Assembly: GCF_000496835.1 (NCBI RefSeq)
Contig: NZ_KI543237.1
Location: forward strand, 970,641 to 1,034,640
From: Thalassobacillus devorans MSP14
Lineage (GTDB): Bacteria > Bacillota > Bacilli > Bacillales > Halobacillaceae
DNA: 64,000 nucleotides
Reading direction: 5' to 3'
The notes below the pieces were generated by a model. It did not search any database. It was not told where the DNA came from and saw only the letters and a program-made list of their open reading frames with translations. Shown piece by piece: positions 1 through 64,000 of the stretch. Each line of letters starts with the position of its first letter. Positions within the stretch are counted from its first letter, which is position 1. The position numbers were made by a program, and so were the translations under genes.

Positions 1-556
1 AATACACCCCTAAATCCATCAACGAACCATTCGAAAACGTCGGATTGAAGGCATTAAGGACCTCTCCCTCTTTATAAGCATCATAACGAGAGGAATACTT
101 ACAGAAGCTTCCTACATAACGCCTGACCTTCCCTATTTTATGGATGTTGGTTTGTATGCTTTGAAAATTTGGCAGAAAAGTATTCTTCATGGCTTCCATC
201 AATAGCACTTCATTTTTCTTAGCTGCTTCAACCATAGCTTCTACTTCTTTAGCATTTGATGCCATCGGTTTCTCACATAACACATGTTTTCCCTGCTCCA
301 TTACTGTGATTGCCTGCTGAGCATGAAAGGAATTGGGACTGGCTATGTAGACTGCATCGACCTTATTACTTTTTGCCATTTCTTCCACGCTAACATATAC
401 CTCTTCAGCACCGAATCTTTCAGCAAACTCCTCAGCTCTTTCTTTCGTACGGGAATACACTGCTGTTAGCTGAAAGTCCTCATAATCTTTTACATCTTCT
501 AATAATCGTTCTGTAATAAAATTCGTACCGATAATACCAAAACGAACCATAGTCAT
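1..556 (-). CDS. Gfo/Idh/MocA family oxidoreductase (3' part outside the window)
   Basis: The reading frame is open from position 556 to the left edge, so the C-terminal part of the protein is missing. The N-terminus (MTMVRFGIIGTNFITERLL) is a Rossmann NAD(P)-binding start with GIIGTNF in place of the usual GxGxxG. It is followed by the family motif CEKPMASNAKEVEAM, which carries the EKP lysine. This family oxidises or reduces sugars, inositols and related polyols with NAD(P). ATG 556 is preferred over the in-frame ATG at 550 because GAGGAAAGG lies about 5 nt upstream of it. The substrate cannot be told from this half. The spacer to the next gene holds only that gene's terminator. Confidence 0.85.
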   Translation of the reverse strand, partial: MTMVRFGIIGTNFITERLLEDVKDYEDFQLTAVYSRTKERAEEFAERFGAEEVYVSVEEMAKSNKVDAVYIASPNSFHAQQAITVMEQGKHVLCEKPMASNAKEVEAMVEAAKKNEVLLMEAMKNTFLPNFQSIQTNIHKIGKVRRYVGSFCKYSSRYDAYKEGEVLNAFNPTFSNGSLMDLGVY

Positions 557-715
557 TAATTCCTTTCCTCAAATATTGGGTTTACCTTAGTATAGCCCTG
601 TAGAGCATTTAAAGGGCATGTGGGGTGGTTTTAAAATAGAGAGAGGTGATAACTCCAGTAAACTGCTCAAACTCCCCTTCTACTACTCAAATTAAATCAT
701 AAAGAGCAAAATTAA

Positions 716-748
716 AACACCAACCTTAAAAATATTAAGATTGGTGTT
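716..748 (-). terminator. Rho-independent terminator of the M6 protease gene
   Basis: The arms AACACCAACCTTAA and TTAAGATTGGTGTT pair with one wobble around a short AT-rich loop. On the minus strand the hairpin is followed by a T-rich tract (TTTAATTTTGC). It lies 9 nt past the stop codon of the protease gene. Confidence 0.8.
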
Positions 749-756
749 GATATAGT

Positions 757-3156
757 CTATTTGAAAATAAGTACCTTTCCTACAGTACCATCATCACTTT
801 GACCAGTAACACGGAACTTCAAACCGTATTCAGGGACATTACGTCCTGCATCTACTAATCCAGGGTTGCTAAAATCTGCACTGTCATCAAATAAAGGTGT
901 GCGTTTGGTGAAGTTATCTTTCATGGTAACCCCTAGCAAATCTGTATAGTCGAGTAGCATTTTTTCAGACTTATCCAGTGAGAATGCAGCGTCGTGTAAT
1001 TGATAACGTGTGGATCCTACTGCCTTATCGCTCCAATAGTTCGTATGCTGGTCTGCGTCCACTACACCGAGGAAGCCCTCCCCTGGATGTACGCCTGTCC
1101 AGTTGTTATCATAGCTTTCATCCACATACCAGACAACCAGGCCTGGATCGTAAGACATTAAACTGGCACCTCGTCGGATATGAGAAAGTCCTTCATCTAC
1201 TCCGTTATGGGATCTCCATTCAAGGAGATAATAATGATTTGTAGTGTATGTGCCATCACTTCTACTGAAACCTTCTAGTTCAAAACTGCTCGATTCTGAT
1301 TCGGCCCCATCAAACAGGACTTCTTCCGCTCCAGTTGTTACTTTTACATTATCAACGTAAAATCCGGTTAGGTTCGTTGCCCAATCCGTCATATAACGGA
1401 ACTGCAATTTGATTTCCTGCCCTGTATATGCGCTAAGGTCAATCGACTCATGAACCCAGCCATTACTGTTGCCTGTATATCCTGGCAAGTTTTCTTTAAT
1501 AGCAGGGTACCCTTGAGGATGTATTTCATTTACAGTGCGGTCAGATCCTAAAGATTCCCAAGTTTCTCCTCCATCCGTAGAAATCTGTACCATACCAAAA
1601 TCCCAGTCTTTTTCAATATCATACCAGAGATCAAAGTCAAGCGTAGCAGTACTTGCTCCGGACAAATCAATTGTTGTAAACATTTTATGATCGATTTCAT
1701 TGCCTTTATTGCTATAATATTCGAATTCTCCTTCAGCCGGCTCATTCATTACATACAATTTATCAGGAAGATTAACTCTGACGGCATCATTATTTATCCC
1801 TTTGGTAACACCTTCATCCAGTAAAACTTCTGTCCCTTTGCTGGAAATATTATCTGCATGGAGGGTGTTTCCGCTTAACCAGTTGCCGCCATGGTTTTCC
1901 TGCAGCATTTCCTTTGCATAAGCGCTGAAACCTGGTGGCTCTGTTCCCCCGATATCTCCAGCCCAGCTGCCGCTTGCCATGACAGACCAGTAAGCGACCG
2001 CCTCACCAGCACCAGTATACTGCGTATCATATTCGTCTGGCAGCCCTAAGTCATGACCGTATTCATGAATGAAGACGCCTGCCGCTCCATCTTCCGGTTC
2101 GATTGTATAATCATAAGCACCCAGCAAGCCTCCGAAACGATCACTATCAGACGTGCCCCCTGGTACTGCAATCAGCCCGCCAAGGTTCCAACGGTGCGAC
2201 CAGATTGCATCTCCTCCTAAGTTTCCACCACCTGCTTCTTCTCCAACACCAGCATGGATGACCATCAAATGGTCGATAATACCATCCGGCTCATTATACA
2301 CACCGTCTCCATCATAATCATCACGGTCCCATACGTCGTATTCGGATAAATCAACGTTTGGATCTGCCCCCGCTTTAGCAAGTGCTTCGTAAACTAATTC
2401 CCTTGGTTTTGCGTCATTTCCATCTGGTACAGGAACGTTTCCTCCGTAGTAAGCCGCCGGGTGTTCAGCGGTATACCAGCCGGCTACCGTACCATCAACA
2501 GTATAACTTCCACCGGACTGCTGTTCATAGTACTGTTTCATAGATACAAGGTTTTCGCCGTTTGGTCCTTCATAACCATCTTTTCCAAAAATCATGTTCT
2601 GGAAATGTTCATGAGTATAATCCTCATACCACATATCTGTTTCCTCTTCAGTAATCGAACTTTTTTCGTAATCGGGGAAATCGATAGCTAGTACCAGTAC
2701 TTTATCTTTACGGACTTCTCCGTCATAGCTTTCTTCCTCTACGCTATCCACATTCCCTTTCTTAGCTTGTCCCAGCTTATTTCCTTTGCCATTTTTTAAG
2801 CTGTCCGTGTTGGCCTCTTTATCTTTACTTTTAAAGCCTTTTTCCATCGCTTCAGGCAGTTTATCTTTCGTTTTACCGGCATTTTCTGCTTTCTTTTTCA
2901 AGAAAGCTTGCAGTTCTTTTTCTGCCTCAGCAGGGCTGGCACCCTTTGCTATCTTACCTTCTTTCTTCAGCATCTCTATCAGCCGCTCATCGTTCGCTAT
3001 TCCAAGGTCGGTCGGTGATCCTTGATAACTTTTTGATACTTGATCGAAAGTAGCTTTAGCTTCAGCCTGTTGCGTTGGTGAAAAAATCCCGTAAGTCAGG
3101 GTACTCAATCCCATTGCTAAGGCCATAACAGTAGATAATATTTTTCTTCTTCTCAA
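757..3156 (-). CDS. inhA: Secreted immune inhibitor A-like metalloprotease (peptidase M6)
   Basis: 799 residues, the usual length for Bacillus immune inhibitor A. A signal peptide (basic MRRRK, hydrophobic core, AEA cleavage region near residue 33) shows export. A charged propeptide-like segment follows to about residue 150. The zinc site HEYGHDLGLPDEYD near residue 360 is the extended HExxH of the M6 family. The C-terminal half contains a MAM/jelly-roll-like region and ends in a compact beta domain. The start is TTG at 3156, because GGGGAGGAA lies 7 nt upstream and no ATG fits. It stands alone between its own terminator and an AT-rich promoter region. The likely role is extracellular protein degradation. 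The InhA name rests on family resemblance, and virulence should not be assumed. Confidence 0.9.
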   Translation of the reverse strand: MRRRKILSTVMALAMGLSTLTYGIFSPTQQAEAKATFDQVSKSYQGSPTDLGIANDERLIEMLKKEGKIAKGASPAEAEKELQAFLKKKAENAGKTKDKLPEAMEKGFKSKDKEANTDSLKNGKGNKLGQAKKGNVDSVEEESYDGEVRKDKVLVLAIDFPDYEKSSITEEETDMWYEDYTHEHFQNMIFGKDGYEGPNGENLVSMKQYYEQQSGGSYTVDGTVAGWYTAEHPAAYYGGNVPVPDGNDAKPRELVYEALAKAGADPNVDLSEYDVWDRDDYDGDGVYNEPDGIIDHLMVIHAGVGEEAGGGNLGGDAIWSHRWNLGGLIAVPGGTSDSDRFGGLLGAYDYTIEPEDGAAGVFIHEYGHDLGLPDEYDTQYTGAGEAVAYWSVMASGSWAGDIGGTEPPGFSAYAKEMLQENHGGNWLSGNTLHADNISSKGTEVLLDEGVTKGINNDAVRVNLPDKLYVMNEPAEGEFEYYSNKGNEIDHKMFTTIDLSGASTATLDFDLWYDIEKDWDFGMVQISTDGGETWESLGSDRTVNEIHPQGYPAIKENLPGYTGNSNGWVHESIDLSAYTGQEIKLQFRYMTDWATNLTGFYVDNVKVTTGAEEVLFDGAESESSSFELEGFSRSDGTYTTNHYYLLEWRSHNGVDEGLSHIRRGASLMSYDPGLVVWYVDESYDNNWTGVHPGEGFLGVVDADQHTNYWSDKAVGSTRYQLHDAAFSLDKSEKMLLDYTDLLGVTMKDNFTKRTPLFDDSADFSNPGLVDAGRNVPEYGLKFRVTGQSDDGTVGKVLIFK

Positions 3157-3316
3157 AATCGTTCCTCCCCTACTCTACTAATATGTAGTTACCTCACACA
3201 AAAATACTAGATTACTTTCTGAATATTGTAAATATTTAACTGTTTTTATGATAAAACTAGTGCACATCCGCTATTATTCGCCTTAAACAGCTGTTTACTA
3301 TTCACGAATACACGAC

Positions 3317-3347
3317 AAAAAAAGCAGAGGCACTATGCCCCTGCTTT
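3317..3347 (-). terminator. Terminator of the ABC exporter operon
   Basis: AAAGCAGRGG pairs with CCCCTGCTTT on either side of a 7-nt loop. On the minus strand a run of seven T residues follows. It sits directly at the stop codon of the downstream exporter subunit. Confidence 0.85.
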
Positions 3348-5181
3348 ACCCAGCACCTAAACTATCATTCTGCTGTGCTCTTACTAGATCCGCATAGAAC
3401 CCCTCTTTTTTAAGCAATTCCTGGTGGTTCCCTTGCTCGATAATTTCTCCATCCTGCAGTACCAGTATCAAATCGGCTGCACGGATGGTATTAAGCCTAT
3501 GGGCGATGACAAAACTTGTCCGGCCTTCCATCAAATTAGCCAATGCTTCATTGATTTTGATTTCTGTCACGGTATCGATGCTGCTTGTGGCTTCATCAAG
3601 TATTAATAGAGACGGGTCCGCCAATATTGCCCTGGCAATAGAGAGCAACTGGCGCTGGCCATGACTGATCCCTTTTCCATCCGCATCAAGGATTGTATCA
3701 TAGCCTTCCGGAAGGCGGCTGATAAAGCTATGAGCATTGGCTGCTTTGGCGGCTTCTTCCACTTCTTCATCACGGGCATCCAGCCTGCCATAACGAAGAT
3801 TCTCTCTAATGGTAGTATGGAATAAAGTAGCGTCCTGTAATACTACTCCCATCTGCTTCCGAAGGCTGTCCCGGGTAACACTTTTTAGATTCTGGCCATC
3901 TACCAGTATTTCGCCTTCATCCGTTTCATAGAATCGCGATAGCAGAGAAATGATAGTCGTTTTCCCGGCTCCCGTCGGACCGACAAGGGCTACTGTCTCC
4001 CCCGGTGAAGCTGTGAAATTAATATTTTTCAGGGTAGGCTGCTCATCCTCATAGGAAAAATAGACAGAACGAAAGTCTATTTTTCCGTTGAGGCTTTGGA
4101 TAGGTTCTGCTTGTTTCTCATCTTTTGTCTCTTCGGTTTCATCAATTATTTGAAAAACGCGATCAGCACCTGCAACTGCTGATAGTATCATATTGAATTG
4201 GTTGGCCAGGTCATTCAAAGGCCTGGTGAACTGCCTGGAATAGGTGGTGAACGTGACAATAACCCCGATGGAAACAGCACCATTCACAGCCAGGAGCCCT
4301 CCCCCACCGACGATGATGGCAAAACTGATATTATTCAGCATATTCATCAGCTTTGGAATAAAGCCGGAATAGGTCTGTGCCCAGTAACTGGCATGCCTAA
4401 GGGCTTCGTTTTTCTTCTGAAAGGTGTCGATGACATTTTGTTCCTGGGAAAACATCTTGATGATCGTCTGTCCTGAGAACATTTCTTCCACGTAGCCATT
4501 CATATCCCCAAGTTCTCTCTGTTGATCCTTGAAAAATCGCCCCGTCCGTTTCGTAATCCATTTCATTCCGAAATACATCACTGGAACAATGGTGAGCGTA
4601 AGTACCGTCAATAGTGGGCTCAGCCACAGCATCATTCCGATAGTCCCAAGAATAGTGATCAGGCTGGTCGTAAATTGGATGACGGCGGTATTCAATGTTC
4701 TGCTGACATTTTCCATATCATTCGTCAGCCGGCTCATCAGCTCTCCAAATTGCCGTTCCTGGAAGAATAATATCGGCAGTCGCTGAAGATGAGAAAACAG
4801 GTGATTACGCATCGTAAATACGGTGTTTTGTGATATGCCGATCATCCAGTAGTTTTGGAGCCATAACGTTATAGAGTGAAAAATATAAACCGCTCCTAGT
4901 AGAACCAGCATTTGCAGCAGTGTACTGGTCTCCGGGTCTTCTATTACTCTATCGACCGCGACCCCGAGCAGGTAAGGGCCTAATAACGACAATAACGAAC
5001 TGATCAGAACGATAACCAGTACCAGCCAGAACAGCCGCTTCTCACTTCTCATATACCTCCAGACTCTCTTGATAGTTGCCTTAATATTATCTACTTTTGG
5101 AGGCCTTGTTCCGATTCCATGATGACGGGCTCTTGGAAGCTGAGGAGTCTCTGTCTGTTTTTGCCCCTTGTTATCCGCCAT
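3346..5181 (-). CDS. ABC exporter subunit, YfiC-like (half of a heterodimer)
   Basis: 611 residues: an N-terminal extension of about 35 residues, a six-helix ABC-exporter membrane domain (to about 340), then an ATP-binding domain. The Walker A GPTGAGKT, Walker B LLILDEATS with the catalytic Glu, and the H-loop AHRLNTI are all intact. The signature loop is degenerate (ISHGQ instead of LSGGQ). The start ATG overlaps the stop of the upstream partner by one base (TAATG), so the two are translationally coupled. Sizes and order match the YfiB/YfiC pair of Bacillus subtilis. The likely role is multidrug or lipid export, with substrate unknown. Together with the partner it makes one competent and one degenerate ATP site. 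Confidence 0.9.
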   Translation of the reverse strand: MADNKGQKQTETPQLPRARHHGIGTRPPKVDNIKATIKRVWRYMRSEKRLFWLVLVIVLISSLLSLLGPYLLGVAVDRVIEDPETSTLLQMLVLLGAVYIFHSITLWLQNYWMIGISQNTVFTMRNHLFSHLQRLPILFFQERQFGELMSRLTNDMENVSRTLNTAVIQFTTSLITILGTIGMMLWLSPLLTVLTLTIVPVMYFGMKWITKRTGRFFKDQQRELGDMNGYVEEMFSGQTIIKMFSQEQNVIDTFQKKNEALRHASYWAQTYSGFIPKLMNMLNNISFAIIVGGGGLLAVNGAVSIGVIVTFTTYSRQFTRPLNDLANQFNMILSAVAGADRVFQIIDETEETKDEKQAEPIQSLNGKIDFRSVYFSYEDEQPTLKNINFTASPGETVALVGPTGAGKTTIISLLSRFYETDEGEILVDGQNLKSVTRDSLRKQMGVVLQDATLFHTTIRENLRYGRLDARDEEVEEAAKAANAHSFISRLPEGYDTILDADGKGISHGQRQLLSIARAILADPSLLILDEATSSIDTVTEIKINEALANLMEGRTSFVIAHRLNTIRAADLILVLQDGEIIEQGNHQELLKKEGFYADLVRAQQNDSLGAG

Positions 5182-6899
5182 TATATCGCCCCCGTTTCCT
5201 GCTGGGACTGGTAGACTTGCTGGTAATAGGCATTATTCTTCAGTAATGTTTCATGGTCGCCTGTTGCGAGGATGTGACCTTGATGCATCAATAGTATTTT
5301 GTCAGCGGCCTTTAAAGAGCTTATCTTTTGAGCGACAATTGCTACCGTGCACGCCTTCATCCGCAGGCTTGCTAACAGCCTGGCTTCTGTATGTGCATCG
5401 AGGGCACTGGTACTGTCATCTAACAGGAGTATCTTAGGGTCCCGCACGAGCGCTCTCGCGATCGACAGGCGTTGTTTTTGTCCGCCGGAAAAGGTAACCC
5501 CTTTCTGCCCCAGTTTCGTCTCATAGCCGTTCGGAAGGGTTGTGATAAAGTCATGAATTTGAGCATCCTCAGCCGCTGTTATCACTTCTTCCATGGTGGC
5601 ATCATCTTTTCCCCACTGAATGTTTTCCTTCACGCTTCCTGAGAATAAATGAATCTCCTGGGGAACAAGACTGATTTGCTTACGCAGTGCTTTGACATCA
5701 TATTCTTCAATCGGTATTCCATCGATGAGCACTTTACCGCTAGTTGCCTCCTGCAGTCTCGGAATAAGATGAAGGAGCGTTGATTTACCTGAGCCGGTTT
5801 CCCCTAAAATTCCGACTGTATCCCCTGCTTTTGCATGAAAAGTGATCCTTTCAATTGCAGGCAGCTTAATGGATGGATAAGTATACGAAACTTCTTCAAA
5901 ACCCACGGCACCCTGGATTTCTTTTTGTATTCCACCTTTTTGTTCGTGGGTCTGTTCTCCTTCAGCCTCTATAATTTCCTTAATCCTGTTAGCAGAAGCT
6001 TGTCCACGCGAAAATACCATGATCAAAAAGGTGAACACAGAAAAGGTGAACATCATTCGGGTGGCGTAATTGATAATTGCCACTACTTCCCCCGCTTGCG
6101 CAGTTCCGAGATTCAGCTGGATAGCACCGAACCATAAGATTACGAGTATGACCAGGTTCATGCCAAGCATGACCATTGGCATGGCTAATTCCATCAGCCA
6201 TAACGCTTTTTTGTTATCGTTCATCAAAGATTCGTTAGCATTCCTGAACCTGCCTTCTTCATAGTTACCCCGGTTGAAACCTTTGATCAACCGGATACCG
6301 GCAAGGTTTTCCCTGATAATGGAGTTTAAGTTATCAAGCTTCCCTTGAACGCGGCGAAAATACGTCACACCCTTTGTCAGAATCCAAAATAAGAACAACA
6401 ACATAAGGGGCACGGATAATAATAAAATCATCGCTAATTCTCTATGTACGGTAAATGCCATCACGAGCCCGCCGATGATGAATAAGGGAGCGCGCAGGGC
6501 TATCCGCATGAACATAAAAATCAAGTTCTGGATTTGTGTCACATCATTTGTCATCCTCGTTATCAATGTCGGTGTTGAAAAACGCTGAAAGTTTTTACTG
6601 GTGAATTCCTGAACTTTTCGGAACATGTCATCGCGCATGTCATATCCTGCCCCCTGGCTGACATTCGCTGCAAAGTAGGAATTGGTGATGCCGGCTGCAA
6701 AAGCAAGCAGCGATATTCCCAATAAGACACCGCCCCAAATGGCTACGGTAGTAAAATCCTCCTGCAAAATTCCTTCGTCAATGATCCGGGCCATTAATAG
6801 CGGCTGGACCAACTCAACGGCCAGCTCGACCAGCATAAGAAATAATCCAATGTACATGGAAATTTTATAACGGTAAGCATAAGCAAACATTCTTCGCAT
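5181..6899 (-). CDS. ABC exporter subunit, YfiB-like (half of a heterodimer)
   Basis: 572 residues, with a six-helix membrane domain followed by an ATP-binding domain. The Walker A GETGSGKS and the signature FSGGQ are intact. The Walker B glutamate is replaced by Asp (ILLLDDSTS), and the H-loop histidine is replaced by Gln (IVAQKISSL). These losses complement those of the partner at 3346-5181: this subunit's good FSGGQ completes the partner's intact Walker site. It is the first gene of the two-gene operon. The divergent gap to the DUF421 gene at 7033 must hold its promoter. Confidence 0.9.
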   Translation of the reverse strand: MRRMFAYAYRYKISMYIGLFLMLVELAVELVQPLLMARIIDEGILQEDFTTVAIWGGVLLGISLLAFAAGITNSYFAANVSQGAGYDMRDDMFRKVQEFTSKNFQRFSTPTLITRMTNDVTQIQNLIFMFMRIALRAPLFIIGGLVMAFTVHRELAMILLLSVPLMLLFLFWILTKGVTYFRRVQGKLDNLNSIIRENLAGIRLIKGFNRGNYEEGRFRNANESLMNDNKKALWLMELAMPMVMLGMNLVILVILWFGAIQLNLGTAQAGEVVAIINYATRMMFTFSVFTFLIMVFSRGQASANRIKEIIEAEGEQTHEQKGGIQKEIQGAVGFEEVSYTYPSIKLPAIERITFHAKAGDTVGILGETGSGKSTLLHLIPRLQEATSGKVLIDGIPIEEYDVKALRKQISLVPQEIHLFSGSVKENIQWGKDDATMEEVITAAEDAQIHDFITTLPNGYETKLGQKGVTFSGGQKQRLSIARALVRDPKILLLDDSTSALDAHTEARLLASLRMKACTVAIVAQKISSLKAADKILLMHQGHILATGDHETLLKNNAYYQQVYQSQQETGAI

Positions 6900-7032
6900 G
6901 TCTGGTTCCTCCGATAGTTCTGAAAGTTCTTATAATTATACAGCAAAAATGATCAGCAGCGAACCATAAAGCAGGTCTGTCTCCCCTATTTATTGGAAAG
7001 GATATTATTAGCGGATTGGAGGAGTGAAAAAC

Positions 7033-7758
7033 ATGCTGGACATCGTCAAAGAATCATTACTCGTAGTGGTAAGAATATCTACTATCGTGCCATTAATGCT
7101 TGTGACAGTCATTTTCATGGGGAAACGTACCATCGGAGAACTGCCGATTTTTGATTTATTGATCATTCTTACCCTCGGCTCCGTTGTGGGAGCAGATATA
7201 GCTGATCCTAATATCAACCATATCCCCACAGCAGTTGCAATCATCGCGTTAGGGTTACTTCAAAAGTTTGTAGCGGTAGCGAAAATATCCAACCGTTCAT
7301 TTGGAAAGCTGATTACATTTCAGCCGACAATCGTTATCCAAAACGGCAAATTTGTAGATGCTAATATGAAAAAAATCAATTATTCAATTGATAATATTCT
7401 GCGAATGCTCCGGGAGAAAGGTATTTTTGATCCTACGGAGGTCCAGACGGCCATCGTGGAAGCGAATGGGGAGCTTAGTGTGCTTAAACATGCCCGGTAC
7501 CAGGCCGTAACAAGACAAGATATGAACATTATCCCTTACTCCTCGAATATCGCTTTGCCGATTATCATTGAAGGGGATATTTCACGAGAAGTGATGAAAC
7601 ATTTTGGCGTTAAAGCCTCCTGGGTCCGACGCCAGCTCGCCCTTAATGGGGTAAAAGATATCAATGAGGTCTTCTATGCATCGCTGAACCGTGAACTGGA
7701 GATTCACTACACCCTAAAAAAAGAAGCCGGGGAAAAACTCCCTCCCATTAAACATTAG
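7033..7758 (+). CDS. DUF421 (YetF/YrbG-type) membrane protein
   Basis: 241 residues. The first ~90 residues hold three hydrophobic segments, including the typical FMGKRTIGELPIFDLLIIL stretch. The cytoplasmic remainder contains the DUF421 core (LIDNxxR-like SIDNILRMLREKGIF, then an EANGELSVL strand). The biochemical function of this family is poorly defined. Relatives are linked to the spore and cell envelope. ATG 7033 is chosen because GGAGG at 7018-7022 is well spaced from it; the GTG at 7024 is almost inside that Shine-Dalgarno sequence. Its stop abuts the stop of the convergent glycosylase gene, and no hairpin separates them. Confidence 0.85.
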   Translation: MLDIVKESLLVVVRISTIVPLMLVTVIFMGKRTIGELPIFDLLIILTLGSVVGADIADPNINHIPTAVAIIALGLLQKFVAVAKISNRSFGKLITFQPTIVIQNGKFVDANMKKINYSIDNILRMLREKGIFDPTEVQTAIVEANGELSVLKHARYQAVTRQDMNIIPYSSNIALPIIIEGDISREVMKHFGVKASWVRRQLALNGVKDINEVFYASLNRELEIHYTLKKEAGEKLPPIKH

Positions 7759-8355
7759 TCATTTTCTGGGCTTAGAAACAAACCGGTTTCCAGTCACCCA
7801 AAACCTCCAGGGATAATGACGTGCTTCTCCGCTATTATCAATGCCGACCCGAGGACCGGTAGATATAAAATCAGGCTTATCTCCTTCAGAAATATATAAG
7901 GGCGGCCGGTCGAATTTCAAACCATAGTCTGATTTGACAATCCCAAGTGCTTTCGTGAGCTTCCCCGGCCCATTAGTCAATTCGACCTCCTTTTTATTTT
8001 CTCCGCGGCGCTTGTACATTAAATCAACGCCTTCCAGCGGATCTACAGCACGGATTAATATCGCTTCCGGTTCCAGCACATCGCCGCTCACTACGTTAAC
8101 AAGGCAATGGGTATGCATCACATACGTATAGACATACCCTGGCGCTCCAAACATGACCTCCGTCCGTTTTGTCCTACGGTTTCCATAACTATGGGCTGCA
8201 CGGTCACCCGGCCCTATGTAGGCTTCTGTCTCCACAATTCTGCCTGAAGCAGTTCCTTCCTCGGTTTCTTTCACCAGGATTTTCCCTAATAATGCTTCAG
8301 CCAGCTCTAGTGTTGGCTGGTGAAAGAAGTCTTGTTTTACCGGTCGATAATTCAT
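7759..8355 (-). CDS. aag: 3-methyladenine DNA glycosylase (AAG/MPG family)
   Basis: 198 residues, full length for the bacterial AAG family. Family motifs are RIVETEAYIGPGDRAAHS (containing the catalytic Glu), MFGAPGYVYTYVMH, LTNGPGKLTKALGI and the C-terminal GPRVGI. The enzyme removes alkylated purines such as 3-methyladenine and hypoxanthine at the first step of base excision repair. AGGAGGTG-like sequence precedes ATG 8355. It is monocistronic, facing away from the formate dehydrogenase operon with a 120-bp divergent spacer. Confidence 0.93.
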   Translation of the reverse strand: MNYRPVKQDFFHQPTLELAEALLGKILVKETEEGTASGRIVETEAYIGPGDRAAHSYGNRRTKRTEVMFGAPGYVYTYVMHTHCLVNVVSGDVLEPEAILIRAVDPLEGVDLMYKRRGENKKEVELTNGPGKLTKALGIVKSDYGLKFDRPPLYISEGDKPDFISTGPRVGIDNSGEARHYPWRFWVTGNRFVSKPRK

Positions 8356-8477
8356 TCAGACACCTCCTGTACTGGTATCATTCCCGTTTTTCCGCTTGTC
8401 AAAAATATTCATTTTATAGAATACCCTGGTTTTGTTCATACTTTATATATACTTAATTTTACAAATAGGTGGTTTTG

Positions 8478-11468
8478 ATGGTAATGAAAAAAGTGACGAT
8501 CAGCATTAATGGTCAGGAAATTGAAGCGACTGAAGGACAGTCGATCTTTGAAGCCGCACGTGACAATGACATTTACATGCCGGGAATTTGCGCTTCACAG
8601 CCTGATTTAGGCGTGGGAGTCATCCAGACGTGTGACACTTGTTTTGTCGATGTCAACGGAAAACTCGAGCGGTCTTGTTCCACAACAGTCGAGCAGGGCA
8701 TGAAAGTGACCGATAACTCCGATAAGGTGAAAGAAGCACAGCTCGAAGGGATGTCACGGATTCTGGAAAATCATGAGCTCTATTGTACGGTTTGTGATAA
8801 CAATAACGGGGACTGTGTGGTACATAATACTGCAGAGCACCTGCAAGTGAATCACCAGAAATACCCGTTTACGCCTAAGCCTTATACTGCGGACAACACC
8901 CATCCGTTCTATCGCTACGAACCGGATCAATGTATCTTATGCGGCTTATGCGTGGAGGCTTGCCAGGACCTGCAGGTGAGTGAAGTATTGACGATTGACT
9001 GGGAGAGAAAAGAACCACGTGTCATTTGGGACAATGATGTCCCGATTGACCAGTCTTCCTGTGTTTCCTGTGGCCACTGTGTAAGCGTTTGTCCTTGTAA
9101 TGCTCTGATGGAAAAGTCGATGCTCGGTGAAGCGGGCTATCTGACAAAAATGCCGAAAAACATCCTGGAACCGATGATTGACGTGACAAAAGAAGTGGAG
9201 CCGGGGTACAGCGGTATTTTCGCCATTTCCAATGTCGAAGCTGCAATGCGTGAAAGCCGGATCGATAAAACTAAGACAGTATGTACGTATTGCGGAGTCG
9301 GATGCAGCTTTGAAGTATGGACAAAGGGACGGGAGATCTTGAAAGTACAGCCTCATCCGGAAGCACCTGCGAATGGAATTTCCACATGTGTTAAGGGTAA
9401 ATTCGGATGGGATTTCGTTAATAGCGAAGAGCGCTTGAAGACTCCATTGATTCGTAAAGGGGATAAGTTTGTGGAAGCCACGTGGGATGAAGCACTCTCA
9501 CTTGTAGCAGAAAAGCTGCAGGGGATCAAACAGGAGAACGGTTCCGATGCGCTTGGTTTCATTGCTTCATCCAAGTGTACGAATGAAGAAAATTACCTGA
9601 TGCAGAAAATGGCGCGCCAGATTTTCCAAACCAACAATATAGATAACTGTTCGCGTTATTGCCAGACTCCAGCCTCAGCCGGACTGATGCGGACTGTTGG
9701 CATCGGCGGAGATTCCGGAACAATTGAAGACATTGCAGCTGCGGAATTAATCATCGTCGTAGGGGCAAACCCGGAAGAATCACACCCCGTGCTTGCGACA
9801 AGGATCAAACGTGCCCATAAACTGCATAACCAGAAGTTAGTTGTCGCTGATCTACGTAAAAATGGCCTGGCCGAACGGGCAGACTTACACCTTCATCCTA
9901 AGCCGGGCACCGATCTTGTCTGGATTACAGCTGTCGCCAAATACATGATCGATCAGGGCTGGGAAGCAAAAGAGTTTTTGAGCGAACGGGTAAACAATGT
10001 TGAAGAATATATGGCATCACTCGATAAATTCACACTGGAATATGCAGAAAGTGTGACAGGTCTTACCCAGGATACTATGAAAAAGGTAGCAGAAATGATT
10101 CATGAATCCACTGCTACCTGCATCCTCTGGGCAATGGGAGTCACCCAGCATATGGGCGGCACTGATACAAGCACTTCGATAGCCAATTTGCTGCTTGTGA
10201 CTGGAAACTTCGGCAAGCGCGGCACTGGTGCTTATCCGCTCCGTGGTCATAATAATGTACAGGGTGCCAGTGATTTCGGTACGATGCCGAACTTTTTCCC
10301 TGGTTATGAAGCGGTTGATGATGACACCATCCGCAGCCGCTATGAAAAAGCGTGGGAAACCCAGCTGCCAAAAGAACCCGGACTGAACAATCATGAAATC
10401 GTCGCAGCCATCCATAAAGGGTCTGTCAAAGGTGTGTATTTGTTCGGAGAAGAAATGGGACTGGTTGACTCCAATATCAATTATGTCCATGAAGCTTTTG
10501 AGAAACTTGATTTCTTCGTGGTGCAGGACATCTTCTTTTCTAAGACAGCACAGTACGCAGATGTCGTGCTCCCTGCTGCTCCAAGCCTTGAAAAAGAAGG
10601 CACGTTCACGAATACTGAGCGCCGCATTCAAAAACTGAATAAAGTGATGGAACCTTTAGGCGACAGTAAACCGGACTGGGAAATTTTCCAGGAACTCGCT
10701 AATAAACTCGGAGCAGACTGGAACTATCAGAGTCCTGGAGAAATCATGGTCGAAGCAGCATCACTTGCTCCTGCTTTCGCCGGTGTTGACTATCAGAGAC
10801 TGGAAGGATGGGACAGCCTCGTCTGGCCAGTCGATAAGGATGGTCAGGATCATCCATTATTATACGAAAAAGAATTCGCCTTCCCGGATGGTAAAGCAAA
10901 GCTCTTCCCTGTCGACTGGACCCCTCCTTATGAAGCTGGCGAGGGATATAACCTCCATTTGAATAACGGCAGGATTCTGGAGCATTTCCACGAAGGAAAT
11001 ATGACTTACCAATCGGATGGAATCTCTCATAAGGTACCAAACCCTTGGCTGGAGGTATCTCCGGAGCTCGCCAGGGAAAGGAACATTGAAACAGGGGCCC
11101 TGGTACGTTTAACTTCCCCTTATGGAAAAGTAAAACTTAGGGTCTGGGTGACCGATCAGGTGAAAGGGAACGAGCTATACCTGCCTATGAATACACGGAA
11201 GGAAATCGAAGCAGTCAACAAACTGACGAGCAGCTACCATGATAAAGATACGCACACCCCGAACTACAAAGAAATGCAAGTGAAAATGGAGCTGTTAGAA
11301 GCAAAAGGAGAATCTCCTATTGTCGTTGGAAACTTCCGTCTGGGTAATCCGCAGCCACAAGTCGGAGTACGGGTCTCCGAAAAATGGGGTCGAAAAGATT
11401 TCACACCAATTCCTGAACTGATTGAAAAGGAGGGGTTGTTCGATGGCCAAAGCGATACAGCAAATTGA
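8478..11468 (+). CDS. fdhA: Formate dehydrogenase alpha subunit (molybdopterin, YjgC-like)
   Basis: 996 residues with a modular layout. An N-terminal 2Fe-2S ferredoxin domain (CDTCFVDVNGKLERSC) comes first, then two 4Fe-4S clusters (CILCGLCVEAC and CVSCGHCVSVCPC). The molybdopterin catalytic domain starts with the 4Fe-4S motif CTYCGVGCSFEVW and ends with a dinucleotide-binding domain. The catalytic position is Cys (SRYCQTPAS), where some homologues use selenocysteine. It oxidises formate to CO2 and passes electrons through its own clusters; NAD is the likely acceptor in this cytoplasmic type. ATG 8478 follows AGGTGG by 5 nt. The frame opens at GTG 8469, but that codon lies inside the Shine-Dalgarno. 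It overlaps the next gene by 26 bp. Confidence 0.93.
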   Translation: MVMKKVTISINGQEIEATEGQSIFEAARDNDIYMPGICASQPDLGVGVIQTCDTCFVDVNGKLERSCSTTVEQGMKVTDNSDKVKEAQLEGMSRILENHELYCTVCDNNNGDCVVHNTAEHLQVNHQKYPFTPKPYTADNTHPFYRYEPDQCILCGLCVEACQDLQVSEVLTIDWERKEPRVIWDNDVPIDQSSCVSCGHCVSVCPCNALMEKSMLGEAGYLTKMPKNILEPMIDVTKEVEPGYSGIFAISNVEAAMRESRIDKTKTVCTYCGVGCSFEVWTKGREILKVQPHPEAPANGISTCVKGKFGWDFVNSEERLKTPLIRKGDKFVEATWDEALSLVAEKLQGIKQENGSDALGFIASSKCTNEENYLMQKMARQIFQTNNIDNCSRYCQTPASAGLMRTVGIGGDSGTIEDIAAAELIIVVGANPEESHPVLATRIKRAHKLHNQKLVVADLRKNGLAERADLHLHPKPGTDLVWITAVAKYMIDQGWEAKEFLSERVNNVEEYMASLDKFTLEYAESVTGLTQDTMKKVAEMIHESTATCILWAMGVTQHMGGTDTSTSIANLLLVTGNFGKRGTGAYPLRGHNNVQGASDFGTMPNFFPGYEAVDDDTIRSRYEKAWETQLPKEPGLNNHEIVAAIHKGSVKGVYLFGEEMGLVDSNINYVHEAFEKLDFFVVQDIFFSKTAQYADVVLPAAPSLEKEGTFTNTERRIQKLNKVMEPLGDSKPDWEIFQELANKLGADWNYQSPGEIMVEAASLAPAFAGVDYQRLEGWDSLVWPVDKDGQDHPLLYEKEFAFPDGKAKLFPVDWTPPYEAGEGYNLHLNNGRILEHFHEGNMTYQSDGISHKVPNPWLEVSPELARERNIETGALVRLTSPYGKVKLRVWVTDQVKGNELYLPMNTRKEIEAVNKLTSSYHDKDTHTPNYKEMQVKMELLEAKGESPIVVGNFRLGNPQPQVGVRVSEKWGRKDFTPIPELIEKEGLFDGQSDTAN

Positions 11469-11937
11469 TATCCAGCAAGCGACTGCTGAAGAACAACAGC
11501 ATAAAGACATCGCAGCATTAATGACTCAGATTGCTGATAATAAACAGTCAATTTCAAGCATGCTTGAAATTATCGAGCAATTGGAAGCAACTGGAGCGCT
11601 CGATATTATGAAAGGATTTCTCAGCGCCCGTGAAAAAATCGGCACGATCGCAGTCGAACAAATCAACCAGCCGAATATCCACCATACCATCAAGAACACT
11701 TTTTACGCTTTAGGCTTTGTCGGTCATGTGGAACCTGAAAAATTAAGGACGATGCTGGAAAGTGTACAGCATGGGATTGAATCAGCCTCCAGCCATGCAG
11801 AAAAGACAGAGAAAACCAACCTTTGGGGATTGATGAAGTCTCTGCGTGACCCTCATGTAGTTACCGCACTTTCCACCATGGTCAGCTTTTTGAATGGTAT
11901 GGGTAAAGAGTTAGAAGAAAAAGGTGATAGCCATTGA
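11443..11937 (+). CDS. DUF1641 protein, YjgD-like, formate dehydrogenase partner
   Basis: 164 residues, soluble, mostly helical. The DUF1641 core is the stretch around IEQLEATGALDIMKGFLSAR and the later WGLMKSLRDPHV. In Bacillus this family is found beside the formate dehydrogenase alpha gene (yjgC-yjgD), and a helper role in its activity or assembly is inferred from that. ATG 11443 sits 8 nt after AAGGAGG; the earlier in-frame TTG at 11422 lies before that signal and is rejected. The gene starts inside fdhA and overlaps the next start by 4 bp. Confidence 0.88.
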   Translation: MAKAIQQIDIQQATAEEQQHKDIAALMTQIADNKQSISSMLEIIEQLEATGALDIMKGFLSAREKIGTIAVEQINQPNIHHTIKNTFYALGFVGHVEPEKLRTMLESVQHGIESASSHAEKTEKTNLWGLMKSLRDPHVVTALSTMVSFLNGMGKELEEKGDSH

Positions 11938-12143
11938 TTACACGTACATTTTCAATTGCTGACTTCCATAAGGATGATGAGGCACGAGTGGAAGAAATCT
12001 TATATGACGTATGGGGCGTGCGGAACGTTGCGGTTAATTCCCAACTGGGGTTGGCTACAGTTTCTTTTGATGAAAATGCCGCCTCCTGGGAGGATTTCAC
12101 TCAGGCAGTCGCCGACTCCGGATTTGAAGTGAATGGGGGATGA
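11934..12143 (+). CDS. Small HMA-fold-like protein lacking the CXXC metal site
   Basis: 69 residues. The pattern ITRTFSIADF, ARVEEILYDVWGVRNVAVN and GLATVSFDENAASWEDFTQAV, ending DSGFEV, follows the beta-alpha-beta-beta-alpha-beta order of copper chaperones of the CopZ/HMA type. There is no cysteine at all, so the metal-binding CXXC loop is missing. TTG 11934 overlaps the stop of the DUF1641 gene (TTGA), which indicates translational coupling, and AGGTGAT lies 7 nt upstream. As third gene of the formate dehydrogenase operon it may be a protein-interaction or maturation factor. This is inference, since no family is recognised with certainty. Confidence 0.75.
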   Translation: MITRTFSIADFHKDDEARVEEILYDVWGVRNVAVNSQLGLATVSFDENAASWEDFTQAVADSGFEVNGG

Positions 12144-12149
12144 CAGTAG

Positions 12150-12186
12150 AAACAGCAGAGATGGATGTCTCTGCTGTTTTTCTTTA
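12150..12186 (+). terminator. Terminator of the formate dehydrogenase operon
   Basis: AAACAGCAGAGA and TCTCTGCTGTTT form a 12-bp perfect stem around TGGATG, followed by TTTTCTTT. It ends the three-gene operon 6 nt after the last stop. Confidence 0.93.
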
Positions 12187-12241
12187 TCAGGAAAAGTTAC
12201 ATAGGTCTTCCTTTCTGATGTCTTTCCCTGATGCGGGGTTA

Positions 12242-12362
12242 TTCTGTCTTAACTCGCATATGTTCAGTCTGAACAGAGGGCAGCTCTGTCCTAACTAAGC
12301 AACCTTCTTCCCTAACGGTACTAAGTTCTGACTTATGAAGCAAGGTTCTGACTTAACGCGTA
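12242..12362 (+). repeat. Degenerate 20-22 bp tandem repeat array, type TTCTGACTTAACGC
   Basis: Units begin at about 12242, 12284, 12306, 12326 and 12346, with 20-22 bp steps and one unit-length gap around 12262. The unit shapes are TTCTGTCTTAACTCGC, CTCTGTCCTAACTAAGC, TTCTTCCCTAACGGTAC, TTCTGACTTATGAAGC and TTCTGACTTAACGCG. The same unit recurs at 30324-30365 and 57098-57139, always past an operon terminator. No coding potential. A separate 20-bp palindrome, centred on CCCGGG, lies at 12406-12425. Confidence 0.75.
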
Positions 12363-12427
12363 TAGCTAACTCAAAAGAGACACAAATCAGGATGCGTGTC
12401 ACTTAATTATTTCCCGGGAAATAATAT

Positions 12428-12883
12428 TTATCTGCCACTGACGGAGTCACGATGAAAGCGGCCGTTGGCCTGGTATAGCAGCTTTTCCGGTACTACTTCT
12501 TCAATCATCGGAAAAACCGTCCGCTCTTCTAACCGGACATGTTCATCGAGCAGTTCTCCTAACTCGCGAAACTGTTCCGCTGTCAAACGCGGCTGCTCAC
12601 GGATCCGTTCGACCATCCCTCTAATTTGTGCATGCTGGACCAGCATCTTCCTGATTGGCTCCTGATCAACATTCCCATATTGGGAGTAAAGTGGAAGCAG
12701 CACCTCTTCTTCATCACGAAAATGCCCACGCCCGTCCTGATTCCAAAACTCAATCACACTCCTGCGATAATCCTGCAAACTTTTTTCTGTTTTCTCCTTG
12801 CCCGCCTTTTTCAACTCTACCGCAGTAACAAGCGCATGATGATGGTGATGGGATAAAGGGTATAACGCTTCGTGCCTTTTCAT
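12428..12883 (-). CDS. Hemerythrin-like (HHE) domain protein
   Basis: 151 residues, one four-helix HHE domain. Candidate diiron ligands are in LSHHHHHALV (residues 10-19), HFRDEEEVLLP (middle), LVQHAQIRGMVERI and HVRLEERTVFPMIEE (C-terminal third). Such proteins bind O2, NO or iron in the cytoplasm. The gene has GGAGGTTG upstream of ATG 12883 and a TATAAT-like box about 40 bp further up. It stands alone, so the physiological role is open. Confidence 0.85.
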   Translation of the reverse strand: MKRHEALYPLSHHHHHALVTAVELKKAGKEKTEKSLQDYRRSVIEFWNQDGRGHFRDEEEVLLPLYSQYGNVDQEPIRKMLVQHAQIRGMVERIREQPRLTAEQFRELGELLDEHVRLEERTVFPMIEEVVPEKLLYQANGRFHRDSVSGR

Positions 12884-13167
12884 ATCTTTTCAACCTCCAA
12901 TCGAAGTGAAGACTCTATACTGCTATTATATACCATGTAACAGGAAACAGAAGTGACCTCCCCCACATGACTTATTTGTTCGCCACTCCTGAACAATCGA
13001 TTAAGCAAAGCTCCAAATATGTAACATTCCCCCGAACATAGACATTACCACCTAATCTAATTCTCCTAATTTCATATGACGAAAGGATTGTTTTCAGATT
13101 TTTCAATAAATTAACGGCGGTTTTCCCTTATACTTCAAATTATATGACAATAAAGGAGGAAGATGGT

Positions 13168-14949
13168 GTGAAAAAGACAGGACTGATGCTAATGCTTTGC
13201 GCTAGTCTGGTAGTTCCCACGACTGCTGACGCTGCGCCTGTCAGTGACACCAACGATACATACAACACGAACATTGCTATTGAAAACGGGATGACCCAGC
13301 CAATTTATTCAATGGATGACGCTATCCAGGAAGAGGTTTATATCGAAACCACGGTCGACAGTGACAATGATGGTGAACCTGATCGTGTCCATGCAAAAAT
13401 CATTCGTCCAGCCGAAACGGAACAAGGGCTTGATGTGCCTGTTCTATATACAATGAGCCCTTATTATGCAGGTCTTAATTTTCCTTTAGAATTTTATAAT
13501 GTTGATCAGCCACTGAATGTGGTCAACCATCCTGGTAAGCCGCTTCTTACGGGGCAGGGAAACGCGGCAGGGCTGCCTGGTTACTTAGATGATTATTTCG
13601 TTCCACGCGGCTATGCTTTCATTGCTGCCGAAAGCATAGGAACCGGTCAGTCGAACGGCTGCCCTACCACTGGTGATTTTCAGGAGGTGGAAGGAACAAA
13701 GGCAGTCATCGATTGGCTTAATGGGCGTGCAGATGCCTATAATGAAAACGGGGAACAGGTAACAGCCGATTGGTCGACCGGGAAAGTCGGCATGGCAGGG
13801 GTGTCCTATAATGGTACCTTACCGAATGCTGTTGCTACTACTGGGGTTGACGGGTTAGAGACGATTGTGCCGATTGGGGCAATTAGTGACTGGTATGACT
13901 ATTACCGCTCCAATGGTGCAGTCATCGCTCCAGGAGGATATCAAGGTGAAGACACGGATGTACTTGCAAAGGCTGTGATGACTCGGGAAAACCCGGAAGT
14001 ATGTGCCGGGCAGATGGAAAATCTGACAGAAGGACAAGACCGGGAAACCGGTGACTATAATGACTATTGGTACGCTCGCAATTACGTAAAGGATGCCAAA
14101 AACATCGAGGCCAGCGTCCTGCTTGTCCATGGATTGAATGACTGGAATGTAAAAACAGAACAATTCCAACAGTGGTGGGAAGCTTTAGAAAAAAATAATG
14201 TTCCGAGAAAAATGTGGCTTCATCAAAAAGGACATACCGATCCCTATTATGTCCGGCAGGAAGCGTGGATGACTACTTTGAATAAATGGTTTGATTACTG
14301 GTTATATGATGTAAAAAACGGCATCATGGACGAGCCGATGGTAGATATCCAGCGGGAAGACCAATCCTGGGAAACAATGGCTGACTGGCCTGCCGAAGAG
14401 GCTAAAGAGACGAAGCTTCACTTCCGTGCGGAAGAAAGGATTGGTTCCCTCAGCTTCTCACCGGTAGCAAACAGCAGGAAAAAAGAAGATAGGATCATCG
14501 ATGATCCTAGTCGTACCGCAGAAACATTGGTAGAGGATTTGAACGGTAATAAGGCTAACCTTGCTGCCTACTTGACAGAGCCTTTAGATAAGGAAATGCG
14601 CCTTAGTGGTGTACCGGAGGTTTCTCTCCGCGCTGAGTTTGACCGGCCAACTGCTAACCTTACCGCTCTGTTAGTAGATCATAGTAAGGATGGGACTGAA
14701 ATCATCACACGCGGCTGGATGGATCCGCAAAATATAACTTCCGATTGGAAAGCGAAGTCTCTCTCACCAGGGAAAGAATATACTTTCCAGTGGGATATGC
14801 AGCCGGATGACTATGTATTTGAGTCTGGTCACCAGCTTGGTGTCGTAATCATTTCTACGGATCACGACTACACCCTTCGTCCAGAAGGCGGCACAACGAT
14901 TACAATCAATCCAGCAAGCAGTTATATCAAGCTTCCACTGGTAAGATAA
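13168..14949 (+). CDS. Secreted Xaa-Pro dipeptidyl-peptidase-like hydrolase (S15)
   Basis: 593 residues. A short signal peptide (VKKTGLMLML core, TADA|AP cleavage) indicates export. The catalytic alpha/beta-hydrolase part contains Ser213 in GMAGVSYNGT, Asp325 in VHGLNDWN and His356 in QKGHTDP. The C-terminal galactose-binding-like sandwich (from about 400) is typical of X-Pro dipeptidyl peptidases and CocE-type esterases. GTG 13168 is chosen because AAAGGAGGA at 13152-13160 is 7 nt upstream; the ATG at 13144 lies before that signal. Release of X-Pro dipeptides from external peptides is likely, but an esterase substrate is not excluded. Confidence 0.87.
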   Translation: MKKTGLMLMLCASLVVPTTADAAPVSDTNDTYNTNIAIENGMTQPIYSMDDAIQEEVYIETTVDSDNDGEPDRVHAKIIRPAETEQGLDVPVLYTMSPYYAGLNFPLEFYNVDQPLNVVNHPGKPLLTGQGNAAGLPGYLDDYFVPRGYAFIAAESIGTGQSNGCPTTGDFQEVEGTKAVIDWLNGRADAYNENGEQVTADWSTGKVGMAGVSYNGTLPNAVATTGVDGLETIVPIGAISDWYDYYRSNGAVIAPGGYQGEDTDVLAKAVMTRENPEVCAGQMENLTEGQDRETGDYNDYWYARNYVKDAKNIEASVLLVHGLNDWNVKTEQFQQWWEALEKNNVPRKMWLHQKGHTDPYYVRQEAWMTTLNKWFDYWLYDVKNGIMDEPMVDIQREDQSWETMADWPAEEAKETKLHFRAEERIGSLSFSPVANSRKKEDRIIDDPSRTAETLVEDLNGNKANLAAYLTEPLDKEMRLSGVPEVSLRAEFDRPTANLTALLVDHSKDGTEIITRGWMDPQNITSDWKAKSLSPGKEYTFQWDMQPDDYVFESGHQLGVVIISTDHDYTLRPEGGTTITINPASSYIKLPLVR

Positions 14950-14953
14950 GTTC

Positions 14954-14986
14954 AAGCCCAGTATGCCTGTCATACTGGGCTTTTTG
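14954..14986 (+). terminator. Terminator of the S15 peptidase gene
   Basis: AGCCCAGTATG pairs perfectly with CATACTGGGCT around CCTGT, followed by TTTTTG. It lies just after the stop codon. Confidence 0.93.
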
Positions 14987-15168
14987 TGGGGAATATAGAT
15001 AACCATAAAACACCTAATATATCCTTTTTTATTTTCTTGGTTCTAAGTTTAAGGTTTTGTCACCCTTGCTTAAGGAAAGAATAAAATATCTTGAATTTCC
15101 TTTATCATTTCTTTTCACCAAAACGTTACACCGTATGGTATAAGAGATAAATTCGGGGGTGCCTATAG

Positions 15169-15336
15169 ATGAATCATTTAGAAGAGTTAGAAAAGAAGAT
15201 AGAAGAAATGCGACTATATATGTATTCCCTCTATAATCAGGACCCATTGGATAAAAAATTAATAGAAGCTTCACAAGTACTGGACCGATTGCTTAATGAA
15301 CTATCGTCAGCTCACAAGTCCGCAAGCTGCGAATGA
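15169..15336 (+). CDS. Spo0E-like sporulation phosphatase
   Basis: 55 residues, too short for a 60-residue ORF cut-off. The sequence has an N-terminal amphipathic helix (LEELEKKIEEMRLYMYSLY) and then the family signature SQVLDRLLNEL, matching the SxxLDxLI motif of Spo0E, YnzD and YisI. These two-helix proteins dephosphorylate Spo0A~P or related response regulators and so hold back sporulation. GGGGGTG is 7 nt before ATG 15169. It has its own terminator at 15361. It lies tail-to-tail with rpoN. The specific paralogue cannot be assigned. Confidence 0.85.
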   Translation: MNHLEELEKKIEEMRLYMYSLYNQDPLDKKLIEASQVLDRLLNELSSAHKSASCE

Positions 15337-15360
15337 CCCATTGTAGAGGCTGTAAATTAA

Positions 15361-15406
15361 AAAACTGTCTCCAGGAATCTGAAAAATGATTCCTGGAGAC
15401 AGTTTT
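15361..15406. terminator. Bidirectional terminator between the Spo0E-like gene and rpoN
   Basis: A 19-bp perfect stem (AAAACTGTCTCCAGGAATC and its complement) flanks TGAAAAAT. T-runs exist on both sides, so it can end both convergent transcripts. Confidence 0.92.
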
Positions 15407-16711
15407 TTACGAGAGTCGTTTACGTTTGGACGAGGCAGGGATATGAAGTTCTTCCCTGTACTTTGCTACCGTCCTCCGCGATACGATTATTCCTTCTTTT
15501 GTTTTAAAATGGTCGGATATCTTCTGATCGGAAATCGGCTTACACTTATCTTCTGCTTCTATCAAACTTTTTAAAAGCGCTTTCACTTTAGCGGAAGATG
15601 TACCATCACCCGATTCACTAGTTAGTTTAGAAGTGAAGAAGATGTTTAATTCGAAGCACCCTTGAGGTGTCTGGATCACTTTATTCGCTTTAGCTCTGCT
15701 TACCGTGGACTCATGGACCCCGATTGCTTCGGCTACTTCTTTCAGGGTAAGGGGCTGGATAGCTTTAAATCCTTCCTCGAAAAAACCTGCCTGCTTTTCC
15801 ACAAGCACTTCGGCAATTTTCATCATGGTTGCCTGACGCTGTTCGATGCTATTGATCAACCATAACGCCTTCTGGTAATTATCCTTTACATATTTTGCCG
15901 TCTGGTCGTTATTATTAATCAAGGTACGATAATTCGTATTTACGTGAATGGAGGGTAAGTAACTGTCATGGAGGACAATCTTATACTCTCCCTGATGCTT
16001 CTTTACTGTTATATCAGGGCGTATATACTCGGGTGGTGACTTTGCGATCCCCGCAAAAGGCTTAGGTCTTAACTGTTGAATGATTTCTACCGCCTGATGT
16101 ACTTCTGACAGAGGTGCATTCAATTTTTCAGCCAGTATACGCCATTTTTTATCCGCCAAGAGTTCCAGATGATCGTTAACGATTTGTACTGCTAATACGT
16201 TGTCTTCATGCAGTTTTCGTAATTGAAAGGTAAGATAGTCTGATAGATTTCTGGTACCAACCCCTATAGGCTCAAGGGATTGCAGCTTTTCAATCACCCC
16301 TGTCACCTGCTCTTGCGGCCGCCCAAATTCATCAGCAATCTCCGTCTCTGGAATGGGAAGATAGCCATTGTCATCCAAATTCCATATCAGGTACTGCATC
16401 AACAGTCTTTCTACGTCAGGCAAGTCCAGCAGGCTTGCCTGCTCCCATAGATCCTCTCTTATATCTTTTTCCCTGGTAGCAAAATCAAGCGGGCTGACAC
16501 CTGAATGATAAGCCCTGTGCTGAAAGACAGGTTCATGGTCGACCTCTGGTGCTTTTTCCTTTACTTCAATCAGCGGATTTTCCAGTGCTTGTTCCTGAAT
16601 ATACGCTGTCAGTTCCATTGAAGAGAATTGCAGCAATGATATCGCCTGTCGTAATTCTGTTGTCATAGCCAAATTGGTTGTTTGCCGTTGAGACAGACTT
16701 AGCTCCATCAT
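15407..16711 (-). CDS. rpoN: RNA polymerase sigma-54 factor (SigL)
   Basis: 434 residues, normal for Bacillus SigL. An N-terminal Gln/Leu-rich activator-response region (LSLSQRQTTNLAMTTELRQA) is followed by the core-binding domain, a helix-turn-helix (EVAEAIGVHESTVSRAKANK) and the RpoN box SRRTVAKYREELHIPASSKR, which contacts the -24 promoter element. It directs transcription from -24/-12 promoters together with AAA+ activators. GGAGGAGAAAC lies before the ATGATG start. A cre-like box sits 27 bp upstream, in line with the known carbon-catabolite control of sigL in Bacillus. No -24/-12 promoter could be found with confidence in this window. Confidence 0.95.
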   Translation of the reverse strand: MMELSLSQRQTTNLAMTTELRQAISLLQFSSMELTAYIQEQALENPLIEVKEKAPEVDHEPVFQHRAYHSGVSPLDFATREKDIREDLWEQASLLDLPDVERLLMQYLIWNLDDNGYLPIPETEIADEFGRPQEQVTGVIEKLQSLEPIGVGTRNLSDYLTFQLRKLHEDNVLAVQIVNDHLELLADKKWRILAEKLNAPLSEVHQAVEIIQQLRPKPFAGIAKSPPEYIRPDITVKKHQGEYKIVLHDSYLPSIHVNTNYRTLINNNDQTAKYVKDNYQKALWLINSIEQRQATMMKIAEVLVEKQAGFFEEGFKAIQPLTLKEVAEAIGVHESTVSRAKANKVIQTPQGCFELNIFFTSKLTSESGDGTSSAKVKALLKSLIEAEDKCKPISDQKISDHFKTKEGIIVSRRTVAKYREELHIPASSKRKRLS

Positions 16712-16737
16712 GTTTCTCCTCCCTGCTTAAAACCTTG

Positions 16738-16751
16738 TGAACGCGCTTACA
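16738..16751 (-). promoter_or_regulatory. cre-like box upstream of rpoN
   Basis: On the minus strand TGTAAGCGCGTTCA matches the CcpA consensus TGWNANCGNTNWCA at all but one fixed position. It lies between the gene start and the probable promoter, where CcpA would block transcription. B. subtilis sigL is known to be glucose-repressed. Confidence 0.55.
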
Positions 16752-16883
16752 TTTCACTAAAGACTGGTTTCCATTGGAATATATTCTATTTTACTATGCA
16801 ACGTTTTCAATTAGAAGTTGTTCGAGTTGAACTTATACTTATTATCATATTGGCCTATCACTCCTGAAATTTCAAGCTCATAT

Positions 16884-16930
16884 CACAAAAACTTCCCCGG
16901 GAGAACCATTTTCTGGTTATCCCGGGGAAG
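16884..16930 (-). terminator. Terminator of the thiamine salvage operon
   Basis: CTTCCCCGGGA-GAACCA pairs with TGGTT-TCCCGGGGAAG around a TTTTC loop. On the minus strand TTTTTGTG follows. It lies 4 nt past the thiE stop. Confidence 0.9.
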
Positions 16931-16934
16931 CCGG

Positions 16935-17552
16935 TTAAAGCTGTTTTACTGACCTGGGGATGTTTTCTGCCTGGGTGATGGCGCTGATCACTGCCACACC
17001 ATCTGCACCCGCTGAAATAATAGCATGAGCGTTCTTGCAGTTAATCCCTCCTATCCCTACAATCGGCATAGAAGGAAACTCCCCTCTAAGCTCCTTAATC
17101 CACAAAGGACCAACGGGTCTTTTTGCATCAGCTTTGGTAGAAGTAGGAAACAAGGGGCCAGCCCCAAGATAGTTCACGTGTTCCATAGGACTTTTCTCCA
17201 CTTCCGTCCAGTTTGATACGGATAATCCTATCACTATCTCAGGAAAAATTTTGCGCAAATCGCCTGGCGATACATCATCCTGGCCCACATGGACACCATC
17301 GGCCTCCAGCGATTCAACTAAATCTATATCATCGTTTACGATAAACAGCACTTCATGTTCCTTACAAATGCTTCTCAGCCTCATGCCTAACTCAAATTTT
17401 TCTTTTCCTTGCAAAGCCCCCCTGCCTTTTTCCCGATATTGAAAAGCGGTGATCCCTCCCTCAATGGCTTCCAGTAAAACTGCTGCCGGATCACGGTCGC
17501 AATTCACACTTCCCATAACCAGGTATTTTCGCAGCCTGCTTGCCATCTTCAT
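16935..17552 (-). CDS. thiE: Thiamine-phosphate synthase
   Basis: 205 residues, the usual length of a TIM-barrel ThiE. Family motifs are AFQYREKG (HMP-PP diphosphate contact), FIVNDDIDLVESLEADGVHVGQDD, YLGAGPLFPTSTKADA and VGIGGINCKNA with the phosphate-binding glycines. It joins HMP-PP and thiazole phosphate to thiamine phosphate, the last step supplied by thiD and thiM upstream. The start overlaps the thiM stop (ATGA). Last gene of the tenA-thiD-thiM-thiE operon. Confidence 0.96.
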   Translation of the reverse strand: MKMASRLRKYLVMGSVNCDRDPAAVLLEAIEGGITAFQYREKGRGALQGKEKFELGMRLRSICKEHEVLFIVNDDIDLVESLEADGVHVGQDDVSPGDLRKIFPEIVIGLSVSNWTEVEKSPMEHVNYLGAGPLFPTSTKADAKRPVGPLWIKELRGEFPSMPIVGIGGINCKNAHAIISAGADGVAVISAITQAENIPRSVKQL

Positions 17553-18322
17553 TCGCGATGCCCCCTTTGCAGCTGGGAGGAATCAAACGATAGTGCATCA
17601 ATGAACTTTGGTACAAACGTTCCTGAACCAGTCACTGCCGGATCTGAAGCAGCATATTCTGCTGCCAAACCGTAAAACTCTACGGCCGCCAATGCCTGCA
17701 TTTCAGCGATACCTTCTGTAGTTAAACAGGCAGTCAATATGGAACCAAGTAGACAACCGGCACCTGTGACTTTTGCAAGCAGAGGATGACCCGTTTCATT
17801 TTTCACAAGGAGATTTCCACTACTAATGACATCTGTTGCTCCTGTAACTACCGCCAGGGTGTTGTATTGACGGGCAACTCCCTCGGCAACTTCTTCGACA
17901 TCCCCTTCTCCGCGGGATTCGACACCTTTCATTTCCCAGGAAATATCGACAAGATTTGCAAGTTCAGCCGCATTCCCTTTGATTGCTGTAATGCTTACTT
18001 CTCGTAAAATTTGTTCGACAACACGTGTACGAAATGGGGTTGCAGCAACACCAACAGGGTCAAGTACAACCGGAATACCCTGTTCATTGGCGGCTTTACC
18101 AGCTTGAATCATAGCCGGAACCTCCGCTTCATTCACGGTACCGATATTTAACAGCACACCATCGGCATGAGAAGCCATAGCCATTGCTTCTTCTTCAGCC
18201 TTAGCCATGACTGGAGCACCACCGAAAGCCAACAGTCCATTTGCTGTGAAATTCATGACCACCTGATTGGTCAAATGATGGATAAGCGGGGTATGGTGAC
18301 GCACCTCATCAATGACATTCAT
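17549..18322 (-). CDS. thiM: Hydroxyethylthiazole kinase
   Basis: 257 residues from ATG 18322. The ribokinase-like fold is seen in HHLTNQVVMNFTANGLLAFG, the central VLDPVGVAATPFR and the ATP/anion loop KVTGAGCLLGS. It phosphorylates hydroxyethylthiazole, a salvage route to the thiazole half of thiamine. The open frame extends to 18424, but GGGGAGGAAG directly precedes ATG 18322, which is where the family starts (MNVIDEVRHH). It overlaps the thiD stop by 14 bp and the thiE start by 4 bp. No thiazole synthesis genes are in the window, so salvage is implied. Confidence 0.95.
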   Translation of the reverse strand: MNVIDEVRHHTPLIHHLTNQVVMNFTANGLLAFGGAPVMAKAEEEAMAMASHADGVLLNIGTVNEAEVPAMIQAGKAANEQGIPVVLDPVGVAATPFRTRVVEQILREVSITAIKGNAAELANLVDISWEMKGVESRGEGDVEEVAEGVARQYNTLAVVTGATDVISSGNLLVKNETGHPLLAKVTGAGCLLGSILTACLTTEGIAEMQALAAVEFYGLAAEYAASDPAVTGSGTFVPKFIDALSFDSSQLQRGHRE

Positions 18323-19124
18323 CGCGCACTTCCTCCCCGCGTATCGCCCAATGATTTGTCGGTCCATTTCCCTTTCCGATAGAAAAGCCATCACGGATGG
18401 CAGCGGTGATATAGCGCTTCGCACGCTGAACCGCTTCCTGCAATGGAAATGCTTGACTCAAATAAGCAGTAATAGCTGCTGAATAGGTGCAGCCCGTACC
18501 ATGCGTGTTTTTAGTGGCAATTCGATCGGAGGTGAACCGATACACCTTTTTTCCATCATACAGGACATCCAGCGCCTCCCCTATCCGATGTCCGCCTTTT
18601 ATAAGTGCCGCGCCGGCACCAAATCCATGCACGATATGTTCGGCAGAAGCTTCCATATCGGATGCCGATTTAATTTTCCCTTCTGTAATCATTTCTGCTT
18701 CAGCAATATTAGGCGTCACAAGAGTGGAGAGTGGAATCAAATATTCACGCAAATAAAAACGCGCTTCGGCTTCCATCAATACGTCACCGCTTGTTGCCAC
18801 CATTACAGGATCCATAACATAAGGAGCCTGGAAGTGAGAGATTGCTTCTGCGACAACTTTCATCATTCCGACATCTGCAATCATTCCAGTTTTGAGCGCA
18901 TGGAGGGGCATATCTGCTTGTATCGCTTCCAGCTGTTGTTTTATCATCTCAGGAGGCAAATGATGAACTCCTTGCACCCCTGTCGTATTTTGAGCGGTGA
19001 CAGAAGTGATGACAGACATGCCATAGCTTTTCAATTCTTGAAATGTCTTCAGATCTGCCTGGATTCCTGCTCCCCCGCTCGAGTCACTACCAGCGATCGT
19101 GAGCGCACATGGTAGTGAAGTCAT
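18309..19124 (-). CDS. thiD: HMP kinase / HMP-phosphate kinase
   Basis: 271 residues from ATG 19124. It begins with the family opening LTIAGSDSSGGAGIQADLKT, followed by MDPVMVATSG in the centre and the anion hole THGTGCTYSAAI near the C-terminus. It phosphorylates hydroxymethylpyrimidine twice to HMP-PP, the substrate of ThiE. ATG 19124 overlaps the tenA stop in ATGA. The longer frame start at 19154 would extend into tenA and has no family support. Confidence 0.95.
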   Translation of the reverse strand: MTSLPCALTIAGSDSSGGAGIQADLKTFQELKSYGMSVITSVTAQNTTGVQGVHHLPPEMIKQQLEAIQADMPLHALKTGMIADVGMMKVVAEAISHFQAPYVMDPVMVATSGDVLMEAEARFYLREYLIPLSTLVTPNIAEAEMITEGKIKSASDMEASAEHIVHGFGAGAALIKGGHRIGEALDVLYDGKKVYRFTSDRIATKNTHGTGCTYSAAITAYLSQAFPLQEAVQRAKRYITAAIRDGFSIGKGNGPTNHWAIRGEEVRDECH

Positions 19125-19810
19125 GGCAAACTCACCGCTTCTTTCACAGGCCAATCTTCACAACTGTAAGCCATTTCCCAAAAAGCGAGTTCCAGCTGGC
19201 AGCTCTTCCGGAAAGCATTCTTCATACGATTGCGTTGCTGTTCGGATGCTGTTTCGGCGAGTTCATCCAGGCGGTGACGAAGTTTCCCTGTCAGTCCTCT
19301 CAGCTCTGCTTCCGCATAGAATGTAATCCAGGGATAAAATGGATGGTTACTATTCGGCTCATATTTTTCCATCAGCACCTGTCCGATTTCCAAATAGGTC
19401 CACGGACAAGGCAGCAATGCACAAAGGATTTCGGCTAAGTCTCCTGTCTGGGCGTGGTACATCATATGCTTGATATAGTGGTCTGCCGTCGGCGGCAGCG
19501 GAAATCCCTGCATGTCTTCATATACGACGCCAGCCTGATCACAGAAGTTATGGTGGGGATGCGTTTCACTGTTCAATACAAAGCCGATCTGATCATTGAA
19601 AAGGGCAATATCATTTCTATTGCCTGACTTGGAGACGGCGATTCCATAAATATGCATGAACGCATTCAAATATTCAAAGTCCGCTTTAATATAGTGCACC
19701 AGGGACTCTTTGGGCACGTCTCCTTTTCCTATTCCATCAACAAATGGATGGCTGAATATCCTTTGAAAAATAACATCGTTTTCTTTTCGTAAGTCCTCTG
19801 AAAAAGTCAT
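19121..19810 (-). CDS. tenA: Aminopyrimidine aminohydrolase / thiaminase II
   Basis: 229 residues, all-helical TenA fold. Family motifs include the HPFVDGIGKGDVPKESLVHY opening, YLNAFMHIYGIAVSKS, and ALLPCPWTYLEIG with the active-site cysteine. In Bacillus, TenA hydrolyses aminomethyl-aminopyrimidine from degraded thiamine to HMP, feeding ThiD. AAAGGAGG lies 6 nt before ATG 19810. It is the first gene of the operon, directly behind a TPP riboswitch, so the operon should be shut off when thiamine pyrophosphate is abundant. Confidence 0.95.
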   Translation of the reverse strand: MTFSEDLRKENDVIFQRIFSHPFVDGIGKGDVPKESLVHYIKADFEYLNAFMHIYGIAVSKSGNRNDIALFNDQIGFVLNSETHPHHNFCDQAGVVYEDMQGFPLPPTADHYIKHMMYHAQTGDLAEILCALLPCPWTYLEIGQVLMEKYEPNSNHPFYPWITFYAEAELRGLTGKLRHRLDELAETASEQQRNRMKNAFRKSCQLELAFWEMAYSCEDWPVKEAVSLP

Positions 19811-19887
19811 GATAAGCCTCCTTTAATAGTCAGGAAGCTACTAGGGGGATAAAAGTAGATAAATAGAGGTTGATAAAGCAGGTCCTC

Positions 19888-19975
19888 TACTACTTCCCTG
19901 CGCTGGCATTATCCAGATCAGGTTCCAAGGGACAAAGGAATGACTCCTTATCTCAGCTAAAACGCGCCCCTAGCA
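19888..19975 (-). ncRNA. TPP riboswitch controlling tenA-thiD-thiM-thiE
   Basis: On the minus strand the conserved thi-box parts are present in order: GGGGCGCG near the 5' end, CTGAGAT, and then ACCTGATCTGGATAATGCCA followed by GCGCAGGGAAGTAG. Downstream, GTAGTAGAGG can pair with CCTCTATTTATCTAC before a short TTTT run (19850-19893), a plausible but weak terminator-type switch. Confidence 0.95.
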
Positions 19976-19998
19976 GTTTTCCTTTAAAAAGATAAAAG

Positions 19999-20499
19999 CT
20001 ATGAAACTCTTCTTGTATTTGGCAATAATTGCTCTTGTTTTATTCTTACAACAACGAGCCACCCGATCACAGCGCCGCTGATACTGCTGACCAGGAAAGA
20101 TGGCAGGAAAAACAACGCACCGACCGTACTTCCCATCAGAACATTCGCAAATGGCACCGCAAACAAAGCGCCAATCACCCCGGTTCCAATAACTTCTCCG
20201 ATGGCAGCCCAGACTTTTTTGCCCAAATTTTTATACAGATAGCCGGCTAAGAAAGCACCGACCATGCCTCCCGGAAAGGCCAGCAATGTTCCCAGTCCAA
20301 GCAGGTTACGTAGAAGTCCGATCATTAAAGCGATGATTACCGCAGGGATTGGACCAAGTGTTACAGCCGCCATCACATTGACCGCATGCTGTACAGGGTA
20401 AGCTTTTGCCACCCCGGCTGGAAACCAGAGCAACTGCGCTCCCATAGTACCAATAGCGACAAACACCGCCATAGTCGTAAGCAGATGTGTCCGGTTCAC
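19999..20499 (-). CDS. thiW: ECF transporter S component, thiazole/thiamine precursor (ThiW)
   Basis: 166 residues with five or six membrane segments and the ThiW-like start NRTHLLTTMAVFVAIGTMGA, then FPAGVAKAYPVQHAVNV and FPGGMVGAFLAGYLYK. S components bind the vitamin and dock to a shared EcfAAT energising module, which is not in this window. ThiW is predicted to import the thiazole moiety, which fits the neighbouring thiM. GTG 20499 is 6 nt after AAAGGAGG. The frame runs on to 20667, but that part is riboswitch RNA, not protein. Confidence 0.9.
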   Translation of the reverse strand: MNRTHLLTTMAVFVAIGTMGAQLLWFPAGVAKAYPVQHAVNVMAAVTLGPIPAVIIALMIGLLRNLLGLGTLLAFPGGMVGAFLAGYLYKNLGKKVWAAIGEVIGTGVIGALFAVPFANVLMGSTVGALFFLPSFLVSSISGAVIGWLVVVRIKQEQLLPNTRRVS

Positions 20500-20559
20500 C
20501 TTCTTCCTCCTTTCTCTACCAGAGGTTACACAAGCGGGAGACCGATTCAGGCTAATGAT

Positions 20560-20595
20560 AAAAGAAAAAAAGCCAGATCCTCGCAGGACCTGGCT
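20560..20595 (-). terminator. Terminator-type expression platform of the thiW riboswitch
   Basis: AAGCCAGGTCCT and AGGATCTGGCTT form a stem with one wobble, followed on the minus strand by TTTTTTTCTTTT. It lies between the aptamer and the thiW start, as expected for transcription attenuation. Confidence 0.88.
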
Positions 20596-20627
20596 TGGTA
20601 GGTTAAAAGAAAATAGACGTATCTTCC

Positions 20628-20726
20628 GACTACTTCCCTCCGCTGGTACTAACCAGATCAGGTCCATAAGAGTCGGAAAGCTTTACGCGCTTTCCTCTCA
20701 GCCCGCCATTCAGGGCACCCCTAGTA
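20628..20726 (-). ncRNA. TPP riboswitch controlling thiW
   Basis: On the minus strand: CTAGGGGTGCCC, GCTGAGAGG, a variable hairpin arm, then GGACCTGATCTGGTTAGTACC and AGCGGAGGGAAGTAG. All conserved aptamer segments are present. A strong terminator follows 30 nt downstream. Confidence 0.95.
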
Positions 20727-20825
20727 GTTATTCAAGTATTATAATTGGATGATTCTCTTTCATCATAACAAAGAAGTTCGAGGTCTTCCACTACTCTATA
20801 AGAAATTTTTAGAAAATTATTAAAG

Positions 20826-21548
20826 TCACAAATACAAACTTTCAAACAGCAAGTATATTCCAGTGAACAGCAAAATCATATACATGAATAGCCTGAATAA
20901 ACGCTGGTTGATCCATCGGAACAATAATTGGCCCAAAACAAGTCCAGCAAGTACTACCGGTACAGCTAACCCTCCTGCCTTCCATGCTTCGATGCTCGTC
21001 CCGGCAATTATCACTTGCATTAACAGACTCACGAAATAAATGAATAAGTAGAAAGCGAGCGTAGTCGCTCTCAACTTTTCTTTTTTCGTACCCGTACCGG
21101 AAAAATAAAGCAGAAGCGGCGGTCCAGGCATACCGATACTTGTGGTCATCGCCCCCGATATTCCTCCAACTATAAAATCCCTTCGCAAAGATTGGTGAGT
21201 CCGGAATTGAAAGATTAAAAGTATCGTAAGCACCAGTATAACGATACTGATGCCGAGCTTCAGCTTCGTCAAGTCTGCCAAGACAAAGATAAGGATGCCA
21301 ATCAGAAGGCCAGCGCTACTGCCGATGATGAACCTTTTCAAAATACCTGTATCCACATCATGACGTATTTTCATAATCAGGACACTGGAAATAACCAGAG
21401 AAAGTGCCAGGTTGATCTGGATCGCTTCCCTGGGAGCGAACAATAATAATAAAAAGGGGGTAGCCATTATCGAGAAGCCAAAACCGGTACTGGTTTGTAG
21501 AATAGAAGCTATAAGAATGATGATCATATATATAATAATAGAATCCAA
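20826..21548 (-). CDS. TauE/SafE (TSUP) family membrane exporter
   Basis: 240 residues, about seven hydrophobic segments. The N-terminal repeat TGFGFSIMATPFLLLLFAP and the central repeat GGISGAMTTSIGMPGPPLLLYFSG are the paired signature loops of the TSUP family. These carriers move sulfite, sulfoacetate or other small organosulfur anions. The start is TTG 21548 with AGAGGTG upstream. No sulfur genes adjoin it; its only neighbour upstream on this strand is the thiW riboswitch region downstream of it. Substrate unknown. Confidence 0.85.
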   Translation of the reverse strand: MDSIIIYMIIILIASILQTSTGFGFSIMATPFLLLLFAPREAIQINLALSLVISSVLIMKIRHDVDTGILKRFIIGSSAGLLIGILIFVLADLTKLKLGISIVILVLTILLIFQFRTHQSLRRDFIVGGISGAMTTSIGMPGPPLLLYFSGTGTKKEKLRATTLAFYLFIYFVSLLMQVIIAGTSIEAWKAGGLAVPVVLAGLVLGQLLFRWINQRLFRLFMYMILLFTGIYLLFESLYL

Positions 21549-21763
21549 ACAAACACCTCTGTTAAACCTGACATCTCTCTATGACCGCCCTACCAGCCAG
21601 TGAAATTCCTAAGCTTTTCAGAAAAGCAAAGAAAGTATATAATTTAATAAGATTGTCAAAAAATATCAAGAAACCTTTACTATTTATCCTTACTTTTATG
21701 ATAACATGTTGATGTTACCAGGCGTTACTATAGCTAACTTAAAATACATATAGGAGTGTAACC

Positions 21764-22456
21764 ATGGCTGAAAATAACAAAGGATCGATGAAGTTCGTTG
21801 TCATTTTAACTGTAGTCGTCATTGGACTTGTAGCTGTATTCGTTGTATTAGATAGTAAAAATAATAGCGGAAGTGAAAGCAATTCGGCTTCTTCCGGTGA
21901 ACCAATTTCCACTGAAGGCCAGCCGACCATAGGTGAATCAGATGCGCCGGTTAAAATCGTGGAGTTCGGCGATTACCTTTGTCCTGCATGTAAAGCATGG
22001 AGCGAACAAGTCTTTCCGTTACTGAAACAGGATTATATTGACTCCGGTGATGCTAATTTGACTTATATCAACGTCCTCTTTCATGGAGAAGATTCCGAAC
22101 TGGCATCTTCAGCAGGAGAAGCTGTCTATAAACAGGCTCCTGATAAATTTTGGGACTTCAGCAAGCAATTATATGCGGCCCAGCCAAAAGAACACCAGGA
22201 AGGCTGGCTGACGGAAGAAATAATTGTAGATGCAGCTAAAAAAAGTGTTCCATCCATTGATATTGAACAAATGAAACAGGATATGAAATCGGAAGAAATT
22301 CAGCAGGAAGTCCAGAAAGACGAAACGCTTGTAAAAGAACAGGGAGTTCAAGTGACACCGACAGTGATGATAAACGGGGAAATGGTGGAAGACCCATTCA
22401 ACTATGAAGAAATTTCCACGAAAATCGAACAGGCCATAGAGGAAAGCAATGAGTAA
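21764..22456 (+). CDS. bdbD: Membrane-anchored thiol-disulfide oxidoreductase BdbD (DsbA-like)
   Basis: 230 residues: an N-terminal membrane anchor (about 9-30), a serine-rich linker, then a DsbA-type thioredoxin fold with the active site YLCPACKAW near residue 72 and the cis-proline loop QVTPTVMING. It forms disulfides in exported proteins outside the membrane. AGGAGTG lies before ATG 21764. It overlaps bdbC by 8 bp, which fits the known redox pair in which BdbC reoxidises BdbD. Confidence 0.93.
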   Translation: MAENNKGSMKFVVILTVVVIGLVAVFVVLDSKNNSGSESNSASSGEPISTEGQPTIGESDAPVKIVEFGDYLCPACKAWSEQVFPLLKQDYIDSGDANLTYINVLFHGEDSELASSAGEAVYKQAPDKFWDFSKQLYAAQPKEHQEGWLTEEIIVDAAKKSVPSIDIEQMKQDMKSEEIQQEVQKDETLVKEQGVQVTPTVMINGEMVEDPFNYEEISTKIEQAIEESNE

Positions 22457-22868
22457 ACCAACCAGCAGTCAACCGATTTTTCTTTATTTGGCATGGCTCG
22501 CTGCTGTCATTGCCACGTTAGGCAGTCTTTATTTCAGTGAAATAAGGGAGTTCATTCCTTGTGAATTATGCTGGGTCCAGCGGATATTCATGTACCCGTT
22601 AAGCATCATTCTTGGTATCGCTACTTTTCTCAATGACCGGAATATTATCAAATATGTCTTACCACTTTCAATTATTGGCGGACTTGTTTCCATTTTCCAT
22701 TATATGGAGCAGAAGGTCCCTGGGTTTGCGAGTATCAAGCCTTGTGTCGGCGGTGTTCCTTGCAGTGCGGAATATATCAACTGGCTGGGATTCATCACGA
22801 TTCCTTTGCTGGCTTTGACAGCATTTACGCTGATCACCATATTTTTATTTATCACCAAAAAGAAATAA
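22449..22868 (+). CDS. bdbC: Disulfide oxidoreductase BdbC (DsbB-like)
   Basis: 139 residues with four membrane helices. The first redox pair is in IPCELCWVQRIFMYPL (CxxC), and the second in SIKPCVGGVPCSAEYINW. It reoxidises BdbD and passes electrons to quinone. It is translationally coupled to bdbD (8-bp overlap). A terminator follows, so the operon consists of these two genes. Confidence 0.94.
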   Translation: MSKPTSSQPIFLYLAWLAAVIATLGSLYFSEIREFIPCELCWVQRIFMYPLSIILGIATFLNDRNIIKYVLPLSIIGGLVSIFHYMEQKVPGFASIKPCVGGVPCSAEYINWLGFITIPLLALTAFTLITIFLFITKKK

Positions 22869-22879
22869 ACCGTAATCCC

Positions 22880-22920
22880 ATAAGCTTAGAGTTGAATTAT
22901 CACGCTCTGAGCTTATTTTT
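22880..22920 (+). terminator. Terminator of bdbDC
   Basis: ATAAGCTTAGAG pairs with CTCTGAGCTTAT (one wobble) and is followed by TTTTT. Confidence 0.85.
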
Positions 22921-22963
22921 ATGAAGATAAGGGAGAAGCTTACTTGTATGAGCTACATTGGTT

Positions 22964-22977
22964 AGGACATATGTCCT
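22964..22977. promoter_or_regulatory. Perfect 14-bp palindrome, likely Crp/Fnr-family operator
   Basis: AGGACATATGTCCT is fully self-complementary and lies 52 bp before the first gene of an operon that encodes a Crp/Fnr regulator as its second gene. Symmetric sites of this size are typical for Crp/Fnr dimers. The assignment to this regulator is inference from position. Confidence 0.6.
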
Positions 22978-23029
22978 TTTAAAAATTTTCATCTTCCGTT
23001 TAAATAAATACAGAATAGGAGGATGAAAG

Positions 23030-23455
23030 ATGAAAGGTGCTTTATTTTCCCTGCTTGGAGGTCTCTCTATCACTATGCAGGGGATTTTTAACGCAAGAAT
23101 GAGCGATGCAATTGGCGGATGGCATACGACGGTAATGGTTCATATCGTAGCCTTTACTATCGCTATGGTTATTTATATAAAAGCAAGAGATGGAAAAGGG
23201 AAAAGCTTCAGGAACGTCCCATTCCTTTATTTAATCGGAGGATCGTTTGGTGTCATTGTCGTTTTTTCGGAATTGACAGCAATTCACAGGATTGGTCCAG
23301 CCGCAGCAATCGCTATCCTTCTCGTTGCACAGATAGGAACTGCATTTGTCATAGAATCACAAGGGCTGTTTGGCGAAAAGAGAGTCCCAGTGTCGCTGCG
23401 TCAAGGGCTTGGGCTTACGATGATGCTTGCAGGGGTTATTCTTTTTCAATTGTAA
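23030..23455 (+). CDS. DUF606 (YdcZ-like) four-helix transporter half, DMT superfamily
   Basis: 141 residues, four or five helices. It opens with ALFSLLGGLSITMQGIFNAR, the signature shared with the second DUF606 gene at 24181 (LLAIIAGILISLQNVFNARV). These short proteins act as halves of a drug/metabolite-type transporter. The flanking arrangement with a Crp/Fnr regulator between two halves suggests a heterodimer. AGGAGGATG precedes the ATG. Substrate unknown. Confidence 0.82.
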   Translation: MKGALFSLLGGLSITMQGIFNARMSDAIGGWHTTVMVHIVAFTIAMVIYIKARDGKGKSFRNVPFLYLIGGSFGVIVVFSELTAIHRIGPAAAIAILLVAQIGTAFVIESQGLFGEKRVPVSLRQGLGLTMMLAGVILFQL

Positions 23456-23472
23456 AAGAAGGTGTATAAATA

Positions 23473-24168
23473 GTGAAAGAATTTAAAACAGCTGATGCAG
23501 ACGTCTACATCGAACGATTTGAGCTGGACAATGTCTTTCCAGAGCAGTTCCGACCTAAAATAAAGGTCTGTCAGTTCAATAAAGGAGATGTGCTATTTTC
23601 AGCGGGCGAAAAGCTGGAACAACTATATATCCTGGTGGAAGGGAAAATAAAAATTTTCACGCTCACCCCTGAGGGAAAGTCCTTAATCAACCGGTTCAAG
23701 CGTCCTCTGGAGCTGATCGGGGATGTAGAATACATCAGAAGGAATGCAGTCTTCAATTCCGTTGAAGCTGTATCAGATGGCGTGATGCTTACAGTGTCAT
23801 TTAACGATGTGGCGAAGCTGGAAAAAGATCATCTGCCATTTACACGTTTTTTACTGGAAACGTTAGCCCGAAAATTTTATACCGAAGCCCATACCACGAG
23901 TCTCAACATGCTTTACCCTGTAGAAGTGCGCCTGGCCAGCTATTTACTGTCGATTTCCTCGGTCAGTGAAGGCACAGCTTTCCATCAGGAAATGCATACC
24001 TCAAATTTGATGGAACTTGCAGAGTGGCTGGGGACCAGTTACCGCCATTTAAACCGCGTATTGAAAAAAATGGCTTCAGACAACATCATTGAACGGGCCA
24101 ATGGTACGATTACCATAAAAGATCTTGAAAAGCTAAGCATCCTTGCAAAAGGGAACATCTATGAATAA
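23473..24168 (+). CDS. Crp/Fnr family transcriptional regulator (YeiL-like)
   Basis: 231 residues. A cyclic-nucleotide-binding-like beta-roll occupies residues ~35-125 (FSAGEKLEQLYILVEGKIKI, then PLELIGDVEYI). A dimerisation helix follows, and a winged helix-turn-helix (LMELAEWLGTSYRHLNRVLK) lies near 175-200. No FNR-type cysteine cluster is present, so the signal is not an Fe-S cluster. GTG start at 23473 after AGAAGGTG. It lies between two DUF606 transporter genes and probably controls them through the palindrome at 22964. Confidence 0.88.
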   Translation: MKEFKTADADVYIERFELDNVFPEQFRPKIKVCQFNKGDVLFSAGEKLEQLYILVEGKIKIFTLTPEGKSLINRFKRPLELIGDVEYIRRNAVFNSVEAVSDGVMLTVSFNDVAKLEKDHLPFTRFLLETLARKFYTEAHTTSLNMLYPVEVRLASYLLSISSVSEGTAFHQEMHTSNLMELAEWLGTSYRHLNRVLKKMASDNIIERANGTITIKDLEKLSILAKGNIYE

Positions 24169-24180
24169 GGAGGAACACTG

Positions 24181-24717
24181 ATGACTGGAGTATTATTAGC
24201 AATAATCGCAGGTATTTTAATCAGCCTGCAAAATGTATTCAATGCCAGAGTAAGCGAAAAGACCGGGCCGTGGGCAACGACTTCTCTTGTCCTTGGTCTT
24301 GGTCTTGTCTGCTCGTTACCGGTTTTTTATTCAATCGAACAAAGAAGTATATTTGAATTCGGCGATGTGAACCCTGTATTTTTGTTCGGTGGAGTATTTG
24401 GCGTAGGAATCGTATTCTTTTTAATGAGAGGGGTAACATTGATTGGTCCCGCGTACGCCATATCGATTGCACTTATTTCACAAATCATTATTGCTTTTAT
24501 CATCAATACCGGTGGCTGGTTCGGATTTGAAGCAGCAGCCCTTTCCTGGCAAAAATTATTGGGAATCGCTTTGTTAATCGGTGGGGTGCTTGTCTATAAG
24601 CTGGATAAACAGTCCGGTGAAAACGAAGTTGGTCAGCAACCCCAACAGACCGCTTCGTTTAAAAGTAATCAGACCTCCTATCCCGCTGACCAGAGACTGC
24701 ACCAGGAGCGGTCGTAA
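24181..24717 (+). CDS. Second DUF606 (YdcZ-like) transporter half
   Basis: 178 residues: about five hydrophobic segments up to residue ~142 and a polar, Gln/Ser-rich C-terminal tail of ~35 residues absent from the first copy. Motifs such as ISLQNVFNARVSEKTGPWATT and GVTLIGPAYAISIALISQI mirror those of the gene at 23030. AAGGAGGAACACTG precedes the ATG. Last gene of the operon. Confidence 0.82.
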   Translation: MTGVLLAIIAGILISLQNVFNARVSEKTGPWATTSLVLGLGLVCSLPVFYSIEQRSIFEFGDVNPVFLFGGVFGVGIVFFLMRGVTLIGPAYAISIALISQIIIAFIINTGGWFGFEAAALSWQKLLGIALLIGGVLVYKLDKQSGENEVGQQPQQTASFKSNQTSYPADQRLHQERS

Positions 24718-24756
24718 ATCGTTTCAGGAATGTTTTTGTAATAACAACCATAACAA

Positions 24757-24799
24757 AAGAGGCCGTCCCCCTACATGGATGATGGGACAGCCTCTTCTT
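24757..24799. terminator. Bidirectional terminator between the DUF606 operon and the DUF4387 gene
   Basis: AAGAGGCcGTCCC pairs with GGGACaGCCTCTT around a 14-nt loop. TTCTTTATTT follows on the plus strand and TTTTGTTA on the minus strand. Confidence 0.85.
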
Positions 24800-24810
24800 T
24801 ATTTAAACAT

Positions 24811-25134
24811 CTATTGCACAGGCACTTCGATACCAAGCAATGGCGGGTATTGCTGGGAACCGAAGATATCTCCTTCTCCAGGGTCTCCACTTGGAGCGAA
24901 GCGGCGAATCGTGAACTTGATCGCATTTGCTGGATCATATTCGACAAAGTCAGTAATTCGATCCTCTTCAATGTTATATAAAGAAGCCAGTTTTTCCCGG
25001 TTAATTGATTTACTGTTTTTCACCATTTCATACGTATCTTTTTCCTTAAAGATAATATCAAACGTGATTTTATCTGTGCCGGCATTTTTACTGCGAATGG
25101 TTTTTGCCAAGTCGTTTAATGTCCTTGTTTCCAT
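24811..25134 (-). CDS. DUF4387 domain protein, AtuA partner
   Basis: 107 residues, one DUF4387 domain: LNDLAKTIRSKNAGTDKITF at the start, then a TYEMV segment, and RRFAPSGDPGEGDIFGSQQY near the end. It is soluble, with no signal or membrane segment. AAAGGAGG lies before ATG 25134, and the stop of the AtuA-like gene is 14 bp upstream, so the pair is one operon. In other genomes DUF4387 sits beside or is fused to AtuA-like (DUF1446) proteins (from memory). The reaction is unknown. Confidence 0.88.
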   Translation of the reverse strand: METRTLNDLAKTIRSKNAGTDKITFDIIFKEKDTYEMVKNSKSINREKLASLYNIEEDRITDFVEYDPANAIKFTIRRFAPSGDPGEGDIFGSQQYPPLLGIEVPVQ

Positions 25135-25148
25135 GGTTTTTCCTCCTT

Positions 25149-26528
25149 TTAGGCCTTCACTGGTTCGCCGATCATTTCTGTTCGTACGTCAAATAATTCC
25201 AATGGATCATCGACCGGAATCGTGTGATTCATGGTCCAGGAATAAGAAGCTGTTGCCGGCAGTACATCGTCGACAACGAAAGCGGCTGTACCAGCTGTTC
25301 CTTTAACTTCCGGGAGACGGGCATAGAAAATCTGACGGGTACCGAATAGGGTCAGCGCTTCTGCCTCTTCGGCTGTTTCCGCAATCCCTTCTATAACTAT
25401 ACACAGCTCATGAGATTTAATTTCTTTGACAGGCTCCAGGTCGCCCATGACACCATTTTTACCGAACACGCGGAAGTTGATTTGGTAATTCTGGTCTTTG
25501 AACTCCTCAGCCACCTGCTGTTCTGCCATCTCTACGACCTTATCGATGTTCTGGATGGTATAAGGATCGCGAACACCGGCAATCCCAATATATTTCTCCC
25601 CATTTTTCCCGGACCCTTCTAACTTCACTTTTACCTTTCCTTCCACAGGTACGAACTCCATCCCTGTAATTCGTGTCGTCTTCTCATCATATTGTTCATA
25701 TTTACAATTGGTCATATCCAGCATACCGCCAGCGACATACTCATAATAAGGATTGGCCCGTTCATACATGGCATGACCAGCTACGGATGCAATTGTACAA
25801 CGCTGGTTCGGATGCATCGCCGTAACTTTTACATCTTCATGTGTAATCGTCCCGACGACACTTTCCTTGGCTCCATAAGGTTCCGCGCAGAAGGAAGCGC
25901 ATTCAAGAACTTTTCCAAGATAATATGATTGAGCTTCAGGGAAACCTTCGCGGATTGCTGGTGCAGCAAAAATTGCACAGTCACTGGAACGCCCGCCAAT
26001 CACCACGTCCGCTCCCATATCTAATGCTTTGATATAGGGATGGACGCCTGCAACGCCGACAATACGATTAGTTTTATCAACTTCTTCTTTTGTAAGCTGC
26101 GGCCGTTCATCCAGCCCTTCAATGATAATATCCTGATCAATTTTATTTTTTACATCTTCCTTATCTACTTCCGAATAAAAATAACCGATTTTAAATGGAG
26201 GAAGATCGTGTTCTTCTGCAATTTCTTTAATTAATTCCACATACATATCAACCCGGCTGTTCGAACCGGAGTCGCCTGCCGAACCGACAAGCATCGGAAC
26301 ATTTTGTTCCCTTGCCGCCAGCAGCATCAGTTCCAGGTCATGCTTCTGCCATTTCCGCATGCTGACAGAACGGTCTGCTCCCAGTGCGGTTGCTCCGATA
26401 TCATCACTGCCGGAATCACAGCAATAATAATCAGGTTTAGTAGCAGCGGCTATTTTAAAACTTTCTTCCTTTGTTGGTGCAAATCCCAGATGACCGTTCG
26501 GGCACACAATACGAAGTTGCTCTTTCAT
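25149..26528 (-). CDS. AtuA-like (DUF1446) acyclic terpene utilisation family protein
   Basis: 459 residues, full length for the AtuA/DUF1446 family. Notable stretches are YYCCDSGSDDIGATALGADR near the N-terminus, MLVGSAGDSGSNSRVDMYVE, ALDMGADVVIGGRSSDCAIF (a phosphate- or CoA-like glycine loop) and HEDVKVTAMHPNQRC. The family was named from citronellol/geraniol catabolism in Pseudomonas, but many members occur outside terpene pathways and their chemistry is not established. Here no carboxylase or CoA ligase adjoins it. It forms an operon with the DUF4387 gene, with a GntR-type operator 37 bp upstream and a cre-like box further up. Confidence 0.87.
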   Translation of the reverse strand: MKEQLRIVCPNGHLGFAPTKEESFKIAAATKPDYYCCDSGSDDIGATALGADRSVSMRKWQKHDLELMLLAAREQNVPMLVGSAGDSGSNSRVDMYVELIKEIAEEHDLPPFKIGYFYSEVDKEDVKNKIDQDIIIEGLDERPQLTKEEVDKTNRIVGVAGVHPYIKALDMGADVVIGGRSSDCAIFAAPAIREGFPEAQSYYLGKVLECASFCAEPYGAKESVVGTITHEDVKVTAMHPNQRCTIASVAGHAMYERANPYYEYVAGGMLDMTNCKYEQYDEKTTRITGMEFVPVEGKVKVKLEGSGKNGEKYIGIAGVRDPYTIQNIDKVVEMAEQQVAEEFKDQNYQINFRVFGKNGVMGDLEPVKEIKSHELCIVIEGIAETAEEAEALTLFGTRQIFYARLPEVKGTAGTAAFVVDDVLPATASYSWTMNHTIPVDDPLELFDVRTEMIGEPVKA

Positions 26529-26564
26529 GTAAAAAGTTCCCCTTTCGGAAAATAAAAGTATATG

Positions 26565-26584
26565 ACATGTTATAACCAGTTGAA
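26565..26584. promoter_or_regulatory. GntR operator copy 1, before the AtuA operon
   Basis: ACATGTTATAACCAGTTGAA, identical over all 20 bases to the site at 27667-27686. The core GTTATAAC is a perfect palindrome. It lies 37 bp from the atuA-like start, where a repressor would overlap the promoter. Confidence 0.75.
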
Positions 26585-26635
26585 CCGAGTATAAGCCAAC
26601 CTGTTTTATTTGTCAATTCTGAATTTTAAAATTTG

Positions 26636-26649
26636 TGATAGCGTTTTCT
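26636..26649. promoter_or_regulatory. cre-like box upstream of the AtuA operon
   Basis: TGATAGCGTTTTCT matches TGWNANCGNTNWCA except for the last base. It is upstream of the GntR operator, and a second cre-like box stands before the transporter arm of the same regulon. Confidence 0.45.
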
Positions 26650-26734
26650 AAATCCTTTTATCAACCGGACTGGCAGGACTGCCGAATAACCGTTTCATGT
26701 TCCTTACCTAACTAAGAAGAAGATAAAAACACCA

Positions 26735-26765
26735 TAAAAAATGAACCTATGATTCATAGGTTCAT
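26735..26765 (-). terminator. Terminator of the gntR gene
   Basis: ATGAACCTATGA pairs perfectly with TCATAGGTTCAT, followed on the minus strand by TTTTTTATGG. The stem includes the stop codon of gntR. Confidence 0.85.
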
Positions 26766-27511
26766 TGAATGGATCTGGTTATAAAGAATTTGTATTTATC
26801 GCCTTTATAGTAAGAGGTGCGATATTCAATTGCTCTTTCCCCTGCATAAATGATAGATGTCACCTTGAAAATAGGTGTCACTTCATCTAATTTCAATACC
26901 TTGGCAATCCGCTCATCGGAAAGCACCGATTCGAAAGTCTGCTTACTATGGGTCGGGCCTATATCTGGTATGTTTTTGTATAAATCCAGTGTGGTAAAAG
27001 GCCTTCCTGCAGCCTTTTCTTTCCTGGCTGCTTTCGTCACTTGTTCCCCAATATCAATTGGAAAAAAGCTATCGTAAAAAACAATCGGCAGTTCATCTCC
27101 ATAACCAACGAGTTGCAGGTTATATAGTCGATCCATCATTTCTACATCCAATAAAGTAGACAATTGAAGATCGGTAACAGCCATCTCCGCCTTCACAATA
27201 TCCGTAGAAGCGACCAGACCCTGCTGGGATAATGTTGATTGAAAACTATCAACTTTACTTAATTCCTGCTTTATAGTAGGGGTGGCTACAAAGGTACCCT
27301 TACCGTGGGTACGATATAATAACCCTTCATTAACAGCAAGGTCAATTGCCTGTCTTACCGTGATTCTGCTTACCTCATATTCTTTCCCCAGTTCCCTTTC
27401 CGAAGGTATTTGCTGTTCCGGCTCCCATTCCCCTGCTTTTATTTTCTCTTCTATCACGTTTTTTAATTGTATGTATAGCGGAGTAGAGCGGTCACGTTTC
27501 AAATTAAACAT
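26762..27511 (-). CDS. GntR family (HutC/UTRA type) transcriptional regulator
   Basis: 249 residues. The N-terminal winged helix (PLYIQLKNVIEEKIKAGEWE, IPSERELGKEYEVSRITVRQ) is the GntR signature, and the C-terminal ~160 residues form a UTRA effector domain typical of the HutC subfamily. Such proteins are usually repressors released by a metabolite of the regulated pathway. The gene lies between the two arms it probably controls and has a variant of the same operator (27544-27557) in its own promoter, pointing to autoregulation. Effector unknown. Confidence 0.92.
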   Translation of the reverse strand: MFNLKRDRSTPLYIQLKNVIEEKIKAGEWEPEQQIPSERELGKEYEVSRITVRQAIDLAVNEGLLYRTHGKGTFVATPTIKQELSKVDSFQSTLSQQGLVASTDIVKAEMAVTDLQLSTLLDVEMMDRLYNLQLVGYGDELPIVFYDSFFPIDIGEQVTKAARKEKAAGRPFTTLDLYKNIPDIGPTHSKQTFESVLSDERIAKVLKLDEVTPIFKVTSIIYAGERAIEYRTSYYKGDKYKFFITRSIQ

Positions 27512-27543
27512 TTCCTCACCAACAATCTCTTATAGTTGTATGT

Positions 27544-27557
27544 ACTGATTATAACAA
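27544..27557 (-). promoter_or_regulatory. GntR operator copy 3, before gntR itself
   Basis: On the minus strand TTGTTATAATCAGT shares TGTTATAAYCAGT with the two 20-bp sites. It is 33 bp upstream of the gntR start codon, consistent with negative autoregulation. Confidence 0.6.
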
Positions 27558-27666
27558 TATTTGGAGGTAGATAAAAACTATAAACCTGTTAAAATATACT
27601 AATATAAAAGTTTTTCGAAAAATTATTTGATAATTCCCAAGAATCTGATATAATCGATATTACATT

Positions 27667-27686
27667 ACATGTTATAACCAGTTGAA
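27667..27686. promoter_or_regulatory. GntR operator copy 2, before the transporter arm
   Basis: The 20-bp sequence is identical to 26565-26584 although the two sites serve transcripts on opposite strands. It lies 65 bp before the DctM-type start codon. Confidence 0.75.
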
Positions 27687-27722
27687 ACGGTGTTGATGTT
27701 GATTTCGTATTTTAATATTATT

Positions 27723-27736
27723 TGAAAGCGCTTTTA
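27723..27736. promoter_or_regulatory. cre-like box before the DctM-type permease
   Basis: TGAAAGCGCTTTTA matches the CcpA consensus at all fixed positions but one, and the AAAGCGCTTT core is a perfect palindrome. It lies between the GntR operator and the Shine-Dalgarno. Confidence 0.6.
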
Positions 27737-27750
27737 TGGAGGTGTGCGAA

Positions 27751-29121
27751 ATGGGTATCCCTTTACCTATGTTCTATTTAATAGGCTTAATCGTTTTTGT
27801 TGCTGTCCTGTTTATTGGCTTTAAACGACCGATGTATGAGGTAATGACACTCTCTTTCTTTTTTATCGTCCTGATTTCAGGGCAATTGGACATCATGTGG
27901 TCAGCCTTGCTTTATCCATCAACAAGCAGTCTATTCTATGCCATTTTCGCTTTTATGGTGGTTGCGGTGTTGTTTGACGCTACGAAAGTCGTACAAAGAA
28001 TCATCAATCTGATGTTATCGCTTGTCGGAAAATTCCGGGGGGGTGCTGGTTATGTATCTCTGTTAGGAAGTACATTTATGGCTTCCCTCTCAGGTACTGG
28101 ACCAGGAAACGTTGCAGCTACCGGTGTTTTCACAATACCGACCATGAAAAAAGCAGGCTATCCTGCCCCATTAGCTGCTACTACTGAAATGTCCTCCAGT
28201 ATGTTAGGTAACATTATCCCTCCGTCCGGAATCGTCCTGCTTACGTTTGGAATTTTGAATGAAGTTAATCCCGGGAGTATTACGCTAAGCCAATGGATCG
28301 TAGCTGCCTATGGAATCGGTTTATGGTTTTTTATCCAGCGTTGGCTTACACTCTGGGGTCTTTGCAAATATTATAAAGTACAGCCTATTGCTAAAAAAGA
28401 ACTTCCTTCCTTCAAGAAGAGCTTCCGTATCGGCTGGCCGGCGTTGATTCTACCTGCCTTGATTTTTGTTCCGCTATTCGCCGATGCCCAGTTCAAAGAC
28501 TTTATCACAGCCCGTATCGGTGCTGACGGCTCTGAAGCATTTTCATCGTCTGTATTGATGTTCACACCTGCTATTGCAGGGGCTTATGCGATTGGGATTG
28601 GAAAGAAAGCATTCTTCAACACCACTCGCTCTCATCTTGACCGGTTGGTCGAAGTTTTCAAAGATTCCTTGCCTCAAGTGGTTCCGATTGGTGTCACTAT
28701 TTATATGGCCTATGCCACTTCCCAGGTGTTCATTGGAATGCAGATGGAAGAAGTCGTACGTAATTGGTTTGTCTCCATGGGGATGACTGCCCCCGTCATG
28801 ATTGTACTGCTTCCATTTTTCTTCATGATTCTTGGAATGGTGCTTCCAGGATCAGCGCAAATCGCCATTCTGGGTGGAGCTATGATCGGGGCATTTGGCG
28901 CCTTAGGCGGTGACCCGGTACTGTTTGCGCTTATGCTGCCTGCTATGACCGGTGCTTTGGAAGGAATGACTCCTCCCCTTGCACTTGGGCTGTTCGTGGC
29001 CATGGGGATCGCAGGTTCAGGGTTCAAAGAGACCTCAAAGCTTGCGATTATATGGATTTTGCTCCATGTGCTTTTAAGTATCATCTTGTTAACCGGAGTT
29101 TTACCGATTTTTGGACTATAA
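27751..29121 (+). CDS. TRAP-type large permease subunit (DctM domain)
   Basis: 456 residues, about 12 membrane segments. DctM/ion-transporter-superfamily features are ATTEMSSSMLGNIIPPSGIVLL in the first half and ALEGMTPPLALGLFVAMGIAG in the second, the two pseudo-symmetric hairpin loops. TRAP carriers import organic acids using the sodium or proton gradient. ATG 27751 follows GGAGGTG; the frame opens at 27736, but that codon lies before the Shine-Dalgarno. No extracytoplasmic solute-binding protein gene is nearby, so this may be a binding-protein-independent variant. Confidence 0.85.
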   Translation: MGIPLPMFYLIGLIVFVAVLFIGFKRPMYEVMTLSFFFIVLISGQLDIMWSALLYPSTSSLFYAIFAFMVVAVLFDATKVVQRIINLMLSLVGKFRGGAGYVSLLGSTFMASLSGTGPGNVAATGVFTIPTMKKAGYPAPLAATTEMSSSMLGNIIPPSGIVLLTFGILNEVNPGSITLSQWIVAAYGIGLWFFIQRWLTLWGLCKYYKVQPIAKKELPSFKKSFRIGWPALILPALIFVPLFADAQFKDFITARIGADGSEAFSSSVLMFTPAIAGAYAIGIGKKAFFNTTRSHLDRLVEVFKDSLPQVVPIGVTIYMAYATSQVFIGMQMEEVVRNWFVSMGMTAPVMIVLLPFFFMILGMVLPGSAQIAILGGAMIGAFGALGGDPVLFALMLPAMTGALEGMTPPLALGLFVAMGIAGSGFKETSKLAIIWILLHVLLSIILLTGVLPIFGL

Positions 29122-29137
29122 CTTGGAGGTGTTTAGC

Positions 29138-29446
29138 ATGAAAAATAAAATTTCCACTATATTTGCTAACCTTTATGGATGGATTGCTTTTCTGACAATG
29201 GCTCTAGGTCTACTTACTGCCTTGATGTTCGGTGCTTCTTTTATTATCGGAGGCGGGAGTGGCGAAGCGATCGCTGTGCTTGCTGGAAAGATGATGAGTT
29301 GGGGCATTCGGTTTGCAGCGATTGCCATGATAGTCGGTATTGTTCACACCTATGCATCGAAAGAACATAGCCTGACGCTCAAATCCGAATCTAAACAAGC
29401 AGCCGAAAAAGAAATCAATAATGCCAAGATAGAAAAAGCAATGTAA
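29138..29446 (+). CDS. Small two-helix membrane protein, possible DctQ-like subunit
   Basis: 102 residues with two clear membrane helices (about 15-40 and 55-75) and a charged, Lys/Glu-rich C-terminal tail. It lies between the DctM-type permease and the hydrolase. TTGGAGGTG precedes ATG 29138; the frame opens earlier at TTG 29111, inside the end of the permease, which is rejected. Typical DctQ subunits have four helices, so this would be a reduced version. The assignment rests on position only. Confidence 0.7.
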   Translation: MKNKISTIFANLYGWIAFLTMALGLLTALMFGASFIIGGGSGEAIAVLAGKMMSWGIRFAAIAMIVGIVHTYASKEHSLTLKSESKQAAEKEINNAKIEKAM

Positions 29447-29465
29447 GGAAAAGAGGTGATCACGT

Positions 29466-30209
29466 TTGAAACCATGGATCGGAGTCACTGTCCATATCGA
29501 TGAAGGAAAAGAAGATGATTTATACCCCAGGCATCCATTGTTGTATGTAGAACGTGATTACATTCAAGCGTTAGAAGCCCATGGTATGCACCCTGTACTG
29601 CTTCCAGTATTGGATAGAACAGAAGATGTTCCAGCTTATCTAGCCAAGTTGGATGGCCTCCTCATGACTGGCGGGGGCTACCTTAATCTCAATAAACCAT
29701 TGTCTGTTTCTACTAAGCTGAGTGAAACTGGCAGTACGCGTTTTACGTATGAGAAAGTACTGTTGAAAAAGGCGGTTGAAATGGGGCTGCCTGTACTGGG
29801 AGTGTGCCGTGGAATGCAAATGATAAATGAAGTATATGACGGCACATTGCAAAACCTTAAAACCAGCCACCACCACCAGGAAGTGATGGGGATGGAAGGA
29901 TCGGTCCCTACGCACCGTATAACGCTTGAAGAATCCAGTAAACTTTCAAAAATGATTGGCCATCATCCACTTCAAGTCAATTCCAGACATCGTCAGGTGA
30001 TTTCTGAGATAGGAAAAGGTCTCAAGCCTGTAGCCTGGTCTGAAGACGACCTTTTCATAGAAGCGATCGAAAGCGACGATGAAAATTGGTTATTGGGACT
30101 GCAGTTTCATCCCGAACAGCTCTATTTGGTCGAGCCAAGGTGGTCGTTGTTATTTAACGCTTTTAGAGATGCGGCGTTGCAATATAGTCATTCTAAAGCT
30201 TATTCCTAA
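29466..30209 (+). CDS. Class I glutamine-amidotransferase-like hydrolase (peptidase C26)
   Basis: 247 residues. The nucleophile elbow LGVCRGMQMIN (Cys near residue 117) and the LGLQFHPEQ motif supplying His and Glu make a full catalytic triad. The N-terminal opening MKPWIGVTVHIDEG and the GLLMTGGG loop fit the gamma-glutamyl-GABA hydrolase (PuuD) group. This suggests hydrolysis of a gamma-glutamyl amide or similar amide brought in by the adjacent permease. TTG 29466 is used because AGAGGTGAT lies 5 nt upstream and no ATG is in frame. Last gene of the transporter arm. Confidence 0.87.
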   Translation: MKPWIGVTVHIDEGKEDDLYPRHPLLYVERDYIQALEAHGMHPVLLPVLDRTEDVPAYLAKLDGLLMTGGGYLNLNKPLSVSTKLSETGSTRFTYEKVLLKKAVEMGLPVLGVCRGMQMINEVYDGTLQNLKTSHHHQEVMGMEGSVPTHRITLEESSKLSKMIGHHPLQVNSRHRQVISEIGKGLKPVAWSEDDLFIEAIESDDENWLLGLQFHPEQLYLVEPRWSLLFNAFRDAALQYSHSKAYS

Positions 30210-30259
30210 TATTGGATGGTGGCTTGGTTTCCGTTTGAGAACCCTCTATCCAATCCCCT

Positions 30260-30292
30260 AAAAGCCCGGCGATCGCCCGGGCTTTTCTTTTT
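30260..30292 (+). terminator. Terminator of the permease-hydrolase operon
   Basis: AAAAGCCCGG pairs with CCGGGCTTTT around CGATCGC, followed by CTTTTTAT. Confidence 0.92.
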
Positions 30293-30323
30293 ATTGCTAT
30301 ATCTTTTCCCTGGCACGGGTATG

Positions 30324-30365
30324 TTCTGCCCTAACTCAGTCATGTTCTGACTTAACGCATTCGGC
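30324..30365 (+). repeat. Degenerate 21-bp repeat, two units
   Basis: TTCTGCCCTAACTCAGTCATG is not written in full here; its first unit starts at 30324 and the second, TTCTGACTTAACGCATTC, at 30345, exactly 21 bp later. Same unit as at 12242-12362 and 57098-57139, again just past a terminator. The 100 bp between this and the next element show nothing recognisable. Confidence 0.7.
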
Positions 30366-30473
30366 AATACTTCAATCATTTCATTTGGTGAGTAATTCCT
30401 ACAATTGTTAAACTAAGTCACATAGATAAACTTGTTGATTTTCCTAAGAAGCTTTTTCAACTATTGGGCCGTA

Positions 30474-30818
30474 TTGTGGAAGACTCAGTTTCAAGGTTCT
30501 TTACCATAAAAGCGTTAGGGGTGGCTTGGAAACTACTCGCTTTCCAGCTTCATCGCCTAGACACTCGCGACATAAGCAGTCCATCAACGGGAAGAAAGAA
30601 CACTTCCCTTTTGCTGTTCTGCTTATGCGTGTCGTGTCTCCCAAGGCGATTGCGCATTCGTTTCTTTCCTGTGGGGGACCTGGCGAGCTTCCTCGGGCTA
30701 TCGCCCTGCGGGATCTTGCCTAGCTCCTTCTCCCGCGGGAGTCTCGCAGTTTCCCAACCACCCCATCCGAAGGATGGGAGTAACGAACCCCTGCGATAAA
30801 TGAAGACGTCTTCCACAA
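30474..30818. repeat. MITE-like stem-loop element, copy A, with 11-bp terminal inverted repeats
   Basis: The ends TTGTGGAAGAC and GTCTTCCACAA are perfect inverted repeats. Inside, GGGGTGGcTTGGAAACT pairs with the complement near 30745-30770. A nested hairpin (CGACATAAGCAG on the left, CTGCTTATGCGTGTCG on the right, 30560-30650) lies within the loop. Copy B at 30871 carries the same outer sequences in opposite orientation. No transposase and no credible coding. Open frames here are stem complements, not genes. No clear target duplication was found. Confidence 0.75.
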
Positions 30819-30870
30819 CTCATATGTAACCATGGTGCAGGTTATAAGCAGGGTTTTAAAAAAGCTCTTC

Positions 30871-31078
30871 TTGTGGATGAAAGGTTGGGTACGCATACCA
30901 AGCAAGGAGGGCCGGGAAATTGCGAGACTCCAATGGGAGGATAGGACATGTGAGATCCCGCAAGGCGGAGCCTGAGGAAGCTCACCGTCCACCCATGGAA
31001 AGCGAGTGATTTCCCGGACCTCCAAACGCCCATCACCATAACGGAAAACAGTTTCTCTCGAAACTGAGTATTCCATAA
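30871..31078. repeat. Stem-loop element copy B, inverted relative to copy A
   Basis: It runs from TTGTGGATGA to TATTCCATAA, a degenerate version of copy A's ends. Shared parts are GGGAAATTGCGAGACTCC, GATCCCGCAAGGCGG, GAGGAAGCTCACCG and GGAAAGCGAGTGATTTCC, which occur as reverse complements in copy A. It lacks copy A's nested hairpin, hence the shorter length. GGAGG-CCGGGAAAT pairs with ATTTCCCGG-CCTCC. Similar GCGAGACTCC elements are common in Bacillaceae (from memory). Confidence 0.75.
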
Positions 31079-31141
31079 AAGGGAGCTTAACTGTAGCATC
31101 AACACTGAGATATAACAGAATTAATTTTCAAAAGAAAGAAG

Positions 31142-32173
31142 ATGAATAAAATGAGTATAGAACATAAACAAATGCATGAAATTCCGTTTTCGGTGCTGGA
31201 CCTCGCACCGATTGTAGAAGGCGGGACACCAGCAGATGCCTTTAAAAATATGATCGAACTTGCCCAGCATACAGAAGAATTGGACTACAACCGATATTGG
31301 ATGGCAGAGCATCATAATATGCCATTCATTGCGAGCTCGGCTACATCTGTATTAATTGGTCATGTCGCTGAAAACACGTCAAGAATCCGGGTCGGGTCTG
31401 GCGGCATCATGCTTCCGAACCATGCGCCATTGGTGATCGCTGAACAGTTTGGCACATTAGAGTCTCTTTACCCAGGTCGAATCGATCTTGGTCTTGGACG
31501 CGCTCCTGGTACAGACCAGATGACTGCCCAGGCGTTGAGACGGGGACGTAGAAGTGATGGTCAGGATTTCCCGCAACTCTTACAGGAATTAAGGGCCTAT
31601 TTCGATCCTTCGTTAGCAACGAGCCCAACACCTATCCGTGCCGTCCCTGGTCAAGGGTTGGATATCCCTATCTGGCTGTTAGGTTCGAGTGGTTTCAGCG
31701 CGCAGCTTTCCGGTCAGCTTGGTTTACCGTTTTCCTTTGCCAGCCACTTTTCACCAAATAATACAATGGCCGCGCTTGACTTATACCGCCGCCACTTCCA
31801 GCCGTCTGAGACACTTGAGAAGCCACACGCCATGCTAGGCTTGAATGTGATTGCGGCTGAAACAGATGAAGAAGCGGAGTATCTGGCAACCTCGCTGTAT
31901 CAGCAGTTCCTGAATTTGATACGCAACGATGAAGCACCATTGCAGCCTCCTGTAGAAAATATGGACGAGCTATGGTCTCCGCATGAACATGCGGCACTCC
32001 AGCAACAGCTGGGAGCTTCTATTATCGGAAGTAAGGAAACTGTCAAACAAAAGCTGGAATCATTCATCGAGGAAACAAAAGCAGATGAAATCATGGTCAC
32101 TTCCCAAATCTATGATCATCAAAAGCGGCTTCGTTCGTTTGAAATTGTAGCAGAGATTGTGAATGGAAAATAA
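31142..32173 (+). CDS. LLM class flavin-dependent oxidoreductase (luciferase-like)
   Basis: 343 residues, a bacterial luciferase-type TIM barrel. Characteristic parts are [52 protein letters not shown] and [17 protein letters not shown]. This subgroup (YceB-like in B. subtilis) has no defined substrate and uses FMN or F420-like flavin chemistry. The Shine-Dalgarno is weak (AAAGAAAGAAG), and ATG 31151 is an equally possible start. It is a single gene between the hairpin elements and a bidirectional terminator. Confidence 0.9.
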
Positions 32174-32178
32174 ATAGC

Positions 32179-32213
32179 AAAGGAGCCAGGCTGTAATGAC
32201 CTGGCTCCTTTTT
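32179..32213. terminator. Bidirectional terminator between the LLM oxidoreductase and M48 protease
   Basis: AAGGAGCCAGG pairs perfectly with CCTGGCTCCTT, followed by TTTTTATT on the plus strand. It overlaps the end of the convergent M48 gene. Confidence 0.9.
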
Positions 32214-33480
32214 ATTCGCTTGAAGGATCCTGATAACTTTCCAGCATAGAAATTCGTTCCAGCATGGTAGGGTGCCCATATCTTAAATACTTTACGAGGG
32301 CAGGTGGATGGACGTCGCTGAGAGCCGTGACGGTCAACTGCTGGAAAGAGCCGACCGCGGCTTCCGGGTCTCCGGTCATTTCGATGGCATATTCATCGGC
32401 GGATTTTTCTGCGCCCCGGGAAATAGCAAGTTCTACCGGGCTGACGATGAATGAAAGTAAACTGAAAATCAATAGCAGCGCCGGCAAAGACGCTATATCT
32501 GTTATGTGCTTTACTCCCCAGGCATCGCCCCACTTTCGGATTACGGCATGAAAGAGTCGATAACCCAAGTACATCCCTGCAAAAGTAACGCCGATGGAGC
32601 CTGCCAGCATCCAAAATAGATGGTTCTTTACATAATGACCGATCTCATGGGCCATGATGAATAATACTTCATTTTCGTTCAGTTTATTCAGAGTTGTATC
32701 CCATAAAACGATACGTAGGTTCGACCCGATTCCATTCACATAAGCATTCATCGCATTTGTTTTTTCTGACATGTCTACTTCATAGACGCGGTCAGCGGGA
32801 ATGTCTGCCTGCTCAGCCAGATCCAGTATCTTTTCTTCCAGCTGCGGGTTGCTCAGCCTGGAGAAGTCATTATAAAGCGGGTCAATGACGACAGGCTGGA
32901 TATACATCATGAATATTAAAAATGGAACGAACAGCATCCAGGCATACAGCCACCAGCGTTTTTCAAAACGGCGGATCAATACATACAGAACGGTGATGAG
33001 AACAGCCATAATCAGGGTACTGATCCAAAAGCTGATCATTTGATCGCGCATCCATCCTGAGAAACTCTGTGTTCCTATCCCATAGTTGATCGACAGGGAA
33101 CGCCTTATAAAATCGAACGGGAAGGTCACAATCCAAGTCAAAGCCGATAAAAGCAAGACGTAGATCGGGATATTGATCCATGAAAACCTGGAGACACGTT
33201 CGCCGAAATTCTTAAACACTTTTGAAATACCAAGTACCAACATACCAAGATAAATAATCCACTCCAGCGGTAAACCAAGGAAGAACATCATGGATTGATA
33301 GCGGGAATATTCCTGACTTAGCTGAAGCTCACGATCTGTCATAAACGTTGCGGGGTCTGCCGCAGTTCCCTGATAGGAAGCAGGGACTCCGGTATCAGCC
33401 CACCAGAATAAGTAAAGCCCCATGATCAGGGCATAGACGATATAGATACCAGCAGTCCAGACTGCAAACTGTTTTTTCAC
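32212..33480 (-). CDS. M48 family membrane metalloprotease (Ste24/CAAX prenyl protease-like)
   Basis: 422 residues, with four or five N-terminal membrane helices, the zinc site IMAHEIGHYVKNH near residue 280, and a downstream Glu in RGAEKSADEYAIEM. Two further hydrophobic segments flank the active site, as in Ste24-type proteases (YhfN in B. subtilis is the same size). The role is probably membrane protein quality control or peptide processing. GGAGGTGGGCGC precedes ATG 33480. Monocistronic. Confidence 0.9.
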   Translation of the reverse strand: MKKQFAVWTAGIYIVYALIMGLYLFWWADTGVPASYQGTAADPATFMTDRELQLSQEYSRYQSMMFFLGLPLEWIIYLGMLVLGISKVFKNFGERVSRFSWINIPIYVLLLSALTWIVTFPFDFIRRSLSINYGIGTQSFSGWMRDQMISFWISTLIMAVLITVLYVLIRRFEKRWWLYAWMLFVPFLIFMMYIQPVVIDPLYNDFSRLSNPQLEEKILDLAEQADIPADRVYEVDMSEKTNAMNAYVNGIGSNLRIVLWDTTLNKLNENEVLFIMAHEIGHYVKNHLFWMLAGSIGVTFAGMYLGYRLFHAVIRKWGDAWGVKHITDIASLPALLLIFSLLSFIVSPVELAISRGAEKSADEYAIEMTGDPEAAVGSFQQLTVTALSDVHPPALVKYLRYGHPTMLERISMLESYQDPSSE

Positions 33481-33616
33481 GCGCCCACCTCCACTACTTG
33501 TACTATTTCTAGCTTATGTTCAAAAAATTAAATTATATCGTTATCTAATATTTTATCACGTATGAACCATAGCCCTCCTTAATGGTGAATGGAACTGATT
33601 CCTGCAATAAGCAGAA

Positions 33617-33655
33617 AGAAAAAAATCGCCCAGGAAATATCCTGGACGATTTTTA
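33617..33655 (-). terminator. Terminator of the glutamate synthase operon
   Basis: AAAATCGtCCAGGA pairs with TCCTGGGCGATTTT around ATTT, followed by TTTTTC on the minus strand. Confidence 0.9.
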
Positions 33656-33667
33656 AAGTGAAACACT

Positions 33668-35155
33668 TTATGGCAATACAGTGGAGCCCATCAGGTAACG
33701 GTCGCATTCACGTGCTGCTTCCCGTCCCTCATTAATGGCCCATACGATCAGACTTTGGCCGCGACGCATGTCTCCCGCAGCAAATACGCCTTCAACATTG
33801 GTGCGATAATCACCGTATTCTGCTTTGATAGTGGAACGTTCGGTAGTTTCGACACCAAGCTGCTTGATCAAATCCTGATCTGGACCTTTGAACCCGATAG
33901 CGAGCAGGACAAGGTCAGCAGGCCAAACTTTTTCAGTGCCTGGAATTTCTTCACGGATGCGTTTGCCGTTTTCATCCTTGGTTAACTTCACGTTTACGGT
34001 ATGGACTTCTTTGACATGTCCGTTTTCGTCACCGACGAATTTCTTTGTCATGACTGCGTAGGCGCGTGGGTCGTCGCCCAACACGGCTGCTGCTTCTTTA
34101 TGGCCATATTCGACACGGTGGACGACCGGCCACTGTGGCCATGGATTGTCTTCCGTATCACGGGCAGAAAGCTTTTTATCATAAATATCAAACTGGGTAA
34201 GACTCTTGCAATTGTGACGGACAGAAGTCGCCAGACAGTCTGTTCCCGTGTCTCCCCCACCAATGACAATTACGTCCTTATCTTTCGCAGAAATGTAATT
34301 ACCATCTTCGTGGTTAGAGTCCAACAAGCTCTTTGTGTTGGAATGAAGGAAATCCATCGCATAATGAACACCTTTTAATTCTCTGCCGTCAGCCGGGATG
34401 TCACGGTGGACCTGTGATCCTCCGCAGAGAATGACAGAATCAAAGTCTGCACGCAGTTTATCTTCTGGATAGTCTTTTCCGACTTCCGTATTCGTAACGA
34501 ATTCGATACCTTCCGCTTTTAAAATATTGACGCGGCGTTCGACTACATCGTAAGGCAATTTCATTTCAGGAATCCCGTATGTCAGGAGGCCTCCGACACG
34601 GTCGCTCCGTTCGAAAACTGTCACCCAGTGGCCAGCTTTGTTCAATTGAGCGGCAGCTGCAAGACCAGCTGGACCTGAGCCTACGACCGCAACCTTTTTA
34701 CCTGTACGCTGAGCCGGCGGTTCTGGTTTTACCCAGCCCTCATCAAATCCTTTTTCAATGATGGCGCGTTCGACAGACCGTATCGCTACAGGAGGTTCAT
34801 TGATGCCTAGAACACAGGCCCCTTCACAAGGTGCCGGACAGGCGATGCCGGTAAACTCCGGGAAGTTGTTTCGCTCATGCTCTTTTTTCAAGGCTTCCTG
34901 CCACTGGCCACGATAAACCAGGTCATTCCATTCAGGAATCAGGTGGTTGACTGGGCACCCTGTCGTCTGTCCATTGATTTCTGTGCCTGTATGACAAGTA
35001 GGTACGCCGCAGTCCATGCAGCGCGCCCCTTGTATTTGGACCTCTTCTTCTTTCATCGGAGCAGTATAGTCCGACCAGTCTTTCGTACGTTCAGAAGGGT
35101 CACGTTCACGTTGTGATTGACGTTCGTATTCCATAAATCCTGTTGCCTTTCCCAT
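33668..35155 (-). CDS. gltD: Glutamate synthase small subunit (NADPH-dependent)
   Basis: 495 residues. It has an N-terminal cysteine-rich part for two 4Fe-4S clusters ([12 protein letters not shown], then [11 protein letters not shown] and [12 protein letters not shown]), an FAD-binding loop [17 protein letters not shown], an NADPH loop [13 protein letters not shown] and the C-terminal [19 protein letters not shown]. It feeds electrons from NADPH to the large subunit. Called GltB in B. subtilis nomenclature. It starts 18 bp after the large-subunit stop and ends the operon. Confidence 0.96.
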
Positions 35156-35173
35156 CGTATCCCCCTCCTCTTA

Positions 35174-38100
35174 TTATTTGACAAGCTCTTTGCTTCGTTT
35201 ACTTTCTTCAAATGCCGTCATTTCAGCATCAAACTTTCTCATGCCTGTATCGATCAAACCGGCAATCCGCTCTTCCATTTCACGGTATGCGGTAGGGATG
35301 ACACGTACAAATTTGGATACGTATTTATCCCAATCATTCAATATGCGATGCCCTTTAGGACTATTGGTATATTCCACATGCTTCGCGATCATCTTGTATA
35401 GCTCCGTGATTTCCTGTTGATCAGTCAAGCGCTCGAGATCCACAAGTTCCTGGTTGCATTTACTGTCAAACAATCCTTGTTCCTCTTCCAGGATATAAGC
35501 GACACCACCAGACATACCTGCTGCAAAGTTACGGCCGGTTGCACCGAGAACGACGACTTTTCCACCAGTCATATATTCACAGCCATGGTCACCGATTCCT
35601 TCGACAACGACGCTTGCCCCACTATTACGGACACAGAAACGTTCACCGGCAAGCCCATTGATGTAGGCTTCCCCGGCTGTCGCCCCATAGAAAGAAACGT
35701 TACCGACAATAGTATTTTCCTCTGGCACGAACGTAGAATCCTGGGATGGATGGACGATGATTTTACCACCGGATAATCCTTTACCGACATAGTCGTTGGC
35801 ATCGCCAATCAAGGTCATCGTCATGCCTTTAGGAATAAACGCACCGAAACTCTGTCCGGCTGATCCTTTCAGATTCAGGCGAATGGTATCTTCCGGCAAG
35901 CCCTCCGCACCATGGCGACGGGTGATCTCACTTCCAAGAATCGTACCGGTCACCCGGTTGATGTTACGGATGGAATGGTTTACTTCCACTGGTTCTTTCG
36001 TTTCAATCGCTTTTTTACATAGCGGCATCAATTCCTGCATGTCCAGTTTCGTAGACAGTTCGTGATCCTGCTGCTGGACCTGGTAAGTTCCACCGCCCAG
36101 TGGCACAGCCGGCTGGTAAAGCAGGGACGTAAAGTCGACGCTTTTCGCTTTCCAGTGATCGATGTCTTCTTTCGGTTCCAATACATCGGAACGGCCGACC
36201 ATCTCGTTGATGGTACGGAAGCCAAGCTCCGCCATCAACTCACGTGCTTCCTGAGCGATGAAACGCATGAAGTTGGCAACGTGATCCGCTTGCCCAGTGA
36301 ATTTCTTACGCAGTTCCGGGTTTTGGGTCGCGACACCGACCGGACAAGTATCCAGGTGGCATACACGCATCATGACACAGCCCAGGACAACAAGCGGTGC
36401 CGTGGAGAAACCATATTCTTCCGCTCCCAGCAAGGTAGCGTAAATGATATCGCGCCCGGTCATCATCTTACCGTCTGCTTCGACAGCAATCCGGTCGCGC
36501 AGGTTATTCAGTACGAGTGTCTGGTGAGTTTCGGCAAGTCCGATTTCCCACGGCATACCAGCGTGTTTGATACTGGTTCGCGGTGCAGCACCGGTTCCTC
36601 CGTCATATCCACTGATCAGTACGTGATCGGCTCTTCCTTTTGCGACACCGGCAGCAATCGTTCCTACACCGTCGGCAGAAACGAGCTTAACGCTGATCCG
36701 TGCTCTCGGGTTAGCATTTTTCAAGTTATGAATCAACTCTGCCAAGTCTTCAATAGAATAAATATCATGGTGGGGTGGTGGTGAAATCAACTCGACCCCT
36801 GTCGTTGAGCCACGTACTTCCGCGATCCAAGGGTAGACTTTCTTGCCAGGCAAGTGACCACCTTCACCAGGCTTCGCACCCTGCGATACTTTGATTTGCA
36901 GCTCATCAGCGTTGACCAGGTAATGGCTGTTGACGCCGAATCGTCCTGATGCAATCTGTTTGATGGCACTGCGGCGCAGGTCACCATTTTCGTCCGGAGT
37001 GAATCGCTCAGGGTTTTCCCCACCTTCTCCGGAGTTACTTTTACCTCCGATTTTGTTCATGGCAATCGCAAGTGCTTCGTGCGCCTCTTGACTGATCGCT
37101 CCGAATGACATGGCTCCTGTCTTGAACCTTTTACAAATATCGTCGACGGATTCGACCTCCTCGATCGGAATCGACCGCCGCTTCTTGAACTTCAGCAGAC
37201 CCCGCAGCGATTGCAGGTTGTTCCGTTCATCGGTCAACAGCTGGGAATATTCTTTAAACAAGTCATAATTATTACTGCGGCACGCGTGCTGCAGGAGATG
37301 AATTGTGTGCGGGTTGTATTGGTGGTCCTCACCGTTTTCGCGGTATTGGAACTCATCACCTGCTTCCAACTGCTTAGAAGCCACACGTTTTTCCCCATAG
37401 GCACGCTCATGGCGCATCAATACTTCTTTTTCAATAACATCAAGGCCAATACCACCAAGACGGGTTGAGGTCCAAGTGAAGTATTTGTTAACGACCTCAC
37501 TGCTGATGCCGACCGCTTCGAAAATTTGGGCGCCCCGGTAACTTTGGATGGTCGAGATACCCATTTTGGAAAGTACTTTGACAACACCATCGGTAACTGA
37601 CTTGACATAAGTGTCCACGGCTTCATCAAACGTAATGCCCTGCAGGTCGCCGCGCTCAATCAAGTCATGCAGGGAATCGAACGCTAGATAAGGGTTGATT
37701 CCTTCGGCACCATAACCGAGCAATGTAGCAAAGTGATGAACTTCACGTGGTTCAGCTGACTCGATCAGCAGGCTCACTTTGGTACGTGTTCCCTGGCGGA
37801 TCAAGTGGTGATGCAGACCTGATACAGCAAGCAAGGCGGGAATAGCTGCCTTATTACGGTTCACTCCGCGGTCCGATAAAATAATCAGTGTCGTACCGTT
37901 TTCTATTTCCTGATCCGCTTTGGCAAACAGCTCTTCTAAAGCGGCTTCCATGGCACCTTCGCCTTTTGCATCGAACAGAATCGACAGTGTAGCTGCCTGA
38001 AACCCATCGACGTCCTGCTGACGGAGCGTCTCCAACTGACGGTTGGTCAACGCAAACGTATCAAGACGGATATGTTTGCAGCTATCCGGCTTCGGATCAA

Positions 38101-39763
38101 CCAGGTTCCCCTCCGCTCCAATCGTCGTACCTACTGCTGTAACGATTTCCTCACGAATCGCATCAATCGCAGGGTTGGTGACCTGGGCAAACAGCTGTTT
38201 GAAATAGTTATAGAGCAGCTGTGGCTTTTTCGACAGTACAGCGAGCGGGGAATCATACCCCATGGACCCGACAGGATCCTTTCCGCCTGATACCATCGGC
38301 TTCAGAATTTTACTCAATTCCTCGGTCGTATATCCGAAGGCCAGCTGCTGATCCAGCAGCTTTTCATCTTCAGTCATTGGAGCCTCTTCCACCGGCTGCG
38401 GAAGCTCATCGAGATCAAGCATGTGTTCGTTGATCCATTCCTCATACGGCTGCTTTTTTGCGACCTGGCCTTTAATCTCCTCGTCAGGGATGATTTTTCC
38501 TTTTTCCAAGTCTACGAGAAGCATCTTACTTGGCTGCAGACGATCTTTGTATTCAATTTCATCATCAAAGATATCAAGTGCGCCAACCTCGGAACCAAGA
38601 ACGATCATGCCATTTTTCGTAACATAATATCTGGCCGGACGCAGTCCGTTACGGTCAAGGCATGCTCCAATCTGGCTGCCGTTCGTAAACACAAGTGCTG
38701 CCGGTCCATCCCACGGCTCCATAAGTGTGCTGTGATACTCATAAAAATCACGCTTCTCTTTTTCAATAGCCGTGTTATTCGGCCATGGTTCCGGTACCAT
38801 CATCATTGCCGTATGAGCGAGTGACCGCCCTGATAAATGCAGGAATTCGAAAGCATTATCGAACATGGAAGAATCACTGCCGTTATCGTCAATGACAGGC
38901 AGAATTTTTTCTAAATCTTCTTCATTGAAATATTCAGATTGACATAGCGTTTGCCGCGCCCGCATCCAATTGACGTTTCCTCGTATTGTATTGAATTCAC
39001 CGTTATGGATGGTGTAGCGGTTTGGATGGGATCTTTTCCAACTTGGGAAAGTGTTCGTACTGAAGCGGGAGTGTACTAATGCCAATGCGGATATAAAATC
39101 AGGATGGTTCAGGTCAATATAAAAAGAATCTAACTGTTCAGGGATGAGCATCCCTTTGTAAACAATTGTGCTGGTCGATAAACTGCTGATATAAAAATCG
39201 TCACAGGCTTCCATTTTGCCAATTTCAAATTCCGCACGTTTACGGATAACATATAAGCGTCGTTCAAACTCCATCCTGTCTGTGATTTGCTGCGATTTTG
39301 CTACAAACACCTGACGGATGTACGGCTTCGTTTTCTTGGCACTGTCCCCGACAAAGGAGTCATTGACAGGTACCGTACGCCAGCCTAACAGCCCTTGGCC
39401 TTCCTCGCGGATGATATCTTCGACAATTTCAATACATTGCAATCGCTTGTATTCATCCTGAGGAAGAAATACCATTCCTACCCCGTATTCCCCTTCTCCG
39501 GGAAGATCGATATTTTCTTTTTTACATTGTTTTAAAAAGAAACGATGGGGTATCTGTGTTAGTATACCGGCTCCGTCCCCCGAGTTGACGTCGGCTGACT
39601 GGCCGCCGCGGTGTTCCAGGTTGCACAGAATGGTAACCGCGTTTTGAACGATATCATGGGATTTTCTTCCGTTGATATTCGCGATCATACCGATTCCGCA
39701 TGCCTCATGCTCATTAGCAGGATTATAAAGACCCTGCGGAATTGGATATCCGTGTTTTTCCAT
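35174..39763 (-). CDS. gltB: Glutamate synthase large subunit
   Basis: 1529 residues. The mature enzyme begins at Cys22 (NEHEACGIGM), the Ntn glutaminase nucleophile, so a 21-residue propeptide is removed. The glutaminase domain comes first (to about 430). A central linker and the FMN-binding synthase barrel follow (GGKSNSGEGGENPERF, SGYDGGTGAAPRTSIKHAG and the 3Fe-4S motif CVMMRVCHLDTCPVGVATQ), and then the beta-helix GXGXG domain. It converts glutamine and 2-oxoglutarate to two glutamates. ATG 39763 is preferred because GAGGAGG is 8 nt upstream; the longer frame to 39817 is leader. GltA in B. subtilis. No gltC-type regulator adjoins it. Confidence 0.96.
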   Translation of the reverse strand: MEKHGYPIPQGLYNPANEHEACGIGMIANINGRKSHDIVQNAVTILCNLEHRGGQSADVNSGDGAGILTQIPHRFFLKQCKKENIDLPGEGEYGVGMVFLPQDEYKRLQCIEIVEDIIREEGQGLLGWRTVPVNDSFVGDSAKKTKPYIRQVFVAKSQQITDRMEFERRLYVIRKRAEFEIGKMEACDDFYISSLSTSTIVYKGMLIPEQLDSFYIDLNHPDFISALALVHSRFSTNTFPSWKRSHPNRYTIHNGEFNTIRGNVNWMRARQTLCQSEYFNEEDLEKILPVIDDNGSDSSMFDNAFEFLHLSGRSLAHTAMMMVPEPWPNNTAIEKEKRDFYEYHSTLMEPWDGPAALVFTNGSQIGACLDRNGLRPARYYVTKNGMIVLGSEVGALDIFDDEIEYKDRLQPSKMLLVDLEKGKIIPDEEIKGQVAKKQPYEEWINEHMLDLDELPQPVEEAPMTEDEKLLDQQLAFGYTTEELSKILKPMVSGGKDPVGSMGYDSPLAVLSKKPQLLYNYFKQLFAQVTNPAIDAIREEIVTAVGTTIGAEGNLVDPKPDSCKHIRLDTFALTNRQLETLRQQDVDGFQAATLSILFDAKGEGAMEAALEELFAKADQEIENGTTLIILSDRGVNRNKAAIPALLAVSGLHHHLIRQGTRTKVSLLIESAEPREVHHFATLLGYGAEGINPYLAFDSLHDLIERGDLQGITFDEAVDTYVKSVTDGVVKVLSKMGISTIQSYRGAQIFEAVGISSEVVNKYFTWTSTRLGGIGLDVIEKEVLMRHERAYGEKRVASKQLEAGDEFQYRENGEDHQYNPHTIHLLQHACRSNNYDLFKEYSQLLTDERNNLQSLRGLLKFKKRRSIPIEEVESVDDICKRFKTGAMSFGAISQEAHEALAIAMNKIGGKSNSGEGGENPERFTPDENGDLRRSAIKQIASGRFGVNSHYLVNADELQIKVSQGAKPGEGGHLPGKKVYPWIAEVRGSTTGVELISPPPHHDIYSIEDLAELIHNLKNANPRARISVKLVSADGVGTIAAGVAKGRADHVLISGYDGGTGAAPRTSIKHAGMPWEIGLAETHQTLVLNNLRDRIAVEADGKMMTGRDIIYATLLGAEEYGFSTAPLVVLGCVMMRVCHLDTCPVGVATQNPELRKKFTGQADHVANFMRFIAQEARELMAELGFRTINEMVGRSDVLEPKEDIDHWKAKSVDFTSLLYQPAVPLGGGTYQVQQQDHELSTKLDMQELMPLCKKAIETKEPVEVNHSIRNINRVTGTILGSEITRRHGAEGLPEDTIRLNLKGSAGQSFGAFIPKGMTMTLIGDANDYVGKGLSGGKIIVHPSQDSTFVPEENTIVGNVSFYGATAGEAYINGLAGERFCVRNSGASVVVEGIGDHGCEYMTGGKVVVLGATGRNFAAGMSGGVAYILEEEQGLFDSKCNQELVDLERLTDQQEITELYKMIAKHVEYTNSPKGHRILNDWDKYVSKFVRVIPTAYREMEERIAGLIDTGMRKFDAEMTAFEESKRSKELVK

Positions 39764-40182
39764 GATCATTCCTCCTCTATGATTAGAAAAGCTCGGCTTA
39801 TTACCAGATGGTAGCAAAAGCCTTGTTTTTGTTATCCTTTATTCCTTTAACAAAGTTGAATTTTTTAAAGGATTTAAAAGTGTACATTTTTTAGTGAATA
39901 TGAAAAAATTCAGTCTATTCGAGTGTGAGAAATAGTATACCATGAAATTGTCAGTCAATTACAGTGTTATACAATAACTGCAACTTTAGACCTATGTAAT
40001 GTTACAAAAAAGACAACGCTTTCATGCGTTTCATTTTGCTTATAAACACAGTCATATCAACGGTTTCGCTTCTCTATAACCTCCCGGAAAATTTTTTTGT
40101 AGAAGTTATCTTAAAAAGTGCTGTTTTTTGATATGTATAAAAATAAGTTATACATGTTATTTATACACAAATATGTATAATA

Positions 40183-40266
40183 TGGACGGATAGACACCCC
40201 ATTTATTAAAGCTCCAATTTCATGTATCAAAAGAATCCTCTTGCCTCCAGCAAAGAGGGTTTTTTA
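40183..40266 (+). ncRNA. Candidate short transcript (possible small RNA)
   Basis: A TATAAT box (40177-40182) sits in an AT-rich stretch with the perfect inverted repeat TGTATAA-N7-TTATACA (40135-40155). About 60 nt downstream comes the hairpin CCTCTTGC/GCAAAGAGG with GTTTTTT (40237-40266). No reading frame of note lies between. A convincing -35 box is missing, so this is a suggestion only. Confidence 0.35.
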
Positions 40267-40325
40267 GTGAAGGAAAAAGTGGGTCTCATCTGATTCCGCC
40301 TCAGCGTATAAAAAACGAAAAACCA

Positions 40326-40369
40326 TTAAAAAAGCAGCACCTTCCTCGTTTATGGAAGATACTGCTTTA
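40326..40369 (-). terminator. Terminator of the small membrane protein gene
   Basis: AAAGCAG-ATCTTCC pairs with GGAAGGT-CTGCTTT around ATAAACGA, followed by TTTTAATGG on the minus strand. Its presence supports transcription of the short gene at 40393. Confidence 0.85.
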
Positions 40370-40392
40370 TAAGAATCTATATAATGGGCAGC

Positions 40393-40554
40393 TTACTGTT
40401 GACCAAGCTCCAGTACTGGCTGCTGTTGAATAGGTTCCGGTTGTGGGGTGATGCGTTTGCGTTTCCTGATACGCGCAGCAAGCGAATCCAATGCGGCGTA
40501 AACAGAGAAAAATCCAAAAACAGTTAGAGACAAAATTGATAGAGAGGTTACCAT
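40393..40554 (-). CDS. Small single-pass membrane protein, hypothetical
   Basis: 53 residues. A hydrophobic N-terminal helix (MVTSLSILSLTVFGFFSVYA) is followed by a basic stretch (RIRKRKR) and a Pro/Gln-rich tail (ITPQPEPIQQQPVLELGQQ). This is the look of a membrane-anchored peptide with a cytoplasmic tail. AAAGGGGAT lies 8 nt before ATG 40554, and an AT-rich promoter region and a dedicated terminator frame it. Too short for a 60-residue cut-off; the overlapping 68-residue frame at 40367-40573 has no such support. No family recognised. Confidence 0.7.
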   Translation of the reverse strand: MVTSLSILSLTVFGFFSVYAALDSLAARIRKRKRITPQPEPIQQQPVLELGQQ

Positions 40555-40700
40555 ACCCACTATCCCCTTTCATATTTCTTTATATATTATTATTTACACC
40601 TATATAATATCAAATATTCTTATAAAGTAAATACATGTGATAATATTCTTAAAAATACTGTCGTATTCTTGACTATATTGTGAATAGCTAGGAATTTTCC

Positions 40701-40734
40701 GAAAAATTGCATTCCCTTTTCCAAGGGAATGCAA
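40701..40734 (-). terminator. Terminator of aprX
   Basis: TTGCATTCCCTT pairs perfectly with AAGGGAATGCAA around a 4-nt loop, then TTTTTC on the minus strand. It lies just after the aprX stop. Confidence 0.93.
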
Positions 40735-40737
40735 CCG

Positions 40738-42063
40738 TTAATTTATGGCATTTTCACCATGGATATAACCTGCACCATAGACGTTTGGGTCCCTATTCCG
40801 CCAGGTTTCAGCGCTTTGTTTTAATCGCTGTTTTATCTCATATGGTGTAGCTTCAGGATTATGCTGCTTCATCAATGCCACGACACCTGCACAAAGGGGA
40901 GTTGCCATGGATGTACCAGAAAGTACAAAGTAATCGTTGTCGACACGGGCGGTTTTTTGGACTTTATCCAAATAGGACCCCGGTGATCGCAATGAAATGA
41001 TGTTAACTCCGGGGGCAAGGATATCCGGCTTGGTAACATCATAGATGGTAGGTCCTCTGCTTGAGAATGATGCGACCTCATCGTCTTCCCTGGTATCGGC
41101 CGAATCCTTATCATCCAATGCCCCGACCGTGATTACCTGATCACTCAGACCAGGACTTGCAATAGTTTTGGCTTCAGGTCCCTCGTTCCCTGCTGCTACG
41201 CAAACAGTAATCCCTTCTTTCCATGCTGCTTCTACGATTTTAACCATCGGATCTTCATTTTCGGATGAAAAAGCCTGCGCTGTACTTCCGAGCGACATGC
41301 TGATGATATCTATCCGGTTATCAGGGTGTTTTTCATTATATTGCATGCACCACTCTACTCCCTGCATGACCGTCTCGAGGGATCCTGATCCGATTTTGTT
41401 GAGTACTTTGACTCCAACAAGATTCGCTTCTGGGGCAGGGCCCTGATATTTACCTTCAGAGGCTGAACCATCACCTGCAGCATCGCCGGCACAATGTGTG
41501 CCATGTCCATTATCATCATAAGGAGTGGTACGCTCATTGATAAAATCTACAAAGTCAACGATTCTTCCTTCTAAATCCTGGTGTGGATGGATGCCTGTGT
41601 CGATAATCGCGATCGTTACGCCTTTCCCTGTCAATCGCTTGTTATTGCGTACAATACTTTTAGCACGGGCTGCTTCGACAGCTACATCGAGAAGGGCATG
41701 AACTTCTTTGTCCACATATACTTTTTTAATATGATTACAATTTGTCAGGATGTCCTCCAGCCCTTCAGGTGTCACCTGTGCACTGCAGCAGGATATACGG
41801 GAAAAGTCGTGCTTAAACTTACATGCATGATGGCGTTCCAGTACTTCATGAAGCTTAATACAATCCGCTTCATAGTAACCGTCTTCAAACTCAACGATTA
41901 AGGAAAGCTTTTTCCTTTTCTTCACATACCCTTCAAAAACACGATGCAGAAAGCATGGCGTCCATTTGAATGGACGATAGCCGTTCAATATTTCATCTCG
42001 CAGCGGCTTTTCCAGCTTATCGGCGTGAGCTCTTATCATTTGAACCATCGAATAACCAAACAT
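40738..42063 (-). CDS. aprX: Intracellular-type subtilisin-like serine protease AprX (S8)
   Basis: 441 residues, the size of B. subtilis AprX. The triad is Asp in VTIAIIDTGIHPHQD, His in NGHGTHCAGDAAG and Ser in LSGTSMATPLCAG. There is no signal peptide; the N-terminal ~130 residues form a non-catalytic part with two Cys-containing segments. The role is uncertain (late-growth cytoplasmic protease). A Shine-Dalgarno (AGGAAGGG) precedes ATG 42063. Confidence 0.92.
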   Translation of the reverse strand: MFGYSMVQMIRAHADKLEKPLRDEILNGYRPFKWTPCFLHRVFEGYVKKRKKLSLIVEFEDGYYEADCIKLHEVLERHHACKFKHDFSRISCCSAQVTPEGLEDILTNCNHIKKVYVDKEVHALLDVAVEAARAKSIVRNNKRLTGKGVTIAIIDTGIHPHQDLEGRIVDFVDFINERTTPYDDNGHGTHCAGDAAGDGSASEGKYQGPAPEANLVGVKVLNKIGSGSLETVMQGVEWCMQYNEKHPDNRIDIISMSLGSTAQAFSSENEDPMVKIVEAAWKEGITVCVAAGNEGPEAKTIASPGLSDQVITVGALDDKDSADTREDDEVASFSSRGPTIYDVTKPDILAPGVNIISLRSPGSYLDKVQKTARVDNDYFVLSGTSMATPLCAGVVALMKQHNPEATPYEIKQRLKQSAETWRNRDPNVYGAGYIHGENAIN

Positions 42064-42219
42064 TTTTTCCCTTCCTTTCTTTGGTGTTCCTATAATCTAT
42101 GAATGTAAGAAAGGATAGGAAAGGTGTTTGTCCATTATTCTAGTAAATTGGCTAATAACCTGTAACCATGCGGGAAAAAAAGCTGATTCGAAGGTAAGTA
42201 TAATAGTCCGAAAATGATG

Positions 42220-42256
42220 AACCCCCCCTGAGACAGTTGTCTCAGGGGGTTTTTTT
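42220..42256. terminator. Strong hairpin with its T-run on the plus strand
   Basis: CCCCCTGAGACA pairs with TGTCTCAGGGGG. The seven-T run is on the plus strand, whereas the adjacent gene (stop at 42255) is on the minus strand, where only GGTTCATCATTTT follows. It may still terminate the short-chain dehydrogenase gene, or it may block antisense transcription into it. Confidence 0.65.
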
Positions 42257-42983
42257 AGAATGGGTTGGTTGCCCATTGGGCAGAAGTTTTGATGAAGATT
42301 CGTGGATGGAGCTTCAATTGGGCAATCATATATTCAGCAATGTCTTCCGGCTGCATGAATTTTTGCTTTTCTTCTTCGGTAATATCTCCTTTACCAGTAA
42401 GCTCGGTAGCAACCATGCTCGGTGTCATGGCAAACACACGGATGTTGTGCGGACGAACCTCCTGCATCAAGGCTTCACTCATTCCCAGTAAACCGAATTT
42501 AGAGGCACTGTAAGCCGTTGATCCTGCCGTCCCTTTCAAACCGGACATGGATGATATATTGATGATATCGCCGCCTTGCTTTTCGATCAACTGTGGCAGG
42601 ACATTTCGAGTGATATGGTAAACACCCATGAGATTGACATCAATGGTTTGTTTCCAATCCTCCGGATCCATTTCCAGGAATGAGCCTTTTTTCATAATTC
42701 CAGCATTATTGATTAGAATATCAAAGGTTCCCAGCTTATCCGTCAGATTTGCCACTGCTTTTTCAACCTGTTCTGGTGAAGAAACATCTACTGCCGCATA
42801 GGCTGCTTGTACTCCGAACGTTTCTGCTTCCGCTGTCACTTTCTTTAATGAAGCCTCTGTCCGTGCGATCAAACCGACATTTACTCCCTCTTTCGCCAGG
42901 GCGAGTGCTGTTTCCCTGCCAATACCTCTTCCTGCACCCGTTATCAATGCGACTTTTCCTGTCAGTGACTGTGCCAAATTCAT
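42255..42983 (-). CDS. yoxD: Short-chain dehydrogenase/reductase, YoxD/FabG-like
   Basis: 242 residues, classical SDR. The NADP loop is [14 protein letters not shown], the structural motif is INNAG, catalytic Ser lies in INISSMSG, and Tyr and Lys in AYSASKFG. The C-terminal [19 protein letters not shown] end closely resembles B. subtilis YoxD as I remember it. Likely NADP-dependent ketone/alcohol oxidoreduction; substrate unknown. Single gene. Confidence 0.88.
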
Positions 42984-43098
42984 TCCCCTTTCTATTACAT
43001 ACTATTTTAAGCCTATCAAAAAAAAGCATATCTGTTTATTTTGACGCCTTGCTTCTATTAAAGTTAAAAGTGAACTAGTAAAAAGGAGGAATGATTGA

Positions 43099-43557
43099 AT
43101 GAGTAAAAGTAACGATTTCATCCAGTATTTTTTATCCCATCGCTCCGTTACGAATGAATTGGCAGCAAAAATAGGAACGGAGGACGTAAACTATCAGCCT
43201 ACTCCAACTTCGATGCCTGCACGTAAACTGGTAAATCACATGCTGAAAAGTTTTTACCAGTTTACTGCTGCTGCAGCCCAGCAGGAACCGAAACAACTGT
43301 TTGAGCAGGAAGAAGATGCTTCGCTTACGGAACTGGCAGAGACTTATACCAGTGAGACGAAAAAGCTGATTGAGTCTATGTCCGATGAGGATTTCTCCGT
43401 TATTGTTGACTTAACAGAAATGTTAGGTGTTAAACTTCCGGCAGAGAAAGTGCTGAACCTGGCGATGGATCACGAAATCCATCATAAAGGCAACCTGTTC
43501 GTGTATGTACGCGAAATGGGAAATACTGAGCTTCCGATGTTCGTAAAACAAGGATGA
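43099..43557 (+). CDS. DinB family protein
   Basis: 152 residues, a four-helix DinB/YfiT fold. The putative metal histidines are in KLVNHMLKSFYQF and in the DHEIHHKGNLFVYVR motif near the C-terminus. Family members include thiol S-transferases (bacillithiol- or mycothiol-dependent), but most are uncharacterised. AAAGGAGG lies before ATG 43099. The following 100 bp hold no gene. Confidence 0.87.
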   Translation: MSKSNDFIQYFLSHRSVTNELAAKIGTEDVNYQPTPTSMPARKLVNHMLKSFYQFTAAAAQQEPKQLFEQEEDASLTELAETYTSETKKLIESMSDEDFSVIVDLTEMLGVKLPAEKVLNLAMDHEIHHKGNLFVYVREMGNTELPMFVKQG

Positions 43558-43663
43558 CAAGATAATCGGGTGCTCCTTTTTAAAGGATCTCCTCGTTCAT
43601 GAAGGATATCGGCCTCTCCTGGCGAATATAGTTGAAATAACCTTAATGTCAGGAGGCCTACCC

Positions 43664-44128
43664 TTGATCGAATTCCAACCAATGAACGATAAATCCTATC
43701 AAGCTTACATTAACTTTCTTATCCCTGATTATGCGGAGGAAATCGGGCGTAACTTCAACAAACCTGCTGAAAAAATTCTCGAAGATGCCTACGAACAATT
43801 TGCGCAGCTGCTTCCCGACGGAAGGAATACGAAGGATCACTATATCCTCCACATTCACGACCTTTCCACAAAAGAGCACGTAGGAAAGTTATGGTACAAC
43901 ATAAAAAAGGAAGAAAACTCCGCCTATATCTATCATATTTTGATTGAAGAGCCTTTTCGCGGCAAAGGATACGGCAGCAGGACATTGTCCCACCTGGAAC
44001 AGGTTTTAAAAGCACAGGGAATTGCCACAATTGGCCTGAATGTATTCGGGGATAACAAAAAAGCCTTTCATATTTATCAAAAAATGGGATACCATACTGG
44101 CGCGATAGTTATGGAAAAAGTATTGTAG
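43664..44128 (+). CDS. GNAT family N-acetyltransferase
   Basis: 154 residues. The acetyl-CoA site is ILIEEPFRGKGYGSRTLSHL, and the C-terminal GLNVFGDNKKAFHIYQKMGY is the usual GNAT ending. TTG 43664 is chosen because AGGAGG sits 7 nt upstream; ATG 43646 lies before that signal. Acceptor unknown. A terminator follows at 44164. Confidence 0.88.
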   Translation: MIEFQPMNDKSYQAYINFLIPDYAEEIGRNFNKPAEKILEDAYEQFAQLLPDGRNTKDHYILHIHDLSTKEHVGKLWYNIKKEENSAYIYHILIEEPFRGKGYGSRTLSHLEQVLKAQGIATIGLNVFGDNKKAFHIYQKMGYHTGAIVMEKVL

Positions 44129-44163
44129 CACGAACTTTGCAGGTGGAATATTCAGGAGCAGAG

Positions 44164-44206
44164 AAAAGCAGCCATTGGCTAAGGACCAATGACTGCTTTT
44201 TATTTT
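44164..44206. terminator. Terminator after the GNAT gene, usable from both sides
   Basis: AAAAGCAGcCATTGG pairs with CCAATGaCTGCTTTT around CTAAGGA; TTATTTTG follows on the plus strand and TTTTCTC on the minus strand. Confidence 0.88.
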
Positions 44207-44252
44207 GCTGATTTTATTCAGCTTCTTATGCCAGGACCCTAAAAAGTGCGAT

Positions 44253-45740
44253 TTATGATCCCTGGTAATCTTTCGGTTTGATTTCTTCCCCATTCTTCCC
44301 GCTATATCGAAGTCCCCAGCCAGTCAAGGCGGCGATAAACATGACGATTAATAATCCCCAACCTTGAAAGACGAATGGAAATACTTCGGTCGGGCTTACT
44401 ACCGGTAGAAAATCGTATTCATCTGCAGCGCCTTTGATCGTTGCCCATGCAAGCAGGACGCCTCCACTCCACGGGAATATATACCCTAACGATGAAGATA
44501 CAGTATCTAAGAAATTCGCTCTCCGGTAAGAATGGATATTCATTTCCTTACCTATCTTTCTGACAAAAGGCGCGGCAGCGATTTCTGCAGCAGTATTGAT
44601 GGTAATAAACACATTCAGGAAAGCTACAATAGCAAAAATGGAAAGCTCTGCTCTGCGCACAACGTTATTAATGATATTTAAAAAGAAGTTTTTGATCGTT
44701 TCCATCGTACCAGCTACTTCCATTAAATGAGCAGCAGCGAGAATAAATAAGATTAAAATAGCCATATTGAAATAGCCACCGATCCCACTCATCAATGCCC
44801 CTTCAATGACCGCTTCTCCTGATTCATTTCGATACACATGAAGAATTTTCGTCAAACTGCTTCCTGTTAAGAAAATAAATACAACTGATGCAACGATCCC
44901 CCATGTCAAAGAGGTAAGAAGGTGGTGGCCCGATAAGGCAAGGTACAATACGAGAACGAATGGAATCAGCATCCATAACCCGTTCGGTCCAACCTGGCTT
45001 TGTAACTCGCTTAATGCAGCTTCATTACCACCGGATCCGCCACCGCCAAAAATAATAAATAAAATCAATGCTGGAATAGCAGCGGTGACGGAATATTTGA
45101 ATCGTGATCGAACAACTCCAGGTACATCCGCTTCCTGTGTCGTCGCGGAAACAATCGTCGTATCAGAAACCGGTGCCAGGTTATCTCCGAATACAGCACC
45201 ACTTAAAATCGCAGCTAATAAAATTACAGGATCTGCACCAAGGATAACCCCGGCTGGGTACATCAGAATTCCGAATGTAGCTACGGTTCCATAACCTGTC
45301 CCGACAGCTGTAGCGAACAATGCTGACAGCAGGAAGGTCAAGCCGACGAACATTCCGCCTTCAACACCGGTCTGGAAACCGAACCAGATCAAACCATCCA
45401 CTAGTCCACCTGCAGATAACATTTTTGCGAACATCCCTGCCCAAAACCAGGCGATTACGGCAATAACACCAATTGGCTGGGCCATACCTGTAAACAGGCT
45501 TTGGGCATAATCCGCCCACTTCGATTTAGTGAAAAACAATCCAAGGGCAATACCAATCACCATACCAAGCACAAGCGCTTCTTCTGTGACAAGCTTGGCC
45601 ACACTCAAAGAAATTGCCCAAATGATGAAAAATACTAATGGAATCGTAGCAGCAAATACACCGCCTCGAAATTCCAGTTTCTTGATTGATTTTTCACCAA
45701 TCGCTTCATCAATGACTTCATCTTGCTGTTTTTTACTCAT
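44253..45740 (-). CDS. NhaC family Na+/H+ antiporter-like carrier
   Basis: 495 residues, about 11-12 membrane segments. The NhaC-type core is AVFGDNLAPVSDTTIVSATTQ, preceded by FATAVGTGYGTVATFGI and followed by a conserved loop with AAEIAAAPFVRKIGKEM. Family members exchange Na+ for H+ or carry malate, lysine or tyrosine. GGAGGGAG precedes ATG 45740; the frame's earlier start at 45767 is in the leader. A cre-like box and a terminator-like leader lie upstream, so control by carbon source and attenuation is possible. Confidence 0.88.
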   Translation of the reverse strand: MSKKQQDEVIDEAIGEKSIKKLEFRGGVFAATIPLVFFIIWAISLSVAKLVTEEALVLGMVIGIALGLFFTKSKWADYAQSLFTGMAQPIGVIAVIAWFWAGMFAKMLSAGGLVDGLIWFGFQTGVEGGMFVGLTFLLSALFATAVGTGYGTVATFGILMYPAGVILGADPVILLAAILSGAVFGDNLAPVSDTTIVSATTQEADVPGVVRSRFKYSVTAAIPALILFIIFGGGGSGGNEAALSELQSQVGPNGLWMLIPFVLVLYLALSGHHLLTSLTWGIVASVVFIFLTGSSLTKILHVYRNESGEAVIEGALMSGIGGYFNMAILILFILAAAHLMEVAGTMETIKNFFLNIINNVVRRAELSIFAIVAFLNVFITINTAAEIAAAPFVRKIGKEMNIHSYRRANFLDTVSSSLGYIFPWSGGVLLAWATIKGAADEYDFLPVVSPTEVFPFVFQGWGLLIVMFIAALTGWGLRYSGKNGEEIKPKDYQGS

Positions 45741-45795
45741 ATGACTCCCTCCAAGTAACTCATTCACTGCACAAGTGTATCATATCTCGCAAAAA

Positions 45796-45809
45796 TGTAA
45801 ACGCTTCCA
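45796..45809. promoter_or_regulatory. cre-like box upstream of the NhaC-family gene
   Basis: TGTAAACGCTTCCA matches the CcpA consensus except for C in place of the W at position 12. It lies 56 bp upstream of the start codon. Confidence 0.5.
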
Positions 45810-45895
45810 ATTAATTTGGTTGGTTTTCCCGGATACGACAGTCATATACTTCGAGTAAAGAACTGATTTTATGTCATCTATTTATTGCTAAGCTA

Positions 45896-45940
45896 TAAAA
45901 AAGGGACCGGCCTCTCGAAGAGGCCACGGAAAAGTCCTTT
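45896..45940 (-). terminator. Terminator or attenuator in the leader before the NhaC-family gene
   Basis: On the minus strand AAAGGAC, a GGCCTC-TTCGA-GAGGCC inner stem and GTCCCTTTTTT form a compound hairpin with a six-T run. The P450 gene already ends at its own terminator at 46019, so this second one could close a short RNA or attenuate the downstream antiporter gene. Confidence 0.6.
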
Positions 45941-46018
45941 CTCCTTAAAAGGGGAGCTGTCAAAGTTTGTTGTTGTGTCTCACGAATCGCTTAATCGTGG
46001 AATCAACATTCCCATAAC

Positions 46019-46068
46019 TAAAAAGAGTGATTTTCTTTGATTAATAAAAGAAAATCACTCTCTTTTTA
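46019..46068. terminator. Terminator of the P450 gene
   Basis: AGAGTGATTTTCTTT pairs perfectly with AAAGAAAATCACTCT around an 8-nt loop. T-runs lie on both sides (TTTTTAG on the minus strand, TTTTTAC on the plus strand). Confidence 0.9.
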
Positions 46069-46079
46069 CATATGAGCAA

Positions 46080-47447
<1,368 letters not shown>

Positions 47448-47487
47448 TCATTCTGTTCATAAGTTGAAAATAAGGAGATGATCAACC

Positions 47488-47877
47488 ATGAATATGGAAC
47501 AACTATGTCATCAGTTCGGAACGATACTTGGCGGAGAAGGAAAGTTCGAGCATGGCGTCTGTTCGGTGGAACTGGAACGGGATTTAAACGTACAGATTCA
47601 GGGGCGGCCAAGCAAGGCAGAACTCCATGCCGAGATGATGTTTGAATCATTGGATCACAACGGCCTGGCCTTGAATATGGGGGAGACAGTTATATTAGAA
47701 GAGGAAGTCTATCCATTCCTGTCGGTCTTGCAGAAAAATGGCATCCTGGTGAGTGCTCTGCATAACCACTGGCTGTTCGCTGAGCCGACAATTCTTTATC
47801 TTCACTTTCAATCGGTAGAACCGCCGTTGTCGTTTGCCCATAAGGTGGCAGAGGCGCTGCGGGTCTTTCAAAGATAA
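47488..47877 (+). CDS. Single-domain DUF1259 protein
   Basis: 129 residues. The DUF1259 core is present: GTILGGEGKFEHGVCSVELE at the start, AEMMFESLDHNGLALNMGE in the middle, and the histidine-rich ILVSALHNHWLFAEPTILYLH. Known members usually carry two such domains and a signal peptide; this one has a single domain and no export signal. AAGGAGATG precedes the ATG. It is divergent from the P450 gene, with about 150 bp shared. Function unknown. Confidence 0.8.
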   Translation: MNMEQLCHQFGTILGGEGKFEHGVCSVELERDLNVQIQGRPSKAELHAEMMFESLDHNGLALNMGETVILEEEVYPFLSVLQKNGILVSALHNHWLFAEPTILYLHFQSVEPPLSFAHKVAEALRVFQR

Positions 47878-47905
47878 ACGGGTCATCCATTTTCGGATGA
47901 CCCGT
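47878..47905 (-). terminator. Terminator of the YfcC carrier gene
   Basis: ACGGGTCATCC pairs with GGATGACCCGT around a 6-nt loop, followed by TTTATCTTT on the minus strand. The plus-strand tail is not T-rich. Confidence 0.75.
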
Positions 47906-47924
47906 AACGTAACATCTATTTGAT

Positions 47925-49355
47925 TTATACTGGTCCCCAGCCAATCATGACAGCAATCACCAGCATGACGATGGCGATCACCGTCCAAATAAGCAACAGC
48001 GGGAGCATCCATTTTGCCCATTTAATCCATGAAACTCCTGCGACTGCTAAACTGGCCATCAACGGACCGGAGGTAGGGAAAATACTATTCGTGAAGCCAT
48101 CACCGAATTGATAAGCCTGAACGGCTACTTGTCGTGTAACCCCGACCATATCCGCCAATGGGGACAGGATAGGCATGGCGATCATGGCCTGGCCCGACCC
48201 GGAAGGTACGAGGAAGTTCATCGCTCCATTGGCTACAAACATGCCTAATGCAGCGAATACGGGTGACAGCCCTTCTAAAGGTACAGATAAAGCTTGAACA
48301 AATGTATCAAGAATTGCCGCATTCTCCATCACAATCAAAATAGCCCTCGCTACTCCAATGATCAACGCTCCATAGACAAGCTTTTGGCAACCCTCTAAGA
48401 AAGTAATTGCAAGCCTGTTGTAATTCATCCCGGCGATTACTCCAGAAACAAGGCCAATGATGATGAAGAAGGCAGCCATATGATTAATGGTCCATTTGTA
48501 TTGAATGGTAGCATAGATAAAAAACAGTAAAGAAAAGCCTACAAAGGAAAGAATCATTTTATGACGTGCTGTAAATGGCGCGCTCAGATCGTCATTACTT
48601 GATTCACCAGCTTCCAAAACACCAATCAAGCTTTTGGATGGATCGTTTAAAACTTTTTTGGCATAGACCCAGGTATACATGATGGTAACTCCTACAATGA
48701 CCACAAAGGCTATCACCCGCAGCAGCATTCCTGAAAAGAGCGGAATATCGGCAATTGATTGAGCAATCCCGACTGTATAGGGGTTCAGGAAACCGACATT
48801 GAATCCGGCAAAAGTAGCACCGAACGTTATCGATACGGCAACAATCGCATCCAGTTTCAGCGCTCTTGCTATTATTACACCAATCGCTACAAAAGGAATG
48901 ACGGAGTTAGCTACTGCTCCTACAGCTCCTCCTAAGGCGAACAATATGGAGACCACAGCAATCAACCAGAACTCTTTTCCCTGTGTCTTATTGACCGCCC
49001 GCAAAATGCCTCCTTTGATGGCTCCGGAACGCTCAACTACTTCAAAAGCTCCACCGGCAAATAACACTAGAAAAATCAAACCAGCAGACTCTATCATTCC
49101 AGTCTGCAACGCTAAAAAAATATCCATGAATCCTGTAGGGTTTCCTTCCACTGATGCATATGTACCAGGGACAACCCGCTCAACTCCATCAACTACTTCT
49201 CTCTCAAACGATCCAGATGGCACGATATAAGTGGCAATAACTGCCAGTATTAAAACTAAAAATAGAATGACGTAAGTATCTGGCATCTCCCATTTTTTCT
49301 TATTTTTGATAGATTCTTCATGATTAACATTAACTTTCTGAGGTTGTGCATTCAT
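47925..49355 (-). CDS. YfcC family carrier (DcuC/arginine-ornithine antiporter-like)
   Basis: 476 residues, about 12 membrane segments. Motifs are YIVPSGSFEREVVDGVERVVPGTY just after the first helix, FGATFAGFNVGFLNPYTVGIAQ and the symmetric MNFLVPSGSGQAMIAMPILSPL. The family carries peptides, amino acids or C4-dicarboxylates. It faces away from an M20 amidohydrolase with a 180-bp shared promoter, so import of an N-acyl amino acid or dipeptide is a reasonable guess. Confidence 0.85.
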   Translation of the reverse strand: MNAQPQKVNVNHEESIKNKKKWEMPDTYVILFLVLILAVIATYIVPSGSFEREVVDGVERVVPGTYASVEGNPTGFMDIFLALQTGMIESAGLIFLVLFAGGAFEVVERSGAIKGGILRAVNKTQGKEFWLIAVVSILFALGGAVGAVANSVIPFVAIGVIIARALKLDAIVAVSITFGATFAGFNVGFLNPYTVGIAQSIADIPLFSGMLLRVIAFVVIVGVTIMYTWVYAKKVLNDPSKSLIGVLEAGESSNDDLSAPFTARHKMILSFVGFSLLFFIYATIQYKWTINHMAAFFIIIGLVSGVIAGMNYNRLAITFLEGCQKLVYGALIIGVARAILIVMENAAILDTFVQALSVPLEGLSPVFAALGMFVANGAMNFLVPSGSGQAMIAMPILSPLADMVGVTRQVAVQAYQFGDGFTNSIFPTSGPLMASLAVAGVSWIKWAKWMLPLLLIWTVIAIVMLVIAVMIGWGPV

Positions 49356-49424
49356 TTATATTAATTCCTCCTAATTTATTTTTATGCAAATATGTCGAGT
49401 TCGCCCTCCTTATAAGTGTTGATA

Positions 49425-49465
49425 ATACAACAAATTAAATGTTGATAGAATTATTGATGTTGTAT
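49425..49465. promoter_or_regulatory. Inverted repeat in the divergent YfcC/M20 promoter
   Basis: ATACAACA at 49425-49432 and TGTTGTAT at 49458-49465 are perfect inverted repeats 25 bp apart. A further half-site-like AGTTGTCGTAT follows at about 49474. The position between two divergent starts suggests a shared regulator binding site. No regulator gene adjoins. Confidence 0.5.
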
Positions 49466-49537
49466 ATTATATAAGTTGTCGTATAAAAATGCAAAGTGGA
49501 TTTTTCAGAGATAGTAGATGACTAGGAGGCTTTTCTC

Positions 49538-50743
49538 ATGATTCATTCTGTTTTTCAAAAAATAGATAACCTTTATACAGAAATGGTAGATCTCCGGAGA
49601 GATTTACACATGCATCCAGAGCTATCACACCAGGAACAACGCACCCCTGAATTGGTTGCGGATTACCTGGAAGGGTTAGGTTTAGAAGTTAAAAAAGGGG
49701 TTGGCGGGAATGGCGTGATCGGATACTTACATGGTGGACATCCTGGGGAGACTATCGCGCTAAGAGCAGATTTTGATGCTCTTCCCATGCAGGATGAAAA
49801 AGATGTACCTTATAAATCAAAAGTCGATGGCATTACACATGCCTGCGGCCATGACATTCATACGGCAGCTTTATTAGGGGTGGCAAAAACCCTCGTTGCA
49901 ATTAAAGATTCCCTCTCAGGGACCATTGTTTTTATCCATCAGTTTGCCGAAGAAGTCAGCCCGGGAGGAGCAGAAGCAATGATTGCAGATGGCTGCCTGG
50001 AAAATGTGGATGCAATTTATGGCGCGCATGTATGGTCTGAGAATAAAACCGGCGAAATCCTTTTTAACGAAGGATTCACGATGGCAGCAGCTGACACGTT
50101 TGAAATCGATATCCAGGGAAAAGGGGGACACGGTGCTCTTCCCCACCTGACTATCGACCCTGTCGTTGCAGCCAGTCAGCTTGTCCTGAGTTTACAGCAA
50201 ATTGCAAGCAGAAATGTGGATCCCTTAAAAGCAGCCGTCATCACTGTCGGCTCCTTTCATAGTGGAGAAGCATTGAATGTCATACCTGATTCCGCTTCGG
50301 TAAAAGGGACGGTACGTACATATGATGAAAATGTACGAAAAATGATCAAAGACAAAATACAAAAAGCTGCGCAAGGTTTGGAAGTTCAGACAGGTGCTGA
50401 AATAGGCGTCGATTACCATTTCGGCCATGCTTCTTTATACAATCACCCTGGGCAAACAGCCTCACTAAGAGAATTGACAAAGGACCACTTACCGGCATTT
50501 GATATTAAACAAATGCCTCCGTTTATGGGAGCTGAAGATTTTGCCTATTATTTAAAAGAAGTCCCTGGCACGTTTTTCTTTGTTGGTGGCAGAAATGAAG
50601 AAATCAATGCTATCTATCCCCATCACCACCCTAAATTTGATGTGGACGAAAGCTCTATGGCCACTATCGGCAAAGTATTCGCGCTTGCTTTGATGGGACA
50701 TGGGATCATACCTGAAATGGGTGAAAAAATAATGGAAGTTTAA
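49538..50743 (+). CDS. M20 family metallopeptidase / amidohydrolase
   Basis: 401 residues. Metal-binding motifs are HMHPELSHQEQRTPE, ITHACGHDIHTAALLG (Cys, Asp and His ligands), HQFAEEVSPGG and the C-terminal MGAEDFAYY. A dimerisation domain occupies the middle (~185-295). This group hydrolyses N-acyl amino acids (hippurate, acetyl-amino acids) or dipeptides in the cytoplasm. AGGAGG precedes ATG 49538. It pairs with the divergent YfcC carrier. Confidence 0.92.
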   Translation: MIHSVFQKIDNLYTEMVDLRRDLHMHPELSHQEQRTPELVADYLEGLGLEVKKGVGGNGVIGYLHGGHPGETIALRADFDALPMQDEKDVPYKSKVDGITHACGHDIHTAALLGVAKTLVAIKDSLSGTIVFIHQFAEEVSPGGAEAMIADGCLENVDAIYGAHVWSENKTGEILFNEGFTMAAADTFEIDIQGKGGHGALPHLTIDPVVAASQLVLSLQQIASRNVDPLKAAVITVGSFHSGEALNVIPDSASVKGTVRTYDENVRKMIKDKIQKAAQGLEVQTGAEIGVDYHFGHASLYNHPGQTASLRELTKDHLPAFDIKQMPPFMGAEDFAYYLKEVPGTFFFVGGRNEEINAIYPHHHPKFDVDESSMATIGKVFALALMGHGIIPEMGEKIMEV

Positions 50744-50912
50744 GAACAAAAGCGTTTGCGCCATGCTCACCCCCGACTAGCTTAAGACAAGCATCGTCGT
50801 GACGTATCAGGTCACGACGATGCTTGTACTAAGACCTCGAGGGGTAGGAGCTGGATGTGGCCCACCACTTAAAGTTATCTACACAAAGAAAACTTTATAA
50901 TTTCCTGGACAA
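50744..50912. repeat. GAACAAAAGCG hairpin element, short copy
   Basis: It starts directly after the M20 stop codon. ACAAGCATCGTCGTGAC pairs perfectly with GTCACGACGATGCTTGT in the centre; outer parts are GCTCACCCCCGA and TCGAGGGGTAGGAGCTGG. It ends with TTATAATTTCCTGGACAA. The same frame recurs at 59324-59556. The remaining spacer to the phosphatase gene contains a terminator and a Pho box. Confidence 0.75.
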
Positions 50913-50917
50913 CAGCA

Positions 50918-50948
50918 AAGGCTGACCTCATCACGGTCAGCCTTTTTC
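50918..50948 (+). terminator. Terminator downstream of the M20 gene
   Basis: AAAGGCTGACC pairs with GGTCAGCCTTT around TCATCAC, followed by TTCC. It sits beyond the hairpin element, which is therefore probably transcribed with the M20 gene. Confidence 0.88.
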
Positions 50949-51065
50949 CGTTTAAATACCCAGTACTTACCGCCCATATTCATGTTTATTTTATTCTTCC
51001 CTCCTCTCTACTTTTAATTCTACTTTAAGCTCCCTCAAACAGAAGCCTATCCATACATGTATCGA

Positions 51066-51104
51066 TTATTAACGAAATTACATACCCTTAACATTCTCTC
51101 AATA
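51066..51104 (+). promoter_or_regulatory. Pho box upstream of alkaline phosphatase
   Basis: Four hexamers at exact 11-bp steps (TTATTA, ATTACA, TTAACA, TCAATA, starting at 51066, 51077, 51088 and 51099) match the PhoP consensus TTHAYA at 5, 5, 6 and 5 of 6 positions. They lie 70-110 bp before the start codon of a phosphatase, where PhoP~P activates Pho genes in Bacillus. Confidence 0.65.
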
Positions 51105-51175
51105 TAAGATTAATAGTTTAACCGTAATATGATGGCTGTATCACCAATAACATAACGTAATGGGAGGAATCAGGT

Positions 51176-52552
51176 TTGTTTAACAAAAATTTTTCTAAGA
51201 AACTACTACCAGTCGCAATCATGTCTACCTTTATTTTTGGCAGTACGGCAGGCTCGTTCGGTACGGAAGCTGCTGCTAAACCAGACACCAGTAAGAGTGA
51301 AATCAAAAACGTCATTTTCCTGATCGGAGATGGCATGGGCACCTCTTATACTTCAGCCTATCGATACTTAAAGGACGATCCTTCTACTCCTTACACAGAA
51401 AATACCGCTTTCGATAAACATTTAATCGGTATGCAGGAAACGTATTCCTGGGATAAAGAAGAAAGCATCACCGATTCTGCTGCAGCTGCAACTTCCATGG
51501 CTGCCGGGATTAAAACATACAATGGCGCCATTGCTGTCGATATGGAAAAAAACGAAGTGAAAACAGCTTTGGAACTGGCGAAGGAACAAGGAAAATCAAC
51601 TGGGCTGGTTGCTACCTCCCAAGTGAACCACGCCACACCGGCATCTTTCGGGGCACATGATGAATCACGCCATAATTACAATGATATTGCCGATGATTAT
51701 TTTGATGAAAAAGTGAATGGAGAACATAAAATCGATGTCATCCTCGGCGGTGGTACTTCCTATTTTGACCGGGAAGACCGCGACCTTACGGAAGAATTCC
51801 AGAAGGATGGCTATAGTTACGTGGATACACGGGAAGAAATGCTGAATGATGATAACGAACAAATTCTTGGCTTATTTGCACCTAAAGGGATGGATAAAAT
51901 GATTGACCGTACGGAAGAAAGTCCATCTCTAAAAGAAATGACCTCTACTGCGCTGGATCGTTTAAGTAAGAATAAGGATGGATTTTTCCTTATGGTGGAA
52001 GGCAGCCAGATTGACTGGGCAGGGCATGATAATGATGTTGTGGCAGCAATGAGCGATATGCAGGATTTTGAAGAAGCATATCAGGAAGCAATCGAATTCG
52101 CCAAAAAGGATAAGCATACCCTTGTGATTACTACGGCTGATCACTCTACCGGCGGCATGACTATGGGCCGTGACGGAGAATACAAATGGGACCCGGCACC
52201 GATTAAAGCCGCAAAGCGTACCCCGGACTTCATGGCTGCTGAAATTGCAGATGGTGCTGATGTAGAAGAAACGCTATCCAACTACATTGACTTAGATATG
52301 ACTCAGGAAGAAATCCAATCGGTCAAAGATGCGGCTGAAAATGGGAACACCACAGAAATCGATAACGCTATCGAGCGAATCTTCGATCTGCGCTCCGGCA
52401 CTGGCTGGACGACTGGCGGACATACTGGTGAAGATGTCATCGTTTATGGTTATGGTCCACAATCCGGTCAGTTCGCAGGACTTCATGATAACTATGAAAT
52501 CGGCCAAAAAGTAATGGCAGTTTTAGATGGAAAGCGAGCAGTTAAGAAATAA
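51176..52552 (+). CDS. phoA: Secreted alkaline phosphatase
   Basis: 458 residues. A signal peptide (MFNKNFSKKLLPVAIMST, cleavage near EAAA) is followed by the alkaline phosphatase core: metal loop FLIGDGMGTSY, nucleophile Ser in ITDSAAAATSMA, SQVNHATPASFGAH, EGSQIDWAGHDND, TTADHSTGGMT and GGHTGEDV. It releases phosphate from external monoesters with Zn and Mg. TTG 51176 follows GGGAGGAAT. The Pho box upstream indicates induction by phosphate starvation. Called PhoA/PhoB in Bacillus; the paralogue is not resolved. Confidence 0.94.
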   Translation: MFNKNFSKKLLPVAIMSTFIFGSTAGSFGTEAAAKPDTSKSEIKNVIFLIGDGMGTSYTSAYRYLKDDPSTPYTENTAFDKHLIGMQETYSWDKEESITDSAAAATSMAAGIKTYNGAIAVDMEKNEVKTALELAKEQGKSTGLVATSQVNHATPASFGAHDESRHNYNDIADDYFDEKVNGEHKIDVILGGGTSYFDREDRDLTEEFQKDGYSYVDTREEMLNDDNEQILGLFAPKGMDKMIDRTEESPSLKEMTSTALDRLSKNKDGFFLMVEGSQIDWAGHDNDVVAAMSDMQDFEEAYQEAIEFAKKDKHTLVITTADHSTGGMTMGRDGEYKWDPAPIKAAKRTPDFMAAEIADGADVEETLSNYIDLDMTQEEIQSVKDAAENGNTTEIDNAIERIFDLRSGTGWTTGGHTGEDVIVYGYGPQSGQFAGLHDNYEIGQKVMAVLDGKRAVKK

Positions 52553-52559
52553 TAAATAC

Positions 52560-52590
52560 GCCGCTGTCTTTCTGGCAGCGGCCATTTTTC
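52560..52590 (+). terminator. Terminator of the alkaline phosphatase gene
   Basis: GCCGCTG pairs with CAGCGGC around a 9-nt loop, then CATTTTTC. Confidence 0.8.
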
Positions 52591-52616
52591 TATGTCTGGA
52601 TAAAGGAGGCAATCGA

Positions 52617-53276
52617 ATGAAATACCTGATGATGGCAGTTTTAAGCATGAGTCTATTAGCCGGGTGCTCGACAGATGGTACAGGCAATGAAAGTCACGCC
52701 GAAGCAAAAGATAGTACGGTACCATTTGAAATTCCGGAAAAAACCAAGTATACGAATAACCCACAGGCAAGTGACGACAGCGAGCTGAAAAAAGCAGGCG
52801 ACCACATGGAGGATGAGAATGGCCAGTTGACCCTCGAAGCGATCAAAAAGGTGCAGGCAGTTGAAGAAATCGGGCCCATGCAGCTTGTAATCGAAAATAT
52901 CAAGGTGTTGAACTACTCCCCTTCTCCGGATCTGATCGACTATTTTCATGCATTCAGCGATAATGAAGCGAATTTCAACTATATCAAGTTTACGGTTGCC
53001 GCTAAAAATACCAGCGATCAGCCGGTCAACTTCGCTCCAGTAGAACTGCTGGAAACGAGTACTGGCGAAAAGAAAGATTTTGATGATGATTTTTATCTGG
53101 AAAATTTATATGGTGTCTATCAACCTGGTGATATAAAAGTCGGCAATATGGGCTTTGTTCTTAATGAAACGAATGTCGATGAGCTTAAATCTATCACAAT
53201 CAAAACCAGTGATGTCATGAATGAAGAACAGGACTCTATACATGCCGGTAAAGAAATAAAAATTAAAATCAAATAA
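52617..53276 (+). CDS. Lipoprotein with DUF4352/DUF5068-like beta domain
   Basis: 219 residues. A lipobox signal (MKYLMMAVLSMSLLAGC, with lipid on Cys17) is followed by a polar linker and a C-terminal beta-sandwich (about 85-205) with VIENIKVLNYSP, YIKFTVAAKNTSDQPVNFAP and QPGDIKVGNMGFVLNE, resembling DUF4352/DUF5068 lipoproteins. Function unknown. AAAGGAGG lies before ATG 52617; the open frame starts at 52527 but that part overlaps the phosphatase gene and its terminator. Confidence 0.85.
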   Translation: MKYLMMAVLSMSLLAGCSTDGTGNESHAEAKDSTVPFEIPEKTKYTNNPQASDDSELKKAGDHMEDENGQLTLEAIKKVQAVEEIGPMQLVIENIKVLNYSPSPDLIDYFHAFSDNEANFNYIKFTVAAKNTSDQPVNFAPVELLETSTGEKKDFDDDFYLENLYGVYQPGDIKVGNMGFVLNETNVDELKSITIKTSDVMNEEQDSIHAGKEIKIKIK

Positions 53277-53519
53277 TAATCTTAAATCCAGCATCAACAG
53301 AAAAGAACAGCCCTGTAACTATCCGGGCTGTTTTTTCTTTTTCCTCAGACAATACCTTCTTTAATCCTGTACCGATAAACGTACCGATCAAACCAGCGAT
53401 ACTTGTTCCACCAATCCTCCCCAGTCTGCTTTTCCATCTTGAGTCAACCCCATGACGGTTACAACGATAAAGACACCGAGAACATAAGGTGACCAAAACT
53501 TTACCATGCGTTTTATCAA
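53269..53519 (-). pseudogene. Frameshifted small membrane protein gene
   Basis: From TTG 53519 (after GGGGAGATAAG) the frame reads MIKRMVKFWSPYVLGVFIVV, then TVMGLTQDGKADWGG, and stops soon after at 53401. In the neighbouring frame the natural continuation is GRIGGTSIAGLIGTFIGTGL, then KKVLSEEKEK. The switch falls in a GGGG run (53419-53422); one extra G would join the two parts into a 70-80 residue protein with two hydrophobic segments. The second frame runs through the terminator hairpin to 53269, which also suggests decay. It follows the MFS gene by 2 bp. Sequencing error or programmed shift are alternatives. Confidence 0.6.
53306..53345. terminator. Terminator after the lipoprotein gene
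   Basis: AACAGCCC pairs with GGGCTGTT, followed by TTTTCTTTTT on the plus strand and CTTTTCTG on the minus strand. Confidence 0.85.
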
Positions 53520-53520
53520 C

Positions 53521-54732
53521 TTATCTCCCCTGTCCTTCTTTCACAGCTGCAAATACAGTCTGGTTACGTGCGGCACCCATTCCCGCTGCTATCATGACAA
53601 CTAAAATTCCGATAAAAATCACGATTGGTGTGATGACGGTCGCTGTTAAATCAAGAATGATACCAATCAATATGGGTCCGATAGCAGCCAGCGCATACCC
53701 AAATGACTGGGCCATACCGGATAACGCTGCACTCTCACGCGCGTTTGCAGCACGGAGTCCAAGCAGCGTAAGAGCCAGGCTGATGCTGGATGCCTGGCCC
53801 ATTCCCATCAGCATAACACTCCCAGTCAGCCAGCCGGTACTGGTGCTGACTAACATTCCAGTCAATCCGGTAAGATAAAGCGTACCAATCATGATAATTA
53901 ACCCCTGCTGGTTGCGGGAACGGTCTGCCAGCACAGGGGTCAGAAAGGTCATCGGCAGCCCGGACAGCTGCATTGTAGATACCATCAACCCTGCTGCTGC
54001 GACGCCTAACCCTTTTCCGGTCATGATTTCCGGAAGCCAGGTAATCAGAGTGTAAAATAAAAACGACTGCAGTCCCATGAAAATAGTGACCTGCCAGGCT
54101 ATTTTCGACTTCCAAATTGGAGGTCCTGTGAGTCCGGCTGTTTGCTTGTCCTCCTTTTTTACAGGACGGGAAAGCTGGGGAATCCATAATAAAGCAGCAA
54201 TCAGTGCAAGCAGTACCCAAGAGAACAGAGCCATTTCCCACCCTAGGCCCAGCCCTTTTGCAAGCGGGATGCTGAGGCCGGAACCAACTGCTGAAAAAAC
54301 GGACATGGACGTCGTATAAACAGCCGTCATCAAACCGATTCTTCCAGGATAGCGATCTTTGATGATACCCGGAAGCAGTACATTGGAAATGGCAATACCT
54401 ACCCCGACGAGGGCGGTGCCGGTGTATAACGCAGGGGCTGTGGCAATTATACGGATGGTGATGCCGATCATCAGCGTCACTAATCCAACGAAGACCATCC
54501 GCTCATAGCCGAACCGATTACCAAGTTTAGGAGCTACAAACGAAAACACCGCAAAAGAAATCAACGGCAGGGTAGTAATAAATCCAGCAGCACCGTAGGA
54601 AATGCCCAAATCTGTCCGGATGAAACGGAGGAGTGGGCCGACGCCGGTGATGGCTGGACGTAAATTGAACGCGACAAACATGATGCCGATGATTAAAAGT
54701 AGTTTCTTTGTTTGTGATGGCTGATCTTTCAT
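53521..54732 (-). CDS. MFS transporter, CynX/NimT (YycB-like) family
   Basis: 403 residues, 12 membrane segments. The family opening AFNLRPAITGVGPLL and the loop ISNVLLPGIIKDRYPGRIG identify the CynX/2-nitroimidazole group, which carries cyanate, nitroimidazoles or other small anions. It has an ordinary MFS length. The frameshifted small gene follows 2 bp downstream. The divergent FUSC gene shares a 150-bp promoter space. Confidence 0.88.
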   Translation of the reverse strand: MKDQPSQTKKLLLIIGIMFVAFNLRPAITGVGPLLRFIRTDLGISYGAAGFITTLPLISFAVFSFVAPKLGNRFGYERMVFVGLVTLMIGITIRIIATAPALYTGTALVGVGIAISNVLLPGIIKDRYPGRIGLMTAVYTTSMSVFSAVGSGLSIPLAKGLGLGWEMALFSWVLLALIAALLWIPQLSRPVKKEDKQTAGLTGPPIWKSKIAWQVTIFMGLQSFLFYTLITWLPEIMTGKGLGVAAAGLMVSTMQLSGLPMTFLTPVLADRSRNQQGLIIMIGTLYLTGLTGMLVSTSTGWLTGSVMLMGMGQASSISLALTLLGLRAANARESAALSGMAQSFGYALAAIGPILIGIILDLTATVITPIVIFIGILVVMIAAGMGAARNQTVFAAVKEGQGR

Positions 54733-54886
54733 TTCTATTATCCTCTCATGTCATAAATCATTACTTACCATCCTATCATTTTCAAAATTATTGTAAATCG
54801 GGAACATCTTTCAAATAAGTTGCTCGAACGCTTAAGGGAACGTAGAATAGAAAGAATATAATACATCGGAAAAGGTTGATGAAGCA

Positions 54887-57055
54887 TTGAAACAATTATC
54901 TCTCAAGTATTACTGGTTAGGAAGACTACTTGCTTCGGATCCGGGACGAAAGCGGTTGAACCAGGCAGGCAAAGCTACGTTGAGCCTGATCTCCTCGGTC
55001 TTTACGGTCATTCTCCTTTTTAACTGGGCTGGCCAGGAGGCGTTGACCCCGGCAATCGTAGCTGGCATGGCTGGCATGTTGGGCGTTATGGCTGTTATGG
55101 ATGATACGAAACAGGAAAAGCAAGTGACTACTGGCCTGCTTGCGATCTCTGCTGTGGGAGGGGTAACCCTGGGCGCATTATTCGCTGGCAGTGTCTTCCT
55201 CGTTTCCGCACTCATGATTGGCATCATCACTTCCGCCTTTTATTTCACCAGATACGGAAGCCGTTACTTTTCCCTTGGTATGATTGGCTTTATGACCGTT
55301 TACATTTCTTCCTTTTTAAAGTTATCTCCCGTCCAATTCCCTTGGTTCTATCTGGCGATTGCTATCGGAATCAGTTACGCCTTCATGTATAATTTCTTCC
55401 TTTTCAAAGATTCCGTACATATGCTGAGAAGAAGTATCCAGTCGTTTCACACCCAGGCGAATTTGACCTTTCAACTGTTGGTCGAAATGATTCAGGACCC
55501 GGAAATAAAAGAATCCCGGGCGAAAAAACTTCATTACAACGTACGTAAGCTGCGTGAATATGCCAGCAACGTCGCGACTGATTTGAACACGCACGATGTT
55601 GGAGAAATTTGGCCAGGCCTCACGACCTCGCAAGTACGGCTTTACGTTTTTGATACAGCTATGTTTGTCGAAACCCTGGCTGACTCGCTTTCTGAATTGA
55701 AACGGAATGACGCTTTTGAGACAGATGAAGTAAGGCAATTGCTTGTGGAGGTGATTGCTGCGCTTCGTAAAGCAGATGTGCTGGCACCGGAATATGAAAA
55801 AGAGAATTTACACACCGCCCAGCGAGCCACCGTGAAATTCCGTGATAAGATCAATCAGCTTTTTGACGAACAAGGTCCCCGTCCCAAAGGCAGGCTTTAT
55901 TTATTGCGCCGCATCGACTCAATTGCTGATCATGTCACCAACGGTGCGATTGAAATCCAGCTTTCCCTGCAAAAAGGAGATAGTGAATCCTCTTCAGATG
56001 AGGAGCGGGAGAGTGAGGAAGAAGTGGTGACAGAAGACGAAAAAGAAGAGGGGTTGGAACCATCTACGAAAAAAGCATTGCAGGCATTGGCTGGCGGCAC
56101 AATTGCTATCATCGTGGGACATCTCATTTCACCCATTCAACCCTACTGGGTGATCCTGACGACATTCATCATCCTGCTTGGGACTGAGACGGTCGGCCGG
56201 ACCTATCTGAAAGGACTCCAGCGGTCTGTAGGCACGGTCATCGGTGCGGTTATCGGTTTCGGTCTTGCCCGGCTTGTTTCCAACTATACAGCCGTTGAAG
56301 TATTGCTGATTTTTACTGTCGTATTTTCCGCCTTCTATATTCTGACGGTTTCCTATACCGCGATGAGCATTTTCATCACCTTACTCATCGCCTTCATGTA
56401 CGACCTGCTGTTAGGCGGCATCAGTTTAGAATTATTAGGTGCCCGTGTCATTGATACGATTGCCGGCGGAGCGATTGCTTTTATCGTATCCGCGGTTCTT
56501 TTACCGACTAAGACGCATGATAAGGTGAACGAAACGTTCGCTGATTACCTGGAAGAGTTGAAAGGTTATGTGAGTCCATATGTTAAAAGTTTTCATGAAC
56601 CGGTTAACGTAAAAGAATTGGCAGAACAGGCATTTGCGATGGAAGAAAAGGTCCAGGCTATCAAAGATGAATCCCAGCCGATTTTACAGCGTCCCGGGGC
56701 GATGAAGCAATCGGAACTATCCAGGTGGATTACGATTTTCACAGCAATCAACTACTATGCCAAACATTTGGTAGCTTCCTCTTATCAGAAGCATTTCGTC
56801 TATCCGGAAGAGTTAAAAGATGTGTTTCCAAAGATTGAGGAAAAACTGGAATACAACATTGATGTTCTTATTGGCAAGATAAGGGGCGAAGAATCTTCTG
56901 GGCAGTTATACGATCTACAAGATGAACGCGAGCAAATCGAACGTCTGGCACCCGGAAACGATCAGGGAAAGGGTGACCTTGTCCACCACCTTTATTATGT
57001 ATGGCGAATCAATCAATCGTTGCTCATGCTTGCTGTCAAATTAGGGTTAAGATAA
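54887..57055 (+). CDS. FUSC family membrane protein (aromatic acid exporter-like)
   Basis: 722 residues with two membrane blocks of about six helices each (25-150 and 395-520). A cytoplasmic helical region lies between them and another at the C-terminus. A strikingly acidic linker (SSSDEERESEEEVVTEDEKE) precedes the second block. VILTTFIILLGTETVGRTYL and SVGTVIGAVIGFGLARL are typical FUSC repeat motifs. Such proteins are thought to export aromatic acids or drugs. TTG 54887 has only a modest AAAAGG Shine-Dalgarno. Monocistronic. Confidence 0.87.
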   Translation: MKQLSLKYYWLGRLLASDPGRKRLNQAGKATLSLISSVFTVILLFNWAGQEALTPAIVAGMAGMLGVMAVMDDTKQEKQVTTGLLAISAVGGVTLGALFAGSVFLVSALMIGIITSAFYFTRYGSRYFSLGMIGFMTVYISSFLKLSPVQFPWFYLAIAIGISYAFMYNFFLFKDSVHMLRRSIQSFHTQANLTFQLLVEMIQDPEIKESRAKKLHYNVRKLREYASNVATDLNTHDVGEIWPGLTTSQVRLYVFDTAMFVETLADSLSELKRNDAFETDEVRQLLVEVIAALRKADVLAPEYEKENLHTAQRATVKFRDKINQLFDEQGPRPKGRLYLLRRIDSIADHVTNGAIEIQLSLQKGDSESSSDEERESEEEVVTEDEKEEGLEPSTKKALQALAGGTIAIIVGHLISPIQPYWVILTTFIILLGTETVGRTYLKGLQRSVGTVIGAVIGFGLARLVSNYTAVEVLLIFTVVFSAFYILTVSYTAMSIFITLLIAFMYDLLLGGISLELLGARVIDTIAGGAIAFIVSAVLLPTKTHDKVNETFADYLEELKGYVSPYVKSFHEPVNVKELAEQAFAMEEKVQAIKDESQPILQRPGAMKQSELSRWITIFTAINYYAKHLVASSYQKHFVYPEELKDVFPKIEEKLEYNIDVLIGKIRGEESSGQLYDLQDEREQIERLAPGNDQGKGDLVHHLYYVWRINQSLLMLAVKLGLR

Positions 57056-57085
57056 CAAGACTCCAACGGCGGGAGTCTTGTTTGC
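57054..57085 (+). terminator. Terminator of the FUSC gene
   Basis: AACAAGACTCC pairs with GGGAGTCTTGTT around AACGGC, followed by TGCATTTG; the T-run is short. Confidence 0.82.
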
Positions 57086-57097
57086 ATTTGAGGGGGA

Positions 57098-57139
57098 TTC
57101 TGACTTAACGCCTACACCTTCTTCCTTAACTCCAAATTG
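57098..57139 (+). repeat. Degenerate 21-bp repeat, two units
   Basis: TTCTGACTTAACGCC at 57098 and TTCTTCCTTAACTCC at 57119, 21 bp apart, the same unit as at 12242-12362 and 30324-30365. It again follows a terminator. Confidence 0.7.
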
Positions 57140-57157
57140 GAGGATACAACCTCGTGC

Positions 57158-57189
57158 AAAAAAGTAAGCCGGGGACATCCCCGGCCTAC
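57158..57189 (-). terminator. Terminator of the acidic repeat protein gene
   Basis: GTAGGCCGGGG pairs with CCCCGGCTTAC (one mismatch) around ATGT, then TTTTTT on the minus strand. Confidence 0.9.
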
Positions 57190-57199
57190 ATAATAATCA

Positions 57200-58192
57200 T
57201 TATTCTTCTACTGTAGCATTTACAGAAACTTGCTTTGTTTCTCCATCTTCGTCTTCGTTTTCATCTTCTTCTGTTGCTTCATCTTCTTCTTCAACTGCTT
57301 CTTCACTTTCTTGGTCGACTTCGACCTCTTCCTGATCAGCTTCCTCGTCTGTTTCAACAGACTCTTCCGCTTCCTCTTCTTCCTTGGCTTCCTCATCAAT
57401 TGCTGTTGTTAGGACTGCAGAATTTTCAGATGCATGTTCTTTTGCCGTAGCACTTGCATTTACAGATGCTTGAGCGTTTACTTTGTTTTGTTCAGCTTTG
57501 TTAACTTCTTCTTGTGCTTCGTCTGTTGCTTCTTCATCTTCCTCTGTTGTTTCTTCGTCTACCTCAACTTCTTCTGTAGACTCTTCTTCCTTAGTTGTTT
57601 CTTCCTCAGCTTCTTCTTCTCTAGTTTCTTCTTCAACGGTTTCTTCATTTTCATCAGTTTCTGTTTCTTTATCTTCTGTTGCTTCCTCTGTTTCAGTTGT
57701 TTCTTCAACTTCTCCGGCAAGTACGGCAGAGTTTTCAGAAGCATTCTCTTTTGCTGTGGCACTTGCATTCGCTGACGCTTGAGCCTTCGCTTTATTTGCT
57801 TCGGACTTGTTTACTTCTTCTTTTGCTTTGTCTGCTGCTTCCTCAGTTGCTTCTTCGCTTTCTTCGACTGTCTCAACTACTTCCTTGGAAGCTTCTTCTG
57901 TTGCTTCTTCAGTTTCCCCTGCCAAAACTGCAGAGTTTTCAGAAGCATTCTCTTTTGCTGTGGCGCTTGCATTCGCTGACGCTTGAGCCTTCGCTTTGTT
58001 TTGTTGAGATTTGCTTACTTCTTCTTTTTCTTCCGCTTGAACAGTAACTTCAGCTGCTTTTTCTTGTTTTTCTGCAATCTTAACTGTTTTTTCTCCATGT
58101 GAAGATGCTGCGTCTGCAGATTGTACTCCAACGAATCCTCCAATTGTCAATGTTCCTGCAAATACTAGAGTTTTGAACCATGTGTTTTTCAT
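57200..58192 (-). CDS. Secreted, extremely acidic protein with three 37-residue repeats
   Basis: 330 residues. A signal peptide (cleavage after VQSADA, about residue 28) is followed by three near-identical 37-residue units at 57-93, 125-161 and 228-264. The core of each is QASANASATAKENASENSAV. Between and after them lie Glu/Thr/Asp-rich spacers of 31, 66 and 66 residues with hardly any hydrophobic residues. No membrane anchor, LPXTG or surface-layer domain is visible. Such composition suits a disordered, salt-tolerant extracellular polymer-like protein. Not recognised as a known family. It is probably co-transcribed with the gene 57 bp upstream. Confidence 0.85.
   Translation of the reverse strand: MKNTWFKTLVFAGTLTIGGFVGVQSADAASSHGEKTVKIAEKQEKAAEVTVQAEEKEEVSKSQQNKAKAQASANASATAKENASENSAVLAGETEEATEEASKEVVETVEESEEATEEAADKAKEEVNKSEANKAKAQASANASATAKENASENSAVLAGEVEETTETEEATEDKETETDENEETVEEETREEEAEEETTKEEESTEEVEVDEETTEEDEEATDEAQEEVNKAEQNKVNAQASVNASATAKEHASENSAVLTTAIDEEAKEEEEAEESVETDEEADQEEVEVDQESEEAVEEEDEATEEDENEDEDGETKQVSVNATVEE
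57401..58024 (-). repeat. Three 111-bp coding repeats inside the acidic protein gene
   Basis: Units at 57914-58024, 57710-57820 and 57401-57511. The first two are almost identical in DNA as well as protein; the third has diverged (VNAQASVNASATAKEHASEN). They mark a recent internal duplication. Confidence 0.85.
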
Positions 58193-58249
58193 CTTTGAAT
58201 CGCTCCTTAATTTTTATATTAGTTTTGTGATTTAGGTGCTTTTATAAAA

Positions 58250-59224
58250 TTAAGAAGCGTTTTTCGGTGGTTCTGCTGGCGGGGCATTCACCCATTGATC
58301 TGTGAGAAACTCAGATCTTATCCCGATGGTTTGCGAGTTTGAGGCAACGAACAGGAAAGAACCTGGCAGGTTTCCTTTAATTAAAGAAAAAGTGGTCTGG
58401 CCGCCAAAGTCACCTCCGCTCGAAGATACTGGTGACGGAAACGAAGCTGGCTTGGTCATATGTATCTGAGCGATCGGGTCTTTCCTTGGCTCTGGAAGTG
58501 GTGCCGGTTCTTCTTGCTCTTGTTTATCCGGTTGCTGATTATCAGCTGCATTATTTACTGGATTTTTCGCCTCTCCTGAATCAGCTGCTGAAGTTTCAAC
58601 TTTTCCGTTCGTTGACCCAGCTTCAGCTTCTGCGGGCTGCAAATCTTCTGTTTTATCTGTTTGGTCATCAGCAGAGCTGTCCTTATGGTGTTTATCTGTT
58701 GATGCAGGTTGCTCTTCACCTTTGCCAAAGCTTTTCTCTACCGAACGTTTTGACCTCCCCTTTTCATCCTGCGGATTCTCTTCTATTTGTTTCTTTGCTG
58801 TTTTCCTATTAGAAGCCGCCCTCTTAAGCTCATTTGTCATTTCAGAAGCTTTGTCACTTGCCTGAGATGGCAGCGTTGAAGTTTTATCTTTTACCGCAGG
58901 TACTGCAGGTCCGCTTTCTTTTTTTGGCTGAATATTTTTACCTGTCGTCTCTTGAGAGATTTGCTGGCCATGAGCAGAAGCTCCTTCAGCAGTTTCAGAG
59001 GCTTGGTTCACCTGCTCTGCTGCTTGTTCTTTGGCAGACTGAGAAGTTGCTTCACCTTTCTCCGAAGCCTCTTCAGCGACAGGGTTTGATAAGGATTCTT
59101 TTTCTGCATCAGCCTGTGGTGTTGCCTGTTCAGGGGTAATTCCGTTATTCGCAAATGTATCGGTTGGAAGGAAAAATACCGCCAGTACCATTAGACATAC
59201 ATACAACAATGGTCTTGTGCGCAT
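58250..59224 (-). CDS. Secreted low-complexity protein with conserved C-terminal tail
   Basis: 324 residues. A signal peptide (MRTRPLLYVCLMVLAVFFLP, cleavage near TFA|NN) precedes ~220 residues rich in Ala, Ser, Glu, Gln and Lys. The C-terminal ~70 residues look folded: FGGQTTFSLIKGNLPGSFLF and TIGIRSEFLTDQWVN. No family recognised. GGAAGGAGGTGAGCGT before the ATG is a strong Shine-Dalgarno. Likely an operon with the acidic repeat protein, since only 57 bp without a terminator separate them. Confidence 0.8.
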   Translation of the reverse strand: MRTRPLLYVCLMVLAVFFLPTDTFANNGITPEQATPQADAEKESLSNPVAEEASEKGEATSQSAKEQAAEQVNQASETAEGASAHGQQISQETTGKNIQPKKESGPAVPAVKDKTSTLPSQASDKASEMTNELKRAASNRKTAKKQIEENPQDEKGRSKRSVEKSFGKGEEQPASTDKHHKDSSADDQTDKTEDLQPAEAEAGSTNGKVETSAADSGEAKNPVNNAADNQQPDKQEQEEPAPLPEPRKDPIAQIHMTKPASFPSPVSSSGGDFGGQTTFSLIKGNLPGSFLFVASNSQTIGIRSEFLTDQWVNAPPAEPPKNAS

Positions 59225-59323
59225 ACGCTCACCTCCTTCCCTCTATCTAAAATAATTCCTGAATTCAGGCATTTTTCTGTCCGTTTTCTGAAAATTGTGT
59301 TAGGATTTGCCGAAATTAGTCCA

Positions 59324-59556
59324 GAACAAAAGCGCAAGCGCCTTGCTCACCCCCGACAAGCTTAAGTCAAGCCTCGCCGTGACGTTTTTGGTCACAGAGA
59401 GGATTGACTTAAGACCTCGAGGGGGTAGGCGCTGGCCGATGAAAACGCCACGTCCTGTGGCGACATCGGCACTAGCACGTCCTATGCGTCGGAGCTGGAT
59501 GTGGCCCACCGTGTACAGTTATCCACAAATAGAAAATTTTATAATTTCCCAGACAA
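59324..59556. repeat. GAACAAAAGCG hairpin element, long copy
   Basis: It shares with 50744-50912 the start GAACAAAAGCG, the outer stem AGCGCCTtgctcACCCCCGA / TCGAGGGGGTAGGCGCT, and the end from AGCTGGATGTGGCCCACC to TTATAATTTCC-GACAA. The inner stem CTTAAGTCAA-CCTC pairs with GAGG-TTGACTTAAG. It carries an extra ~62 bp module (CCGATG-CGCCAC-N5-GTGGCG-CATCGG) absent from the short copy. The rest of the 360-bp gene-free stretch shows only the AT-rich promoter region of the upstream secreted protein. Confidence 0.75.
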
Positions 59557-59585
59557 TAAAAAAAGACCGGCCGGGCCAGTCTTTT
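59556..59585 (-). terminator. Terminator of the symporter gene
   Basis: AAAAGACTGGCC pairs with GGCCGGTCTTTT (one wobble), with TTTTATTG following on the minus strand. It touches the end of the hairpin element and the stop codon. Confidence 0.9.
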
Positions 59586-60801
59586 AGCTTTCTTCTTTTT
59601 CTGTCTGGTTAATGATTGACGTACCTGCGAGGTCACCGGTCACATTCAATGCTGTCGCTCCCATCCCTACAAGAGCATCGACCGATGTGAGTAAGGCGAC
59701 GACTTCCATCGGCAGTCCGACCTGGGTAAAGACGGTGGCAATCATGACGATTCCTGCACCGGGTACACCTGCTGTGCCGATGGAGGCAAGTGTGCCGACG
59801 ATGACGATGGCAAGCAGTTCACCAAGCCCAAGTTCGGTCCCTGTATAGTTAGCCGCAAATACAGCAGAAACAGCGATCCTGACCGCTGCGCCATCCATGT
59901 TGATCGTCGCCCCGAGTGGCAGACTGAAGCCATATAAACTTTTTGAAATACCAAGGTTTTTAGCCGCATTTAATGTAAGCGGCAAGGTCCCGGAGCTGCT
60001 TTGGGTAACGAAGGCGGTAATCATCGGTGTCCGTGCTTGCGAAAAGAAATTGCCAGGGCTTACTTTGAACAACAGCATCAGTACAATGTAGATGACAACC
60101 TGTACGATAATCGCTATATAAAGCACACCAATCATGTTCCCCAACTCTACAATTGTATTCATCCCCTGATTGCCAACAGTTTGAGCGATGATGGCAAAAA
60201 TACCAATGGGCACATACTGCAAAATCATATGCATGATTTTAAACGTAGCTTCGTTCAAACCATCGACCATTTTATAAACATGCTCCCCGAGAGCCCCGTT
60301 CTCTTTGGATCCTCTTAGAGCAGAGATTGCAATCCCAAATGCAATAGCAGTGAAAATGATACCGAGCAGATTCATTTCATTGAACGCTGTTACGATATTT
60401 TCAGGTACGATATTGAGAAGCACACTCGCTACTCCAGGATGTTCTCCTGCATCCACAGTCTGATCGGTCTGCTGTGTTACTCCTTCACCGGGTTTCATGA
60501 TAGTTGCAATCGTCAACCCGACAATCAGTGCAAGAGCAGAGGTAGCTACGTAGTAAAGGAATACTTTTCCTCCCATCCTGCTCAAATTAGCCAGGCGAGT
60601 CTGGTTCACCCCTACAATTAAAGTAAATAAAACCAACGGAATAATGATGAATTGCAATAATCGGAGCAATAAATCACCAAACGGTGCCAATACGCTCGTA
60701 CCTTCACCAAAGATGATACCTGTAACAATACCCAGAATAAGTGCAATGGTGATTTTTACAATCAGCGATACGCTTCTATATCGCTTCCAAAGTTTCTTAA
60801 T
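59584..60801 (-). CDS. Dicarboxylate/amino acid:cation symporter (DAACS), probable ATT start
   Basis: 405 residues if begun at ATT 60801. Family motifs are TQSSSGTLPLTLNAAKNLG (serine-rich hairpin), LPLGATINMDGAA (NMDG substrate/Na site) and GTAGVPGAGIVMI. The carrier imports glutamate, aspartate or C4-dicarboxylates with Na+ or H+. The only standard start (TTG 60690) would delete the first membrane helix, yet the upstream frame reads KKLWKRYRSVSLIVKITIAL, then ILGIVTGIIFGEGTSV, exactly the missing helix. A TAA closes that frame at 60816. AAGGGGGG lies 6 nt before ATT. Confidence 0.85.
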   Translation of the reverse strand: MKKLWKRYRSVSLIVKITIALILGIVTGIIFGEGTSVLAPFGDLLLRLLQFIIIPLVLFTLIVGVNQTRLANLSRMGGKVFLYYVATSALALIVGLTIATIMKPGEGVTQQTDQTVDAGEHPGVASVLLNIVPENIVTAFNEMNLLGIIFTAIAFGIAISALRGSKENGALGEHVYKMVDGLNEATFKIMHMILQYVPIGIFAIIAQTVGNQGMNTIVELGNMIGVLYIAIIVQVVIYIVLMLLFKVSPGNFFSQARTPMITAFVTQSSSGTLPLTLNAAKNLGISKSLYGFSLPLGATINMDGAAVRIAVSAVFAANYTGTELGLGELLAIVIVGTLASIGTAGVPGAGIVMIATVFTQVGLPMEVVALLTSVDALVGMGATALNVTGDLAGTSIINQTEKEES

Positions 60802-60997
60802 ATCTATCCCCCCTTACTATAATAAATCCTATATTATTTATCGGAATTTTATAATAACTTACTAAAACAATGGTTAAAAGTCAAACAAAGGATTTATTGC
60901 CTACAGGAAAATGCCCGCTTACCATGGTCTAACCTCTTCCTCCTAACAAAAAATCGCCCGGTACGACCCGATCCATTTCTACTCAGTAATTGTTTGT

Positions 60998-61297
60998 TTA
61001 CACCTCTTGTATTAGGTCTTTAATGTTTTTTCCCCTTGGAAGTGGAGCCAGATGAAGAATCCCATCTTCCCCGGGTTCAGCTATCGTCATACAGCTTAAA
61101 CCCGGCTTGCCATTAATCAGCATCATGCATGTGGTACATAAGCCGGTGCGACAGGAATAACGGTAGGCAAGGCTCGGGTCATGATAAAAGTAAATTGCAT
61201 CAACTGCTTCAAGGACTGTCATACCAGATCTCAAATCTATTTCAAACTGGTCAGTTCGCATTTCTGAACGATCAATTTTAACAACAAGCTGGTTCAT
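60998..61297 (-). CDS. Short 2Fe-2S protein, SdhB/FrdB N-terminal domain only
   Basis: 99 residues. The cluster motif is YRYSCRTGLCTTCMMLINGKPGLSC, cut here to its parts: CRTGLCTTC plus the later Cys in PGLSC. The ending APLPRGKNIKDLI is that of the ferredoxin half of succinate dehydrogenase/fumarate reductase B subunits. The second half with 3Fe-4S and 4Fe-4S clusters is absent by design, since no remnant follows. It overlaps the flavoprotein stop by 4 bp (ATGA). Confidence 0.87.
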   Translation of the reverse strand: MNQLVVKIDRSEMRTDQFEIDLRSGMTVLEAVDAIYFYHDPSLAYRYSCRTGLCTTCMMLINGKPGLSCMTIAEPGEDGILHLAPLPRGKNIKDLIQEV

Positions 61298-62949
61298 ATC
61301 TCTCCTTCTTCCTGTACAGTCATCTTCCCATTTTCGATTTTAACGATGGTATGCTCTGCTTCTGTCAGTTGCGCTGGAAAATCCTTATTATAATGAGCCC
61401 CTCTGCTTTCTTTCCTCGTTAAAGCCGCTTCCACAACAGCGTGGGCTGTAGTTACCATATGCAGGGCTTCCACATAATCCACGATTTCTTTCGAGTAAAA
61501 ATTCGGTGAACTCATTATTTTCACATGCGCTAACTTTTCCTCAATAGCATACAATTCCTTTTTTGCCTGGAGTAGTCCTTCGGTAGAACGTACCACTCCC
61601 ACATATTTTCCCATAAGTTCTGAGACAGCTTTTTTACATGTATAGGAGCGTTCTGACCCTTGTCCGGAATTGGAAATAACGGCTATCAATTTATCTGCCT
61701 TGTTTGTTTGCAAGGGAACGTCCGCGGTTATGGAAGACATTTGGGTTATTTCCCTTGCTGCTGACATTCCAGCCCTTGCTCCAAAAACGACACACTCCGA
61801 TAACGCATTGTTTCCCAAACGGTTGCCACCGTGCAAGCCACCGGCTGATTCACCGACAACATATAAACCGGGCATAGTGGAAGCAGCATTCCTATCAATC
61901 AATACCCCACCCATAATAAAGTGGGCAGCTGGTCCTGCTTCTGCCTGATGTCTTTCAAAATCCAACCCGCGATCCAGACATAATTGATATTCATGATGAA
62001 ATTGCCGCTTCACTTCCTCGATATTTTCGGCTGCGTCTACCCATACTCCGCCATTAGGAGTGCCCAGCCCCCCTTCCACTTCGGAAGCGATTGCGATCGC
62101 TAATTTATCACGGGTCGTGTTTTCCATTGTCTCTGGCTCGTATTTTTTCATAAACCGTTCACCGTTGCGGTTATACAGTTTTGCTGAATGATAAAAGCTC
62201 AGGCAAAGACCGGAAAGTGATGGTGGATTGATTAAACTGACCGGGTAGAATTGAATTTGTTCCATGTCCACCAGAGAAGCACCAGCTGCTAAACTTAACG
62301 CAAACCCGTCCCCTGTGGACTGGGCGGGGTTGCTGGTGATTGGATAAAGCTGTCCAATTCCTCCAGTTGCAAGGATTACTGCTTTACAGCGAATCAAATA
62401 AGGTTTGTTTTTCTTTAAATCTAATACTACAGCTCCTGCCACTCTTTCATTCGCTTTTACAAGTTCAAGTGTAATGACATCACTCCAACGTTGGATATTG
62501 TTTCTCTTCCTTGCCTTTTTAGTTAAAACCTGAAGGATCGCAAGGCCTGTCTTGCCTTTTTTTGAACTTATGGAACGTGGCAGGGTGTGCCCGGATGTTG
62601 CGGCAACCAAAATATCGTTATGTACGTTTTTATCAAGTTTCAACCCCCATTGAAGCAAGTCTTCGATCCGATCAGAGATGTCCTGGACAAGTATATCTGT
62701 TAGGACAGGGCTGCTTAATCCCCTTCCGCTATCACTGATGTCTTCCCTATAAGCTTCTAAACTGTCTTCTGGATGACTCCAGCTCCCCAGACTGGCGATT
62801 TGAATCGCTCCCACCGTAGAGCCGCTTCTTCCAATGGCCCCTTTATCGATAACCAGGATTTGCTGATTTGATTCAGCAGCATACACACTTGCCGCCAGCC
62901 CAGCTGCTCCAGAACCTATCACAAGCATATCTGTTTTTACTTCATCCAT
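61294..62949 (-). CDS. Fumarate reductase/aspartate oxidase-like flavoprotein
   Basis: 551 residues. The FAD site is MLVIGSGAAGLAASVYA. HMP-type succinate/fumarate features are GDGFALSLAAGASLVDMEQI, the catalytic-loop region AAHFIMGGVLIDRNA, GLYVVGESAGGLHGGNRLGN and a C-terminal helical domain. Catalytic Arg/His positions look partly conserved (GGNRLGNNALSE). No membrane-anchor subunit is nearby. With the small 2Fe-2S partner it forms a two-gene operon of soluble character. ATG 62949 is preferred: GAGGGG is 8 nt upstream. Substrate unknown. Confidence 0.85.
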   Translation of the reverse strand: MDEVKTDMLVIGSGAAGLAASVYAAESNQQILVIDKGAIGRSGSTVGAIQIASLGSWSHPEDSLEAYREDISDSGRGLSSPVLTDILVQDISDRIEDLLQWGLKLDKNVHNDILVAATSGHTLPRSISSKKGKTGLAILQVLTKKARKRNNIQRWSDVITLELVKANERVAGAVVLDLKKNKPYLIRCKAVILATGGIGQLYPITSNPAQSTGDGFALSLAAGASLVDMEQIQFYPVSLINPPSLSGLCLSFYHSAKLYNRNGERFMKKYEPETMENTTRDKLAIAIASEVEGGLGTPNGGVWVDAAENIEEVKRQFHHEYQLCLDRGLDFERHQAEAGPAAHFIMGGVLIDRNAASTMPGLYVVGESAGGLHGGNRLGNNALSECVVFGARAGMSAAREITQMSSITADVPLQTNKADKLIAVISNSGQGSERSYTCKKAVSELMGKYVGVVRSTEGLLQAKKELYAIEEKLAHVKIMSSPNFYSKEIVDYVEALHMVTTAHAVVEAALTRKESRGAHYNKDFPAQLTEAEHTIVKIENGKMTVQEEGEI

Positions 62950-63159
62950 CCTCATACCCCTCGATTCTTATTTCTTATTTTAGTTGAATGACTCCATGTA
63001 CCAGGAGTTTTCACACTAAAAATCATACACTTTTAAAAAAAGCTTACCCGTCTATGGCAAGAGCCTGCTTTAAGAAAAGGCTGTAATCAACCCTGAAAAG
63101 TATATCTCATGGATAGAAAACAAATAGTATGATTATTACGTTTAGAGGAGGTGATTACA

Positions 63160-63339
63160 ATTAACGCCCAAAGAGCACAGGATATTGCTTTCTCGTCCGA
63201 TATGGCTAATGTAACCTATAACGGAGAAAGCGTCTACATCGAACACGTCGACGAAACCAATGGAACAGCTACCATCCACCCTCTTCATTCACCCGAAAAT
63301 AAACAAAGCGTCCCTGTAGACAGTTTACAGGAACAGTAA
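63160..63339 (+). CDS. sspH: Small acid-soluble spore protein H, probable ATT start
   Basis: 59 residues matching SspH throughout: NAQRAQDIAFSSDMANVTYN, then GESVYIEHVDETNGTATI and SVPVDSLQEQ. SASP-H is a minor spore-core protein made in the forespore. The family begins with M-N-x-Q-R-A. Here the codon before Asn is ATT (63160), 8 nt after GAGGAGG (63145-63151). The GTG at 63151 is part of the Shine-Dalgarno and would add residues unknown in the family. Confidence 0.9.
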   Translation: MNAQRAQDIAFSSDMANVTYNGESVYIEHVDETNGTATIHPLHSPENKQSVPVDSLQEQ

Positions 63340-63344
63340 GGATT

Positions 63345-63380
63345 AGAACCCGCCACGTAATGTAGCGGGTTCTGTTTTTT
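63345..63380 (+). terminator. Terminator of sspH
   Basis: AGAACCCGC pairs with GCGGGTTCT, then GTTTTTTC. Confidence 0.9.
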
Positions 63381-63383
63381 CAT

Positions 63384-63653
63384 TTATAAACCACCACAAC
63401 TTTCATCAGATTTTTTCGGTGCAAATTCGTCCCGCTCTCCCCCATCATCCAGCTCCTCAGAATACTCCACCCGATTTCCTTCACTGTCATCAAAGTCACT
63501 GTGGGTGCCTGGTTGTTCATTAAAATAGTTGTTTTCGCCAGGAACAAAGGTGTCTTTTTGCAAGCTGAATTCCGCTTGACCTGGGTGTCCCGTTTCAAGC
63601 TCTACTTCTTTCTTATCTTTCTTTTTTATTTCAGGTTCTTGTCGATAAGCCAT
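63384..63653 (-). CDS. Hypothetical small hydrophilic acidic protein
   Basis: 89 residues, highly charged (MAYRQEPEIKKKDKKEVELE at the start, SEELDDGGERDEFAP near the end), without signal or membrane segments. It ends a few bases from the sspH terminator. The Shine-Dalgarno AGAAGGG is distant (12 nt). No family recognised with confidence; a spore- or stress-related small protein is possible but unproven. Confidence 0.6.
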   Translation of the reverse strand: MAYRQEPEIKKKDKKEVELETGHPGQAEFSLQKDTFVPGENNYFNEQPGTHSDFDDSEGNRVEYSEELDDGGERDEFAPKKSDESCGGL

Positions 63654-63855
63654 ATATTATCGTATCCCTTCTTGTTTAGCTTTTTTCTTTCCATGTTTAT
63701 AATGGTACAAATAGTGGTGTTTATGTATTCATGGGGAAATATGAGGTTTTGCTTTCCGTCCAGCCATATGATACCTCTTAACTTCCCTTTTAACAGGTAC
63801 ATATTTTTTAATTTATTGCTTTAACTAAATTAAACTTCCCTGGAGGTGACATCCA

Positions 63856-64000
63856 TTGCCAAAACCCAAGTTCAAACTAAGTACCATGATCATACTATTT
63901 GTCTGCCTCGTCGTCTTAGTTTCTTTATTGATTACGGATTTGCTGATTACAGACACGACAAGTGACAATATCGAAGAGCAGTTAGAAGAAAAAGCCATCA
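63856..64000 (+). CDS. Sensor histidine kinase, CitS/DcuS/MalK type (5' part only)
   Basis: The first 48 residues are visible: a basic N-terminus (MPKPKFKLSTM), one membrane helix (IILFVCLVVLVSLLITDLLI) and the start of an external sensor domain with SDNIEEQLEEKA. This resembles the amino end of citrate/malate-type two-component sensor kinases. TTG 63856 follows TGGAGGTGAC by 9 nt. The remainder is outside the window, so domain content is inferred. Confidence 0.6.
   Translation, partial: MPKPKFKLSTMIILFVCLVVLVSLLITDLLITDTTSDNIEEQLEEKAI

Follow-up and report, generated by a model that had tools for sequence, protein, structure and literature searches.

The stem-loops A and B at positions 30474-31078 of the window, by which we mean the whole 64,000-nucleotide stretch of Thalassobacillus devorans MSP14 DNA that was analysed, are, as judged by sequence comparison, the two arms of one gene-less, presumably parasitic DNA element that occurs many times in this halophilic bacterium and has a smaller hairpin repeat nested inside it. 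We consider it very probable that this element is a non-autonomous DNA transposon of the IS1595 type, because insertion sequences (ISs) of the IS1595 family in other Bacillales share its ends and its target duplications. The element family was most likely spread by an IS1595-type transposase.

Results

An earlier note on this DNA had described A and B as an inverted, head-to-head pair of stem-loop copies, one of them bounded by perfect 11-bp terminal repeats. Both halves fold better than every shuffle (A, all 100, z -7.50; B, all 200, z -4.31), and B is indeed a reverse-complement relative of A. However, the identical A-then-B order and orientation recurs throughout the genome, which rules out two inverted copies, and we therefore treat A and B as arms of a single unit. 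When the 124 bp at 30546-30669 of A are omitted, the B half (30871-31078) matches the reverse complement of the A half in 78 of 104 columns, in agreement with the claim that B lies in the opposite orientation and lacks A's inner hairpin. The 11-bp repeats, TTGTGGAAGAC (30474-30484) and GTCTTCCACAA (30808-30818), are exact reverse complements as reported, but they are internal to the element; homology between copies continues past them, which excludes them as transposon ends. The copies share boundaries near 30417 and 31122, which places the ends 57 bp (left) and 44 bp (right) beyond those given in the earlier note. The element, of type I (interior ordered as in the window), is laid out as follows.

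30417-31122, + strand: whole element, type I with insert, 706 bp (end alignment over 49 copies of this genome; locus empty in genomes G003 and G004)
30417-30442, + strand: left terminal inverted repeat, eroded, consensus GGCTCTGTTAAACGTTGTTGATTTTT (end comparison of copies)
30443-30485, + strand: left outer arm, holding TTGTGGAAGAC at 30474-30484 (motif also inside the IS at locus L248)
30486-30545, + strand: 5' part of the A core, with CTTTCC at its end (copy catalogue and alignment)
30546-30669, + strand: inner hairpin module, 124 bp, with CTTTCC at its end (in 30 of 49 copies of this genome; copies without the insert join at CTTTCC)
30670-30757, + strand: 3' part of the A core (copy alignment)
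30758-30905, + strand: less conserved middle, holding GTCTTCCACAA at 30808-30818 (copy alignment)
30906-31020, + strand: B core, inverted relative of the A core (copy alignment)
31021-31085, + strand: right outer arm, complementary to the left arm (copy alignment)
31097-31122, - strand: right terminal inverted repeat, eroded, consensus read inwards GGCTCTGTTAAATCTCAGTGTTGAT (end comparison of copies)

The longest listed ORF inside the element is 118 aa, compared to 350 aa for the IS1595 transposase, and by this measure of length the element has no transposase gene. In its surroundings (30260-31142), a terminator-like site behind a Peptidase_C26 gene (29466-30209) is followed by the element and then by a luciferase-like gene that starts 20 bp past it. 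The element may have cut this gene off from its promoter or become its leader. Terminators were seen near several copies.

Searches of the genome with A and B as queries gave 75 and 58 matches, respectively, at E <= 0.001, many of them adjacent and in the same order and orientation; each search scored 40 first-look candidates (of 116 for A and 115 for B), and these counts are lower bounds. At least 49 copies were catalogued, besides one four-unit array of inner-hairpin relatives. The order is that of the window in 38 of the 49, whereas the remaining 11 (type II) have the interior reversed relative to the ends. Thirty copies carry the inner hairpin (20 of 38 type I and 10 of 11 type II). Both ends could be placed in 43 copies, 42 of which measure 575-802 bp and one 444 bp, and the copies sit in unrelated intergenic surroundings.

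With the whole element as query, 39 of 61 genomes, this one included, gave matches at E <= 1e-5; the genome that holds the L248 IS (G014) has 23. Four of the five Thalassobacillus genomes have many matches, while G002 has none at the thresholds used. A pattern scan for the inner hairpin returned at least 100 stretches, and all 80 listed loci fall in Thalassobacillus or Halobacillus, a result that is silent on other genera. A strict end pattern matched in only 2 of 121 genomes. The element had no match among plasmids and phages, nor did its 60-nt consensus end or the tandem hairpin array among plasmids. The earlier note had named copies found only here, or copies sharing no boundary, as outcomes that would speak against it; the opposite was observed, with many copies, common boundaries and occurrence in related genera. 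Contig G000:C1 ends 26 bp past the last match of an element copy, and palindromic repeats of this kind may break assemblies.

The ends were defined from copy C2:224271-224833 of this genome, for which a T. devorans empty site exists (L109), and from the better kept copy C1:1014492-1015066. The left end is GGCTATGTTAAACGTTGTTGATTTTTT and the right end, in the inward direction, GGCTCTGTTAAATCTCAGTGTTGAT; the consensus ends are GGCTCTGTTAAA...GTTGAT inverted repeats, and the target duplications beside them are 8 bp long and mostly A/T. The flanking 8-mers agree at 7-8 of 8 positions in 6 of 43 copies of this genome (two at 8/8), compared to 3 of 1,806 mismatched left-right pairs, with the other 37 copies below 7/8. 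Mean flank agreement peaks at length 8 (0.41 vs 0.31), with differences of -0.04 to 0.06 at lengths 4-7 and 9-12; allowing a shift of up to 2 bases weakens the contrast (14% vs 2.4%). Among relatives, nine copies were checked, eight from the 17 loci L062-L078, picked for visible ends, plus L211. Six of them, from four genera, have perfect 8-bp duplications (L063, L069, L072, L073, L075, L076), while the other three agree at 6, 3 and 2 of 8 bases.

At the window copy, whose ends are eroded, no clear duplication is seen, and its type was assigned through its relatives; both the target duplications and the terminal inverted repeats common to IS1595-family ISs are thus features seen at the level of the family. 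Its locus is empty in G003 and G004 and occupied in G001. The empty sites join cleanly.

A search with the PF12762 profile identified three loci in 2 of 44 family genomes, two of which have GGCTCTGTTAAA ends, 1,619 and 1,999 bp apart, with perfect 8-bp duplications. For the IS proteins, the NF033547 profile (IS1595 family transposase) scores 205 and 212 bits. Those of L246 and L248 match NF033547, NF050000 and PF12762, and so have the zinc-binding N-terminus and DDE domain, and a 90% protein match on a Pontibacillus plasmid is annotated 'IS1595 family transposase'. A further 103-aa, hydrophobic-rich ORF (2150-2461) lies between the transposase gene and the right end of the IS1595 element at L246. 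Across the order, an IS1595 protein query gave matches in 86 of 299 genomes at E <= 1e-20, many of them fragments or interrupted by stops. For each of 33 IS loci (31 distinct) we took the best end pair, allowing at most 3 mismatches over 12 bases. Such ends with 8/8 duplications occur at 22 loci (20 of the distinct ones), 3 loci agree at 6-7 of 8, and 8 gave no end pair with a duplication. IS1595 members are described as usually producing 8-bp duplications (PMC8101967), and those of ISApl4 as mostly A/T-rich, with IS ends beginning GG (PMC12561309).

The IS1595 ends match those of the element over the first 12 bases and further in; positions 1-77 of the L248 IS align with positions 1-79 of the L075 element at 82% (E 5.6e-15). 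Just behind its transposase gene, L248 also carries the palindrome TATCTCGATACTGAGTCTTCC...GGAAGACTCAGTTTCGAGATA, which is the element's arm motif. Either the element arose from an L248-like IS, or both acquired the same hairpin. The IS ending in TTGTGGAAGAC that the earlier note had expected did not materialise in that form, as the motif is internal, though present inside this one matching IS. Its proposal of a non-autonomous mobile element, on the other hand, is supported: the copies share boundaries and terminal inverted repeats, 8-bp duplications and empty sites were observed, and one IS family ends in the same way. Profile and protein searches found no IS1595 transposase in this genome, nor did the profile search find one in the four other Thalassobacillus genomes.

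The inner hairpin, put at about 120 bp in the earlier note, is a separate module of the element, 124 bp between two CTTTCC direct repeats. The window insert is 93-98% alike to 29 others in this genome. In the type II copy C1:854025, the insert is found in the B core at the corresponding CTTTCC, and the module is therefore not confined to one core; in a T. cyri copy (L124) it is doubled in tandem. Diverged relatives also occur outside any element, as four head-to-tail units with a period of 123 (G000:C1:867128-867608, L091) and as single units at L092 and L093. The L093 relative adjoins a second sequence beginning CCAGCTCCAGCGCC, which resembles another hairpin subfamily. A second, different insertion of about 60 bp was observed in the B core of C3:397829 and C2:722434 in this genome and of L207, the window locus in T. 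cyri, between GACTCCT and GTGGGA and with TCCT at both junctions.

Mean pairwise identity among 36 copies (35 type I copies and C1:854025) is 0.96 for the insert, 0.91-0.93 for B, 0.80-0.88 for the A core, 0.74-0.86 for the arms and about 0.4 for the end repeats, a value partly lowered by alignment at the eroded edge. The window copy is 93% identical to copy C1:292878 of the same genome over most of the interior. Compared to its same-locus counterpart in T. cyri, 30321-30485 matches at 89% and 30950-31260 at 83%, whereas in the inner part 97 columns match at only 74%. At L162 and L133, the insert is present at the T. cyri locus and absent in this genome, and the surrounding subtype changed too. 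The insert difference at L160 involves a cut-off insert together with another subtype, and was left out of the clean events. Because interiors look homogenised while ends decay, these patterns suggest gene conversion between copies as the simplest reading, although separate insertions could also account for the differing interiors of orthologous loci. The earlier idea of growth by hairpin insertion is supported in part: the insert may be present or missing at CTTTCC, one copy has it in the opposite core, and a T. cyri copy has two. Some of its spread, however, resembles gene conversion between copies.

Two opposed cores make the interior a near-palindrome, and a single strand is able to fold as one giant hairpin (30432-31117) from which the inner hairpin branches off. 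Its folding energy is -308.8 kcal/mol, with z -13.35 relative to 20 shuffles, and z is -9.68 on the opposite strand. Across 106 distinct aligned inserts, pairing in the stems is kept through many double changes, such as U-A/C-G at columns 25/118 and G-C/A-U at 64/79, while G.U and A.C mismatches number 14 and 17 in 2,645 cells. When the pairs in the giant arms are taken from the window copy, 35 type I copies have 504 G.T and 511 A.C cells; of 190 positions, 15 have G.T as their commonest pair and 14 have A.C. Aligning the arms copy by copy (43 copies) gives G.T slightly more often than A.C (462 vs 397; type I, 411 vs 331; type II, with the interior reversed, 51 vs 66), which points to the same interior strand in both types. 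Neither the insert nor the arms fixed on the window copy show a clear preference for G.U over A.C on one strand. In copy C1:173252 (locus C1:171768), the left arm has been rewritten as the exact complement of the right arm, and L110 has an inverted loop, outcomes expected of template switching in a hairpin. Searching 30200-31200 against Rfam gave five matches at E up to 1, four on the upstream terminator region and one in B, none of which reached the gathering score. One promoter-like site was found in the region, past the element's end, no more than in shuffles.

Discussion

The earlier note had also raised the possibility of a structured RNA family, and a large regulatory or small RNA gene family whose stems are selected as RNA would account for the very stable folds of A, B and the whole, for the more extreme z on the + strand, for the strong double changes in the insert stems and for the slight per-copy G.T excess. 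A selected RNA should, however, show a clear G.U excess on its strand, and the balanced counts in the insert and in the fixed-pair arms do not. With no Rfam match at gathering score, a sole promoter-like site outside the element and at shuffle level, and terminal repeats and 8-bp duplications that would be unexpected for an RNA gene, we judge this explanation very unlikely. The covariance analysis recommended in the note did reveal co-varying insert arms, but the balance of G.T and A.C mismatches favours upkeep as DNA, and we infer that hairpin symmetry is maintained at that level rather than as a selected RNA.

As for the mode of spread, partner transposases were searched for in the ISL3, IS6 and IS1595 families. 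Movement by an ISL3 or IS6 enzyme, with the likeness to IS1595 ends being superficial, draws on the ISL3 copies of genome G013, which also begin GGCTCT and sit in T runs. No ISL3 was found in this genome, however, and where ISL3 loci do occur, in 8 of 44 family genomes, the element's ends are not seen flanking the gene. The IS6 search (PF13610) gave only weak matches, above the cut-off in 2 of 44 genomes. Given also the agreement with IS1595 ends over the first 12 bases and further in, either of these two families is a highly improbable mover. The three ISL3-family copies of G013 (L214, L221, L228) have GGCTCTAGAATATTTGTTGGGG ends, all in T runs. Least probable of all, to the point that we hardly credit it, is an ancestral element that has not transposed in these lineages and spreads only through recombination or segmental duplication. 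Such a history would suit interiors that are more similar than the ends, a window-locus interior replaced between species, and five Thalassobacillus genomes in which the transposase was not found; it does not suit unrelated intergenic surroundings, clean joins at empty sites, or perfect 8-bp duplications in T. cyri and three other genera.

Under the IS1595-type reading, the transposase of an IS1595-family IS would have recognised the GGCTCTGTTAAA...GTTGAT ends and moved the element in trans, leaving 8-bp duplications at A/T-rich sites, with the 124-bp hairpin module placed within a core at its CTTTCC. As searches of the present host yielded no such transposase and its copies have decayed ends, these are most likely resident relics; recombination between copies would then keep their interiors similar, most of all in the insert. 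The element is presumably selfish rather than in the service of its host. A more elaborate version, which we offer only tentatively, is a parasite on two levels: an IS1595-type skeleton that has lost its transposase and persists by recombination, and a palindromic interior, with its nested, tandem-prone 124-bp hairpin, that is copied between copies and cores and re-perfected by DNA template switching.

The element shares with IS1595-family ISs (L246, L248, L250 and others) the GGCTCTGTTAAA...GTTGAT ends and 8-bp, mostly A/T duplications, as well as the subterminal homology seen in the L075 element and, in one IS, the arm palindrome; unlike them, it lacks a transposase gene and is built internally as one giant, modular palindrome. 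Compared by published description, the RUP of Streptococcus pneumoniae is likewise a gene-less intergenic repeat tied by shared ends to an IS, IS630-Spn1, but it is 107 bp, targets TA and depends on another transposase family (PMC2229807). Correia/NEMIS elements of Neisseria, in the same description, also have long and short forms that differ by internal sequence, of 155 and 107 bp with a 50-bp internal segment (PMC2229807), whereas the present element is mostly 575-800 bp and has a 124-bp self-folding module with solo and tandem relatives. Bcr1, Bant and Bhal of Bacillus are also repeated stem-loop sequences of Bacillus-type genomes, set apart here by description rather than sequence, at 72-167 bp in the table of that paper (PMC2267715). 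Classical bacterial MITEs are given as about 100-200 bp (PMC2229807); the element works like a MITE but is larger. A title and abstract search of the open-access literature, with subscription papers outside its scope, found no description of it. A transposase-less, IS-dependent element is of an ordinary kind; what sets this one apart is a family that we did not find described, a partner family that could be identified and an unusual modular palindromic interior.

An intergenic repeat that had been unexplained, frequent in Thalassobacillus and shared with Halobacillus and further genera, thereby becomes a transposon family assigned to a named class of transposase, and its mobility can be tested. 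With dozens of copies per genome at various stages of decay, it becomes possible to measure how recombination or template switching maintains long palindromes. The ends and modules also allow annotators to mark such regions as elements instead of spurious ORFs or RNAs.
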